Below are positions 1-64,000 of a stretch of DNA of 64,000 nt, one piece after another; position 1 is the first letter of the stretch, and every line of letters starts with the position of its first letter. This DNA is from Mesodorylaimus sp. YZB2_4 (lineage: Eukaryota; Nematoda; Enoplea; Dorylaimida; Dorylaimidae). Location: contig JASANH010001539.1 of NCBI GenBank assembly GCA_030248295.1, positions 248,001 through 312,000 of the forward strand, in the 5' to 3' direction. A program made the translations under genes and the position numbers. Below the pieces are notes generated by a model. It had not been told where the DNA came from. It did no database searches and worked only from the letters and a program-made list of their open reading frames with translations.

Positions 1-1173
1 GGAGTTGCAACAATGTATCTCCAGTTTCTGGCACTAAATCATTTGAGTGTCAGCCAATCCAATAGAGATGACCTCATGGTCAAGATCAGAAATCTGTCAA
101 AATCCTGATTGACCGACCCTTGCTCAAGGTCAAGCTCTGCAGGTTAGCACGTTTTTTGAGGGACCGGTCAAGGTCAGAGTCAGGTCAGAATATCGTGCAC
201 CTGGTCAGAGTATTTTGGCAGTGAAAGAAAGTGAATTTAATGGAAAGTTCCGCCTTCCTGTGGGAAGCTTGGACAGTTTCACAATTCTAGATCCTAAGAC
301 ATGTCCTAAATTCTAGGACAGTCCTAAGTCATTTCACAATCAGCTTTTTTTGCGCAGGGCAATAGCCCTAGATCTGGGAAAATTTTAATTTTGTTAGAAA
401 GGTTTTTGGGCAGTGACCTTTTCAAGGGCAATCTTAGGGCGTCTTGAGATTTTGTCACTTCGCCAACTAACACGACTGTCAGATTTATGTATAAAACAAG
501 AATTCCCAAATCATTTGAGGCTATAGTAAAGCTTATAAATTAACCCAATTTGGCATGTTTACATCGCTCTTACAATGTGGACAACAAAATTAGGATCGGA
601 TTGTGAAACTCGCCCCTGCTGATTTTGAGTCTCGTGCTTTGCGGTTATCTCACTCGTACAGTGACCTACTACAGTAGCTGCATAGACCTGTGTGTCAGCG
701 TAGTGCTTGTTCGAGTCATGCCATAACCACTTTCTCTCACCACTTGGACATATCGACTTCCACTTCCACCCTGTAGAGCTCCTTTTCTCGCAGGCCGGCA
801 TTGCGACTGGTGGGAAAAGCAGCAAAGGCGAAAAGCGGCCAAGGTGGGAAAAGCGGCCGAGGTCAGGATCAGGTCAGATAGCAAAAAAACCAGGTCATTG
901 AAACGCTGATTTACTCCCTCTTTTCGTGCATCCTCGGCCCATCCTCGGCCCGAACAACCATATGGGGGGCACCACGCTGTTGATACTCGTATCACCAATA
1001 CTAATCGATCACTTTGCCCAACGGCACGTCACGAGCTTTAATAACATTATTGAAAAAACTGAGAAATCACCTGTTGAAATGCTTGAGAAATGGTCGGTCG
1101 ATGCTCAGGCCAGCGTACGTATATTATAAGATGGATATGGATATACCCGCGCAGGACCAGGTTTTTCTCAGTC
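1..1173. other. No gene seen; repeat-like intergenic DNA
   Basis: I see no convincing coding exon here. Positions 100 to 230 and 820 to 890 contain short degenerate tandem words built on GGTCAGG and AAAGCGGCC, which look like decayed simple repeats. The open frames present are short and have no recognisable domain. Confidence 0.5.
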
Positions 1174-2003
1174 TACAGGGTGCGGCATAAGTTCTGTCCC
1201 AACTTCGACTGCACACAAAAAATTGAAAAATCGTTGGAAACACTTTATTTCACACCCACATATGCAGAATTGAATTCTGAATCGAATAAAAAAAAGTTCA
1301 CTCGAATCTATCACCCCGGTGTTTCACCACCAGCGATAATCGGCGATCATTTTGAGCATTGAATTTTTCCTCCGTGATGAACAGCTTCTCATCAGAGGAG
1401 ACAATCGATTTCACTGATTCAGCATCGTGCCTCTTCAACAAGGCCTTCCATCTTTTTACCCGTTCTTTTTTTGCTGCTCTTTGAGACCATGGCGGCGAAT
1501 TCTTTTCTACGGTTTCAGTCCGAGATCATCATTATTCAATAATCGCCTCATCGATCGATCACTGGTTCCTTCTTCCATAGCCAATTTTCTGGCTGATCGT
1601 CGTGGGTTTCTTCGCATTTTCTCTCGCACCCGTTCCACTCGGTTCGCAGTTCGAATCGATCGAGGACGACCTGTTCTTTTACGGTCATTCACGTCACCAG
1701 TCTCGTTGATACGGCCAATGGTTCGATAAACTAGTTTCCACCAAATATTGTGAGATTTTCCCTGATGAACGATCTGTGCTGGCGTCAGACCTTGGCAATG
1801 CAGATTTTTGATGAGAGTGCGCTTAAATTCAAGGGACTAAATTCTTCCCTCAGCACATGTTAGAAAAAAATTTGAACCTGTTTTGATAGCGGAGATTTCA
1901 GATCATCAGGTAGACTTATTATCTTCAAGTATGTACGCACGCACACAAAAAGTTTTGGTGGCAATTTAAATGTGTTGGGACGGAACTTATGCCGCACCTT
2001 GTA
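1174..2003 (-). mobile_element. Internally deleted Tc1/mariner-like DNA transposon
   Basis: The ends are inverted copies of one roughly 30-base sequence: the left copy (1174-1205) begins TACAGGGTGCGGCATAAG, and the right copy (about 1974-2003) is its reverse complement with two or three mismatches. Both ends sit on a TA dinucleotide, the target used by Tc1/mariner. The 830-base interior carries the N-terminal part of a transposase on the minus strand but not the rest, so the copy cannot move itself. The right end lies about 35 bases upstream of the first TIL module. Confidence 0.8.
1325..1850 (-). pseudogene. Truncated mariner-family transposase
   Basis: On the minus strand the frame reads a paired-like helix-turn-helix region, then GRPRSIRTANRVERVREKM, then the stretch ending in DLGLKP that links the two DNA-binding halves in mariner-type enzymes. 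After that the frame shifts, but the reading continues with the first catalytic block (VSSDEKLF, then QNDRR). The second and third catalytic acidic residues are absent because the gene stops at the left terminal repeat. A frameshift plus deletion of the C-terminal half makes this a pseudogene. Family assignment rests on motif recognition, not a search. Confidence 0.75.
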
Positions 2004-2039
2004 TGTACGGTACAGTAGCTGAAATTTTTCCATTTTCAG

Positions 2040-2453
2040 AGAACAGCTCTGATCGCTGCTCCAAGGATCACGAAACCTATAACCTTAGAACCTGCGGGAG
2101 CGCTTGCCAGCCGTCATGTGCCAAGCCATTTCCGCGGAATTTGTCACAGGCTGCTTTTGCGATCAAGGCGAGTGCGTGAGCCTATGCAACTGCACGATCT
2201 GTAAGTTGGGGTTTGTTTTGTTTTATAAAATCTCATGGGACATTGCAGATCACAGTTTTACGTGTCATCTTGTCATTTTCGTTCAGATGGTTCTGCAATG
2301 CACAGAACCAAACGATTCGATCCTTGCGGTAGTGCCTGCCAACCATCATGCGAAATCCCAAATCCAGAAGTTTGCGCAAAAGAATGCGTGATTGGCTTCG
2401 TCTGCAAATCAGGGTTCCTCAAAAACCACTATGGACATTGTGTCGAGCCATAA
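2040..2453 (+). pseudogene. Two decayed TIL (trypsin inhibitor-like) modules
   Basis: Two Cys-rich modules follow acceptor-like sites at about 2039 and 2286. The first has CGSACQPSC and then, in another frame, GCFCDQGEC. The second has CTEPN, then CGSACQPSC and a normal C-terminal half ending CVEP and a stop at 2453. These are TIL-family hallmarks (five disulfides, secreted serine protease inhibitors). Each module needs a one-base frame change between its halves, so as written neither encodes a full domain. Either the genes are decayed or the assembly has single-base errors. A third and a fourth module follow at 2557 and 3160. Confidence 0.6.
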
Positions 2454-2556
2454 AATTGCCCTCCTCTCAGTAAGATTTTTGTATAATTTATTGATTTTTT
2501 TTACCAATTCCTACTTTATCTAGACTCGACCCAACAATGATCGAAACCTAACGAGA

Positions 2557-2752
2557 TCTTGAATGCATGCGGTACTGCTTGCGAGCCACTTGTGACGGCA
2601 CGTGGAACAAGTGTGCATTGACTCGCGCGTCAGTGGATGTTTTTGCCAGAAAGCTTTGGTCAGAGAAAAGGAGGGTAATCGCGTCAATATCGCGCATTAC
2701 CCAATTTAAGGTAAGTTCAGATAGTGCATCACCTGTGTATTCCTGTATCAAG
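2557..2752 (+). pseudogene. Decayed TIL module
   Basis: One frame gives ACGTACEP, a second gives TCDGTWNKC, and a third gives SGCFCQK followed by a stop. Read together these are the successive parts of a TIL domain, but two frame changes are required. It is the third of four tandem modules between 2.0 and 3.35 kb, so it is probably a remnant of a duplicated inhibitor gene. Confidence 0.45.
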
Positions 2753-3159
2753 TAGGCACTCGAAATTACCCCGCGAGGCCTCTTGAAATAATACATACCA
2801 ATCCATTGAAATTTACAATATCTACCTTTATATTAGCGTATACATGTATACGTACACACATAAATCCTGTGGCTTCTAGCCAAAACCAGTTCTAGGTAGT
2901 CATTGGCGTGTAGTGTTGAACTATACAATAAAGTTTTGCCAGGGTTTGGGGTGAGCAAATGACTCATGGGCACTAGGAAGCGATGTGAGAAGATATGAAG
3001 CTAAATTGAACTACAGTAGGGTTGTGGTAAATAGCTCGATTGCTTTCGCAATCCTCACATCAGACCACATCACATCACATCAAGGCCAACGAGCGAAGGC
3101 TGTTCTACTTTTTCCTGTAGCAAAAGCCACAGCCCTTTTAACAACCAAGTGCAACCACT

Positions 3160-3348
3160 CCAATTAAGAATACAATTCTTGCGGTAGTGCATACGAACCG
3201 AGTCCCTGCATGCCAGACGCCGAAGCCAGTTCAGTGCACGCAACAGTGCATTGCTGGGTGCTTTTGCGAAAGCGGACTTTACCGTCATTCAAACCGAAAA
3301 TGCGGCCGCTTCAGTCAGTGCAAGAAGCCACGTCAAAAGTCGATTCCT
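3160..3348 (+). pseudogene. Decayed TIL module with intact C-terminal half
   Basis: The upstream part reads SCGSAYEPS and the downstream part, one base out of frame, reads PVQCTQQCIAGCFCESG and continues to a normal stop at about 3348. The C-terminal half has the expected TIL Cys spacing, while the third Cys of the N-terminal half has become Tyr. It is probably a pseudogene, and the intact relative lies at 16.1 kb. Confidence 0.5.
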
Positions 3349-3807
3349 GATTGACATTCGAGTATGTTCCGATCACACCTGAGCTTAACAGCGATACACC
3401 TGAGCTGAGCATCCTCTCGGACAACATATAAGAAAAAACCTAGAGCTTGGTAACACTGTAGGATGCCGTGAGGCGAGGTCTCCCGTATCGATAAGACAAG
3501 CCAATACGAGAGAGATTTATTGAGCAACCACACGAGGCAACACAACACAACACGACTGAGCAGACTAGGCACACCAAGACGGCAAGGCACCAGACAGGAA
3601 GTCAGCCAGACAAAGAGGCAGGGCGTGGCCGCAGAGCGACGAGAGACTAGGCGGACGAATGGGCAGGGCACGTCTCACCCAAAAAACGCAACATAGCAGT
3701 GCAGTGTCGACGACAGGCATAAAAGACCTAATGGCACGATATATCGAACACTATATCCCTCACAACACCCATCACTCCCGAAATCTTCTTCAGATCACTC
3801 GTTAGGT
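3349..3807. other. No gene seen
   Basis: This stretch has no exon-like open frame on either strand. Positions 3530-3670 are rich in short ACAACAC- and AGGCA-type words. It lies directly downstream of the stop of the minus-strand Cys-rich gene and probably includes its 3' untranslated region. Confidence 0.4.
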
Positions 3808-4472
3808 TCATTTCTGAAAGTTTTCATCGCCGCTGCTTGTGTCGCCTTCTTCATTTTCACCCGCATCCCTGTCCTCACTGAGAGTTTCGTCGTCAGACTC
3901 GTGAGTTTCATCAGATGACTTGCTGTCGTCAGACTATAAGATATGCTACCATGCAGCCCGTACACCATTTATTCCATTTATTCCGTACACCATTTATACC
4001 ACAATTTATTCACAAAGCAATTACACCATCTTACCAGCTCTCTTTTCTGCCTGCTCTTGCTGCCGTGACGCTTGGGTTTTTTCTTGTCCGTTGCATCACA
4101 TCGCGGTTCCGGTTGTCGATTAATGCAGCGCAATCCGCAACTGCATAAATCGGTGCAGTACTTTTTGCTTTTCTTGCAGGAACAATGATCTGTTCCGCAA
4201 ATATGCGAGCTATCTGTCCGTTCTCCACAGCGGCAATACGGCCGCACTTTTCGATCACCCAAATTGAAAAAGAGTGGCTGTTTGACCTTGATGCTCTGAT
4301 CATTGATCGGTTTGTTCAAGATGATGGCGCTCATCGTAGTACTGGAGATGTGCCGTGGAGACGGGGGTAGCTGCCACACTAGCGAACGAACATAGGCAAG
4401 ACTGAGGCGGTTGGTAGCTACTGAACGCATTGTCATATGTGAAAATTGTACAGTGTGATCAACGCTATTCAT
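3808..4472 (-). CDS. Cys-rich CXC-like protein, last two exons
   Basis: An exon running from at most 4472 to 4035 is joined to 3933-3808 by an intron with a GTAAG donor and CTTATAG acceptor, in phase 0, closing at a stop. The exon encodes a zinc-binding-looking block with paired cysteines (YCRCGERT, CGTDHCSCKKSKKYC, LCSCG, CINR), a basic stretch, and then a 41-residue acidic Ser/Asp/Glu tail in the last exon. The block resembles CXC (tesmin/TSO1-like) and the C-terminal Cys-rich blocks seen in some transposon-derived proteins. The true start is probably further upstream; an acceptor-like site lies near 4345. A related Cys-rich frame occurs inside the foldback element at 29.4 kb, which favours a transposon origin. 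I do not know the function. Confidence 0.5.
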
Positions 4473-4479
4473 GGGGGCG

Positions 4480-4840
4480 TGGTAGCGTCCCCCATGTAGT
4501 ACATGCGCCGCACCAAAAGCGATATCTCACACCACGCCATGTGTAATACTGCATGCACAGTGCATGTAAACAGCAGATCAGGCATGTCTTTCTGGTTGAT
4601 GGCATAAACATAGCCAATCATGAGAAAGATATGCGGCACCTTAATTTGCGTCGGATAGCCCAAGAGGATATGGGAATTTTGCAAAGCAGCATTCGGTGCC
4701 AGGGCGATAAAATCTTCACTCACTGACCCAGAAGGTGGACAGCCGTCCAACACTCCAAAAATGGCAGCCCTTAAAATGTTTGGATACTGTACTGAAGATC
4801 TATCTTGGTGCTCTTGGCTGACCCCACCTCGGAGGTACTT
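4480..4840. other. No gene seen
   Basis: I find no supported exon here. A short segment (about 4490-4510, minus strand) encoding RRMYYMGDA recurs at about 51,245 on the plus strand, which marks it as part of a dispersed repeat rather than a gene. Confidence 0.35.
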
Positions 4841-5076
4841 ACGAGGGAGGTCTCCTTGGTGCCCGACGCGTAAGGCGGCAAGACCATGTGAATTTTGTAG
4901 GCCTCATAAGGAGTCAACAAAATTCGTGTTAATGCTCGCCATACAGCTGAACACGAACGATCAAAGTTTTCACTGAATTTAAAATTCCTGTCATTATGCG
5001 TAGTGCGCTATCATGTGTTTAAAATTCATATGGTCTTGCCGCTGTACGCGTCGGGCACCAAGGAGACCTCCCTCGT
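4841..5076. repeat. Small inverted-repeat element (MITE-like)
   Basis: Arms of about 58 bases at 4841-4898 and 5019-5076 are reverse complements of each other. Each includes CGAGGGAGGTCTCCTTGG at the outside and a conserved GGCAAGACCAT inside, with only a few mismatches. The roughly 120-base centre has no coding potential. The form is that of a small non-autonomous terminal-inverted-repeat element. Confidence 0.7.
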
Positions 5077-5455
5077 TAGGTTGCATTCGCGCATACCTAT
5101 TCGAGCCCTACAGTGTGCTGATCTAGGAGCTCGAATTTAGCAGCTAATTCAGCTTTTCTGGTATCCTTATACAGATGACTTGCGCAAGTTGTTTCGGTCC
5201 ACCAGACCTGCCTATGTCAACAAAATAATCATAAGAATCGTAACAGACAAATTTCTTTCTGCGCTTCAGAAACCTTCGAATCAGCAGCATTATTCTAAAA
5301 GCCTAGACTGTCATTTCTACATTAGGATAGTTCAGGACTCTCTGTTCCTTGTTCCTACATTGACGTTTGCTGGGTGCCAGAGGCAACTGTCAATTTTCCT
5401 TTTAATGAACCTTTGCAAATTAGCTTCTGGTCAAATTAGCGTGCTGCCGCGTGGA

Positions 5456-5632
5456 AGAGCCACCTGAAATTCACCACATAAGCTTCGATTCTATGTGGTC
5501 TTGGGTCGACAACCCTAACTGGGAGGCCGCCGTTCTGAGAGCCACCTGAAATTCACCACATAAGCTTCGATTCTATGTGGTGAATTCCAGGTGGCTCTCA
5601 GAACGGCGGCCTCCCAGTCAGGGTTGCTGACC
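5456..5632. repeat. Near-perfect long hairpin plus direct repeat
   Basis: From about 5507 to 5632 the sequence folds on itself: arms of about 57 bases with four or five mismatches surround an 11-base loop (AGCTTCGATTC). The segment from GAGCCACCTG through the loop also occurs as a direct copy at 5456-5500. The distal flank (TGACCCAAGCAATGCGGGG at about 5628-5650) matches the SINE at 9.6 kb, so the hairpin abuts a SINE fragment. Confidence 0.75.
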
Positions 5633-5649
5633 CAAGCAATGCGGGGCCA

Positions 5650-6106
5650 ACGCCTTTTAGCCAGCTGAGCCAAATTAGCTTCTAGTCATTGGGCCAAACA
5701 CCACAGCTTTGATAAATAGTAGGTGTTAGCCACAGATATTCTGCCGAAATGGGCTTTAATGCAAGTCTTGAATCCATCGCACTCCGTCGCGACTCTCCAG
5801 CGGGCGAGAGATGCCCAGGGAAAGGGGAAGGAGGACCAGAGTGCATGGATTCCTAAGGACATACAGTATGCTCACGAGGTGGTTCTATCAGAAAGGTACC
5901 GTCTATTGAAGTGAGATGAGTCTATCAAAAAGAGAAAAGGGAGCGTTTAGATTCTACCGAAGAGTTTTTCGTGCGAAGACCAAACTTTCCGACACTCTTT
6001 TAGATACGTATTTAGATAAACTCGACGAACGACTTTCAGATAAGACATATCTGCATGCTCTATACATCTGACTGTGGTGCATGCGAGGCTGTGCATTCAA
6101 GCTAAT
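5650..6106. other. Intergenic; dispersed repeat fragment
   Basis: There is no gene. About 5763-5796 contains GTCTTGAATCCATCGC and its flank, repeated with one change at about 62,531-62,560 and followed by similar G-rich text, so this is a dispersed repeat. It lies beyond the 3' end of the BEL/Pao remnant and may include that element's non-coding end, but I could not identify a long terminal repeat. Confidence 0.35.
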
Positions 6107-6400
6107 ATAGATGTTGAATAATACGACGAATCATGTGTCCAGACGAGATTCGGACAATAGCACTGCGGGCTCGTCCACTTCGCATTTCAAAGGGACGACT
6201 CTGTCCATTGGCCCTTGCATTTGGGGAGGACGATTTCAGACGAACGATTTCTTCAAGACGTGGAGTTCAACTAGACTTGATCCGAGATTTGCGATGCGGC
6301 CAGCGAAGTTTCTTCATAAGGGACGTAGGAGTGATCTTCAATGCACAGATCGTGGGATAAGACACGATGCAGTTCAAGCCCTTTTCCAAGTCGAGTTTCG
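6107..6400 (-). pseudogene. BEL/Pao integrase C-terminal remnant
   Basis: Continuing below the long retroelement frame, after a frameshift and an internal stop, the minus strand reads SGRARSAIVRISSGHMIRR, which fits the conserved end of BEL/Pao integrases. The region between this and the upstream frame lacks the catalytic core of integrase. It marks the 3' end of the element's coding part near 6107. Confidence 0.5.
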
Positions 6401-8530
6401 TCATGGCCAGGAGGCAAACAGGAAAGTCGAGATCAGTGCGAGTAAAGGAAGCGTCTTCATGACCCGGAAAGCGGGAATAACGTTAGGAGTGAACAAGTGA
6501 GCGGAATATGAGTCAGCATTGAGGCGTTTTCTTACCAAGCGATTTCGAATGACGGAGAAAACAATAGATCGACGAATAGAATTCCCAATGTTTTGCTTAA
6601 TAGCGGATGGCGGATGCGAAATTCCAATGTGTTTCAGCTGAACATACATGCCAAAATTAAGCGGATGAGGAAATACGTTTCGTTTCCGAAGCAGTAAGGA
6701 ATTCTTTGCTGAGGCCACTTTCTCCAAACTTGTGGTACATCGGATGATGCCCTCTGCGTCGACGAAGGTGCGTAGATTAGAAATCGAATTGGGTGCATTA
6801 GAGAAGACGTGATCAGCTTGACTATTAACGTGAGTGGGTACGTTATCGACGCATATGCCATTTAAAATTTTCTTTGATACAGGACTTTCGCACTTCTTCA
6901 GATCATGGGCTTTTGTTGCCGTTTCAAGGGAAGATAAGGTGACGATGTCAGATGAAGGAGCTGATATTTCAGGAGAAGTGGGAAATTCGTTGGGCGACTT
7001 GGAGAGGAAATCAGGTTCCTTCGAACACGGGTTGAGGGCAGCGACAATTACCATGGAGTCATCTTGCGATGTTGTTTCTGCTGGACTTGAATTTCCAAGG
7101 ACGAAGCGAGACGAGATCGTAGAGTGTAGACCATTCTCGAACTTGCGTTGTACTGGTTCATCGTTAGCATCTGGTGAACAATAACGAATTCCAAGTCGTT
7201 CAGGTTTCAAATTTGTCGAAGGATCGGCCATGTTTATGGCATGCGAATCGAAAGACTTCAGGCTAAGCGAATCGATTTGAGAGTGAGTGTTCGTGAGAAG
7301 AAGCGTCGTATGTGAGACGATGTTTGCCGATTCATTCGTAGTAGAGGGGGTTGGTGATTCTCCTTTTCCAGTAAGGATCCACCCCAGACAAGAAGGAATT
7401 AGAGATAGCGGAGTGCTTCCAGGCACTGTGACGCTGGAGTCAGCGAATATTTGATCCCAGCATTCTGCGCCAATCAGAATGTCGACAATACGGGACTCAG
7501 AAGTATACGGGATAGTATCGGCTAGATCATAGGACTGCAGGAATGTCTCAGCTTCAGGAGATAGGGCTGCCATCGGGCGAATCGTCGGGTCGGTTATCTT
7601 CGGAATCACATAGGCTGTGATGCTGAGATCGAAGCCATCGCGAGTGCGAATGGAGAAAGCTACCAAGCGGGAACTGAAGGAATTCATGATGCCACCGAAA
7701 GAAGAGACGCGAATCTGCTCTGTTCGAATAACAGGAGCACCAATTCGCCGAGCGAATTCTGAAGTAACGTAGGATCGTTGACTTGCAGAATCAAGAACAG
7801 CGTGGCCATCGAAGAACGGCTTTGATGGACCAGAACGAGCGGTGATCTTGGCGGACCGCATGAAAGAGGAGCGAAGAGGACTTGGAGCTATGCAGGACGT
7901 CGTTTGTCCAGATGAGGGACCAGTCGCTGATTGAGACGTAGTAGAGGAGGAGGAAGAAGCGCAGAGCGAACGATGATGCCTTTCATGGCAAGATGGGCAG
8001 TTCTTAGTACTTTCGCAATCACCAATGCGATGACTGCTAGACAGACAGTTGAAGCAGAGTTTCTTTTCTGAACATTGCTTCTTGCGATCATTAGGCGTCG
8101 GATACTTAGAGCATTCGCTTGGCCAGTGATTCCCATTACAAAGCTGGCACATAGGCGATTTCGTTTGAGAGGGTTGAGAGGCACGGCGGTTATTCGTAGC
8201 GGAGTTATTCGTAGCGAGATTCATCGTTGTAAAGACGCGTTGGCGACTAGCTGCGTTCTGAGCGAGGGACCGATTCCTTACGTGTTCTGACGTTCCAACT
8301 TCAGGAGACGACGCAGTATTACGAGAGCAGTTTTCCATATATTCTGAGGTTTCGATATGATCTTGGAGTAGGATGATCAGGGACTCGACGATGAACGGCT
8401 TCTTACCGTTTTCTTTGAACAATTTCATCGCGAGAGTAGATGGAAGAAGATCTTTGAGCATGATCGCGAGGCTAGGATCGTTTTGAATTGGAACGCCAAG
8501 AGCAATGAGCGAATGGTAGCTTGCGTTCAA
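6401..8530 (-). mobile_element. BEL/Pao retrotransposon gag-protease frame, internally deleted
   Basis: This 709-residue open frame has the order typical of BEL/Pao. First comes the end of the DUF1759 gag region, then two Cys/His knuckles (CQLCNGNHWPSEC; CFNCLSSSHRIGDC), a DUF1758-type aspartic protease with the active-site motif VLDSASQRSYV, and the conserved CLGWILTGKG. After that, reverse transcriptase and RNase H are missing. The frame passes through unrelated-looking sequence to a stub of the integrase zinc-binding region (FVDAEGIIR, then KHIGISH, then PAFRV) and stops. An internal deletion of over 2 kb of pol makes the copy non-autonomous, although the frame itself stays open. Confidence 0.8.
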
Positions 8531-8566
8531 CTCGTCAAAGAAATTACGCAGCGCGCGTGCCTCGTT

Positions 8567-9175
8567 CTAAGGTGCCTTGAGTGCGTGAATGTTCTGCACA
8601 TGTTTGGTGACTATGAGATCTTTCTTTCCGAAACGATCTTCGATCGTTTTCAAAGCGACGGCGTAGTTCTCGCTCGTCACGGATAACCCTTCAATAGCCC
8701 TAGCGGCCTGACTTCCCTCTTTCCATGAACTCTTGGTACTCTTGGTGCTGCCGCGTGCTGCCGCGTGCTGCCGCGTGCTGCCGCGTGCTGCCGCGTGCTG
8801 CCGCGTGCTGCCGCGTGCTGCCGCGTGCTGCCGCGTGCTGCCGCGTGCTGCCGCGTGCTGCCGCGTGCTGCCGCGTGCTGCCGCGTGCTGCCGCGTGCTG
8901 CCGCGTGCTGCCGCGTGCTGCCGCGTGCTGCCGCGTGCTGCCGCGTGCTGCCGCGTGCTGCCGCGTGCTGCCGCGTGCTGCCGCGTGCTGCCGCGTGCTG
9001 CCGCGTGCTGCCGCGTGCTGCCGCGTGCTGCCGCGTGCTGCCGCGTGCTGCCGCGTGCTGCCGCGTGCTGCCGCGTGCTGCCGCGTGCTGCCGCGTGCTG
9101 CCGCGTGCTGCCGCGTGGTCCTCTGTCTCCATGGTGGAGTCTTTCTAGAAGATACCCGTATTCAAACATTTCCAC
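8567..9175 (-). pseudogene. BEL/Pao gag N-terminal part disrupted by a minisatellite
   Basis: The unique part of this minus-strand frame (about 8567-8730) reads ARAIEGLSVTSENYAVAL, then RFGKKDLIVTKHVQNIHAL. This is the DUF1759 gag region and belongs directly before the 709-residue frame, one frame away. Upstream, the rest of gag has been replaced by about 37 copies of a 10-base minisatellite that happens to stay open and would encode a repeating ten-residue unit. The first residues are a short unrelated stretch next to the SINE at 9.25 kb. It is very unlikely to make a working gag. Confidence 0.7.
8745..9117. repeat. 10-bp minisatellite, about 37 copies
   Basis: The unit CCGCGTGCTG repeats essentially without variation from 8745 to 9117. 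Because ten is not a multiple of three, each frame cycles every 30 bases, and no stop codon occurs in at least four of the six frames. The artificial open frames on both strands here are therefore a by-product of the repeat. The uniformity implies recent expansion, and the exact copy number may be compressed in assembly. Confidence 0.95.
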
Positions 9176-9249
9176 TAAACGCCTGCTAACTGGATACTCG
9201 CCCGCCTGCTACCTACTCGATGACAAAAGGGTCAAACTTTTTTATTTTG

Positions 9250-9640
9250 TGCTTTAGGCCCTGTGACGCCCCAGTTTTCCCACGGGACTTCCATCCAAAC
9301 CGTTTAGCCCATAGCCAGCCAGCAATCCTAATATGATAAGCGAGACCGTGAGGCGACCAGCTCTCACGGCAGCTTCCCTGTGTGTGTCTCCACACGAGGG
9401 CATCCTGTGCCATCCAGTGACCAGTGTCCTGATTCTCTACTTACGTATTCGACGTCCGGTAGGTCGCCAAAAGCCAGGTGTGCAAGGTCATCGACGGGCT
9501 TACTAAACTGCCGTCCCTGGCCGGAGCAGAGCTGCGGCCTTTCAGCGGCGCAGTTCTGCTCCGGCTGGGGACGGCAGGCATTGCTTGGGTCAGCAATGCG
9601 GGGCCAACGCCTTTTAGCCCATCTGAGCCACCGCGGCTCT
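9250..9640 (-). mobile_element. tRNA-derived SINE, diverged copy
   Basis: Read on the minus strand, the left end has an A-box-like GTGGCTCAGATGGGC. The tail (about 9250-9400) matches the tail of the SINE at 17.0 kb, for example CTCGCTTATCAT and AACTGGGGCG. Its centre carries a strong hairpin (9508-9577) not seen in the other copies, and the B-box region is lost. It abuts the disrupted BEL/Pao gag. Confidence 0.6.
9508..9577. repeat. Hairpin, about 31-base arms
   Basis: The two arms, starting CTGCCGTCCCTGGCCGGAG and ending with its near complement GACGGCAG, pair over about 31 bases with three or four mismatches around an 8-base loop. It sits in the middle of the 9.3-kb SINE copy. Confidence 0.75.
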
Positions 9641-9649
9641 CTGTGAGAG

Positions 9650-10232
9650 TCACTTACTGTAGGAGTAGCCCACAGTCCAGTCTTGAAGGAAGTGTACGAC
9701 AGCAAGTTTCTGGCCCTTTCCAACTTTTCAAATTGTATCCTAGTCATCCGAGGTCCAGATCAGCCTCTCACGCTTGCCATGGCCTGCAGAACTGGCGAAG
9801 GTCACTGGTCTAATGCATGTCAAAGAATAAAGCTCCAATGCCTTTGGCTCAACGAGCGCCTTTGGCTCCTTCCACCATGGCCACCTCATATGTAACGCCC
9901 ACAGCGGAGCAAAGGTTGAAACATTTTCTCTTCGATACAACTCATGTAGGCCTGGTCAAGAAAAAGGTGTCAAGGATCCTGAGAACACGACTATTTCTTT
10001 TGACAAAGGCCATTTTCGTATGTTTCTTGTGTAAAGTAGCGACAAAATTCAAATTTTAATTTCGCCTGAAAATTTGCAAAATACTCCCACAGAATCCAGA
10101 CTTTGCCCAGATATGGAACAACTTGAAAAATTTTAGTGTCACATCTCTCAGGGGTCATCCCAGGGCTGATGCTGCAGCTTGACTCAAGTGCCCCAACAGT
10201 ACAGCTCAATACCAACCATTATTTTATTGCAG
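9650..10232 (+). other. Region upstream of the chitin-binding exon; possible further exon
   Basis: About 9780-9840 on the plus strand reads ACRTGEGHWSNAC and then QC, with a Cys spacing like the start of a CBM14 chitin-binding domain. The expected second half is out of frame. It may be a decayed earlier exon of the chitin-binding gene that follows. No other exon is convincing in this stretch. Confidence 0.25.
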
Positions 10233-10560
10233 GTGACAGCATCTGCCAAAACGTTACTGGCAATTTTCCAGCCCCGGCAACCCATGCAGTCGCTTTGACA
10301 TAAGCTGCCACTTCGGCCGATCCACCTGGAATATGTGCCCGGATAAGCTTCGATTCCAGCAGCAAACCAATACTTGCGAATACCCCGAACATGTTCTCGC
10401 TTGTATTCTAGAGCAACAAAAAGAATCCAACGGATGTCCATCTAGTTTTGGTAAGATATTTTTCAAAAGTATATCCTCTCGTGTCCCGTAATGGTCCATT
10501 TCAGCCAGCAAATCAGCATCGATATTTTTGGCTAGTCCCGTTTCGTCCCCAGATGTTTAG
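10233..10560 (+). pseudogene. Chitin-binding (CBM14/peritrophin-A) protein, last two exons, one frameshift
   Basis: Exon 10233-10450 follows an ATTGCAG acceptor and ends at a GTAAG donor. Exon 10505-10560 follows TTTCAG and ends at a stop in the matching phase. The first exon starts ICQNVTGNFPAP and then, after a one-base shift in a run of C, continues CSRFDISC, MCPDKLRF, TNTCEYP. This is the six-Cys pattern of CBM14 domains, which bind chitin in secreted cuticle or gut-lining proteins. One extra C in the run at about 10270 would restore the frame, so this may be a sequence error rather than a dead gene. The start is not located. Confidence 0.55.
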
Positions 10561-11345
10561 TTTTCTTGCAGATATTGTCGTGTGTAACTGATCAATTATC
10601 AGCTGATGAAGTTCACTTAGTAGCGGTTCCTGCACGGCACTATCTCAGTGCACCGTCTAAAATCTGCCAATAGATCCATACTGTAAAACACGTGTTTATC
10701 ATATGGTATCACACACACCACACCGCACCGCGTCCTCACACTCACCCACCTCTCAGTCAATCGCTTAGCATACTTTAGATGTTCCAGTGAAAAAAAGCAA
10801 ACGCATTTTTGACGCAAACACAAAAAGGAACAGTTTTAGGTCAAGCTCATAGCCGACCATTCCGTCCATGTGTAGCCTGATATCAGCACATAACCAGCAC
10901 GTCCACTTGGAACTCCAACACTAAATCTCTCCTCACGAGTAAATAAGATATACTATGTACAAAAACTAGCTACAGTAACTGAATAATGCAAAAACTTCAA
11001 AAATATGAACTGATTATAGGCATGCATTAGGACACATTACACCAAAGCCCGCATAATGACTCCCGCTTTGCTCATTACCATATGTGCCAAGGAGGATCGA
11101 ATAAGGAACCATTGCCAAAGATTACATAACCCGAACAAGGTGTGGAAGAATAAAGCACAGACCGGGTCATAATCCGCAGCATAATCACGCACTGAGAGCA
11201 AATCTAATTCAAAACTGGAAAATATCTATAACCACTATGTTCACAAAACACCTTTGCCCATACTAAAATATTTGTCAAAACTTCAAAAATCCTTGAAAAT
11301 TTCTGCCTCGCAAATCTCTCAAGCTCACCGCCCCTTTTCCCAGTC
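10561..11345. other. No gene seen
   Basis: This stretch lies between the chitin-binding fragment and the 3' end of the MBD-F-box gene. I see no exon with supported splice sites. Short CA-rich words occur at about 10705-10745. The right-hand part must hold the 3' untranslated region of the minus-strand gene. Confidence 0.4.
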
Positions 11346-14300
11346 TCACCACGTGGCCACTCGAGTGGTCGACAACTCGGATGACGACACGAAGTCGACC
11401 ACATTCACCACCGTGTTCGGTAACTTCTCCGCAATCCATTCCCGCAAAGCGTTCGTGTCGATATTGGCAATTTTAGACGGCTGCTTAGCACAACAGGACA
11501 TAAACGGCGGTTTTGACATGGTCGAAATATCCACCTCCGATTCCGATGCGTTCTCTTCCATCAATATGCCCAATTCCAATCTCTTCAAACTGGCGAAATG
11601 AGGCACCGCATCCACAGTGCGACGCCAGGTCGGAGCCGGAAACACGCCGTCTAAATCCGGATATAATCGCACTGTATGCAAACGTGGCAACGCTGCGATG
11701 GCCAACAACGGCTGCGTTGCCATCGACGAATTGTAAGAATAATCGAACGTGTATCGAACCACTTCCAGTTCACGTAATTCTTTCAATGCCAACAGTGATT
11801 CCGCCAAGATATCACCAGCTGCTCCAGGTTCGACGTGCTCCAATCTCAGACGACGTAAGTTCGATAAACGACGCAGTTTAAAGAAAGTCTGGAACAAAAG
11901 GATATAAAATGAGCGATATCACCCAGTTCGGGTCAGCTGATCTTGCACCCTCCCTTCTACAAAATCGATTCCCTCATGCTGTAGTGTTGTCTGAGAGCAT
12001 AGATAGAGAAAGAGCTGGGCCTGGGGAGGGGGAGGCAACCCTTTTTTTGGTACAATCTCTTGAAGTTTGACTTACCTCACGCGTCCAGCATATACAATCT
12101 CCTATTTCCAAAACACGCAAAGCCGTCAACGAATCGAGAAATTTAAATACTTTCTCATCCACCGTACGAATATCGAACAAATTCTAAAGCCAAACAGACG
12201 CGCCAACAGCGGTCGTATATCCGAAATATAAACAAATAGCCAGCTAATCCTTACCAAGACACGCAGTTTCGTCAAACACGCCAGCACTGACAATCCATCG
12301 CCGTTTATGTAAACACGATGCCGCCGTCCACTCGGATTAGCAGCCGACACGCGCAATTCCGCCAGTTCCGTGCACGAAGCCAAACTATTCAACGAGCTCG
12401 ATGAAATGCAGTCACTCGTCGACGACCTGCAACAAAAACAACCCTTTTATCACAAGTCACCTAACCGTACTTATCACTCTACTTACGCATCCTTGGTTAA
12501 AGTCATGGTAATAGTACGCATATTTCTACCGCACATTATCGCCGTTGATTCTATCACTTTGGGCAAGACTTGCCCAAAATGAAAACCCCATACAAATTTG
12601 CTTAAAGCCGGCAAGGCCGAATCGATAAATCGGTTCATCGATATGGAACGGCAACCTATTAAATCCACTTCTTCAACACCCCGATTTCTCATAAATTCGA
12701 TCCCCTTCTGCCAACGAGCATCGTCCTTCGACATTCGACAACCTTTCAATCGAGCAAACTTCCAAATTTCTGGACAATACGAGACCATATTCCACGACTT
12801 GCAAACCAAGCGAATGCTAAAAACCAAATTCATTATGTATTTCATGATCTATGATCTTTGACACCTTTCAACTCAGGAGCAGTCTAACTAAAGCCAGGCG
12901 CCATGAAACGATTTACACTCGCCTCACAAAGTAGAGGCCCAAGCAGTAATCGATCCTCTTCCTGGAGCAAGCAGCTGGAAGCGTCATCCGTCAAGATGAT
13001 GTTTCAGCCATAGACTAGGCGGAAGACTTGGGGCTGCCCCAGCTCCACTAGTCACCACTCCCTCATATTATACGGACCCGGCCGTTTACAAAGACTCCTT
13101 TGCTTCCACCAAGCCTCCAACCCAAGCGCACATTCCATTTCACTTACTTTAACAAATCTCGTACACTCAATTGCTTGAATATCAGAGCCAATGTCTTAAT
13201 ATAGTCGTTGAAGCGTCCAAACGGGAAAGCAATAGGTGACGATTCAACCATGTCAGGCAGCTCCACAACTTTATTCCCATTTACGATCACCAATGCCTTC
13301 GTCTCCATATTTTCCACATCGATTGTCTAGAAAGAAATTTTCGCATAATCGATTTATCAGTCGATAATCAGCAAACAAAAGTTACCATATCAAGTGATGG
13401 ACTCGCACAACGGACACGCTCAACTTCACCTCGACTGTCTTCCTGCACCGTTGTGACCAGGACGGCACTCGAGTCCGATAAGCTCACAGTCGATAGCTCA
13501 CACGCGGACGAAGGAGGCAAAAGACTCGAGGGAACGTTGTTAGGGACAAGTGAAGATGCCAGATATGGTCGTTCCCCGTGATCTCCCGCAGCATCTAATG
13601 TCGTGTCCCCTCTCATTATTCCATCCGTTGATCCCAGTTCGATGGCCGAAGACTGGACCGAAGTGAAGACCACTTCCTCCTCTTCCTTCTCCACCGTGCA
13701 TTCATTGCACTCAAACTGCAAAGATGATAGAATACGACCCTTCGCCAATAAACAATCTTTGTGAAATAATCTCAAGCAGCCGATGCACGGAACTGATGCC
13801 CATTTGCTCTCTCGTACTGGACATTCGTTCGAACAGGTGGGCACACGGTAGTCGTGTTCGGACGACGTCTCAGATCCGTCACGAGTCGACGAAGCGCGGC
13901 TACTTCCATCGCCGTGCCTCGGTGGACAAATACTTTTGCGAGCTTTGTTCTTGAAGTTGGACAGAGTCGTAGAAGTAACTTCTTGATCTTCAATTGCAGG
14001 AATGCTGTTCGTCGTAATCGATTTCAATAAAGCGTTTCGCTGGCGTTGAGATTCACTAATGGCAACTTTGCGCAACTTCTGCATACGGCTATTTTTTGAT
14101 ATGGCTGGTGGTTTTTCTGATCCGACCACTGTTAAAGATGACGATACAGTCGATCCTTGAGTCGGTTTCTTCTTTGGACTCACAGTGACGCTTTGAGATA
14201 CGACAGGTGTACTTCCACTTGTGGTCGAAGCAGGGATCCTGAGAAACGCGATCAGCATCAGCCATGAATTGAAAACAAAATCGAAACTAACTTACTCCTT

Positions 14301-15713
14301 GGACAAAGGACGGTCCTCAAAAAGACTCATCAATTTTAATTTCCTTGGCGCACCAGTCTCGTTCGGCCTAAACATAACAGAACTTTGAGTTGCGAGTCAC
14401 CACAATGGACGTCACGATTTGATCTTACCCAGCATTGGTGTGATCGCTCGATGAATCATCATCGCTGCAGTCTTCTTCGTCGGCGATATGAGTAGGTGTC
14501 GTGCTGAACCTTTTCCCTGGAGACCGCGCCGCCTTGGAGTCGTCGAGTTTCCTCTTTTTTATCTGTGGTTTTGGAATCGAAATCGGCGTAGTCTTGATTT
14601 CGTCCACAGAGCTCAGCGTTTCGTGCTTCTTTGAAGCTTCTTCCAGTCTAAAACATTTCCTCATGTAAAATAAGTTTAAAAAAGTTTGTACGTAACGGGT
14701 TACTTTGCTAATTCAGGACACAGCGTGCCTTTGACAATCTCGGCGCCTGGTATTTCGTTGAATCCGATTATAATACGACGGAAACTAAAGTTCTCCCGGG
14801 TGACTTTCTCGTTCGCTGTTCTGACTGTAAAAAACATTCTGATAATGAATCTGAGCTTCAAGAAAGGCAACAAGCTTACGATAATCATCGACTTCGGGCA
14901 TGGATCTTAAACGGATACCATTCGGAGCTATATAATAGACGTCCGCCTCGCTACCTTTTTTCTGAGTTTTGCGATAAACAAGTTCTCGTTTCCATCCTGT
15001 AAAGGAGAAGATTCAACTGGTTTTCAAAAGTCCGCAAAAATGTTCTTACCATGCCAAAAAGGCTTCTTATATAATTCGCGCTCTTCAGCCGTGAAATCGG
15101 GTCTACATTTTCGTCCTTGCTTCGAACTACTGACCAATGCATTGTCAAAACTTTCATTGTGGCCTACACCTTTCTTGAGCGGCCGTCCGCGCTTTTTCTT
15201 TTTTGGCTTTACCGCCGCCATCGCCGCTGCCTTTCTTTTCCGCTTATTGGCTTGAACGGCCGCTACGAAATCATCCCGCCACGATTTGCTACTCGACGGA
15301 GCGGACGAGGACGACGAAGTCAGGGCCGAAGCCGGTTTTGATCCCGATCCAAGTTTTGCTGCCCATTTGGCCGCGGCATATGACGGGCTACTTTGAGCAG
15401 CTGGGACATCGTAATCGCATCCAGTATTTATTTCGACGGGTGTACGAACGGAATCGAAAGAAATACGTTCCTCTTTAACTATTATTGCACTAGCCACATT
15501 ATCCGTAAGTGGCGGCGTTTGATCGCGAAGGTCGGCCATCATGCGACGCAAATCATCATCATCACCGTCGTTGGTCGGAACAGTCGAATTCACACTTTCA
15601 TTCCTATCGTCTACCACGCCCTCTAGATTACGCTGCGGCGGCTCGTCTACATTTGCCGTTTCACGGTCTTCAGTGCCGATTTGATCTCCTCGAGCTCGTT
15701 CGTTTGATTCCAT
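11346..15713 (-). CDS. MBD-PHD-F-box-LRR protein (KDM2/FBXL19-like), 11 exons
   Basis: Exons on the minus strand: 15713-15050, 14996-14880, 14824-14704, 14647-14429, 14367-14296, 14238-13386, 13326-13148, 12816-12487, 12426-12255, 12183-12076, 11888-11346. All splice sites are GT-AG and the phases close exactly to give 1125 residues. The order is: a disordered Lys-rich N-terminus with an AT-hook-like KKKKRGRPLKKG; an MBD at about 222-265, followed by the REHFSF-like extension seen after BAZ2 MBDs (here RENFSF); a nuclear-looking basic stretch; a PHD finger at about 533-578 with a full C4-H-C3 ligand set; an F-box at about 715-765 (SVRDLL, RLVCKSWN); and leucine-rich repeats to the end. PHD plus F-box plus LRR is the layout of KDM2A/B and FBXL19, but no JmjC or CXXC is visible. 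Inference: a nuclear SCF ubiquitin-ligase adaptor recruited to methylated CpG. It is head-to-head with the TIL gene at 16.1 kb. Confidence 0.85.
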
Positions 15714-16074
15714 AGATATCTCAGAAATACAATTCCAAACAGTAAGCTTCCAATGAACGAAAAATCAATTACGATCAAGGAACTAAGTAACTAACCCACA
15801 CACGCTAGGCGCGAGTCCGACGCATTGCGACGTCCGTAGAAGATTCGCGTGATACCCGCGCACAGCAGACACACATCAGGTGTGCCAGAGGACCATTTCT
15901 AGCTGCAGTAGGTGGTTTTTTTCGCGCCCGTTTTAAATTTGAGAATACGAACCTGCTTCAAATTTTTTAGAAATTTTTCCAGTGGCTTTTAAATGTGTAT
16001 TTCGTATTCTTCACAAAGCCTTTCAAAAACTTGTTTTGTGCACACCGTTGCTAGTGTCTGCCATATTACGAACC
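15714..16074. promoter_or_regulatory. Shared divergent upstream region of the MBD-F-box and TIL genes
   Basis: Only about 360 bases separate the start codons of the minus-strand MBD-F-box gene and the plus-strand TIL gene, so both promoters must lie here or overlap. I see no clear TATA box. The position is the only evidence. Confidence 0.35.
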
Positions 16075-16368
16075 ATGTCTTCTTCCAACACAGCAATTAC
16101 TCTTTTTATGTACTTTGCTGTAGTCAAAGCTCAAAATGCTAAACCTGTAAGATTCGCTTTTTGGAAAAGCTTTATCGCTAGTCCCCTGGATTTCAGATCG
16201 AATGTACCAAGCCGAATGAAGAATATCAGACCTGTGGCAGTAGTTGCCCACCAACTTGCGGGTGCTGGCATTCTAGTTGCACTGGGCCATGTACATCTGA
16301 TTGTCAATGCGCATATGGGCATGTGAGGAACACGAAAGGAGACTGCATATTACCTGCACAATGTACGA
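16075..16368 (+). CDS. Secreted TIL-domain serine protease inhibitor
   Basis: Exon 1 (16075-16146) encodes 24 residues with a hydrophobic signal-like start (ITLFMYFAVV). A 50-base intron with GTAAG and TTTCAG joins it in phase 0 to exon 2 (16197-16368), which encodes an intact TIL domain. All ten cysteines are present in the family order: CTKPNEEYQTCGSSC, PTCGC, C, C, CQC, GDC, QC. TIL proteins are secreted canonical inhibitors of serine proteases. A GTAAGT donor follows at 16369, and a short last exon at about 16666 (acceptor TGTTCAG, stop soon after) would fit; reading straight through to a stop near 16,480 is the alternative. This is the intact relative of the four decayed modules at 2.0-3.35 kb. 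Confidence 0.75.
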
Positions 16369-16479
16369 GTAAGTCTATGGGACGATGCACATTTGTTAGC
16401 CGTGCGCGTCTGTCCGCACAGTTGGCATCTCATCAAGTGGTTTTAGATGTGGTCTGGAAATGTGCTGGTGTCTGTTTAG

Positions 16480-17000
16480 AATGAGATCAAAGAAAATATA
16501 CATACTTGTGATCCGCACGGCTAACAGGAATTCTAGCAAGCATAGCTGTGATTAAGGACTGGTGATGTTTTAGAGGAAGAGAGAGTCAAGTCATGTTGAG
16601 ACGAATGCTGGCATTCGAAGATGCAATTTGGTTGGCCGCATGACATTCTGACAAATTGTGTTCAGGTCAAAATAAGTTAAAATGTGCCTGAGAACGAAGA
16701 ACCAAGGCCAGCTTTCGTCTTACATTTATGGCTTCCCATTTTCTGCATCAATTTCTCAATAACAAACACCAGCAATCAATTTGTGACTCTGTTCTGTAGT
16801 CACAGTTTTCTGACCTGAGTCACAGTTCATTAGTCAAAAAGCTTTTTCCGTGACGCTGCCATCAGCACCAGGATCGTGAACTGCAGAAGCTGTCTTGAAC
16901 CTTCTGCCAAAGGAAGGCGGATAAGCTATTGATGAATTGGTGCTGGCAGGTGCTAACTTGCGAATTGTCTTCTGTATCAGTCTGTCACCACAGAAGGTCA
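16480..17000. other. No gene seen
   Basis: This is the downstream flank of the TIL gene. Apart from a possible short last exon of that gene near 16666-16692, I see no exon, RNA gene or clear repeat. Confidence 0.35.
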
Positions 17001-17004
17001 GCGG

Positions 17005-17397
17005 TTTTGGTGGTGCAGCCAGCGGTTCGGCATTCGTCTCTCCGTATTGCTTGGGAGCGAGTGGCTGGACTCGCCCTGGGTTCGATCCCCGGCGCTGGAG
17101 GTTCGGTTTGCAAACCATAAACCCTCGCTGACCTTGCACGCCAGGCCGTGGGTGACTCACCTGGTACAGTCGAAGTGCAGTGGAGAGACGGAAGCCAAGC
17201 TAGGAGACAGTTTCGGCTGTCGAACACCGACAGGATTCACTGCTCACCCGCCATCGTCCAAGGAAGTCGGTAACCTCTTGTGGTGACGCGCAGAGGGAGC
17301 CTGCCTTGGGCGCAGGTTACTTCGCGGCCTCGCTTATCATGTCATGACTGCTGGCCTGTGAGGGAACTGGGGCGACGCAGGGTCCAACCCACAAAGA
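17005..17397 (+). mobile_element. tRNA-derived SINE, best-preserved copy
   Basis: The head has an A-box-like TGGTGCAGCCAGCGG near 17010 and a perfect B-box GGTTCGATCC at 17079-17088, spaced as in a tRNA gene promoter for RNA polymerase III. It is followed by a roughly 300-base body ending near GGGTCCAACC. Matching copies lie at 35.74-36.09 kb (minus), 9.25-9.64 kb (minus) and 63.00-63.13 kb (plus, partial). Shared body words include AACACCGACAGG, GTCCAAGGAAGTC and CCCTCGCTGACC. This is not a tRNA gene: the acceptor stem is missing. Confidence 0.75.
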
Positions 17398-20300
17398 AAT
17401 GAAAGAGCCCACATAAAACCAAGGATGCAGCTAGTCAAGAATTCACAGTAGTCCGAGTTACATCGCGGTTTGAAGATACGAGCCGATCACAATACGCGTA
17501 TAACCTTCCAGTCTCTTCAGAGCATGCTACCTTAATTAAAGGTGAGAACACTATAATGGATTATCCTGATAAAAAAAACGCGTGCCCCCGACACGCCTCC
17601 TGCCTGAGTTCTCATAAAAATACAAACGCACACATCGTCAGCAAAGCTCGCCCGGGGGGTGCTGTGCTCCTTCGAGCATCATCTGACCTATTAATCGTTA
17701 GACACCTGCGAAAAACATATGCACCCAAAAAGGCAGGGGCGGTCCATTAATCTAGATATCTGCAGAAGAATCCGCTTTTCCACAAACACCCGCCAAATGG
17801 CTCTTTGATTTGAAAAGTACCCTGATAATTAGACGAGACTGATCCTCAGTCGAATGTAAGTTTTGTTGAAACTGGCAGGTTTCGATAATAAGCTCACATT
17901 TGTTGACATTTCAAGAATCATAATTCTTTTTCACTTTCACCAAGGCCATTCAATCCCACTTTTTCAAAATGGGGTCGCCCTGATTTAACAAATCATTCAG
18001 ATTTCAACTGATCTAGATCCCACTTAAAAATCGAGTTCCAATCAAGAAACAGGAATCGTGAAATTTTCCGAGTACACTAGGGAAAGCTTGGCCCTCGGGC
18101 CCTGCTGTAGGTTTCTGTTCAAAGTTCGCACCATATTTTAAATTTACGTGCAATACAAAGCACTGACGATGAGTTCCTCCTTGTTCCTGTCTGCTGGATG
18201 TTACTAATTCTTCCCCTGCTCACACCTACTTTGCAAAGTCCCATATTTCGAATGCACACTCAAGGCCCTAGCGCTCGCCTTTGGTCCATTATCTGTGATA
18301 AGCAGGGCAGATAGACCTGGTGAGCTCGTTTACACGCCTAGTCATCCAGGTAGCTATAAAAGGGCCGTGATAACTTGTTGGCGCCTTGATATCTGACGAC
18401 CAATTTAGTAGCGTGTAATGCTTTCAATTACGGCGCACTAGGCTTGGTCGAATTTGATGCGGCTTCGTCGAGTACGGAAAGTAAAGTGCATTGTAGTTGG
18501 GGGGCAGCACTCGTCAATTGCATACCTGGCTCGTAAGCGGGTAACCCAGGCCGAACGCGATCGTTTGCTTACATGGTCGTTTTTATTTGCACAAAAGCCA
18601 GGCAGACGTTAGCCAGCTAACGTTGTTAGCTCTTCGCGTCCTATTGCGCTCTCTCGGGGTCTATGGAGAGAAGAAGTGCATGGCCGTGGTGGCCCAGTTT
18701 TTGTACGACCATCCAAAAGGTAGAATGAAGCGAAAGGCATTCTAGTTGGAAAGTTTGACTTTGCTTGCTCAAGGCTCGCCTAGACTCGGCCTCGATTGCG
18801 ATTATCGTCAGTTTGAAGCGTTTTCCTTGGCCCCACCAGCCGCCACTATACGGTCACCCAGTCGACAGCGTCTATTGTACGGTGGGGCCGAAATTGGGAC
18901 ATTACTAGAATTTGTGTCGTCCTTGGGCGCGTGCTGGGCATCGATACTTGTCTTCCCCTTTGTGTTCCCTGTCCAAATCAAAAATATTGCAGAAACCAGC
19001 AGCCTCGTGTACGAAACCAGTTTTCTACTCGTTCGGCTGATGCCGGTGATCGAGTTCCAGTGCCTTCTTTTTCGCCAAGGCACTGCTGGTTGAGTCGGTG
19101 ATGGGCATAGTGCGGGGCCAAGAATGTTAGTGTCGCCTAGGTTCGCCAGTGAGACGGCCCGGAATTGAGAACGGTCAGCACGTTTTGTGGGTCGATTGAA
19201 GTTGACAATGACTGAATAAGGTGACTCCGAGAAATGGATGCGCTTCATGCTGTGTTTTGTAACGCATTCCATATTCCAGTGTTCTTTTATTGACTGCGTT
19301 GCGTGTTTATTATTTCGTCACGAAATTTACCATTTGCAGTTCATATGTGGTGCGAGTCGAGCGCCCTCTTTGGTTATCTAGCTGTATGATTGAAATGATT
19401 TTCATAAAGCTAGTTGACCAAAGTCGATGCTTGATTGTTTCGTCGATCCGATACCATTTTTAGGAGGTAAGACTGCTTTTGTTCTGAACAGGACTGCAAT
19501 GAGCGTGGAACCATGCTTCATGCCTGTCATACCGATCTGGCCCGATTATTAGTCCTCTGGAGCTTGCCCATCTCGACCCCTCGTATCTGTAGGTTTGCCC
19601 CTGTTATCACTAATCCGACTTGTCTGGAGCCCCACATGCCCTGTCCTTTGAGCCCAAGCTCGTGTCCTGTATCGCTGCTCTAGTTGATTGTTCGCGTAAG
19701 CATAATGTGAGGCAATTGGCTAGGCAGCAGCACTTTTTACATCCTGCGTAGTAAACTACGTAACAGGATCGTTTATCAACGTGATTCATCCTCCACTGGT
19801 TTTACAGCTGCTTCTGCAGTGCGCGTAGGACTGGAAATTGTAGAACGAAACTCGGTTTTTGGGGTGTGCGCATTGTCGCGGCTCGAATCATCGTAACACC
19901 AAGTCAATCACTTCGCATTAGGACGCCGACACTGCAATTATGCAGTCTGATCCCGACCACGAAGTACAGATACAGTGCATACAAGTAGTGCTGGTGAGGT
20001 GAGGAAAGAAAAAAGGGTTATGCACGGACAGTGATGAAGATGCAGCGTGGATAAATAAGGGATCGTTCGCATGCTGCTTTCCTACTTGCCACAGCTAATC
20101 TAGTCTGCTCGAGAGCTGTCAATCGTGCAGGCAGACCGGGGACTTAGCGCATGAGTAGTTCGGGAGTCACAATCAAATAAAAGGGATCTGAGCGTATGGC
20201 TGCAGTATTTGAGAGGAGTAAAATTTTGAAGATTTCAACGGAACGTGGAAGATCAAGATGGAAGACAACAGTGCGTTTTATTTCAGTTTTCGAAAGATTC

Positions 20301-20522
20301 TTGTAACAAAAGGAGCGAAATCCAAAAAATATTTTTCAGTTGCTTCCAGGAGCTCTAAAAAGTTCCCTCCAACCCAGAATCAACTGAATCTACAGTAATC
20401 GCCCGTTTCAGCGTGCGAGCAAAGCAAAACCATGGGATCCCCACGTTCACAACTTCTAGTAAGATCCTAGGACATTTCCGCAGGAACACATTCCCTTTGA
20501 ACTGCAAGGTAACGTTAGAGGA
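17398..20522. other. 3.1-kb stretch with no recognisable gene
   Basis: I see no exon chain and no known domain. The largest frames (about 18.75-19.27 kb, both strands) overlap each other in antisense, lack splice support and have no motif I recognise. A TATAAAAGGG word occurs near 18354, without a gene that I can attach to it. The stretch is slightly more GC-rich than its flanks and could hold an unannotated non-coding transcript or old repeats. Confidence 0.4.
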
Positions 20523-20530
20523 GTTACAGT

Positions 20531-22112
20531 CCCAGGGTCGACTGTGCCGACTTTTTGACCGTACCTGTACCTGGGCCCTGGTACGGCCGTACCGTACCGT
20601 ACCGTAATCTGGTGTGCATTTCAAAAATCGTCATGCCTATTATAGTAATCTACCTCTTCGCTGTGAACAGTTTGATCATCGTTGGGTTTTAAGACATTGT
20701 ATCCAAGAACTTTCATACTTTCGGAACTGAAGTATGGAAGTCTAGGTTCGAGATACCAAAGTACTAGACTTCAAAGCGGACTCCACTCCTTTGATATCGC
20801 AGATTACCGAACCAGAAATCCTTTCGCTCCTTATGCTACTGTACCTACAGACTCAAACTAGAAATGAACTCATGATCTACAATCACAATGATATGAGAAA
20901 TGAAATGATGACCGCGGTATAAATCTGGGCCGCGACGCTTGGTGATCCATGCCCATACTGTAGATCCAGAAGCCTCCTGTTTCGATGTCTTGCACAAAGA
21001 TGCCAACAAAATTTTTGAATTAAGATGGATGAGAGACAATTGCAGAAAACATCCGTTGCAATTTAATAAAAAACAAATGGGTTCCCTAACCAGAGCTTCG
21101 AAAAACTGAAGGCAAGGAATTTAGTCTTTCAGGCAGGAAACTGTAGCATGACAGGCGCCTTAAATTCAGCAACAGCGACCCCATGAATGACCACATTTCA
21201 GTTCAAGAAAGAAGCATTTTTAGCAGCACTGGGTAGAATGCAGAAGGATCTCAGCCTCAAAGTCAGCGCACTAGCCATCCGCCGTCAGCATCAGGATTAT
21301 GAGATAAGATGCTGTGCGAGTAAATGCTTGAAATTTTGGTCATTTTTTTGAGATCAATTATCTAGCAGTAGTTTGGGATTGCAGTCGAGTCCGCTTAGTA
21401 TCACCAGCTCGGGACGGGCAGGAAATGTGACAATATCCGGACTGTAACTTACCTTCAAGTACACACTAACATGGCCAAAACTTTACTTTTATGAGTATTA
21501 TCGCCAGCTCAGACCATTTTCGTGTGTATTCTTAACCTTTTGAAAGACGAAACGCTTTTCAGACAGTTTTGGTAACCAAAGAAATCTAAATTATGAGGAT
21601 CAGTCAAATCAAAGCTGAAGCATGAGGTGTCATGCGCTTTCATGCAAGCGATTTCTTGCGAGAAATCTTAGCTTTTGACGAATTTGCTCATTGTTTCAGG
21701 CTGCCAAGAGTGTAAATGTGACTCTTTTTTAATACTCATCCCGCCCTGCCAAGAAATTTATGTGACAATAAGCGGACTGGACCAAATTCAGCATGATAAT
21801 ATGCGAACTTAAAATGCACACAAAGTACATATAGCGGAAAATTCGGGACTTTGACAACCTGTGATAATAACCGGACTGTGACATAACCGGTGTGGCTGTA
21901 AGTGGACTCGACAGTATAAACCAACAGCTGCTAGATTCATTTTCTTTCCATAAAAATTTGCCGCTTTGAAACGAAGGAGTGTACCCGGGAGTTAAATTAC
22001 ACACAAAATATTATAAAACTCGGTACGGCCATACCCTCCTATTTTCAGTGCCGCACCCCTACCGTACCATACCACCCCCAGTACGGCCTGTACGGTGGTA
22101 CAGTCGACCCTG
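20531..22112. mobile_element. Non-autonomous hAT-like DNA transposon, about 1.58 kb
   Basis: The ends are inverted: CAGGGTCGACTGT near 20533 and its complement ACAGTCGACCCTG ending at 22112. Just outside lie GTTACAGT (20523-20530) and GTGACAGT (22113-22120), an 8-base duplication with one mismatch, the length made by hAT transposases. Inside both ends are clusters of TACGG and CCGTACCGTACC words in opposite orientation (20581-20606 and 22021-22100), as expected for subterminal transposase sites. No transposase frame is present. Confidence 0.65.
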
Positions 22113-22120
22113 GTGACAGT

Positions 22121-22854
22121 CACAAAATGGTCGGAGTGACTTTGTTATCTGGATTTATGGACTATCGTTGGGCCATATCGTGCTCTCACAAAGCATCACT
22201 CTATAGGTCAGCTTGTGCGTAACTCACTGGTACCTATTGCACCTACAGTATGCCAAGGCTGACCACTCATGAACGCTGACTAAAAAACACAAGCTAATTA
22301 GGTATCATGGGTATATTGATGTATAGCCGTAGGTGCTGCTGCTACCTCGCCAGTACCATAGATCTGACATATGCGGTCGGCTTCCATGGAAGATGCTGGC
22401 AATCGAATGTTTACAGCCCTCCCTAGCGTAGACATCGTCCGTGACTCCTCCGTTTTTTTTAAGTCGAAGCCTTTAGAAATTTAAAAGACCCAGGTAACAG
22501 ATGAGGATCAAGGTAGTATAGAAATCCCGGATTTTATGTGCCATCTATCAATCATCAATTGCACAGCAGGAATTTCAAGATCAGTGCTCAAACAGTAGCT
22601 TCTCATAGTAAGAACTTTGTTCTACCTGCTCCTTACATGCGTAGTATATTATCTGAGCAATCGATATCCTACTGTACAACTCTAAACGCGGCTTCACGAT
22701 CAGCTTATTCTTCGCCTTCACGTTTTGTATTTGCTATAAGTGGTAGCGAGTTGTCTGCTAGAGGCGGGAAAGACGAAATTTCTCGACTCCAGTTTTCGAA
22801 ACACATTAAAAAGACCTGGTGCCCTTTTTTGATTTAGCTTGAGACCGCATCCTG
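22121..22854. other. No gene seen; upstream region of the SREK1IP1-like gene
   Basis: There is no supported exon. The segment ends with a splice acceptor-like TTTTTTGATTTAG at 22824-22836, 18 bases before the start codon of the next gene, which could be a trans-splice or 5'-UTR intron acceptor. Confidence 0.35.
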
Positions 22855-23602
<748 letters not shown>

Positions 23603-23638
23603 GCTAAGTGCACATATTTCGAGTGTCTAGCATCGTTT

Positions 23639-25908
23639 CTATTCGGCATGTCTATTTTGTAACGATATTCCTTCACACTCAATGATCTTGGATTCTCCTT
23701 CGCTATCTTTGACAGTGAACTTTGCCTGAAATGGAGTCCTACCGTTTCCCATCGATGGATGGAAAAGTGCAAGTTTGAAACTTACAGTCGTCAGTTGTTC
23801 AGCGATGTGAATGGCGGTCTTAGTGTGCAGCGTCAATGGGCCAGTTCGAATACGCGAGACACCGGGTGTTAGAGCCATAAAAACAATTAACTGAAACCGT
23901 TTCCTTTATGAGCATGAACCTTATATGCCTTCCACATAAATACCTGATCCTGCAACCACTCATCAACGCATGCTCCTGAATCCCAAGTGTCAACGAGCGA
24001 GTTCGCTGCCTGAGTTCCGACTTCTTCCGCGGGCACACCTAGAGTGATAACAAAGCTCACCGACTCCTAAGGTATTCCAGATGAAAAGTGCGACGAAGAT
24101 GAAAAGGCATGTTGGGGAAGGAGTCAGGAGCCTTTAGATTTGGATATTGTGTACTGGTAGAGTCAGAAAGGAGGCTAAGGGTGGCCACTCCTCATGAATA
24201 GGCGCAGAGCACGAATATACTCACCTCGTTTCCCAAGACTGTCACTGCCAAGCAAGCATCCTGTGGATGTGTGAGCCACGAGTATGATACCAGCTCCAGT
24301 CCCAGTGGCTGTGTGTTCAGATTCTTTTACTGACTCCAGATTTATTGGAACATTGTGGAATCGTTTACGCAGGACTTGAGTGGCTGATCGAGCCATGTTC
24401 TGGGCGACCTAAAGCGTGAAAAATGGAAGATTGCATACGAAGACTATCTCTTACCGACAAGAAATTTCGAACCTAAGCGCTTACTAATACCTCGAGGCAA
24501 GAAATACAGGAACTTCCTAGCAGTGAATTTTCCACTTACTGTAACAGCCAAGACACCAGCCACCCACGATCGTCCAGTAATCTTGACCAGCTGGCCTCTG
24601 TCCACCAGCTCTACTGGTGTCATACCCTCCACTGGATGCGTAGTCACAATCACTTCACCACCTCCCTTCGGAAAGTAGCCTCTGAAACGAGCGTTGCAGC
24701 GTGCTGCCCGATGCCGATTATGATCTACAGCAAATCTAGACTGACCTTCTGACCACATCACAGTCGAATCGAACCCCAAATTTCTCTGCTATCGGCTTGA
24801 AGACCTGAGAAACGACGGAAGATGTTAAAAAAAAAACAATCTGGCCCACGACTGCATCACGTCCATGTACGGGCATGTGGCGGGGCTGTAAGGGGGCAAC
24901 CCCTCGGGCTATGTTAGCTCAAAGGTTGTCACCCCTACCCCGGGGTCTCATGCAGCATGTTTTACCCCTATCATCAAGATGAGGAATTTAGAAAAGGCCT
25001 GATTTTATTGCCGTCATAGCAGGTGCTGTTATACCGCATTGGTTATTCGTTATAATTAACGACAAATAAAATTTCTTTATCAAACTTAAATTAAAAAAAT
25101 TACCACTACCCTTAGCACCTACAGTAGACCTCTCTTGATCAAGGCATAACATGTAAATACTGTCGTGTTGGTGCTGTATCCGCCCCTACCTACCTACCTG
25201 CATCGTATAGTCCACTTGAGGCGCCATCTCAGCATTGGTGCCTCCTCGCAAACTCAATTTCGATACATTATCGGCAAAGATTGCAGTCGGTATGGAAACT
25301 TGCATTAGAAGTGCTACACTCCTGCACCAAACAGTCAGAAATAGTGTAACAAATACAGCAGATATATTTGCTTCTTACCCAGCTGTCTTCGTATCAGCCG
25401 TATATTCACCGCCAACGGGGCTCTTTGGGTAAAATTTCACTTCGGTCGATCCAACCTCGCCGCCAACTAATCGACCCTGGCACAGATCGCGAACCAGATT
25501 CAAACCCATCAAGTGTTGCGGTCTGTAAGAAAAGCTGCTGCTGATTGATGCACCTGCAAGCTTCCACGAGCTTTCATACAAACGCGCAGTGTAAAGTGCA
25601 TTCTACAGAAAAGCAGGCAGTGTAAAGTAGCCTATCCAGTTACAAGACCCTCCACCCTCACCTGAGACCAGGCTTGTCACGTCCAGCTCGAATCTTGCTG
25701 ATTCGCACATTCTTTCTCAATAACGCGCTAAATACCATGGACATTCGCAAGATTTGGCCTCCCTAAAATCGATCCGATGCATATACACAGAAACTGAAAC
25801 ACGAAGCTGATAGGCCTGTACCACTCACTACAGCAGACATGCAAAAAACCAACCTACTCCTTCTAAAACCGATCCGTCCACTTCTACCATATCGTCGCCT
25901 GACGCCAT
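23639..25908 (-). CDS. RTCA: RNA 3'-terminal phosphate cyclase
   Basis: Ten exons on the minus strand: 25908-25858, 25762-25662, 25522-25379, 25321-25198, 24804-24746, 24681-24540, 24408-24225, 24038-23944, 23890-23786, 23725-23639. They close in frame to give 363 residues (human RTCA has 366). RTCA uses ATP to convert RNA 3'-phosphates to 2',3'-cyclic phosphates. Visible family blocks are GGGQILRMS near the start, [46 protein letters not shown], and near the end [14 protein letters not shown] with the predicted nucleotidyl-accepting His. The length and all core blocks argue for an active enzyme. An acceptor-like TTTCTAG lies 7 bases upstream of the start codon. Confidence 0.95.
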
Positions 25909-26297
25909 TACTAGGCTAGAAATTTATACAGACAAAAGGACAGGACAGTCACACGGATAGGAACACTTTCAGATATCAGTTCAAGATGTTCATGAGACCT
26001 GTTTCACATCGGAATCTCAGACAAAAACATCAGTTTACTAGTGCACGAAAAATAGCACATAAAGCAGTGTACAATACGGAATGCGAAAGTGTCACGGGTA
26101 ACTGTTATTTGCCGCCACTGTTTTCCATGTTTGATGATTGTGGAGCCTCGTCAGTGACTGTGAGATCAGGTTTGGCTACTTCCTCGTCATCGCTAGTGGT
26201 ATGCGTTGTGACCATTTGCTGGGCGGCTAGAAATGAATGCATGTGTACGTAGCTCCACAAGGCTTGCACCCCCCCCTTATGGCCAGCATCTACCGAC
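25909..26297. other. No gene seen; upstream of RTCA
   Basis: The short frames here lack splice support or motifs. The segment lies between the RTCA start and the foldback element and must include the RTCA promoter. Confidence 0.35.
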
Positions 26298-26840
26298 CTG
26301 ACCCTAGGCCTAGATCCCAATCCCCAGGGTCCAATCATGATCTGATCCGACCGATCCGCTTCAGGAAATAGAAGATAGATGGATGACGTGTTTGGCAGTG
26401 CATCCTGACCAACCTGCCATGGTTCCTCGCTGACACTCCATGTTAGACCACTCCAAAGGACACATTAGAGCTAAGCAGCACCTACAGTATCTCGATCCGA
26501 TCCAACTGCTGGATCGGCCAAATCGGCAACTAATATTTTTCGCGCTTTATCTGCAGGGAAATGATAAAATGTGACACACTATAGTGATGAAATCCCGTTT
26601 TCTCTCTTAAATCAGTATTTTAATCCCGCTTTAGTTGCTGTTTAGCTCTTCAATGTCCTTTGGAGTGGTCTAACAGAGAGTGACAGCGAGGAACCACGGC
26701 AGGTTGGTCAGGACGCAGTGTCAAACACGTCATACCCATCGATATTCTATTTCCATAAGGCGAATCGGCTGGATCGGATCATGATCGGACCGATCCAGAC
26801 CCTGGATTGGATCGGGATCGGGATCCAGGCCTAGGGTCAG
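26298..26840. mobile_element. Foldback element with about 190-210-base inverted arms
   Basis: The left arm (26298-26488) and right arm (about 26630-26840) are reverse complements with scattered mismatches and small indels. Shared blocks include CTGACCCTAGGCCT at the outer tips, GACGTGTTTG, CCTGACCAACCTGCC, GGTTCCTCGCTG and TTAGACCACTCCAAAGGACA. The central spacer is about 140 bases and the element is 543 bases in all, with no coding frame. Such long-arm elements are mobilised in trans by a transposase that I cannot name from this copy. Confidence 0.8.
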
Positions 26841-27485
26841 ATTGGGCGATGCTGGCTGGCAAGCAATGACATGCTGTGCAAAATCAGTGGGCAAATATTT
26901 CACTTGTTTCGGCAACAATTAGCTTATGTCAATATAAGCATCAGCTCCATTTACAGCACATGGCTATTGTGTTTCACAACCTCCAGAAGTTCGAACCCCC
27001 GCATGGTTATAAGCTGATAAGACGGCATGAATGCGGTGCCCTACGAGCTAAAAGCTCTGCAGCAAGTGGTCGAGTATGACAAAATCTGGAGCACGTAAAT
27101 TTGCACAAAATCTAGCATCAGGGGGAGAATAACTGATAATAAGTGTTAAAAGGACGAAGTGGCACATTATAATTCAAGAAAGGAATTCTGGCCATAAATG
27201 CGCTAACTCCAAATTTTCCGCTTTTTTTCCAAAAAGCCAGTGTCACTTTTGCATGAAAACAAAACCTAAGATAATTAAAAGTGTGATCGGATGTACTCTC
27301 ACTTTCTTGTAATTCCTATAAGTGTATCCCGCGAATTTTGAATTTCAAATTTGCACAATCCTGTTGTCAAAATCAGAACCCAAAAAAAAACAAGACTCAA
27401 AATATTTAACCGCCTCAGGAAAGGAAAAATCACCTGGGTACACGTACTCATTTATGCATCATTTTCTTAGCATTGAGCGAGAACT
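26841..27485. other. No gene seen
   Basis: AT-rich intergenic DNA between the foldback element and the KXD1 stop codon. I see no supported exon, RNA gene or repeat. Confidence 0.4.
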
Positions 27486-27986
27486 TTAGGGTTCATTAAA
27501 CTGCATACTGTGCACCCACAGGATAGCTGATGGTGAAACACGGAAAGCAGGACATCCGGGGAGAAAATCAAAACCGCCCATGGCAAAGCTGGATGCTCTG
27601 CCTTACCAGAATAAGCTTCGGGATACAACTGCGCGAAACTTTGTTTGTAAGATCTTATTCGACGAAATATGGCATCCAAATCTTTTTTCATTTCGATCAA
27701 CATCTGTCGATAGGGTTGCAGGTCTTTCATAGCTCCGGCCAATCTCGCCACGGACAATGTGTTGCAATTAGTGAGCATTTCGTTGGTTTTTTCGAAGCGA
27801 GATAACCTAAAATCGCAAGTTCAACAAACTGGTGTAGTGGAGAAGCAACTGGCCTACGATTCCCGCTGGGTGGCCGTAATTGAATCCAAATCTTGGACAT
27901 TTAATTGATGGGCTAATGAACGGACGATCAAACAACCCGCTGCTGGATCCGCATTATTGCCTGGCATTTCGAAAGATTGTGACATG
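27486..27986 (-). CDS. KXD1: KxDL motif-containing protein 1 (BORC/BLOC-1-type subunit)
   Basis: Three exons, 27986-27859, 27806-27607 and 27526-27486, close in frame to 122 residues. The central exon carries the family core RFEKTNEMLTNCNTLS and then EMKKDLDAIFRRIRSYKQ, which contains the KxDL motif in its expected coiled-coil setting, and ends YPEA. In animals KXD1 is a subunit of BORC, which acts with Arl8 to move lysosomes, and is linked to BLOC-1. The protein is shorter than vertebrate KXD1 because the disordered C-terminal tail is almost absent. It starts about 425 bases downstream of the MSP-domain gene on the same strand. An acceptor-like CTATTTTAG lies 19 bases before its ATG, so operonic expression with trans-splicing is possible. 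Confidence 0.88.
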
Positions 27987-28411
27987 TCTACTCCGATTAC
28001 GAGACTAAAATAGACAAAGCAGAACCAGCCATGGGACTAGCTACAGTAAGTCACTTTACGAAAATTGCTACCTAGCGATAATTGCTACCAGGCGCGAAAT
28101 TTAAATTGCAGGAGCATTATTATGACGTTATGTTACAACCGCCGAGAGCCACGACTAGCAGCGACCAGAAATTTTAGTCGAAGTTTAAAGTACAGCGCGT
28201 TTACGCCCCCAGTTTGGAGACGAGACCTCGAACACAAGATGCCTAAAAGGCTTTGGCGTGAACACACGATCTTCTCGAATCATCTCAGCATCAGGTTGGA
28301 CATTATATCATTCACGCTTTCGATCTAACAGGTCTCTGAACGAACACAAATACAGACCCAATCACAAACCATCACCTCGCTGTGTCGTCTCTGATCACGC
28401 ATCAACGGCCC

Positions 28412-29018
28412 TCACCCAGACTCGGTTCCAGCGGGAGGGTGCAGAGACAGCGGAATCTGAAGAGATCGAATAAGTTACCCCACGCAATGAGACTGAGGCA
28501 GTCATTGACTTACCATCTGCTTGACGGGTTCCATGCCTTCGCTGAAAATGTCGGCGACTTTTTTCTGATTTTTGAAGTCGTCCTCGAAGGCATTCAGCGA
28601 CAAGGCCATCATCTTGTGCCTGGGCAGGGTTTTCTCGTCCCACGGGAAGTTCTTCTTCAGCAATATTTCCAGATCCTTGTGCTGACCTGCAATATAGAGA
28701 GCCAGTACATCCATGCATCTACCTGCCAGCCACGCCTCTTCTTACCCGGTTCCAAAAAGCCGTCCGCATTAGGCATGCGGTAGAAGGGAGTCATGGTCGT
28801 GCGGAGGCGATAGGCCACGATCTTCTCCGACTCGTTCTTCAAACGGATGAACGTCTTCTGGTCCTCCCTGAAACGAATGGTCGACCATCCAAGGCGGCTG
28901 CGTCCAGACCCACTTTCTGTGGTGCCAACCCCAAACGTGCAAAAATCACTTACGCATAGTTGTTTCCGAAGAGGATCGTCGGTGGCAACAAGGTCAATGG
29001 CTTGGCGGGCGTCGTCAT
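28412..29018 (-). CDS. MSP-domain (major sperm protein fold) protein
   Basis: Four exons, 29018-28954, 28867-28746, 28686-28514 and 28456-28412, close in frame to 134 residues. The sequence is a single MSP-like immunoglobulin fold: a short N-terminus, LKNESEKIVAYRLRTT, YRMPNADGFLEPG, then a Lys-rich strand and HKMMALSLNAF. The family includes nematode sperm cytoskeletal MSPs and the VAP membrane-contact proteins. Here there is no transmembrane segment, and the sequence is far from the highly conserved sperm MSPs, so it is one of the small single-domain MSP proteins common in nematodes. The role is unknown. Confidence 0.7.
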
Positions 29019-29191
29019 TGTTTTCTAGTTGATTCTTTCCGCTTCACGCACGACCGCAGGCACGACCGCACGTCACGAGGAACACTACGCGAATGAGATG
29101 TCGGCCGAGAAGTGAATGGAGGTGAATGTGCAGTGTAAAGTCCGGACAGGACACTTAATTACTTGTATTGGCATTTTACACCATGGATATG

Positions 29192-29866
29192 CCGGCGGCA
29201 AAGGCCGAAGTCAGGCATTACGCGAAATGCCGGCGCGGCCAGGCAAAGGCCGAAATGACCTCGCGGAGACTAATGATTACGGGAGTTAACTGAGTCACCA
29301 GGCAATACGCGGAATGCTGGGACAAAGGGCAACTTGAAAGTTGGGCAAACCCCGAAATCGGGCATTCTGTATAACCCGTTTTAGAAATAATAAAATACTG
29401 TAGGTACTTTTATTCTGTCTTTGTGCATTACTTACACGACAGCTTGAGCTTATGACAGCGACTGTTACACAACAATTTAGCCGACTTGCATTTACATCTG
29501 CTTTTGCAACCTCCCTTGCATTCGCATTTTTAAAAACTCCTTGCAGTCTTCCAATGGTCGATGCAGTAGCAACAGTTACGGCAGAGATATTTCCTCACTG
29601 CAGCGTCTTGGACTACAAAAAAGTTCTCTTTGCCGATTTCGAAGTCGTGTCGTACAGGAAAAGGAGCCGTCTTTGGTTCCGAGCTTATAGAAGCCCACTT
29701 TGTGGACCAAATTCGACCTTCGCTTACAGCTGGCATTCCGCGTATTGCCTGGTCACTCAGACAACTCCTGTAATCACCAGCCTCCGAGAGGTCACTTCGG
29801 GCATCGCCTGGCGCGCTGGCATTTCGCGAAATGCCTGATCTCGGCCTTAGCCGCCAACGGACGCAC
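29192..29866. mobile_element. Second foldback/TIR element carrying a Cys-rich frame
   Basis: Arms of about 130 bases at about 29192-29325 and 29735-29866 are inverted copies. Shared blocks include CAGGCATT with CGCGAAATGCC, AATGACCTC against AGTGACCTC, TGATTACGGGAGTT, and ACCAGGCAATACGCGGAATG. The interior encodes a Cys-rich protein fragment on the minus strand (separate entry). The arms are GC-rich compared with the neighbourhood. Confidence 0.75.
29428..29736 (-). pseudogene. Cys-rich transposon-encoded fragment
   Basis: The frame opens inside the foldback element, reads KYLCRNCCYC, meets a stop, and continues in the same direction with KCECKGGCKSRCKCKSAK, then LLCNSRC and a stop at 29428. 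The dense CxC and CxxxC spacing resembles the Cys-rich block of the gene at 3.8-4.5 kb. Its place inside long terminal inverted repeats suggests it is the C-terminal end of a transposon protein. The internal stop makes it a pseudogene. Confidence 0.45.
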
Positions 29867-30915
29867 TCAGCCCGTGGGCTCTAGCTAGATCCCGAATGTA
29901 TTCATTGCGGGACTGTGGGTAGCCATTCATTTTAGCGCCTCTAGCAGATATTCCCACTTGCCTGCGGCTTGTGTGCCTGGTAGCAGTTGCCGCTTGGTTT
30001 GGTAGAAATCATCGTATTCGCTAAACAAGTATGAAACATTCTGCCTGCCGCTTATAGCATACAATTTGACGCAAGCAGAGTGAACAGAGCAAATATTCAA
30101 AATAGTTCCGCTCGCCGCATCTCAACAGCAAATAATTACATGCCCGGCGAGTACATACTGTCGGGCTCGAAATTGTGCACTGACTTTCCATGGAGCATTG
30201 CTGTTTTTCGGGGTCTTGGCACGGGTGTCCTTGCGTAAGTGGCCAGTATGCAGGCGGAAGGGAAGGGAGACAGAAAATTCAAGAAATAGTGCGGACATCC
30301 TTAATGTACGGCCTCGAAACTATGACCAGCATCTGGAATAATCTAAAGCGGTATACCTAAATTTGTCGCCTCTCATTGCTTCGGCCCTTAAGCTCACGTT
30401 ACACTGCGAGATATACCTACGATTTTAAAGGGGTCCGACCAGGGAGGATGCGAAGATACTTATAAGATTTCGAATAAATTCAGCGCATAGTGTATTTTCC
30501 CGCATAAAAGTATGCACTAGAAACCAGCATAACCAAAACGATAATCTTTGTACTTGCAATCGAGGACTGTTTCCAGAATAGATTCTAATTGATACTAATA
30601 CACGACGACAAGCAGGAGGTACGTACGACTGGCACGTCGTCGTAGTTCAACAGGGTAAACGGCCGTACATTGGAGCAGGTACCGCGGGGAGCGGATGGAA
30701 GCAAACTTGCGTATGGGCAGGCCACATGTCGTAGGTGCCTGAGACATCAACCCGACGGGTTTCAGCCTCGCCTGGAGGAGCGTATGGAGCGACCAAAGAA
30801 GGCAAGCCAACACACTGCTCCGTGTATAAGGCGGCCAGTCAAGGCAACCGAATACATAACCTTCCCCACCGGCCAAACACGCCTATTACAGTAGACCCGC
30901 TGCGCAGTTCCCATG
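29867..30915. other. Intergenic; dispersed repeat in the right part
   Basis: No gene is seen at 29867-30600. About 30700-30890 shares words with repeats near 35.1, 35.65 and 55.75 kb, such as ACATCAACCCGACGGG and GGCGGCCAGTCA (in various orientations), so it belongs to a dispersed family that I cannot classify. Confidence 0.35.
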
Positions 30916-30917
30916 TA

Positions 30918-31133
30918 CTATCGAGAAGACCCCCGCCAACGAGCCAATGCCATGGTTATGACCAGAATCCACATGCATCGCTCAAAGGTGGTCTTGGCCT
31001 TGTACGCGTCCTCCACGCCCGCCACTGTGACCCCGGAAGCGAGCTCATCGAAGACGTTCTTTTTTTGCTCGATTTGGGGTGCTTGTGGTCGCGACGGCGG
31101 GCGTTTTGCTTGCTTTCCGCTGACTCGGACCAT
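30918..31133 (-). pseudogene. DEG/ENaC-like N-terminal fragment
   Basis: After a Lys/Arg/Pro-rich start, the minus-strand frame reads FDELASGVTVAGVEDAYKAK, TTFERCMWILVITMALA. This resembles the cytoplasmic N-terminus and first membrane segment of degenerin/epithelial sodium channels (usual pattern F..TT.HG..., then a Trp at the start of the first membrane helix), although the His-Gly pair is replaced by Ala-Gly. The frame ends 15 residues later without a clear donor, and the DNA beyond is a dispersed repeat, so the gene looks truncated. No later exon was found within the window. Confidence 0.4.
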
Positions 31134-31134
31134 G

Positions 31135-31947
31135 CCGATTTCATAAAGGAGTTCTTGTGGGCTACGTAGGCTAAATGCTCAGACAGTGCAGTCCAATGTA
31201 AGCTTCGTGCAATACTCGTACATCCACGGATGTTTTCGAGAAAGCAGCACTAATCGTTGATGTCCTTAAACTGTAGCTGGTAAAAAAATCCCTCCATATG
31301 GTACGGACCATCGGAAAAAATGATGTGGTACATATTTAGCGAAATACTCATGTCGCTGAAAATATGTGTAGCGAATAAGCGCATGACAAGAATTCAGAAA
31401 TTTTTGTACCCTAGTTGAGGTCAAGATCATGCCAGAGTGCTTTCCAGAGTCTGTTGCGACTCCATAAAACGCCCCTTGGTATCCCTCTGCCTCACTCCTT
31501 CCCCTGCTAGTACCTATCTGAACTCTCACTGTTGATGACAGGCAAAACCACAAGATGAGCGCTTGCACCTACCGCTCTGCGCTCCATGCAACATCGGAAA
31601 TGGGTACTCTTTCCGACGGGTCATGGTCATGTCAGACAGTAAAATGTCCAGCAGGTCATTTTAAAGCTCGGTTGAAAGCTTTGATATTTTGGTTAAATGC
31701 AATACTGGCAGCCCCTCACTGGTGCTCACTGTTTTTTTGGTCACTGAGACATCCAAATCTTTGGTTCACTTGCTGCAGTTTGAAGTGTTGTGAGTGGTTG
31801 GACTAAAAACTGACTTGTGAGTTCGTAAAGTTCCAGGCGTTGAAAGACTATGGTCGGTGTCAGTGATGGAACATTTTGGCCCAACCCAAGGAAATACTGT
31901 ACGGCAGAGTGAAATTTTCACAATCAGTCAGGGCAATCACTAAGTCA
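31135..31947. other. No gene seen
   Basis: I see no exon with splice support. The segment lies upstream of the DEG/ENaC-like fragment and downstream of the membrane-protein gene (both minus), so it should hold the 3' end of the latter. Confidence 0.35.
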
Positions 31948-33029
31948 TCAGCATTTCAACGTGGACGTGTTCGTTGGCTGTGCAGACATGGTCGCGATCT
32001 TGATCACGCCGGAGCTCTGAGTCAGTCGACTCGTCAAGATCGTCGAATCACCGCCCCTGGTACCTTTTTGGAGCACCGACGCTTTCATAGTGCTTTTGTC
32101 GAAAGCGTCGTCTAAGTTGAGCAGACTTCGATAAAGTGGATCGTCTTCACGCACGAACGGCATATCCGGCCCGCGTCTTGGTGGGACTGTTGAATATGGG
32201 TACAAGGTGTGATAAAATAGCAACAATGCACGTCAAACGGGCACTTACTTGGCTTTAATGGGCATTTCATTCCCTTTTTCACCACGCTGAATGAGAATGA
32301 GAAGATGCAGTAAGCTACGACAACACAGGGGCAATATACTGTACCTGAATGATTCCACATAGTTAGATTTCACTGTGGATTTCGCCTGTGGCTTCATCGG
32401 CCTCACCGATTTCTTCATCCTGAAAAGAAAACCTTGCAGCTTGCAGCCATCTTAAATCAAAGCTACTTACTTATCTGGTATTCCTGGCTTCTTCAAATTC
32501 GACGCCAGACTTTCCTTGGCTGTAAAACACTTCATACTCGTTTCTGGCTTGCGTTTCTTCGATGTACCCGTTCTCAGCAGGTTCCTATCTGGAACAAGTG
32601 TTGCCGATTTCACCGATTTTGTAGGCGACTCGATGAACATGACTGCACTTCGAGGGTTTTTTCGACTCAATGGCGTCTTCAATTTCGAGCTGCGGCTTGG
32701 TTCTTCCTTTTTTTCTGACTTCATTTTTATGTAGCTGGGGTTCCTGACGTATTTCTGCAGTAGATTGCCAATATAGCTATGACATCAATGTTCTCGATCA
32801 AGACAACAAGACTTACCACCGAATCAGCTTCTGTTTCTGTCTTGGTAACCTGGTTGTCATCGTTCCCCTTGACTTTCTTACCACCTTTGCAACAAGCGCA
32901 CAGACCAGCCATGGCTGCTAAGCTAGTCAAGGCGATCGAAACGATTGGCACAATGATCAAATCCGAATTGATTTCAAAGAAGTTGCTCGATGATTGAAAC
33001 GCGCTGTCAGACGCAAATGCAGGAGCCAT
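31948..33029 (-). CDS. Single-pass membrane protein with long basic tail, unknown function
   Basis: Five exons, 33029-32817, 32754-32471, 32419-32345, 32286-32249 and 32186-31948, close in frame to 282 residues with GT-AG introns of 59 to 62 bases. Residues about 1-22 are short, polar and Ser-rich; about 23-44 form one membrane helix (LIIVPIVSIALTSLAAMAG) followed by Cys-Cys-Lys, a likely palmitoylation-type boundary. The rest is a disordered, Lys/Ser/Pro-rich tail with a more structured acidic part (EDDPLYRSLLNLDDAF) near the end. There is no family I recognise. The last exon could instead end by splicing at about 32040, giving a different C-terminus. The consistent frame across five exons supports a real gene. 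Confidence 0.6.
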
Positions 33030-34237
33030 TTTCTACGACCACCAGCCGATCGTCTGCTACCATTAGGCTTACACTGCAGTGTTAACATGGCTCGCTGCAG
33101 ATCGTGAGAAGAGAAGCGTAAAGGCGCAGCGTGACGAAGTGTAAAGGCCCGCACTCGGCATCATTCAATAAGTTAGATCAGGCCAGTTGGCCTCATCTAT
33201 TTTCTGATAGGCGACTATAGTTGCTGCCAACAAGGAATGCACCCGGACTGTAGTTTTTCCCAGTGTTAAGACAAGTCGACAGAAGGACTGGTTGTAAGTC
33301 GACAATTCGAACCATTTAAAGTACGTACTTCGGCAAACGATTTTGCACAGTGGCACGCATCGCCACTATGCTTCTGCGCAATGCCATACCAATGGACAAA
33401 TAAGAAACCTGCCAAGCTTAATGAGATTATGTTGATTCATGATCATGTTTTACATGTTGATGTGTTCATGCTCATGTTAGTTATAATGTTTCGTAAATGA
33501 GATAACTGCTTTGCCAAAAATCTGCAGCTGTCATACTGGTGAATTTGCTAAAATCCCACTGCCCGAATGGATATTGGAAATATATAAGTTAGTCAGTTTT
33601 GCATTTGCAATTTGAAATTTGAACCCTGGCTTGGCTTAGCGGAGAAAGACTAGTCAGGCCAGTTATTAACTCGCACTGGCGGCATGTCAAATATCCCTCC
33701 AGAAATATGTGGAAAATTCGAACAGTTCGTAGCTTGATCGTGAGTACCTTGCACACGAGCTGCAGCAGCGACATTGTACTTTACACTGCCACATCTTACG
33801 AGCCTATCACGCTGGTACACACATCCTATCACATTCGTGCTGCCTTTTGCAACCCAAGTCGTACCTGCGCATCAGGCGAAAAATTAAGGTGGGAAACGAC
33901 ATAGCAGGGAGCCCTCATAGTGAGGCAAGCATCACACGTCTTACGACCGTCAGTGGGGAGACGACCAAGTGGGGGAGTCATCATGGGACCATAATAGCAT
34001 TCGCGCACGCTGTAGGCAGTATGCAATCACTCGATGACCCCAGTAAGCTACATCTACGCAATGTCTTAGGTAAGAATTCGAATTCGTTAGCTATTGTTTC
34101 TGAAGTTGGCTTCAGGCAGACCGCCATATGCTACCTGCCAAAAAATATGCTCATTTTATGCTTTTTCCATCCAATAGTATATCGGACTAACTAAGATTAT
34201 GCCGACTTTCCCTCCCCCGCGCTCCCAGCAAGAAGGG
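33030..34237. other. No gene seen
   Basis: AT-rich intergenic DNA between two minus-strand genes. The short open frames have no motif or splice support. The 33.03-33.2 kb part must include the promoter of the membrane-protein gene. Confidence 0.4.
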
Positions 34238-34552
34238 TCAAAACCTTTTACAACATTGCAGAACCACGTCAGTACATGTTTCTACACCAAGGAAATGACA
34301 AGCATGTTCATTCTCCCACTGACAACATAAGCAGCAGAGGGACAGATCAGGCAGAACTACAATTTTTGATGAATGTTCCCCAACAAATGGTTCTGGTGGC
34401 AACAAAGGGTATCTTGTTGTTTTCTTGATTTCCCTTTTTTGTCGATCGAGCTGAAATGACGGTGATTTTTGGGAATTTCTCGAAAGCTGTTTAGCTTCGA
34501 AGCATGATAGAATCAAAAAGGTAAACAAACGCAAATACGTGAATCTTGGCAT
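34238..34552 (-). CDS. Candidate small secreted Cys-rich peptide precursor
   Basis: This single-exon frame of 104 residues starts with a signal-like segment (FTYLRLFTFLILSCFEA). It has a dibasic site in RQKREIKK at about residues 38-45 and ends in a Cys-rich part (CCLCC, C, C, CC) of about 60 residues. The layout of signal, spacer with dibasic cleavage and Cys-rich mature end is that of a secreted peptide or toxin-like precursor. I recognise no family. It could be chance, since there is no intron to test the frame; the signal and Cys clustering are the only support. Confidence 0.4.
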   Translation of the reverse strand: MPRFTYLRLFTFLILSCFEAKQLSRNSQKSPSFQLDRQKREIKKTTRYPLLPPEPFVGEHSSKIVVLPDLSLCCLCCQWENEHACHFLGVETCTDVVLQCCKRF

Positions 34553-35429
34553 TCTAAAATAGCAAGTTAATACAGCTGGGACAAAGCATGGAGATAGTGA
34601 GAGTTACTTACATATGGCAAAAATGGGTAGGCCTGAACGATGCTAATAAACATTTTTCATCATCGACATTGCGAAACCGAGGAGATTTCAAATTTGTATA
34701 GTGCAGAGCAGCAGATCGGCTCAACTTGCCTCGCTCTCTTCAGCCTCGGCATCGGCAAAAATAAGAATGTTGACTTTGTCAAACAAGTTTTAGGGATTTT
34801 ATCCAGCTAGGCCTGAAAAGTTGGGAGAAGTTAGCTATGCGGCATCTCAAGTCTAAATGAGATTAATGTAGAAACGCGCGAAAAACTAGCCCAGTCAGGT
34901 ATAGCCTGGCGGGAAGGGTTTGGAAATAGTGGTATATTGGCAAAATTTCCTTGCAAGGCCAGCGCTTGTAGCAGGAGCGTCACCTTGTATGGCCTGACGG
35001 TGAAACAGGCGACTGCGAGGCGCTTGCTGATGAGACTGTTATTCAAAAAACATGCGCTTGAGGACAGTAGCTACTGCAATTATGTGTGTTTGGCCTGTGG
35101 AGAAGGTAATTGGCTGCCCTGACTGGCCGCCTTATCCAGTACTCACACACACACACACACAGAGCAGTAGCAAACCAGGTGGATATTTTCACCGATCCAG
35201 GACCAAAGAAGTTTTTCAACGAAGACAGATATCAGTGCAGAAGTCTGACAGTTTGCTCGATAGCAATAGTACTTGTATGAGTCATCATTTTGCGCATGTC
35301 GTCTGCCACACTTTCGGGAGAAGTTTTTCGAGACATTATTTAATCAAAGTTTGTGCCAATAGCAATATTTACTGCACTGTCAGCATCTGTGTAAAATATT
35401 CAGTAGAGGCACGCAACGCAAATGAGATG
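34553..35429. other. No gene seen; (AC)n microsatellite and repeat fragment
   Basis: A short AC microsatellite lies at about 35145-35161. The flank GACTGGCCGCCTTAT matches the dispersed family near 30.85 kb. I find no supported exon. Confidence 0.4.
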
Positions 35430-35439
35430 CAGGCTGGTT

Positions 35440-35565
35440 CAAGTGCGGTCCTGCTTCGGTCCTGGTTCGGCCGGTTCGGTCCGGTTTGGCTCTAAAACGC
35501 GAGTCCTGATTCGGTTCGGTCTGGTTCGGTTCAGTCCTGGTTCGGTTCGGCCGGTTCGGTTGTTC
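35440..35565. repeat. Degenerate GGTTC-type tandem repeat
   Basis: The words GGTTCGGTCC, GGTTCGGCC and GGTTCGGTT recur in an imperfect array. It is low complexity and non-coding, even though open frames run across it on both strands. Confidence 0.8.
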
Positions 35566-35734
35566 GGTCGAAGCTGGGGTAGGGTGTGTGGTTGTCTCAG
35601 CACACGGTGTATCACTTCCCCTCGTTGGCCGCGCGATACGCGTGGCAAAAACCCGTCGGGTTGATGTCCTATCCACGCATCATGCCCACGGGATACGTCC
35701 TTATGTCCGTTTTGCTTAAAGACACCTGGCAATA

Positions 35735-36085
35735 AAACCATCTAAGCAAGGCTTTGCGGGGGCCAGCTCTCAAGGCAAGTTCCCTCTGTGCGTCTACTTT
35801 AGGAGCACCTCCACACGAAGGCACTGGACTGGACACAGACTTCCTTGGACAGTGGCCGATGCTTTGAACCCTGTCGGTGTTCGCCAGCCGAGACAGTCTC
35901 CTCATTTGTCCTTTCGTCACTCAAAGCCCCTCGACAGTACTGAGTAAGTCTCCGGCTTGGCGTGTAAGGTCAGCGAAGGTTAATGGTTCGCAAACCCTCC
36001 GTCAATAACGATTGAACCCGGGACGAGTCAAGCCACTCGCTCCCAAGCAATGCGGGTAGACGGATGCTAAACCACTGGGCCATCG
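35735..36085 (-). mobile_element. tRNA-derived SINE copy
   Basis: On the minus strand the head reads GGTGGCGCGATGGCCCAGTGG (A-box region) and then GGGTTCAATC (B-box) at about 36008-36018. The body continues like the 17.0-kb copy, with ACACCGACAGG, GTCCAAGGAAGTC and GCACAGAGGGA. The phrase GCTTGGGAGCGAGTGGCT is shared exactly with the 17-kb copy. Confidence 0.75.
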
Positions 36086-36234
36086 CGCCACCCGCTGGGC
36101 ACACCGGTGCCTTGCGGATAGGGGTTTCCTCCATCGCTAGCGTACTTCTGTTGAGTGTTCGACTCGCGGCCAGGTAAATCATTGCTTGTGTAATTTGATT
36201 CTTTACAGGTTTACTGATGGGGTGTAAAGCAGGA

Positions 36235-36310
36235 ACAGGTACAGGTGGTGGTTGTCACGCTCGACTGGGAGTCTCATTGGCGCGGGTTCGACTCCCTCTC
36301 ATAGTTCAAG
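36235..36310 (+). repeat. tRNA-like sequence with B-box
   Basis: GTGGTTGTCACGC resembles an A-box, and GCGGGTTCGACTCCC forms a B-box and most of a T-arm. The sequences flanking these do not pair as an acceptor stem, so I read it as another tRNA-derived repeat head rather than a functional tRNA. Confidence 0.4.
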
Positions 36311-36744
36311 TTTTGTGTACATGCGTTACCTGGTAATTTTGAAGCTTCTTTCTGTTCTAATATCAAACAATATATGTTCAAATCGGATCAAATCGGGTTA
36401 TTCTGCATTGATGCTTCCTTTTTTCTGCCCATAATCAGAGTCACAGTGCAAATCATCTTCTCATTATTATTATTTGAGACCACATCCTTATATATAAACG
36501 AGACTAACTCGAGTTAGTTTGCTTGTTTTTGGTTGGGTAGCCAAGGAAAGTTAGGCAGTTTCCTTCCACCAAGATGACTTGCCCAGTTAGACTGCCAAGA
36601 GTTAGCCTTCCAGCAAGACTAAAAGTTAGCAACCTCAGCAGGTCAGCAACTCTGGCTTATCCTGACTTATTGGCACGCTTTGCACGTTGAGACTCGCATA
36701 ATTTGTTAATTTTTGATCGCATACTTCATAACTACCATAATGTT

Positions 36745-37980
36745 ACATCAGTTGGTTGCGTACAAAAAACGCATACGCAAAGTTTGCGTAATAGTTGCGC
36801 GTTGGAATTTGGATGCGTATACGCCCACGCATACGCATTCCGCCTGGTGTACGCATATTTGCAGACGCAAACTTGCTTGCACGCAATATACTCGCACAAG
36901 GCGTACGTTGATAGCTTGAGCTAGTCGTAAGTTAAAAATTATTGGCAATTTCTGTCCACAAATTAAATTAGCAGCTGCAAGAATTCGAACTTGTACTTTA
37001 CAGATCTCTTTCGTACTGGTCGCAACAAAGCCAATATTTGACTAGCGTCTTAGCTCGGCTACTGCTGCCTCAAAATTCGGCAAAAAAGCTGAAAACACAT
37101 TAGCTAAAGAATCATTCGTACCAGTCAATATTTGTCCGACTTTGTTAAAGTGTCATCATCACAGGATTTCAAAACATGGTACGTATCCTGATTTTGGTAT
37201 AGTAAACCTGGCGCCATCAGAATTTATGACCAAATGCAGCATGGGAGTACAGCCATCAGGATTCGAGTATTTGCTGCGATAGAATTCTCCAATAAGTAAA
37301 TACGTCAATTTTCCACACGGTCTTCTAATATTTTTGGTTCATAATGGTCAAAAATGAACAAAAGACTTACGCGTGGGGGAAACCCACGTGTAAGTCTGGA
37401 CGTATAATGGACGGTCTATTCCAACTCCTTGGTTTCCAAAAAAGGGTTAAAAGAGTATTGTGGGAATTAAGTATTCTGTATTTTTTGCGCCGTTGCCGCC
37501 TCGACCTTTACGGATTTTGTTTGACCAATCGGTACTGACCGTACATCGTCCGGCCCGAATCTCCGGTTACTAGCTGCGTGTTTTCTTCACGGATGCTGGG
37601 ATCAGGTGTTCATACAAAGACTAGAATTTCGTTCTCTTATTGCAAGCCTTATATGTTGATTTCACTTGGCGAGGTGTCTTCATGCGAAACACGATTTTGG
37701 AATTGCTCAACATCGAAATTCACGATCCATGCCCAGCAATGCTTTCAGTCAAGGACTCTTTCATGTTTCTCAGAATGGTTACTTATTTGCTGGCCAAGGT
37801 CGCATTATTAGTTACAGTATGGGGCTGGATATTTTGGATGCACGGACCTACTCCAGGAAAAATACGCAAAACGCAAACTTGTTGCATACATTTTGGAGTA
37901 CGCTATTTGCGAGTTACGCAGTAGGCATTCGCACTGAAGAAACTTTGCCTACAGCATACGCGTACGCATTCAACTCAAGT
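36745..37980. repeat. Nested element with clustered TACGCA/TGCGTA motifs at both ends
   Basis: About 36750-36915 and 37860-37975 are packed with the hexamer TACGCA or its complement (for example ACGCATACGCA). The two clusters face each other, and a roughly 950-base centre is nearly free of the motif. This is the arrangement of subterminal binding sites in a non-autonomous transposon. Short frames within it have no recognisable product. Confidence 0.5.
37364..37397. repeat. Short perfect-type hairpin
   Basis: GACTTACGCGTGGG, a short GGAAA-type loop, and CCCACGTGTAAGTC pair over 14 bases with one mismatch. It lies inside the nested repeat. Confidence 0.7.
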
Positions 37981-38434
37981 ATTTTTACCAACCGTATTTT
38001 TGGTTGAATTGCAAATTCACAGAAAAAGGATTTTGCGCGATCGATTAAAAATCCATTTGAAAATTTGGCCATTTACCAATTCATAGGCGATTGGTGCTGT
38101 AATGCATCAAACTGCTTTGAAGAGAAGTTATTCGCTATTCCGTCCTCAGTAGCTCCTGAGTTTCACAACATGGATTGTAATAACGTTCGCTTTATGACAC
38201 CTCGTGCGCATGTTAAGCTTCTTATTATTGGGCGGTCTAACATTTTTTAACCTTTCCACAAAAATTTAAAAATTTCTTAATTTATGGCCTCTGTAGTCGG
38301 TTAACTTCGTTGAGTCAGGTCAGTCAAAGAAGTTAGCACAGTTGGGAGCACTAATTTAAAGTAGGACTTCAGCTAGTCGACTAACCACTAAAAGTTAGCA
38401 TGCTAACTGAAGTTAGATGACTAACAGTCTCGTT

Positions 38435-39423
38435 GGTAAATACGGCTGCGCAGAAAGCATGGCTGACTCGCAATCAGATTTTGCAAATAGTTTGGAGTTG
38501 GACGACAGATATGCTCGTGCAGTAGGAATTAGCGGGGGCGGGGGTGGAAACGTAGTGGAAATATCCGTTATTATAAAGCCTTGGAAGTTGTGGTTACAGT
38601 CATTTATGAGCAGCATAGACCTTCGTTACTTTACTTTGTCGGCCAGTGACATGCAGCAGATTCATGACGAGCAGTGTGGCAAAGCCTGCGCGCTGTTTGT
38701 GCCATTGCACCATGTTTACCATGGGGAGCGACCTTTCGAAAAAAGTTGAGGGTTATTGATTGTTAAAAAAATTACAAGTATTTCACGTGATCTGATCCGG
38801 CCGTGATGTGTAACCTATGCCTTACGCCTGGCTGTGGCTGCAGCGGTCAAAGAATTTCTGAGGTTAGACCCAAGAATGCAGCCGCATATGAATTCCCCTG
38901 GAAACTACCGAGTTCTTAAAACTTCTTACTTTTTTAAAAGTGTGCCTGCTTTTTCCAGCCTTCGTTGCAGTCTCTGAAACTTTTACAATTTTCAGGACCA
39001 AAAGCATTTCTTAGCGTGATATGGCTGTGGCTGCGTCTCGTACAAAAAAGGAAAAAGTGGGCGTCCCAAACAGCGAAATTTATCACTGTTGCGCGGCGAA
39101 ACGGAAACGCAGGGATGGGCAGGAACTCGACGATCCTGCTCTGGTTTGGGGCGCATATTTCATATCAATCATCGCTAAACCAAGGTGTGTTAGAATAGTT
39201 TATCGCACAATAAAATTTGTTTTCGCATTCTCGATTGTACTTGCATATGCTGAACCTAAGTTTAATCCATCTTCTGCCCAAACTGGTTACCTATCCCAAA
39301 CATTTTCCCCTCCATAAAAGAAGTTCGAAGACGCTGTTCGATAGGACTCATTGGTTTGTCGTAGTCGTTCGACCGACCTTCAACATTTCTGTTCAGAAAA
39401 GGTCCCCCTGTTGCTCTGCCATC
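38435..39423 (+). other. Intergenic with two weak open frames
   Basis: A frame at 38459-38749 (96 residues, with GGGGG and a Cys-poor sequence) and another at 39021-39196 (Lys/Arg-rich, starting MAVAASRTKKEK) are open, but neither has a motif, and I could not link them by splicing. Either could be an exon of an unknown gene. A splice acceptor-like TTTCTGTTCAG at 39386-39396 lies 27 bases before the ML-like gene start. Confidence 0.25.
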
Positions 39424-40407
39424 ATGAAAGGTTTGCTGGTCATATTACTTTTCTCAGTCGTGGCTGCTTTGACCAATGCTGACTGCGTTCCTAAGCCCGC
39501 CGGATTCCAGTTTAAAAATCGACGTTGTCCACGTAAGCAAATAGTTCCGTCACAACTGAAAACTGAAGCGGGAATAGACAGATTTTTATTTCAGGCGGTA
39601 GCCCGCAAATTGTGGTCAAAAAAGTTCAACTAGTCCAAAGTGGAAAAAGAGTCAACGAGGTGGATTTGACCAGGCCATTAGAAATGCATTTTGATTTTGA
39701 CAACAACTACGGTCGTCCTATTCGGGAAAATCGATTTGATTTTAAACTGCGCCATTACAAAGACTCTGGAGATGGATGCCAGTGGGAAGAAATCGATGCC
39801 GGAGACTTGCTGTAAGTGCCTGAAACTTCATCATAAAAAATGATCAGCCACTTGCCAGACGGGCCCCTGAGTCAACCTGAGTTAACCAAGACTCAAGAGC
39901 GATAGGGTCCGAAGGTCTGTCAAGAAGCCAGTTGATGGCCTTGTGGGTCAGGTGGGGATTAAGAGACATATTTCTAATAGGATTTGGGGTTCTCATGCTA
40001 CTGCTTTGCCGAATGCAGGCGGGTGAGCGCACTGGATGCCTGACATATTGTAGCATCAGCGGGGCGGAAGCCACCCAGCGACTCTCTGGTCACTTTAGTC
40101 GTGACTAAAGTAAACTGCGGTATCCTTAGCTCCTCATCTTTCTTCAGAGACAACATCGATGCTTGCGGAATGATCACGGAAAATTGCTCCTACGGTGGCA
40201 GGGCAACTAAAGCAACCTACATTGTCGATTTTAACACGCTATTGGGCCAGCTAGTAGATATGACTGTACCAGGAGTAAGGGCTAGTTCCACCCCTCAGGG
40301 TATGCTCTGACCTTCCCGCTTTCTAGGACTATTATTCCTTCGATATCAACCAGCGCGATGGCTCTACTTACGTTAGCTGCCTCACTCTTCAAAACCGAGT
40401 CAAATAA
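39424..40407 (+). CDS. Secreted ML / GM2-activator-like lipid-binding protein
   Basis: Four exons, 39424-39532, 39595-39811, 40148-40274 and 40327-40407, close in frame to 177 residues. A clear signal peptide (MKGLLVILLFSVVAALTNA) is followed by CVPKP. The mature part has six cysteines and a run of predicted beta strands (QIVVKKVQLV, MHFDFDN, FDFKLRHY). The end PGDYYSFDINQRDGSTYVSC has the shape of the last strands of GM2 activator and other ML proteins (PG.Y.......G.....C). ML proteins bind single lipids in the lysosome or extracellular space. The family call rests on pattern and size and is moderate; the exon model itself is strong. Confidence 0.65.
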
Positions 40408-41263
40408 AGACGTGCCTGTTGTCTCATGACATAAACTTCGTGTACAAGTACACAATGCATTCCTACTCTCCTCGATGTGTAGATCCAACCAAAATAAAGC
40501 AAGCGATGATGGCGGGCACTGCTTTCATAAAAGGGCTTACAACTGTGACGAGGTGACTGATCAGCCATAGCGGTCTGACTGGTCAGAGCGGTCGCAAGGG
40601 TAAAGGCTCTTGTAAGCATCCTCCTAAGCCTTGTCAAAGAGTCGTAAGAGCTATACGAGGGGTTTGCGTGTCTCACAGCACATGAAGCTTGCTCATAAAT
40701 ACAGTGTACATATCTACTGTATCTCCTGTCGACACCCTCTCAGTTACAAGCCTCTGGTCACGGCCAATGGATTTGTATAAACCTTCTCATTTATAGACAC
40801 CTACTTCTGTAGCTGACGACTCCTAACAAAAAAACACATGCAAAAGTGTGTGTGGGATGGATGTAGCCTTCTTATTTTTATTTTGAAAAAATTAGCCTTT
40901 GTGGGACGGAACCATCATAAATGTCTTGCATTGACTGCAGATAATATTAGGTACATTTTTCACTTGACTGCTCTAAAATGGACATTAAAATTGGCTCCCC
41001 TCGCTTATAAACCTCACTTAATGACCTTCTAAATCTATGTCCTAGGCCCACAGCTGGTATCAGATACTCTGGCGGGCAGGATCGTTTTAGTACTTGGTGT
41101 ACATTGCCTGATTGATGATCGTATTCATAAATCACTCAACTCGCCCATAATAGGACTTCCGAGAATGTGCACGTTGCGCATAAGAGACTTCTTTTTCTCA
41201 GAGACCTTGCATAACTTGCGCAGTTGAGTAGTCAGAGTAGATTGAAGTAGCATAATTTCATTT
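40408..41263. other. No gene seen
   Basis: Intergenic. The short frames lack support on either strand. Confidence 0.4.
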
Positions 41264-41716
41264 TTAGGTTTCCTTAGTACAAGATGCTGGCGTTGGCTCG
41301 TTGCAAGGTGATATTTGTGACGTGAACGCGAGCGACTTCATCGGATTCAGGCGCGTTGACAGCCCCTTTTCAGCAGGCATAATATACACTGACAAGTAGA
41401 AAATAAGTAGCTGCAAGAACAATCTTACCTCAGCGGTATCTAGGCCAGGCGGAGCTAAGGAGCGGGGCCTTGCTCGAGGCTCAACTGGGCGCGTTTCAGT
41501 TTGCCTGCTTCGATTTTCGCGTCTCCCTTCTTCGTATTGCTTAGCTGCGGACTGTTTTCCTGCCTCATAAAAGCGAAACGGCTTCATCGTATTTCGTTGA
41601 CGAACCCGTTCTATCCTAGCCGCAGTTTTGTTATTCACGGTTTGTTTCGGTTGCGGTTCGTTGTTCAATCCCCTCCAAGAAGGGATGTTGGTACTCGAGC
41701 AACACTCGCCATCCAA
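41264..41716 (-). CDS. Hypothetical Arg/Glu-rich protein, uncertain model
   Basis: This minus-strand frame of about 100 residues is rich in Arg, Glu, Gln and Pro (PKQTVNNKTAARIERVRQRN, then RSRQTETRPVEPRARPRS). It reaches a GTAAG donor near 41430. Downstream acceptors at about 41412 or 41390 would add a short tail and a stop. It lies just upstream of, and divergent from, NDRG. The amino-acid bias suggests a disordered protein. I see no domain and cannot place the start. Confidence 0.3.
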   Translation of the reverse strand: MDGECCSSTNIPSWRGLNNEPQPKQTVNNKTAARIERVRQRNTMKPFRFYEAGKQSAAKQYEEGRRENRSRQTETRPVEPRARPRSLAPPGLDTAEVRLFLQLLIFYLSVYIMPAEKGLSTRLNPMKSLAFTSQISPCNEPTPASCTKET

Positions 41717-41929
41717 ACCGCCCTCGTTGTAGCCAGCGAATCGACCCGCAGCTTATACGGAAACTAGGCCGATCTTCTTGGACGTCCCTCTTCCTTGCTT
41801 ATTACCAGTCGCCGTTTCCTGATAACTTTGTGCCAGTGACGAGCACTCGGGGGTCTCCGCCCGTCATTAGAAACGTTTCGAGTCGTTTCCACACTCAACA
41901 AGGAACATAATTTCTGTGATTTATAAGCG

Positions 41930-44900
41930 ATGGATGAGCTCGAAGCCCCGGTCACGGATTCACCCAGATCACAACTGATTGCCAAGTCAGACAGTCGAGA
42001 TTTTGTTGAAGTAAGTTTTTGTTCAAACTTTTTAATTAATTACACGGAGCTAATGAAAATTAGCGGTGCCTGTTCTGATTGGCTGCCACTGCCGCGATGT
42101 AAAGTACAGTATCGAACCTTTGATATTCAGTGGTACGAGTTGTCCAGAACATACGCAATTTTTTCCGAATCGAAATGCATAGCTGTGCATATGACACTGT
42201 GCACACATTTCAAGACCTTATTTGAAAAGTCTTAGGAAGAAATATGATACAAACCGGATAATGTTTTTCTTCGCGAGATCCTGTTTCATTATGCTGCCAC
42301 TGAGTTTACCTTTTTTTCGGTCTCTTTCCTCGGAAATTCATTTCCTACTTCCAACTTATGCACGATCATTTATCTCGTGTGACTTTGGCTGAAGAAGTGG
42401 ACCACTCGTTGGACCTATTCAGGACTGCGTACGGAAAAAACGCGAGGCGATGCTTGATAACCATTCGAAAATGAGCTCTGTATATCGTCACATAAAATTC
42501 TTAGGTTAGGGAATAGGCTCTCCGACGCCACCCAAGTAACGTGTCATTGAAAATGTTTATCGCATCCGAATGAGAATTGCAAAACGAAGCAGCCATTCCC
42601 AATCGAGAGGGATCAATACACACAGCCGGAACCGAGCCCACCAATCTCCCCTTTTCGCACTTATAAAAAAAATAGTCATCAGACTCGCCTCGCCAGGCGG
42701 TCAAAATAATATGTCTAACTTCTTTTGTTGTTCTTTTATGCTCGTCGAAAAAAATCTGAATATCTTTCCTTTGGAAAGCAATCTTTTCCAAAGAATCTCC
42801 TTCAGATAAATGCATTCTCTGCAAGGCAACAGCGGCGTTCAAGGATTTCGTTTTGCAGTTGAGCTGGGTTCACCGAAGGAGTGACACTCTCGCGGGCAAA
42901 ACCTCATCAAGCGTATCTTTAGGCAATGTAGCGGCAATAATTTGTGTGAGTTTGATGTAAGTTTGCTAAATTTTCCTGAAGAAGCAGCTTATCTGCAGAC
43001 TTATAGTATTGATTCAATGTGCAATCAAGTGTTGGTCCGCCGAGGAGAAGAAAAAGTGAATTCGGGTTGATTGGCTCTTCTGAGAGAATAAAAGAGCAAG
43101 AAGCAGAAAAATACTAAAAAAGTTGACTTATTTTTTGATTTAGGAAAAGGTGCGTACAGATTCTGGATTTCGATTGAGCGTATACATTGTTGGCGATCGT
43201 AGAAGGCCGGCGATTGTGACCTATCACGATTTAGGTCTAAATGGTATGTGCTCATATTTATGTCTAACGAGCAAGTGAAAGCTTTACAGTCACGTTTTTG
43301 CTGGAAAATAATAGCTTTGCCTTGAACTCGAGTGCATGCAAAGCTCAATTGAGGAGATGACAAACAGGAATATAAAATTGTAAAAACATGACTAAGTTAC
43401 TCGTAGTTTATATATCTTTAGTGCCAATCAAGTTTTATATGGACAATGTTGTTCACAAACATCCGCTGGGCTCTTCTCCAGGTGCTATCTTGAAATAGAA
43501 TTTGTTTTGGGTTTGTACATTTTACTTTTAATTTGACAGCAGCAATATTTTTATGGTGCAGTAGAGAGTACTTTTGGCAGCCCACGCCTGATAGAGTGGA
43601 AATTCCAACCTTTCAACCACGCAAGCACTAAACTTGTTGAAACGGATTTGGGATGGAAAACGCTGAAACGCAATGTTGAGGAGCGGCGCATGAGGAGGCG
43701 GATGCAGTCAGATTTGTTTATACAAATACCATCAGTACGATTGCAAAAAATACATTGCATAGAATCATCATATTCGAGTCATAAATGCATGAAAAGCATG
43801 TTAGCTACTGTGTTGTAATTTTGACACTTGAAAGTAGCGGTCTGTGTTATTTCTGTGTTATTTCGTTTTTCTAAGAATTCATTCAATCATTCGTTCATTT
43901 TTAGTGGCTGCTAAAGTCCAGTGCATTACAGCCAGTATTTTCTGTACATCTTCCTCTCATTTTGTCAGTCCTAGCAACGAGTGCATACTGTAGGTTTGGG
44001 CAGTTATCTTGCAACCTCTCATTTTCAACCTACAGGCCCATTCACAGTATGATACCCCTTCATTTATGCTTTCGTTTCAGCGAACTCCTGTTTCCAAAGC
44101 TTTTTCCAATTCAGCGAGATGTCAGTCATCGGCGACAAATACTGCGTTTATCACGTCAATGCACCAGGGCAAGAAGAAGACGCCGAGCCTTGGCCTGATA
44201 AGTAAGTTAGCAAAACAATATGGTTTTGGTTTTCTGACGCTGAAGTGGGCTCTTACTATGTCGTTGCATAAAGTTGCCAGAAGCGCCTCGAAACTTGCAA
44301 GGTGGCAGATCGACTGCAGCGCTTTACAATGGTTAGAGCGTCAGTTGGACACAATGACGTAGTATATTTGATCTAATTAAAGTTATTTTTATTCCACCAT
44401 GTCGCCACTGAAGGAGTTGGCGTCGAAAAGGGGCGGGGCTCTCGCAGTTAAAATCGCTTTACCCTCTAGAATATAGTGTTCACAATATAACTCTCCTGTA
44501 GACCACGAATTTTTTGTCTTTTCGGTCTATGAAACAATTTTAGATTTGTGTAGTCATTTTTAATCAGGCTCTAAATCCGATAATAAAAATTCATGCGCGC
44601 CCACAGCAGAGTCATCTTTTTAAGCCATGATTCTGAGAGTCTCCTGGTTTTCAGGCTTTTGTGATCTCTGCACCTGTCTGCATTTTTTGCACAAAAAATC
44701 TGTCTGTGCACTTACTCATGTCTTTGTTTTAGCACTCACTATCCATCTATTGACGAGTTGGCTTCAACGATCGGAGCAGTTGCCGCACATTTTAAGTAAG
44801 TTTAACCGCTCTCTAAAGTGCGCCTGGGGAAAATTTTGAGTGGAAATAAGCCTCATTCTTCCTCTCGAACCTCTTCAGGCTGAAAACATTTGTCGGCTTT

Positions 44901-45964
44901 GGCGTCGGTGCTGGTGCCAATGTGTTGTGCCGCTATGCTGTAAGCTAAAAAGCTCCTCTTGCCTTTGTTTATCTTCGCAGCTGACGTCGCTAAAGCAAAG
45001 TTTATGCGTTTTTTGTAGTTGAAGAATCCCAAAATTGTAGACGGGTTGATTCTGGTGAACTGTGTCGCCAGTACTGCTGGTTGGGTCGAATGGGGATACC
45101 AAAAGGTACGGATAACGAAAAAAAGGCAATGCTGTTACGTGCATAGGACACTATTTCAGGCCAACGTGTACTACCTGCGCAACAAGGGAATGACAAATAT
45201 GACAGTGGACTATTTAATGTGGCATAATTTTGGAAAAAATTTGGATGAATGCAGTCCTGATTTTGTACAATCGTACAAGCAATATTTTTCAAAATTGCAC
45301 CAACCTAAGAATCTGGCTGGATTTATTGAATCATACGCAAAGTATGACGAAAGATATGTGGACCTACCTAGACAAGGAATGACGTTACTTGTCTTTTCAG
45401 ACGGTCAGACCTCGGTCTTCGACGCGAAGGAAACAACTTGCAGTAAGATTTTTGTTGCACTATGTGCCTGGTATTGAGGAAGATGCACTTGTGTTTTTGC
45501 AGACAACCAGTGCTGCTAATTGCTGGTTCAGGGTCAGCTCACATCGGCGAAAGTACTGAAATGAATTCAAAGCTGAATCCAATCAGATCGAACTGGATCA
45601 AGGTATGGTGCATTTATTGTCAAACAGCACAACTTATCACGAGATATGACTTGCAGATCTCCGAAAGCAGCGGCCTTGTGCTGGAAGAGAAACCCGATAA
45701 AGTGGCTGAGGCCATTTTGCTATTCTTGCAAGGCCTTGGTCATTGTAAGTGCCAGCCAGCCCGTGACAAAGAAGTCACAAGTGTTTGTGCATTTTAGTCC
45801 CAACCATGAGCCATCTGAAATGGCGTCAGTCGAGGGCGGGCTCGATTTGTTCCATGCGGTCGAACTCGATATGCGTTCCAGATTTGGGAATTAATCGCGA
45901 GCCGATTGTCAAGCACTCGCCTATCAGAGAAGCCGTTTCGGAAGAAAACTTATCCGAGAAATAG
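41930..45964 (+). CDS. NDRG: NDRG-family alpha/beta-hydrolase-fold protein
   Basis: Eleven exons: 41930-42010, 43144-43243, 44081-44201, 44733-44795, 44879-44939, 45019-45105, 45160-45341, 45401-45442, 45503-45602, 45657-45744, 45798-45964. They close in frame to 363 residues. Family blocks in order: AIVTYHDLGLN, YCVYHVNAPGQEE, FVGFGVGAGANVLCRYA, GLILVNC, WVEWGYQK, YLMWHNFG, PVLLIAGSGSAH and EKPDKVAEAILLFLQGLG. NDRG proteins have the hydrolase fold but lack the catalytic triad; the usual nucleophile elbow here is GVGAG, so no enzyme activity is expected. The C-terminal tail has Ser/Arg-rich repeats (RQSRAGSICSMRSNS) like the phosphorylated tail of vertebrate NDRGs. The first intron exceeds 1.1 kb. 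Confidence 0.93.
42501..42842 (-). other. Antisense open frame inside NDRG intron 1
   Basis: A 113-codon frame on the strand opposite NDRG lies wholly inside its first intron. Its composition is protein-like (LSEGDSLEKIAFQRKDIQIF, then WRGESDDYFFYKCEKG), and a GCCTTGCAG acceptor-like site lies near its 5' side. I recognise no domain. It could be an exon of a nested gene or chance. Confidence 0.2.
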
Positions 45965-46584
45965 AAAATGGTAGAAGAAGGCCCAATATATACATTCTGT
46001 AAGATATAATGATAAAATGATGACTGCTAATTCCATAGACTAGGTTAAAATTTCGGTTGAGCCGTTTCTTCACCACACTGACATAGCTGTTAGTAAAGCG
46101 TAGGTTCTTGCTCTGGCGTGGATCTTCGCCAGTCTTGCTTGCACGTATGCTGTTTACACAGTACGATACAGCGTATAGTACCGAAAGATACAAGAGACGC
46201 TGTGGCGTCCAGCAATTTTGTCACAATGCATTGCCTCCATCCAACAGAACTGGAATAAATGCCCCTGGGACGACTAAGCGTAACTGACTATCGCGACCGA
46301 CTTGTACCACAGTCCACGCAAAAGTTTGAAACATGAATCAGATCCTGCTTCTGCTAACTTACAGAAAAATGATCCCCCCCCCCCCCCCTAGCGCAATGAT
46401 TTCAGGTACTTTTGACGATTCGTAAATGAATTTCGGCTAGTTACACACGCCTGTGCCTCAGATTCAGGTCATCTGATTCTGGGCAGTCCATTAGCCACCC
46501 CTGGACGATGTTTGACCTCGATATCATATTCTTGTGGTGCTAAAGCCTAGCTAGCTACCCACGGCGAAGGATTTGTTGGTGAGC
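45965..46584. other. No gene seen; poly-C run
   Basis: This is the NDRG 3' flank. A run of C at about 46374-46388 is an assembly-sensitive homopolymer. There is no exon. Confidence 0.4.
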
Positions 46585-48000
46585 TCATATTGTAGCGCAG
46601 ATTGGTCCATAAAACAGTGATCTTACTGTAGGTTTGTAGATGTTCGGCCGGAATTGGGTAGCTGCAAGAGCTTCTTGCTCAAATGCGGAATAATTCTTTT
46701 CAGCTGGTTTAAGCCTTCCGCTAGCGTACGCAATGGGGTGCTCTTGACGTTGGTCCGTTGTTCTATGCTGCTTACCCCAACGCGTCAATTTGTAGGATGA
46801 ATGGTTTCGAAAAATCAGGGTAGGCCAATATTGGTGCTGTTTTCGATGCTTCTTTCAAATCCAAATCTTTTCAATGATCAGCCTCGTTATTCCACTGGAA
46901 TTCGGTATCCTTTTTTATCAGTGCGGTCAAGGGTGCCGCTATTTTCGCGAACCATTGACATAGCGCTGGCAATTGCACCATCAAGAAAAGACTGGAGTTC
47001 TTCTTGATTTGTTGGTGATTGATATTTCGCATGGCTGCCCTCCTCCGGGATCGACTGCGACGCCATGTTCAGTTATGATATGCCCAAGATACACAAGCTG
47101 TTGTTGCCCAAAGTGACATTTCGAAAGTCGCAGTTTTAGGCCTGCCTTTAAATATCGCCGTAAGAGTTTCATCTAAACGTTGTAAATGCTCTTCAAACGT
47201 CGTGCCAACCACCAGAATGTCATCCAAGTCCACAACGCACGACCGCCAATGTAGGCCTGGCAATAATATATCCATGACGCACTGGAAAGTTGCTGGCGCG
47301 TTGCACAGAACGAATGGGACAACATTGAGCTCATACAGACCAATGAAGGTGATAAAAGCTGTCTTTTCTTTATCCTGTTTTGCCAGTGGAACTTGCAAAT
47401 ATCCCCATGATTGATGTAGGGATGCGAAGAAAGCTGGATCACGGTAAATGCTCAGCAAGTCGTCAATACGTGGTAGCGGATAACTAGCTGCTGTTTTGGT
47501 TCTCTTGTTCAAATTTCAGAAATCGACGCAGAAACGCTCTCCACCGTTGCGCTTAGGTACGATTACAACCATGCTCGCCCATTGGCTCTTCGATGGTCGA
47601 ATGACTTGCTTCTCCAGCATTTAATCAATACGCGTATGTTTTTGCATGGAACTTCTCTGAGCTGCTGGGACTCTTTATGATGCGTGTCGTGCAGGCGGCC
47701 AATATCTTTAGCCTTTCGCAAACATGTGGCCATATTTCCGTAGCAATATTTTTAAATCCGTTATTTGTTGTTCTTTCAGCAAATTGATGGCGATAAATCT
47801 GACTCTGCAGGTCGTCTCCCAGCTCCAATCGTGTTGAGTTCGCTCTAAACTGAAACTGCAGCTGCTGCTGGGTTTTACGGAATAATGCTGCTAAGTCTCG
47901 CTTTAGCGGGTTTTTCACACCTGCTTGGACTTCCTGCACCAACGGCACACTGAGTCTAGTTGTCTTGGCTCTCTGCCTTTTGTGGCTACAGCAAGTTAAA
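46585..48000 (-). pseudogene. Ty3/gypsy retrotransposon pol remnant (RT and RNase H)
   Basis: Minus-strand pieces in order: QVIRPSKSQWAS, GERFCVDF and a stop, NKRTKTAASYPLPRIDDLL, LYELNVVPFVLCNAPATF, then the active-site region CVVDLDDILVVG, where the usual Tyr before LDD is Asp. A frameshift follows, then KLRLSKCHFGQQQLVYLGHI, and further on the RNase H-like AYASGRLKPAEKNYS. This is the order of Metaviridae reverse transcriptase and RNase H. Several stops and frameshifts and an altered active site make it a dead copy. Confidence 0.8.
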
Positions 48001-48094
48001 TTTTAGTATTTCATGCCATTCACATCAATATGCGTCGACTTTTCGATTGTCAAGAAATGCCTTGTAAACTCGACTTACCATTTTGCCTGATTCA

Positions 48095-48477
48095 TTGTGG
48101 CGCCGCACAGTTCTCTATGTTTCATACAGGTGTTTCGCCGCTCATCGCATAGCGTGACCAGTAAAACGATCTTCCTGGCATCACTGTTGCAACCCGCCAA
48201 AATAGCTGCTTTTTTCAAAATCCTCCCACTAACGGCTCAAATTCTGGTCCAAGTGGCCAGAGAATGTTTCCGGCTGCGGGGCGTGCTGGACTGGCTGGTG
48301 GTCTCCATAGGATGTGAGTGCTGCCTGCATCATGGTAGGCGTTGTCCATGCCGCATAGTACCGCGTGTACATTCCCGACGAAAAGAGATAGTAGGTTCCG
48401 CTGTCACTGGCCAGTGTGTGGTTCCACTGTCGATAGATGTACCTAGTAGTAGTCGCTGAAGAATTTTTCGACCTCAA
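48095..48477 (-). pseudogene. Likely gag remnant of the Ty3/gypsy copy
   Basis: Directly upstream of the pol remnant on the same strand, a frame of 82 codons ends in APQPETFSGHLDQNL, which resembles the P..FSG.......W motif that opens many Ty3/gypsy gag proteins. It is interrupted by a stop, and downstream pieces continue in other frames. The assignment is mainly by position. Confidence 0.4.
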
Positions 48478-48479
48478 TC

Positions 48480-49664
48480 TTTGTTTTCTCTTCTACCGCT
48501 TTGAATTCTGATAAAGTGTCTCTGTTTCACCAGCTCAAGCAGCCAGGCTTGCCACTTGTAAGAGGCGTAAGCCAACATGAGAGCGACCGTCCTTCATTTA
48601 CTCCTCATCCACCCACTGCCGATAGATACGCTTCCTACCAACACTCTAAATCCCCACTAGCTCTCAATTGCATTCCCGACGCCTACCCTTTCCCGTGGTC
48701 TGTGACCTACTCGCGACCTTCATACATATCTCGCAATGGTTTTTCTCTCGTTGTGACTTTCTCGACCAACATTTAATGTAGTACCCTTACTAGATGCCCT
48801 TACGGTTTCGTAACGTTCATTGCACGTTCATTGAACATTACTTCCTGCGTACCCGCAGCGACCACTTCATCAAATCTGCACGGTGCCAAATTGTGGAAAT
48901 TGTGGGCAGTTTTAATGGATTTCTCTGGAAGCACCGACCTCCGCATTAAGGTCGACTTTGTATTAGCTCACCAGGGCCTTGCTGAGGACGCTGAGGCCAG
49001 GGCAGGAGCGAGCATGGAGGACGTCCTCAACTACTTCACCAATGGGTCATTTTCTACGTGACCAAGCTGGACTGGACACGAATGAGGCACTCAACATAAT
49101 CGCCACGCACTTGCTCTACGGAGTCCAGAGTGTGTTATTGGTTGCTCTGCAGACTCTTTTCTCTCCACCCTGTGATAAAATGCTGACCAACTGCCACTTT
49201 TACGGCCACAAATTCAATTGTTGTTCGGCAGCCCAGTTTTTGGCCACCGATCATGGTCTGTGCTGGCAGATAAGTGTAAGTTCCGGGTATTCACAGCATC
49301 CATCTGCAATGACCTGACAGCCAGCAAGAATGAGTCTCCTTCGATTTCCCCGAAAGAAATTCTTTTGTCACTGAATGAGGGAAACACTAAATAATGGCTT
49401 CCCACTTGCTTCTGGAAAGATACAGCGGTCATTGAAATTGTTATCTCCAATTCATCCTTTGCAAGTTTGACAGGATGAATTTGAGCCGTCGAGGGTGAAG
49501 GGACAATTACGCAGTGAATGATCTACCCCACCCTGTTGGAGACCTGCCTATAACAAAGTACCTGGCGTGAGAGCCAGATAGCAACCCACCAGTCCACAGG
49601 CCCTCTGCTTTTAAGAGGCTGTGATGTCATACTGTATTGGTACAACGGGGGCAGTCGATGTGCA
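48480..49664. other. No secure gene; possible weak exon at about 48.98-49.13 kb
   Basis: A plus-strand frame reading FLRDQAGLDTNEALNIIATH, LLYGVQ (49050-49130) loosely resembles part of a fasciclin (FAS1) domain and may belong with the frame at 49.67 kb. No splice path between them is convincing. Confidence 0.2.
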
Positions 49665-50213
49665 TTGAATGCGTATGGTCTATGGGCTATATATAAGAAA
49701 AGTAATGCAACGAGGACTAGAAGACAGTGTTATAAAGCCGGGAGGATCGCCCATCTGCCTGAAACCCGCTTCGTGACTGGTGGCGAATCCATGGACCCAG
49801 TCAATCTGGCCAATACTGGCTTGACGGCGGAAGTTAATTTCAATAGCAACCATGTTCTGTTGGAGGACGGGTTGGCTTCTGAGGGCGTCATCGTGCACGT
49901 GAACCAGCTGTCCACGCCCTTTTCGACCCCTGCGGTTATCCCCGCGGGGGCAGACGCCCTGATCACATTGGCCGATCGGAGCCATCCGCGAAGGTTCTAT
50001 ATGTTATTTCCTGTTTTCGAGTGCAGTTACCGATCGCTTAGGTCCGATTGTCAAAAAAGGTGTGGGTTGAGCTTTCAACCCATTTCCAGGCCTGGCCTGG
50101 CTGGTCGCCATAGCGCCACGACATTCGAGGCTATCTTGGTAGTAGAAGCATCATTGGCGCCTGGGCACGATAAGAGGTTTATACGAGTAGTGTACAGTCG
50201 ATTAAATACCTGA
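49665..50213 (+). CDS. Hypothetical protein, possible FAS1-like end
   Basis: This is an open frame of 182 codons. The stretch at about residues 30-95 (FVTGGESMDPVNLANTGL, SEGVIVHVNQLSTPF) resembles the last strands of a fasciclin domain, where NG.IH.ID..L.P is usual, but the match is loose. The rest has no motif. There are no introns to test the frame, and the start is arbitrary. Treat it as a possible exon only. Confidence 0.25.
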   Translation: MNAYGLWAIYKKSNATRTRRQCYKAGRIAHLPETRFVTGGESMDPVNLANTGLTAEVNFNSNHVLLEDGLASEGVIVHVNQLSTPFSTPAVIPAGADALITLADRSHPRRFYMLFPVFECSYRSLRSDCQKRCGLSFQPISRPGLAGRHSATTFEAILVVEASLAPGHDKRFIRVVYSRLNT

Positions 50214-50636
50214 CGATCGATTGTGTTCCTCATACAAGAACCTGCTTACAGTTGCACCATATTTTGGACAAAGCTTGGGTGAAGCAGGGCTGGACTACTT
50301 GAGCTAATTGATATTAGCAAAAAACTCATGAAATGAAACTGGGAAAGGTAGTACATGTGGTTTGATGCGCCTTCGGAGCAGGCCAGTCCAGGCTGACAAA
50401 AGGTGATCAAGAAAGATCCTGCCTGGCTCTGGTTGGTCACATGTACTCGCGGTTTTAGGGCTGATAAGTAGACCATAACTACTAGCATCATTTATGTCAC
50501 CTACTTGGGGAAGGTGGCTCCTGGAAGAGGCTCACATCTGCACTTCTTATGTATATAGTGGGTATTTCAGGGACTACGTTATGAAAAATGCTATTACTCA
50601 GGGTAGCACTTTCAATTCCACAATCTCCTGCTTTAG
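50214..50636. other. No gene seen
   Basis: A pyrimidine-rich acceptor-like site at about 50559 and a short exon-like frame ending CYYSG precede the chitin-binding fragment, but the phases do not join. Confidence 0.25.
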
Positions 50637-50776
50637 GCTGGAACTTTGACGAATATAGCTTCGCTAGACTTTCTTGCAGCAATGGGAGCACAGCGAGTTT
50701 CCGAACGCATAATGTACAATTTTGCACGCCTGGCACTTTCGACCCGATGCAAGGAATTTCTGCTGATGAATATTAG
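50637..50776 (+). pseudogene. Partial chitin-binding (CBM14) exon
   Basis: After a TGCTTTAG acceptor the exon reads DEYSFARLSCSNGS, then NVQFCTPGTFDPMQG and a stop at 50776. The C-x-NG and FC-PG-FDP pattern is that of the second half of a peritrophin-A/CBM14 domain, but the final disulfide Cys is lacking and no upstream half joins in frame. It is probably a fragment of a gene like that at 10.2 kb. Confidence 0.4.
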
Positions 50777-51775
50777 TAGCACCTCTTTAAATTAAAAAAG
50801 GATTTGCTAATTCATCGCAATAATGAGTTTTAATAGCCTTTAATGCAGATGTTCTACACATCTTAAAAATTCTCCAGCGGTCATCCAAAGTCAAATACAT
50901 AGATAGGTCAATACTGCATACATATATGACGCGGCACGTTTCTGCCCATAAAAGGATAACCAGTAGAGATTTTGAAAAGATTTTTGGTATACTGTACACC
51001 TTCCCCAACTAGTCTCTCATGTCCACACCAAATTTCATTGGGTTTGGCCTCGCGACTCGCTAGTTATAGCGAAAATAAAAAACCTGGTCCATATTTTCGC
51101 CCTCGCACCCCTAGCATGAGTGGAGCCCGAACGGATAGAAATTTTAGAAATTCCTTCGGAAGAATTTAATCTAGTGTAAAGTTACACCAATAAACAATAT
51201 TTCATTGCCTGACGACATCAGGCTGTTGAGATATCGTTGTTGGTGTGGCACATGTACTACATGGGGGACGCCCGCGCCCCCAAGGATCCGGGACAATTAC
51301 TCTTGAGAGGTACAAGATGCGCTCTACATGCTGTGTACATGCTAAAATTTCTTTCTCTGTGTCCTAGCCTGCTCTACTCTAGTTTTGTAGTTTGCACTTA
51401 CAGTAGTGGTTTGGCTGGCAGTATCCGGCCGCGGCCGCAGTATCTCTCACGATTAGAGTGCCCGTCTTACTGTAAGACTACTTGTCTCACAGAGAAGGTT
51501 TACTACTCGACCGCACCGAGTACGCACAGGCATGAACACTGATTAGAGAACGAGCATCTACCCAAGGGCAAAAGTGCACTGGCACAAAACAAACAAACAA
51601 CATACATCAGACAAATGGAGGACCAGTTCCTAACACAGCAATCACTAGATATTACCAGACAGGCCTAACATCAGACGAGGTCACTCTCATTTGCATAACT
51701 TGGTCTTCATTCCCCCTTACATTACCAGCAGCACGATCCTTCATATTGCATGCTGTGCTCATATTGTGGCCTCAA
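50777..51775. other. No gene seen; repeat trace
   Basis: The segment around 51245-51290 (encoding MYYMGDARAP) matches a piece at 4.5 kb in opposite orientation. No gene is supported. Confidence 0.3.
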
Positions 51776-51779
51776 TGTT

Positions 51780-51980
51780 GCCATCGGCATGCAATTGTAA
51801 CCTCCCCGCCTGGTAGGCCATGGCGAGTGGGAGAGAGTAATCGATACTTTTCCCTGGCTGTTGTTTCAGCCTTAGGTATGGTCGCAAGACCTGGCTGCTA
51901 CAGTCGGATTGTTTGTCCCGATGACTTCGGCTGGCCACCTCCCTCCTACGCTTTCAAGCTTGCTTACCCAATGGTGTTTC
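51780..51980 (+). repeat. Dispersed repeat, copy 1 of 2
   Basis: About 180 bases share blocks in the same order with 55718-55885: GCCTGGTAG, CCATGGCGAGT, TGTTTCAGCC, GGTCGCAAGACCT, TCGGCTGGCCACCTCCCTC. The class is unknown. Confidence 0.65.
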
Positions 51981-52882
51981 AGTGATTCCATGATTCCGCT
52001 ATGTGCAGCTCTCTCTATCCTTGGAGCTGTAGACCAGCTATCCAAAGCCACTTCGGGCTAGTCTATACGTCTCTATGTCACCATAACAGACCTTTTTGAA
52101 ATAATCTTGTTCAGCATTCACAGATCGGCAATGTGCGATGTGCCTGCCAGCACTTTTTTGCAATTGCGGGTACATGGATGCTCTGAAATCGGGGTCTTGT
52201 GTTACTAAAGGGGCTGATAAATGCAGATATAGCAGTTTTGTATAAAAGTTGCAAGTCAGTTGAGAAGATAAGTTTTTTGAGTCAGTAAATGGAAGAACAG
52301 ATAACTGAAACTAATTGGGGCCTCAAAAAATTGGCAGCCAAAGAGGTAAAGCAAGGCGTGTGCTAACTGGACACAGGGAGTCAAGACTATTCTATTATCT
52401 AACCCTTCATCGAAACCAGTCCCAGCTCTTCACTAACGAAAAGAATCCACATTTCGCTTTGTTTGTGTAAAGTGTACGTATAGTGCCTCAAGCTGTGCTC
52501 TTCGTAATGTATGCATGCCTGCATCTGTGGTTGTGTACTCAACTGCTTTCGACGTTCAGAAAAAGTCCTGCGAAGCTAGGATTCGATCATTGCTCACAAA
52601 GCAAATCGAGCCGCATTTTATAGCCTACTTGAAAGTGAGACGAGAATTTCATACCTGGCTTCGCCAACTGTGCACTGCGCAATGTTCTGAACTGGTCCGT
52701 CGCCTGACCAAGTCATTTGTGCATCGAAAAAGAAGCACAATTCCCTGTTTTCACTGTATCAGCTTACAAGAGCTTAGTGCAAAGCTCGTATTGTCCTGAC
52801 GATTCAAACAGTTCTCAGTTGGACGGGCGGTCCGTGGGGAAGAAAGTGTCAATTCTTCGCTAACCCTTTTCGAAGAGGGAGG
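51981..52882. other. No gene seen; upstream of the nicotinic receptor
   Basis: A 94-codon plus-strand frame at 52515-52799 has no motif and no splice link to the receptor. The promoter of the receptor gene should lie here. No TATA-like element stands out. Confidence 0.3.
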
Positions 52883-55559
52883 ATGTCACTTTTCATGATA
52901 CTCTTGCTTACTGTTGCTGCACTTCCTCGAGCTTACTCCGATGAACATGAACGACGACTTTACGATATGTTGCTGGAGAATTATAATCCATTGGAGAGAC
53001 CTGTTGAAAATAATTCATTGCCTGTCCAAGTCAAATTGCAGATTATTTTGAATCAGATTATCGATGTGGTAAGCGAATCCCCTCTCACTAGCTTGTTGCC
53101 TGGGTAAAAACTTACTTTTATTTCTTTATTAATATTACCGCAGGATGAAAAAAATCAAATCGTTCACACAAATATTTGGATGAAATACGTAAGTGGCCGT
53201 TGGAACCTGAGTGCGCGACACCAGGTGTTGGAATTTTTTACCGAATTGTAAGCTTTATTGAATTCTCTTTTAGGAGTGGAATGACACATATCTGAGATGG
53301 TATGCTAATTGACATCGTTTTCTTTTTTTCTGAACTACTCGCCGATTTTCTAAATGTTAGGGAACCAACAGATTTTGGTGGCGTTGCCGATGTCCGTATT
53401 CCAATGGGCAGAATCTGGTATGACATTTCCTATTCACCAAGCTACGATTTTGAAAAGAGCTTTGGATTTCAGGCGTCCAGACATTCTTCTTTACAACAGG
53501 TATCAGCTAATTAGAAATATCATGCGTGGTTTCACTGCAGAGTGTTTTACTTTTAGTGTCGATTCAAATTTTGACACAACCTATGGAGTGAATCATGTGG
53601 TTTATAACACCGGATTGATCAACTGGGTGCCGCCGGGAATCGTCAAGAGCAGCTGCACAATCAACATCAAATGGTTTCCTTTTGATGAGCAAGAATGCTA
53701 TTTCAAGGTTAGGCACACACGCTCTCTGAGGCGTGTCTGAAACTACAGTAGTAGAATAACTGACGCGAAGGCCTGCTTGATTGGATTGCACATCTTTCAG
53801 ACACTTATTTTTTACAGTTTAGTTCATGGACATACGGCAGCTTCAAGTTAAACCTATCACAGCTCGATGACGGCTGGGACATATCCGTTTATCTTGAAAA
53901 TGGCGAATGGAAATTATTGAGTATTCGGAGTCTTTCTTGCGCCTTTCTGGCCTCAATTTGCAAGTTCCCTTTTCAGACTATTACGTCGATCGCAAAGAAT
54001 CCCTGTACGAATGCTGTCCCGATCCGTACGTCAATCTCTTTTTCTACTTCACCATAAGGCGACGAACACTTTATTATGGATTCAATATGATTATTCCAAG
54101 CTTGATAGTCTCGTTGATGACCCTGCTTGGATTCGCCCTGCCTGTTGAGTCTGGAGAGAAGGTCACTTTGGGCAAGTACTCTTGGGATTACATGTCGATC
54201 TGACTTACTGTATGCGCATAAACCCACTGGACATGATTGCTTTATTTACTTTTCAGAGATCACCATTCTCTTATCGGTGTGCGTGTTCCTGGGCATGGTA
54301 GCCAGCATGACACCGCCCACCAGCGAGGCCCTTCCTTTGGTAATTGAATTGGTTCATCCAGATTTAAACAGTTTGTTTCAGTGAAATGCGTGACTTTCAG
54401 ATCGGCATATTCTTTTCCTGTAATATTATTCTAGTGGCGTTATCGGTCGTCTGCAGTGTGGTTGTCCTGAATTTTCACTACCGTACTCCGGATACGCATA
54501 TCATGTCTCCTTTTGTAAGCCAACAGTCTCTGAACGGAAGACAGTCTCTGCCAGGGCCTTGCCAAAACTTTTATAATATTTTTGATGCGGGTAGAAGAAA
54601 TTCTGAACTTGATGGCCTTAGCAGAAAAAGACTCTTGGTTGAAGTCTCATACGAGTAGATGAGCTCAGTGAAGTTGGTTCCTTCATTTCTGTCAAAATGT
54701 GCTCAACCCCTACACCCTCTATTGCTTTCTACACTTTTGGATGCTTAAGTTTTCTTGGTGCACAGTAGTTGGTGTGTTGGGGCATGAGCATGATGGGGAG
54801 TCGCTTGGAGCTTTGAGGGAACGTCACTTCATGACGCATCTAACTGCATGCAAAGGAAGAGTGCCACTATTGACAGACTCCGATTCCAGCTCCGAAACCT
54901 AATGCTCAATTGGCTGCCTTGGCTCCTGATGATGAAACGTCCGGGTCACAAATTCAGTCGCCACAGCTTGAATAGGAAGCCACCCAAAAAACAGGCGAGC
55001 AATGGAACAACGTGCAAATACTTCGATGACGATATCCTACTTCGAAATGTTCACCATGCAAACAACGATTCGTCCTACCTCTCATTCAATAACTTCGGGA
55101 GGGTGGTCAACGAAAATGATGACAAGCCTTTAGGCCGAGTTAAGCGCTTATATTCGCCAGAATTGGAGTCGAGGCTTCTCATCTGCTTACAAAACGCCTC
55201 CGCGAGTCCACATAAAATGGACCAAGGCATGTTGAGCATGCTGCTCTCTATGCAACAATTGTATTCTGAAGTCAAATTTATCGCACAAAGGATGGAACGC
55301 GAGGACGAAATACAAGATGCTAAAAATGATTGGCGTTTTGTAAGTTTGAATTTGATTGCTTTTACCGCCAAAAATGCAATTACCTGTTTCAGGCCGCCAT
55401 GGTAAGTGGTCAAGGTTTCACGCAAAGGAGTTTGAGGAACAGAAGTCCAAAAACATTCATTTTCAGGTGGTTGATCGATTATGCTTGTACATATTTACAG
55501 TCTTGATCGTTGTTTCAACTTGTGGAATTTTTTTCGCTGCACCGTATTTGATTGCTTAG
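52883..55559 (+). CDS. Nicotinic acetylcholine receptor alpha subunit (ACR-16/alpha-7-like)
   Basis: Thirteen exons (52883-53068, 53144-53188, 53274-53299, 53362-53418, 53473-53499, 53557-53707, 53818-53920, 53977-54171, 54257-54339, 54401-54514, 54890-55339, 55393-55401, 55467-55559) close to 512 residues. In order: a signal peptide, then HERRLYDMLLENYNPLERPV. The Cys-loop is CTINIKWFPFDEQEC, with exactly 13 residues between the cysteines. YECCPDPYV carries the vicinal Cys pair that defines alpha subunits. The membrane helices follow, with M2 preceded by GEKVTLEIT (Glu at the inner ring gives cation selectivity), then RTPDTH, WLPWLLMMKRPG, a large cytoplasmic loop and M4. It could form a homomeric acetylcholine-gated channel. 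Intron 8 has a GC donor, and exon 12 is only 9 bases. Confidence 0.95.
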
Positions 55560-55717
55560 GGCTGGTCCGTTTTGAGCATGCACATTATTTGATGATCTTG
55601 TATTATATTTGTCTGACTGCGACATTTATTTGGAATTGTGTGGAAGCAAGGAGTGTGTGCATTATTTGCAAAAAGAAGCATTCATGCCGTTTTCTCAAGT
55701 TGACTCGTGAACCCTCG

Positions 55718-55885
55718 TGCCTGGTAGCCATGGCGAGTAAGCCTGGCTGGGAGAGTCAACCCCTCGGGTTGATGTTTCAGCCGTAGTTATAGTCGCAAGA
55801 CTTACCTGCTTCAATTGGAATATTTGTCTCGCTGACCTCGGCTGGCCGCCTCCCTCGTACGCGTGCCAGGCTTGGTTGCATGGCT
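55718..55885 (+). repeat. Dispersed repeat, copy 2 of 2
   Basis: The same family as 51780-51980. It lies between the nicotinic receptor and leishmanolysin genes. Confidence 0.65.
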
Positions 55886-56111
55886 TACAACTTTTTTAAG
55901 TACAGAAGTACCTTGAAACAATACAGCCCTAACAGTCAAACATTGTTATGCGCTGAACGCTCTGTACGCGGGTGGGTGGACAGAATGCATGCACAAAAGC
56001 CACGATCTCAAAAATACGTGGAAATGCGTGGTAGCCATGGCATAATCTTATACATCAGCGTCTGTACTGGAGCAGTTTATGACAAAACGTGTAAGAGTAC
56101 GCCATCGGCAA

Positions 56112-59100
56112 ATGGGCAAGCTAATGATAACACTGTGGTTAACAATGTCCCTATGCCTCACTGTGCCTTCGGTGGCTCAGGAAGAAGAACCGGAAGACGA
56201 ACTACAAGTCATAGATTACGAAGGAGAGGACGAATTCGGCATATGCGGAGGTTACACAGAAGATTTTGGACCAAAGGAAGTCATTCCTAAAGCCATTCCT
56301 CCAAGGGATCCAAGTACATTCAAGCCTTATCATATATTGTACGTCCTTATCTCCAATCATACCAAAGTAGTCGAACGCATTATTCGAAGGGGCACTGACT
56401 ATGTGAATAGGAGACTAGGGGCCATCCTGACTGCCCCTCGATTGAGCGAGATTCGCGTGGAGAGATACGTGATCATCACTAAAAGCAAAAGGAAATCGTG
56501 CGCTGAGCCGACTTGCTCCGCGCATACAATTGTGCCAAGTCAGTACGCTATGCCGTGCCTCATCGATGGCCAGCTGATACCCGACGAGAGTCAGGAGCTG
56601 ACGAAGGAAGTGGAGGAATACAATCGCGGCAAGATCTACTCGCTCGTCGTCTTTCTCGAAATAATCAAGAATGTGACTGACAGCAAGCATGATACCTGCA
56701 GAGTACCCAGCACAGTTGCTTTTGCATCAGCGTGCCAAAATGATGAACGCTGGCGTCCTACTCATGGTAGGATTGTCTTTTGCAGACACCCGAGCAAATT
56801 GTATCCAGAACACTTCTTCAACACTCTACTGCATGAAACCCTGCACATTGTCATGAGGTATTTGGATGGATCGGAATTTCCGACATTTAGTTCACTGACG
56901 TCTGATTTGCGAGGAATGGACAGGCGGAACATGTGTAAGCGCCATCATCCACTTTGTCTGCCTGCAATGCTATCTTTTACTTTTCCTCTCCCTCTGCATT
57001 TTCCCTATGTTGCTCCGCACATTCGCAGCTATTCAAGCGCACATATTTTCTTTGCCTGCAGTTTTCCCAACAATACAATATCAGGAGGGAGCCGATCCTC
57101 CTCCCCATCCCAAAGGCCGCCCTGTAATCCGCCAATGTGAATCATAAGCAGTGCCGTCTGGCTCCGAACCATAAATGGAAAAGCGGCGCCAGATTGACAG
57201 TGGCCCACTTTTTAAAAATTTGTGGCCGGAGCCCGTTTCCGTTTTGCCTGAAGGAAGTCAACAGTCTATCCTTCCAACGATAAGCAGCTGCGCGAGGACC
57301 AGCACGCAGCTCTGTCGCCCAGCGCGTCTCAGCTGACAGTAAGAGCACCTCCGCACTCATGCTCATAGTTTTACTACAAGGTAGGTACCTAAAACGCGAC
57401 TGCGCACTCTGGCGGTACAGTAATGCCCAAAGTATAGTTCGATGCGAAAGCGTGCGATGAATTTTGGGCCAACTGACCAAGCAAAAAGGTGCCTAAAACG
57501 TCGCATCGAAAGCATATTTGACGCATCGCATCGAGCTATACTTCCAGCACGACGAGACACGAACGCTTAATCAATACAGATAAAACTTACAAGTCTTTGA
57601 ACTTCAGTGCAAACACGGCATGTGATGATGAAACTACATCAGGCGCAAGATCATTCCATAAAGAAGTAGCTGAGAAAATAAAACTTTGTTTGTAAGACTC
57701 AAAAAAATGCCGCGTTAAAATAAGATTATGCGGCTGGAAGAATGTGTCACTGGTTTTAAAATCAGATCTTTAAGTAAATCGTCGTGCATTCCATGATTGT
57801 ACTTGTGAAATTGGCGCAGTTTCTGGCACTTTCGTCGGCACTTTCGTAAGCATTGCCGTCTGGCACTAAACAGTCTTTCGATTTGTGTTCTCGTTAGCCG
57901 TTGGTTTCACTTGATATTCCTTTTTTATGTCACGCTCCACAACTGCAATAGTGAAATCACAGAAGTAGCAAGTTATCGAGATCAACTGGGGCAATCTTCA
58001 AAGTCAAGTTCATGAATCGAACGGGCAACGGACATCAACAGCCCAGGGGGGATAGGCTAACAAGTTAGTATCAAGAAAGGTAGAATCAAACCCTTCCGTA
58101 TAATTAGTCACGCTAATAAACTGAGAAAATCACTACTGGAACTGTCCGTCGCTTAGCAAAGGGAGCCCTCGAATGCACTGCTCACAATCAGTTATTCGTA
58201 AAGCCTGCTCAAACAAGAACTGTCGGATGGACTGTTGTAAATACAGATGCGCTGAAAGGGATTTGCATCCACATGTACTTGCGTTTCATGCTACAGTATA
58301 TAGTAGCTATAATCATTCCATTCCATTATATGAGAGCGAAGAGAGGACTCGCAGTTTGATGTTCAGTTTTGCGAGTTCAGGTAAGGGTACGACAATTCTA
58401 GATTGGATCAGGGGAGATGTAACACAGCATATTCATTTGACCATTAGCTCCGAGCCTTCTCGATTGCAAATACCATCGCTCAGACCGGGGGCTGTACTAT
58501 TCTATGATTGACCAGGGACGCAAATAATTCCCGAACTATGTCTTATATTAGACCCTTAATGTTTCTGTCGATGACTCTCGATTCTTCCCTGAGAACCAGC
58601 CAAACAAATGCATTTTCTCAGTTGATCGGTGAGACTTAAGCAGGCTGTTCGTATCAGCCATTCCCAGAGAAAGTTTTTGAGCATCATTTGATTTCCTCGC
58701 AACATTTCCTCTAGACATTTCATGTTCGCACGCAGCATTTCCTCCAGAAGTCGCAAAAGCAATTTTTGCTCGAAGTTTTACATTTAGCAGGAGGATTTCT
58801 TTATCTGTTGCAACAAAATTTTAGGATTCTCAACCAAACAAAAGTATATGTGCAGGTGTTTTTTCGCCAGACAGACAGACTAGGACACCAGTGCTGCAAA
58901 GTGTGCAGTGGTGTACGTAGTGTTCAATACAACAGGCAACATATCTTGATAGTACACCTCATTCGAAAAAATAGGTTTTCTCTCCTGTGTAAAGCAAGTT
59001 AATTTCGCGGCATGAAAGTTTCGCGGTTTTCCAATTTTGACCATGTTCGCGGAAAGAAAATTTCGCGGTTCCGTGCTTCATCCAACTTTTCCTAGTTATC

Positions 59101-60944
59101 AGTGCTTCATTTTGTGCTACTTATGTGGGCGAGTATCTCGATAACTGCCAAGCAAGCAGTGCATTCCAACGCTATGTCCGTTTTAGCTTTTTGTTTTTCG
59201 CACATATCCAGTACGCATTACTAGCTTTCCTTAGCATGATGCAAGCATGGGATTTATCATTTACAGTGAATCCATGCCTGTTTTTCTTCACATTACCTTT
59301 CCTGTCATGCAGTCAAGCATTTTTCCTGTCTTGACCATCAAAATTTATTTGTATGCAGCGGCTGTTATACAGGTCGCAGTTAGCCAATAATCCCAGAAGA
59401 TCCAGAACTATCTGAAAACCACGCACTGTCTGAGAGGTTAATTCAGTTTTGTAGGTTTAATCTGAGTTTTGCAAGGAACAAAAACTGCTTCAGAAAGCGG
59501 CCAGGTCCTTGCAAAAAGTTTTAGAGCGGTTGTCAATCCTTTAAATCCGTGAATTATAAGCGACCCTACCCTATTCGAAACAAACTGTTGAATCGGTACA
59601 ACCTCATAGAAAACAGGCCAGAATAGCTGGTGCTCATTGTCGGTCAGACCAGAGTAGCGAAATGTTCTTTTGTAAATGACTCATTCGCGGAAAGAAATTA
59701 TCGCGGTCGACGACGAACCGCGAAATCCGCGAAATTCAGTTGCTTTACAGTATTCGCACTCCGAAGAAACCTCCTGTGAAAGAGGCACAAAGTTTATATT
59801 TTCAGTGAAGAATATCACGTGGAAGCTAGTTAGTCGCCGATGGAAAACGGGAAAGGGTAAAACTGTGGAAGTGAAATTCCCGATATCCATGCTTCCAACT
59901 GTGGTCAGCGTATCTCGTCAACATTTTGACTGCCCACACGCCGAGGGCATAGAAATCGAAGCAGTATGGGACAGAAGTGAGAGACAGCTAAAAAGAATTG
60001 GAGGTCATTGGAGCAGACGCATTTTGCCAGATGAACTAATGTGCCCCGTGTTTAGTCCATGTAGAAAATTATCCAATTTCACCCTGGCTGCTCTGAAAGA
60101 CAGTTCGTGGTACGAGGTGAACATGAGCTTGGCCGACCAGCTGACTGTTAGTCCACCCGAAGAGCGCGGATGCGAGGTTGCACTTGGAAACTCATTTACA
60201 CTTTTGAACTTGGAGAAACCGGATCGAGAAACTGTTCAACTCGTGCGGCCATTCTGCCACAACCAACGCCAGGTCCGAGTGATAACGGTACGAACCACAG
60301 AACACCTACAAGTAACAATGGAAGAATCTAAATCTTTTAGCCATTGTGCTCACGAGATGGACGAATGCGGCTGACATGCATCACGGGTAACTACACGGAT
60401 GAGATTCCCACTGATATTACCGTACCTGAAAGTTATTTGAATGAAAAAATAGTTTTAACATCAATCGCCAGTATCGACGACCCGCATTGCGAGTTTTCTA
60501 GCGTTCAGTCAGAACTACTCTCAAGTTATGGGCTGGAAATCGGCAGACAAACAATGTGCATCACATTTGTCGATTCACCGTTCAGAAATGCCACGCTTTT
60601 TCCAGCTTGTGTATTGTATGAATGCAAGAAAAATTTTCTTGTCCTAAAGTTCAAAACCAAAGAACAGAATGAAATCTGTCAAATTTCGCTTAAAGCTGGT
60701 TTGTTACTAACTTCTCAAACCTCTGTTTCATTAAAAAATTTTTACGACTTTAGGCGATCAAGACAACAAAATTATGACGCACAAATTTCCAGATGGTTCG
60801 AACTGTTCTAAAGCGTATTCCCCAGTCAAGTTTATCGTGCCAAATATCACTTTGGTTTGCCCCGGATGGAATAGCGCCGGTGCCAACTGTCCGTGGAGCT
60901 TTGTCATCTGTGTTCTTGCGTTTGTGATTTTATTTGACGCATAA
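56112..60944 (+). CDS. LMLN: Leishmanolysin-like zinc metalloprotease (peptidase M8), GPI-type end
   Basis: Four exons, 56112-56934, 59806-60272, 60341-60698 and 60754-60944, close in frame to 612 residues. The start at 56112 opens a signal peptide (LMITLWLTMSLCLTVPSVA); an in-frame upstream Met at 56079 would bury it. The zinc motif HETLH is at about 241-245, and the third zinc ligand is the His in GGHWSRR at about 342. FTLAALKDSSWYEVNMSLADQ and PTVV...HFDC are typical M8 blocks, and the C-terminus is a hydrophobic tail (SFVICVLAFVILF) as in GPI-anchored members. The Gly after HExxH is replaced by Met (HETLHIVM). Expected at the cell surface, cleaving extracellular proteins. Intron 1 (2.87 kb) hosts a MITE and an inverted repeat. 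Confidence 0.92.
57430..57544. repeat. Inverted repeat inside leishmanolysin intron 1
   Basis: AAGTATAGTTCGATGCG (57430-57446) and CGCATCGAGCTATACTT (57528-57544) pair over 17 bases with one mismatch around an 80-base loop. A related direct pair, CCTAAAACGCGAC and CCTAAAACGTCGC, flanks it. Confidence 0.6.
58173..58511 (+). other. Open frame inside leishmanolysin intron 1, no known motif
   Basis: This 112-codon frame starts MHCSQSVIRKACSNKNCRMD and has six Cys near its start, but no recognisable domain. It lies inside an intron and is probably chance. Confidence 0.15.
58988..59751. mobile_element. MITE with TTCGCGG-rich ends
   Basis: TGTAAAGCAAGTTAATTTCGCGG at the left and the inverse, CCGCGAAATTCAGTTGCTTTACA, at the right form imperfect terminal inverted repeats of about 23 bases. 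Multiple TTCGCGG/CCGCGAA words lie inside both ends (58999-59075 and 59686-59735). There is no coding capacity. The right end lies 55 bases before the exon-2 acceptor of leishmanolysin. Confidence 0.7.
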
Positions 60945-62999
60945 GTGGGCAAAAATGTTTTGTTATCGATATCGGAGTCATACAGTGTGTTTAGCACACA
61001 GTCACACACGGTTGGCGAATCTGAAATATACTGCACAGTGGAATAGCGTTTGATAAAACAAGAAGTGTGAGTAGGGTAGATAACATTTTTCTGCTGGACA
61101 GGTGTCGTATCCGTGTGGCGTCACTTGACCGTGAGCAAAAAGGCCGCGCGAAGGCCGACAAGGCCGAAAAGAAAAAAAAAGATATCAAGGCCGAAAAAAA
61201 AAAGTTATTTACTCCAAATTGGGATACTTCTAGATTCTACAAGATGCTTCTGGCATCCACAGTGGCGACTCACTGTCGCATCTACAGTACTGTATATTGA
61301 GGTCGGTCATATTCACATGAAGTCTTTTTGCGTGAGCTGTTTTTGATCGGAACTGTGTCAGACGGGCCCGCGCATTGTTTGGCGCGACGAAGTCAGCAAT
61401 AAAAATTCGCTGTCAAACGGGCCCGTGACCAAACCTAGCGAAGCGGTTTTTTGAATATCGATATTGATAGTGTCAGTGAACAAAGGAATTGTCAGAAATC
61501 GTCAATAAGCATAGAAAGCCCCAATCATCAACCAGAAACTCGTCTCCTGGCCTGCTGGAATGAGAGAGGGCTGCAGCATCAAAATTTTGTTGCCAGAAAT
61601 GACCAGTCATTGATGAACAAAACCCTCTCCTGGTTGATTTCCTGGTGCAGTCGTTCGTAAGTCGGCTCTCGAATTTTCGGGGCTTCCGTGTTTGTACAGT
61701 GAAGCTTCCTTACTCTTGGCTGGATACGGCTGTGTTTTTTCTGCAATGCGTGCAAGAAATTACGCAATGTCATATGCATTTCTGGAACAGCGTCACGGTT
61801 TAAGCCGAGTTTAAGTTCCGTAACTTCTGCTGGTGGTTTTCTCTGTCGAAACAGATAGCATTAGTCGGGATTATTTTGCAATTTCCAGCAAATATAGGTG
61901 ATATCCAGTCCAGATATTTACTGAGAACTTTTTCAGGGGCGCCGTAATGCGACATTGTAGAATTCTAGAATTATCAATGCAAATTATAGAAAAAAGTGCC
62001 GAGCGTAAAAAAAACAAAATTAAAAAAGTCCTGTGCACTTGTGAGTAACTAAAGCGTCTCTAAAGCGCCTATCCGTATAAGGCAGTACTGTGCAAATGTA
62101 TGCACCTACTCTTTTGATAAGCGGTCTTCTAGCACGCGGTCTTTGACCGCGGTCTTTTGTCGCGCGCTGTTGTTGTCCGCGGTCTGCTGACATGTAGCCG
62201 GACGACGTCCAAGAATAAGAGCCGTCCAAAATAAGCGCAGCTCTTATTGTACTGTAGAACCCGAGAGTGATGTCCAGGCTACCCGGACGTGTAGCGAGAT
62301 AAGCGTTGTGGAAGCCGAACCAATTGCTCTGGTCGGCCGACGACGAGAGATTGAGTATAGAGAAGCTTCGTTACACTGTCTTTTACGGTCAAAGGTTTGC
62401 AGGCGACCACTCTGGTCAGAGACAGAAACGAAGAATAAGCCACAGAGAAGCGGACTAGGCATAAAAAGGAATCACATTGTAAAGTCACAGATCGACGATG
62501 CCTCTCCTGCTGGGCTGTAATTTGAGAGAGTCTTGAATCCATCGCGCTCCGTCGCGACAGGGCGGATGGGGGAAGGAGAAAAGTGCAATGGAGAGGGAGG
62601 AGGGAGGGACCGCGTCCACTTCGGAAGTTTGAAAAAGGTGTTCTGCTCTTCCTTCAGCTGATCACCGATGTGCACGAGTATTTGAAAAACGGGACCATTG
62701 ACGTGACTGATTGTGATAATCCCCTAAGCTCCCAAGATAGCAATGACAGAAGTATGCAGAAGTGAGAAACAAAAAATGATTTTATGAAAGCGTAATCTGG
62801 ATGGCCCCAAGCTAGCTGCACGATAGAGTTCGATCCAGTGATTTGCTAAGAGAGCAAGGAGGCCAGTTCCAAAACCGACTAAATGATGCGGCTGACACGT
62901 CATGCTGCTTACCCGCAAACGATCCGTTTTTGCTGTTTTGCTCCTCCCACTACCCGGGGGGGCTCTTATACTGTTTGGCTCCCCCCAGTACCGAAGCCA
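60945..62999. other. No gene seen; repeats and low-complexity patches
   Basis: 61140-61205 is Lys-codon-rich low complexity (AAGGCCGA, AAAAA). GACGGGCCCG and AACGGGCCCGTGACC recur at 61363 and 61414. 62531-62560 repeats a piece from 5.76 kb. A minus-strand frame near 61.58-61.85 kb (MTLRNFLHALQKKHSR...) has no motif I recognise. Confidence 0.35.
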
Positions 63000-63135
63000 A
63001 GCCCTGTTGTTTCTACAGCAGTTAGCGAGCGATGTGTCAGCGGTGTGGCCTGGCTCATTCTGGGTTCAATTCCTGTTGACAGAGGCCAGTTTAAAAAACC
63101 CAGAACCCTCGCTGACTTTGCACACCAGTAGAGGC
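63000..63135 (+). mobile_element. Partial tRNA-derived SINE
   Basis: GGTGTGGCCTGGCTC, GGGTTCAATTCC (B-box) and ACCCTCGCTGACTTTGCACACC match the head-to-body junction of the 17.0-kb SINE. The body is cut off by the low-complexity block that follows. Confidence 0.6.
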
Positions 63136-63235
63136 TGTATTCTCGATTCGTTTTCCAACGGTTTTCTCCAGCCTTTCCCCGGGTGTCTCCCCCCGTTTCT
63201 TACCTTCAATTTTTTTGTTTCCTAATTTTTTTTTT

Positions 63236-63683
63236 AACTTCCCCCTCACCATACTCTTTTTTCCCCCCCCTTCTCCCCCCCCCTTTCCCCCCCCCCCCTT
63301 CCCCCCCCTCCCCCCCCCCCCCCCCCCTTCCCCCCCCCCCCCCCTTCTCTTTCCTCCTCCTCATACCAACCCAAATATAACTACATTACATTCCCCCGCA
63401 CATCTTTTCTATCCTCCCCCCCCTCCCATCAATTCCCATCTTTTCTTTTCTCGGCCCCCCCCCCCCACACACAACACCCAAACCCTTTTTTCTATCCCCC
63501 CCCCCCCCCCCCCCCGCCGCCCCCCCGCCGCCCGCCCCCCCCCCCCCCCCCCCCCACCCCCCCCCACAAACGAAATACAAAAAAACAAACAACTAAAAAA
63601 AAAAAAAAAAAACAAAACAAAACAAACAACAACAACCAAAAAAAAACAAAAAAAAAAAAAAAAAACAACCACACCCCCCCCCG

Positions 63684-63716
<33 letters not shown>

Positions 63717-63720
63717 CACC
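63236..63720. repeat. Poly-C/poly-A low-complexity block
   Basis: Long runs of C, broken by short T-rich and CA-rich words, change to A-rich sequence at 63590-63665 and back to C. Open frames across it are artefacts. Such blocks are often badly resolved, so length and base calls are not reliable. Confidence 0.9.
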
Positions 63721-63775
63721 AACACAGTAGTATATCCCCCCCCTCTATGGTCTAACCACGTGGGTATAGGCAATG

Positions 63776-63885
63776 CTTTAAGATACCCCTGTAGAAAGTA
63801 TACCCCTGTACAAAACATACCCCTGTATAAAGTATACCCTGTACAAAACATACTCTGTACGAAACATACTCTTGTACGGGATATA
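63776..63885. repeat. Short tandem repeat, CTGTACAAAACATAC-type
   Basis: About five imperfect copies of a 20-24-base unit, alternating CCCTGTACAAAACATA and CCTGTA-AAAGTATA, run from 63776 to 63885. It is non-coding. Confidence 0.75.
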
Positions 63886-64000
63886 GGTAGGCCAATGTAA
63901 TGTACAGTATACCCAGACTGCCCCCGTTTTCCAGACAGCCGACTCCGCCTACTTTTTCCTCCCTCCCTTTTCCAAGCTAGGAAAACTACACCACGCATAC

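What the first reader, a model, noticed from the sequence alone, without database searches (positions are those of the whole stretch)
11346..15713. One protein joins an MBD, a PHD finger, an F-box and leucine-rich repeats
Eleven exons with GT-AG junctions close in frame over 1125 codons, so the domains appear to lie on one polypeptide. Known relatives (KDM2A/B, FBXL19) combine CXXC, PHD, F-box and LRRs, with or without JmjC. Here an MBD takes the place of the CpG-reading CXXC finger and no JmjC is visible. I know of no described protein with this order. It would tether an SCF ubiquitin ligase to methylated rather than unmethylated CpG.
Basis: partly seen in the sequence, partly recalled or inferred. 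Interest (0 to 1): 0.9.

Follow-up and report, generated by a model that had tools for sequence, protein, structure and literature searches.

The report
Methyl-DNA reader fused to F-box protein
A roundworm gene appears to encode one protein that joins a methylated-DNA-reading domain to an F-box and leucine-rich repeats, which suggests a protein-tagging enzyme steered to methylated DNA, although no RNA or protein evidence was available to test it.

Summary
On the minus strand (15713-11346) eleven exons with GT-AG introns join in frame into 1125 codons. Pfam finds an MBD (E 8.9e-15) and an F-box (E 8e-8) above curated cut-offs; LRRs reach E 2e-5 but lie under theirs. The PHD is a complete C4HC3 pattern that profiles score weakly. 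The MBD is not BAZ2's: a BAZ2-like gene is on another contig.

The genome is a nematode's (133 cuticle-collagen matches) with DNMT1 catalytic motifs and SRA domains, so a methyl-CpG reader has a plausible mark. The MBD keeps the methyl-CpG contact residues of MBD2.

I read it as an independent fusion of an MBD gene, from a family expanded in this genome, with an FBXL-type protein: probably an SCF receptor directed to methylated CpG. One-polypeptide structure is well supported by sequence; transcription and function are inferred. Ten literature searches listed no described case.

The parts
11346..15713 (-). whole predicted coding region, 11 exons, 1125 codons plus stop
15050..15713 (-). exon 1: acidic N-terminus, basic stretch with an AT-hook-like RGRP core (aa 169-181, motif recalled), start of the MBD
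14880..14996 (-). exon 2: core of the MBD (GWKRELVYRK...DVYY...LRS)
14704..14824 (-). exon 3: end of the MBD and a C-terminal extension (ENFSFRRIIIGF..AEIVKG); its beginning is shared with BAZ2 TAM domains and with other copies in this genome
14429..14647 (-). exon 4: basic then acidic linker
14296..14367 (-). exon 5: short linker exon
   Evidence: coding score barely above neutral
13386..14238 (-). exon 6: linker and PHD-like C4HC3 finger (aa 533-578, about 13698-13835)
13327..13385 (-). intron 6, 59 bp, the only gap between PHD exon and F-box exon; no AATAAA inside it, but one lies at 13275 in exon 7
13148..13326 (-). exon 7: first part of the F-box
12487..12816 (-). exon 8: second part of the F-box and start of the LRR region; intron 7 splits the F-box
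12255..12426 (-). exon 9: leucine-rich region
12076..12183 (-). exon 10: leucine-rich repeats
11346..11888 (-). exon 11: leucine-rich repeats and C-terminal tail, stop TGA at 11348-11346

Best explanation
A nematode gene, single copy in its F-box/LRR half, encodes a 1125-residue nuclear protein formed by fusion of a methyl-CpG-binding protein with an FBXL-type F-box protein. The MBD, with an AT-hook-like basic stretch before it, places the protein on methylated CpG. The PHD-like finger reads a histone tail or steadies the contact. The F-box binds SKP1 and so CUL1/RBX1, and the leucine-rich repeats hold the substrate. The result would be an SCF ubiquitin ligase that modifies chromatin proteins at methylated DNA, perhaps at repeats. 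Shown by sequence: one continuous set of exons, an MBD with the contact residues of MBD2, an F-box, LRR-like repeats, and DNMT1 and SRA domains in the same genome. Inferred: transcription as one mRNA, nuclear location, DNA binding, SKP1 binding, ligase activity, substrate and target sites.
For: One frame over 11 exons with GT-AG introns. Assigned frame best in 10 of 11 exons and stop-free in 11 of 11. Intron 7 lies inside the F-box and introns 1 and 2 inside the MBD; the PHD-to-F-box gap is a 59-bp intron without AATAAA. MBD and F-box above Pfam cut-offs. Aligned to MBD2 without a gap in the loop, the MBD keeps R230, D240, Y243 and R252 (residue roles recalled); BAZ2A has lysine at both arginine places. 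The BAZ2A TAM domain shows no preference for methylated DNA, which its authors ascribe to unconserved contact residues (PMC4446428, passages). The F-box/LRR half is single copy: 5 of the 6 matches are the gene itself and the sixth has E 0.8. DNMT1 catalytic motifs on C60 (by eye) and 7 SRA matches on 4 contigs, 5 of them over the cut-off. In one survey of 42 nematodes DNMT1 was detected in two (PMC8821070, passages).
Against: No RNA or protein data. The PHD is weak by profile. The LRR match is below its curated cut-off. BAZ2B, in the same alignment listing, also has arginine at both places (with Glu for Asp and a shorter loop), so these residues alone do not prove methyl-CpG reading. CpG is not depleted: o/e 0.93 in the window, median 0.93 over 252 one-kb windows, so methylation may be sparse; the CpG transition test is mixed. 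No AATAAA lies within about 545 bp after the stop, while one lies in exon 1 (15432) and one in exon 7 (13275), so the 3' end is uncertain. The Pfam F-box match starts at profile position 9, so the first helix has diverged.
Confidence: 0.45

Rival explanations
1. The same fusion protein exists, but the MBD binds RNA or DNA without regard to methylation, as the BAZ2A TAM domain does, so the F-box is brought to chromatin by another mark.
For: Best solved relatives by E-value are BAZ2A/B TAM domains and the C-terminal extension starts alike. BAZ2B shares the two arginines. The TAM extension binds RNA (PMC4446428, passages). CpG is not depleted in what was sampled.
Against: The four contact residues and the MBD2-like loop length are kept; the RW of BAZ2A, which I take for the RNA-binding R545/W546, is absent. 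DNMT1 motifs and SRA domains are present.
Confidence: 0.28
2. Two genes: an MBD-PHD gene and a separate F-box/LRR gene, perhaps in a nematode operon, wrongly joined at intron 6.
For: Nematodes use operons (recalled). Exon 6 can be read on to a stop at bases 16-18 of intron 6, and an AATAAA lies at 13275, inside exon 7. A nearby MBD paralog shows no PHD, F-box or LRR match in 29.7 kb.
Against: The gap is 59 bp, the size of most other introns, with GT-AG signals and no AATAAA of its own. Joining keeps the frame; the first ATG of exon 7 is out of frame (read).
Confidence: 0.08
3. It is the animal's KDM2/FBXL19 orthologue in which an MBD replaced the CXXC finger and JmjC was lost.
For: Same order of kinds of domain (DNA reader, PHD, F-box, LRR). 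No CXXC/F-box gene was seen: 3 CXXC matches in 2 genes, neither with a visible F-box in the 10 kb read. The only JHD match is in a KDM7-like gene.
Against: PHD_4 not listed for the protein. FBXL3 and SKP2 chains, no KDM2 chain, are listed for the F-box/LRR half. In KDM2A, CXXC and PHD form one module (title); here about 255 residues separate MBD and PHD.
Confidence: 0.1
4. The protein is a SKP1-bound chromatin scaffold, not a ligase receptor, as proposed for KDM2B in a Polycomb complex (recalled).
For: F-box proteins on chromatin can use SKP1 as a structural partner (recalled); no call bears on it.
Against: None tested; the architecture fits a ligase receptor equally well and no Polycomb-binding element was looked for.
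Confidence: 0.15

Closest known systems
[quoted passage not shown]
   Same: CpG-reading domain with F-box and LRRs on one protein without JmjC (PMC3685328, passages; the PHD of this family recalled)
   Different: CXXC reads unmethylated CpG; here an MBD.
BAZ2A/BAZ2B TAM domain
   Same: MBD fold with the start of the extension after it; best E-values among solved chains
   Different: No DDT or bromodomain here; the genome's own BAZ2-like gene is on C415 with bromodomain matches about 6 kb after its MBD. BAZ2A lacks the two arginines, BAZ2B keeps them; both have a shorter loop.
MBD2/MBD1 methyl-CpG binders
   Same: Contact residues and loop length, seen for MBD2
   Different: No PHD, F-box or LRRs in those proteins (recalled); the genome has a separate MBD2/3-like gene on C119.
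FBXL3 and SKP2
   Same: F-box followed by leucine-rich repeats; weak sequence matches, E 0.25 and 0.58
   Different: No DNA-binding domain or PHD (recalled).

Membership tests
Methyl-CpG-binding domain proteins | MBD above the curated profile cut-off | tested here: met
   54.5 bits against 21
Methyl-CpG-binding domain proteins | arginine fingers, Asp and Tyr that contact methyl-CpG (roles recalled) | tested here: met
   R230, D240, Y243, R252 aligned to MBD2; BAZ2B also has both arginines
Methyl-CpG-binding domain proteins | preference for methylated DNA | not testable with these tools
   needs a binding assay
FBXL (F-box/LRR SCF receptors) | F-box above the curated cut-off | tested here: met
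   PF12937 32.4 against 24.3; PF00646 24.2 against 20.5
FBXL (F-box/LRR SCF receptors) | C-terminal leucine-rich repeats | tested here: inconclusive
   LRR_14 E 2e-5 but 24 bits under a cut-off of 40; LxxLxxLxL motifs at aa 900-988 spaced 25-28
FBXL (F-box/LRR SCF receptors) | binding to SKP1/CUL1 | not testable with these tools
   needs co-purification
KDM2/FBXL19 | CXXC finger | tested here: not met
   none listed in the protein; the 3 genome matches are on C13 and C28
KDM2/FBXL19 | PHD of the PHD_4 family (assignment recalled) | tested here: not met
   not listed for the protein or the isolated piece; 0 of 9 genome matches over the cut-off, the gene not among the listed places
KDM2/FBXL19 | AMN1-type LRRs | tested here: inconclusive
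   no AMN1-named model listed, LRR_14 instead; I do not know that Pfam holds an AMN1 model
KDM2 | JmjC demethylase domain | tested here: not met
   none listed
BAZ2 | DDT and bromodomain downstream of the MBD | tested here: not met
   none listed in the protein; 0 of 31 bromodomain matches are on C126, 2 are on C415
PHD finger | C4HC3 zinc ligands and profile match | tested here: inconclusive
   pattern complete, 0 of 50,000 shuffles; profile 14.3 bits against 24

The most novel reading that the evidence does not exclude
The first SCF ubiquitin ligase receptor that reads methylated CpG directly, made by fusion in a nematode lineage that kept DNMT1, and belonging to an MBD family that also spread through the genome as intronless repeat copies. 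The fused protein would remove or modify proteins at methylated repeats, possibly competing with repeat-borne MBD proteins for the same sites.
Probability: 0.25. Interest if true: 0.85.

Novelty: new variant of a known kind. Interest (0 to 1): 0.62.

Why it matters
KDM2 and FBXL19 bring F-box machinery to unmethylated CpG. A protein that brings it to methylated CpG would be the mirror case and would link 5-methylcytosine directly to ubiquitin marking. It sits in a nematode with DNMT1 motifs and SRA domains; one survey detected DNMT1 in two of 42 nematodes (PMC8821070, passages). It is directly testable by RNA, binding and pull-down assays.

Tried and rejected
BAZ2 neighbour: rejected, because the BAZ2-like gene is on C415. 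KDM2/FBXL19 membership: not granted, on CXXC and PHD type; the LRR type stayed open. That the genome lacks KDM2 is not shown: C. elegans has a KDM2 counterpart, JHDM-1 (table passage of PMC5934874), and a diverged one could be missed by the JHD search. Operon split at intron 6: judged unlikely. CpG depletion as a sign of methylation: not found. CpG transition excess between copies: over all six alignments 59 of 432 CpG sites against 51 of 508 GpC sites; in the two repeat pairs 30 of 277 against 18 of 360 (p 0.006), but this comes from one pair (L020/L023, p 0.001), while the other (p 0.66) and the two DNMT1 copies (29 of 155 against 33 of 148, p 0.48) show none. The NCBIfam scan gave nothing (its models serve prokaryotes). 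Literature: ten searches listed no title or abstract start that describes MBD and F-box/LRR on one protein. Not every hit was listed: 20 of 36, 10 of 61, 10 of 12; the other lists were complete. I saw passages of PMC8821070, PMC3685328, PMC5934874 and PMC4446428 and nothing more than listings of the rest. No eukaryotic genome other than the window's own could be searched, so absence elsewhere is unproven.
Full report
What is there. The window holds a gene on the minus strand from 15713 to 11346. I rebuilt it from the sequence: eleven exons, ten GT-AG introns, one frame, 1125 codons and a TGA. Seven of ten introns are 53 to 61 bp; the others are 71, 187 and 331 bp. A codon-usage score trained on seven other open frames of this genome ranks the assigned frame first among six in 10 of 11 exons; exon 3 is the exception, and the scores of exons 2, 3, 5, 8 and 10 are near zero or negative in themselves. 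The assigned frame is free of stops in all 11. A divergent neighbour on the plus strand, TIL-type by my own reading, has its likely ATG about 0.36 kb upstream, which leaves little room for further 5' coding exons such as a JmjC domain.

Domains. Pfam finds an MBD at residues 217-277 (54.5 bits, cut-off 21), an F-box at 728-761 (32.4 bits, cut-off 24.3) and a leucine-rich stretch at 903-998 (E 2e-5, but under its cut-off). The isolated C-terminal half gives the same with lower E-values. LxxLxxLxL motifs recur at residues 900-988 with spacing 25-28. The PHD finger is the soft spot. Residues 533-578 hold a complete C4HC3 pattern, which 0 of 50,000 shuffles of the protein produce (I set the pattern with this sequence in view). 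Profiles score it low (PHD 14.3 bits against a cut-off of 24, E 0.042) and the PDB matches start at E 0.034 (AIRE PHD). Before the MBD lies a basic stretch with an RGRP core, AT-hook-like (motif recalled).

One polypeptide or two. Introns 1 and 2 cut the MBD and intron 7 cuts the F-box, so neither domain can be split off at those points. The likeliest border between two genes would be intron 6, between PHD exon and F-box exon: it is 59 bp with normal splice signals and no AATAAA inside. Splicing keeps the frame, and the first ATG after the acceptor is out of frame (read). Against this, exon 6 can be read on to a stop 16 bases into the intron, an AATAAA lies in exon 7 (13275), and none lies within about 545 bp after the predicted stop. 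I judge a two-gene reading unlikely, but only RNA can exclude it.

The organism and its methylation system. The genome has 145.1 Mb and 133 matches to the nematode cuticle-collagen domain. Two DNMT1-like places exist. The C60 copy shows catalytic motifs, including PPCQ and the final IGNAVPPPL stretch, in open frames; the C67 copy reads PPCR (by eye). Seven SRA matches fall on four contigs, five over the cut-off. The PF00145 search found no third methyltransferase place, but introns can hide one and the tool calls its counts lower bounds. A survey of 42 nematodes reports DNMT1 in two, Romanomermis culicivorax and Plectus sambesii, the latter without a detected DNMT3 (PMC8821070, passages). Our genome fits that second pattern, but I cannot name the species. 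CpG is not depleted in the sampled DNA (270,227 bases, o/e 0.96), so methylation may be sparse or confined to repeats. The transition test on repeat copies is mixed.

The MBD. The best solved relatives by E-value are BAZ2A/B TAM domains, then MBD2. Against MBD2 the alignment has no gap in the loop before DVYY and keeps R230, D240, Y243 and R252 (roles recalled). BAZ2A has lysine at both arginine places and a one-residue gap in the loop; BAZ2B has the gap too, but keeps both arginines and has Glu for the Asp, so these residues are suggestive and not decisive. The BAZ2A TAM domain shows no preference for methylated DNA and binds RNA, with R545 and W546 most important (PMC4446428, passages). The window protein shares the beginning of the C-terminal extension but not the RW of BAZ2A. 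So it looks like a methyl-CpG-type MBD with a TAM-like tail. Reading methylated CpG is the likeliest role, RNA or indiscriminate DNA binding the main alternative.

Relatives inside the genome. Of 13 MBD places, by my reading 2 are an MBD2/3-like gene (C119; I read the first of the two), 1 is BAZ2-like (C415), 1 SETDB1-like (C61), 2 are on C126 (this gene and a paralog about 39 kb away, MBD to MBD), and 7 belong to a dispersed family. The C126 paralog is 53 and 59% identical over its two MBD pieces and has the first two introns at the same positions and phases (by eye), but tblastn with the whole protein found no PHD, F-box or LRR match in 29.7 kb around it. The dispersed copies read through the MBD without introns; 5 of 7 have no stop inside the match, while C989 and C63 have one. 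Two pairs share pieces of 1.1-2.9 kb at 94-96% identity, and one member as query gives 16 matches at 14 places. At E<=0.1 the window protein finds these copies and not the MBD2/3-, BAZ2- or SETDB1-like loci. The F-box/LRR half is single copy. The simplest history is that an older MBD gene family existed and one copy gained the PHD/F-box/LRR part, but direction is inferred.

Comparison with known proteins. FBXL19 resembles KDM2A/B without JmjC, with a CXXC domain that reads unmethylated CpG (PMC3685328, passages); that KDM2A uses a CXXC/PHD module is the title of PMC5388433 (listing). The window protein works as an analogue with the opposite CpG preference, but it fails tested membership features: no CXXC and no PHD_4 listed, and the reader domain is about 255 residues from the PHD. 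The LRR class is open. Weak matches of the F-box/LRR half are to FBXL3 (E 0.25) and SKP2 (E 0.58). No CXXC/F-box gene was seen: the three CXXC matches belong to a tandem-CXXC protein and a CFP1-like gene (by eye), and the only JHD match lies in a KDM7-like gene with a PHD before its JmjC (by eye). C. elegans has a KDM2 counterpart, JHDM-1 (PMC5934874, table passage), so a diverged KDM2 could have been missed here.

How it most likely works. The MBD and basic stretch bind methylated CpG; the PHD-like finger adds a histone contact; the F-box recruits SKP1-CUL1-RBX1; the LRRs present a chromatin substrate for ubiquitylation. Only the sequence features are shown. Confidence: one polypeptide about 0.9, methyl-CpG reading about 0.6, SCF receptor about 0.7, all together about 0.45, counting that these are not independent.

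Novelty. Ten literature searches listed nothing describing such a protein; some lists were capped, the library lacks most subscription journals, and no other eukaryotic genome could be searched. I call it a new variant of a known kind: a new domain combination built from known parts.

Noticed in passing
L017, L018, L019, L020, L023, L024, L025 (contigs C280, C67, C989, C150, C745, C153, C63): A dispersed family of intron-free MBD-encoding copies, closest to the window gene's MBD; two pairs share 1.1-2.9 kb pieces at 94-96% identity, one member finds 14 places, and 2 of the 7 have a stop inside. It looks like a repeat-borne or retroposed MBD family.
   Followed up: partly
L014 8400-9200 (C126 about 223.4-224.2 kb, + strand): MBD paralog about 39 kb from the gene's MBD, with the same first two MBD introns but no PHD, F-box or LRR match in 29.7 kb.
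   Followed up: partly
L029 and L030 (C60 and C67): Two DNMT1-like copies, 87% identical in DNA over pieces of 1.0 and 1.5 kb; one reads PPCQ, the other PPCR at the catalytic motif.
   Followed up: partly
contigs C22, C526, C600, C702: Several SRA (UHRF1-type) domain places, including two with identical scores on C526 and C600.
   Followed up: no
L027 4064-5536: A 491-residue open frame with two tandem CXXC fingers and a Gln/Ser-rich tail, not obviously KDM2, DNMT1 or CFP1 by eye.
   Followed up: no
window 6404-9208, minus strand: A retroelement-like frame (BEL/Pao gag by eye) next to a long GC-rich tandem repeat that is open in several frames.
   Followed up: no
window 10800-11345, minus strand: No AATAAA in about 545 bp after the stop codon, so the true 3' end may differ.
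   Followed up: no
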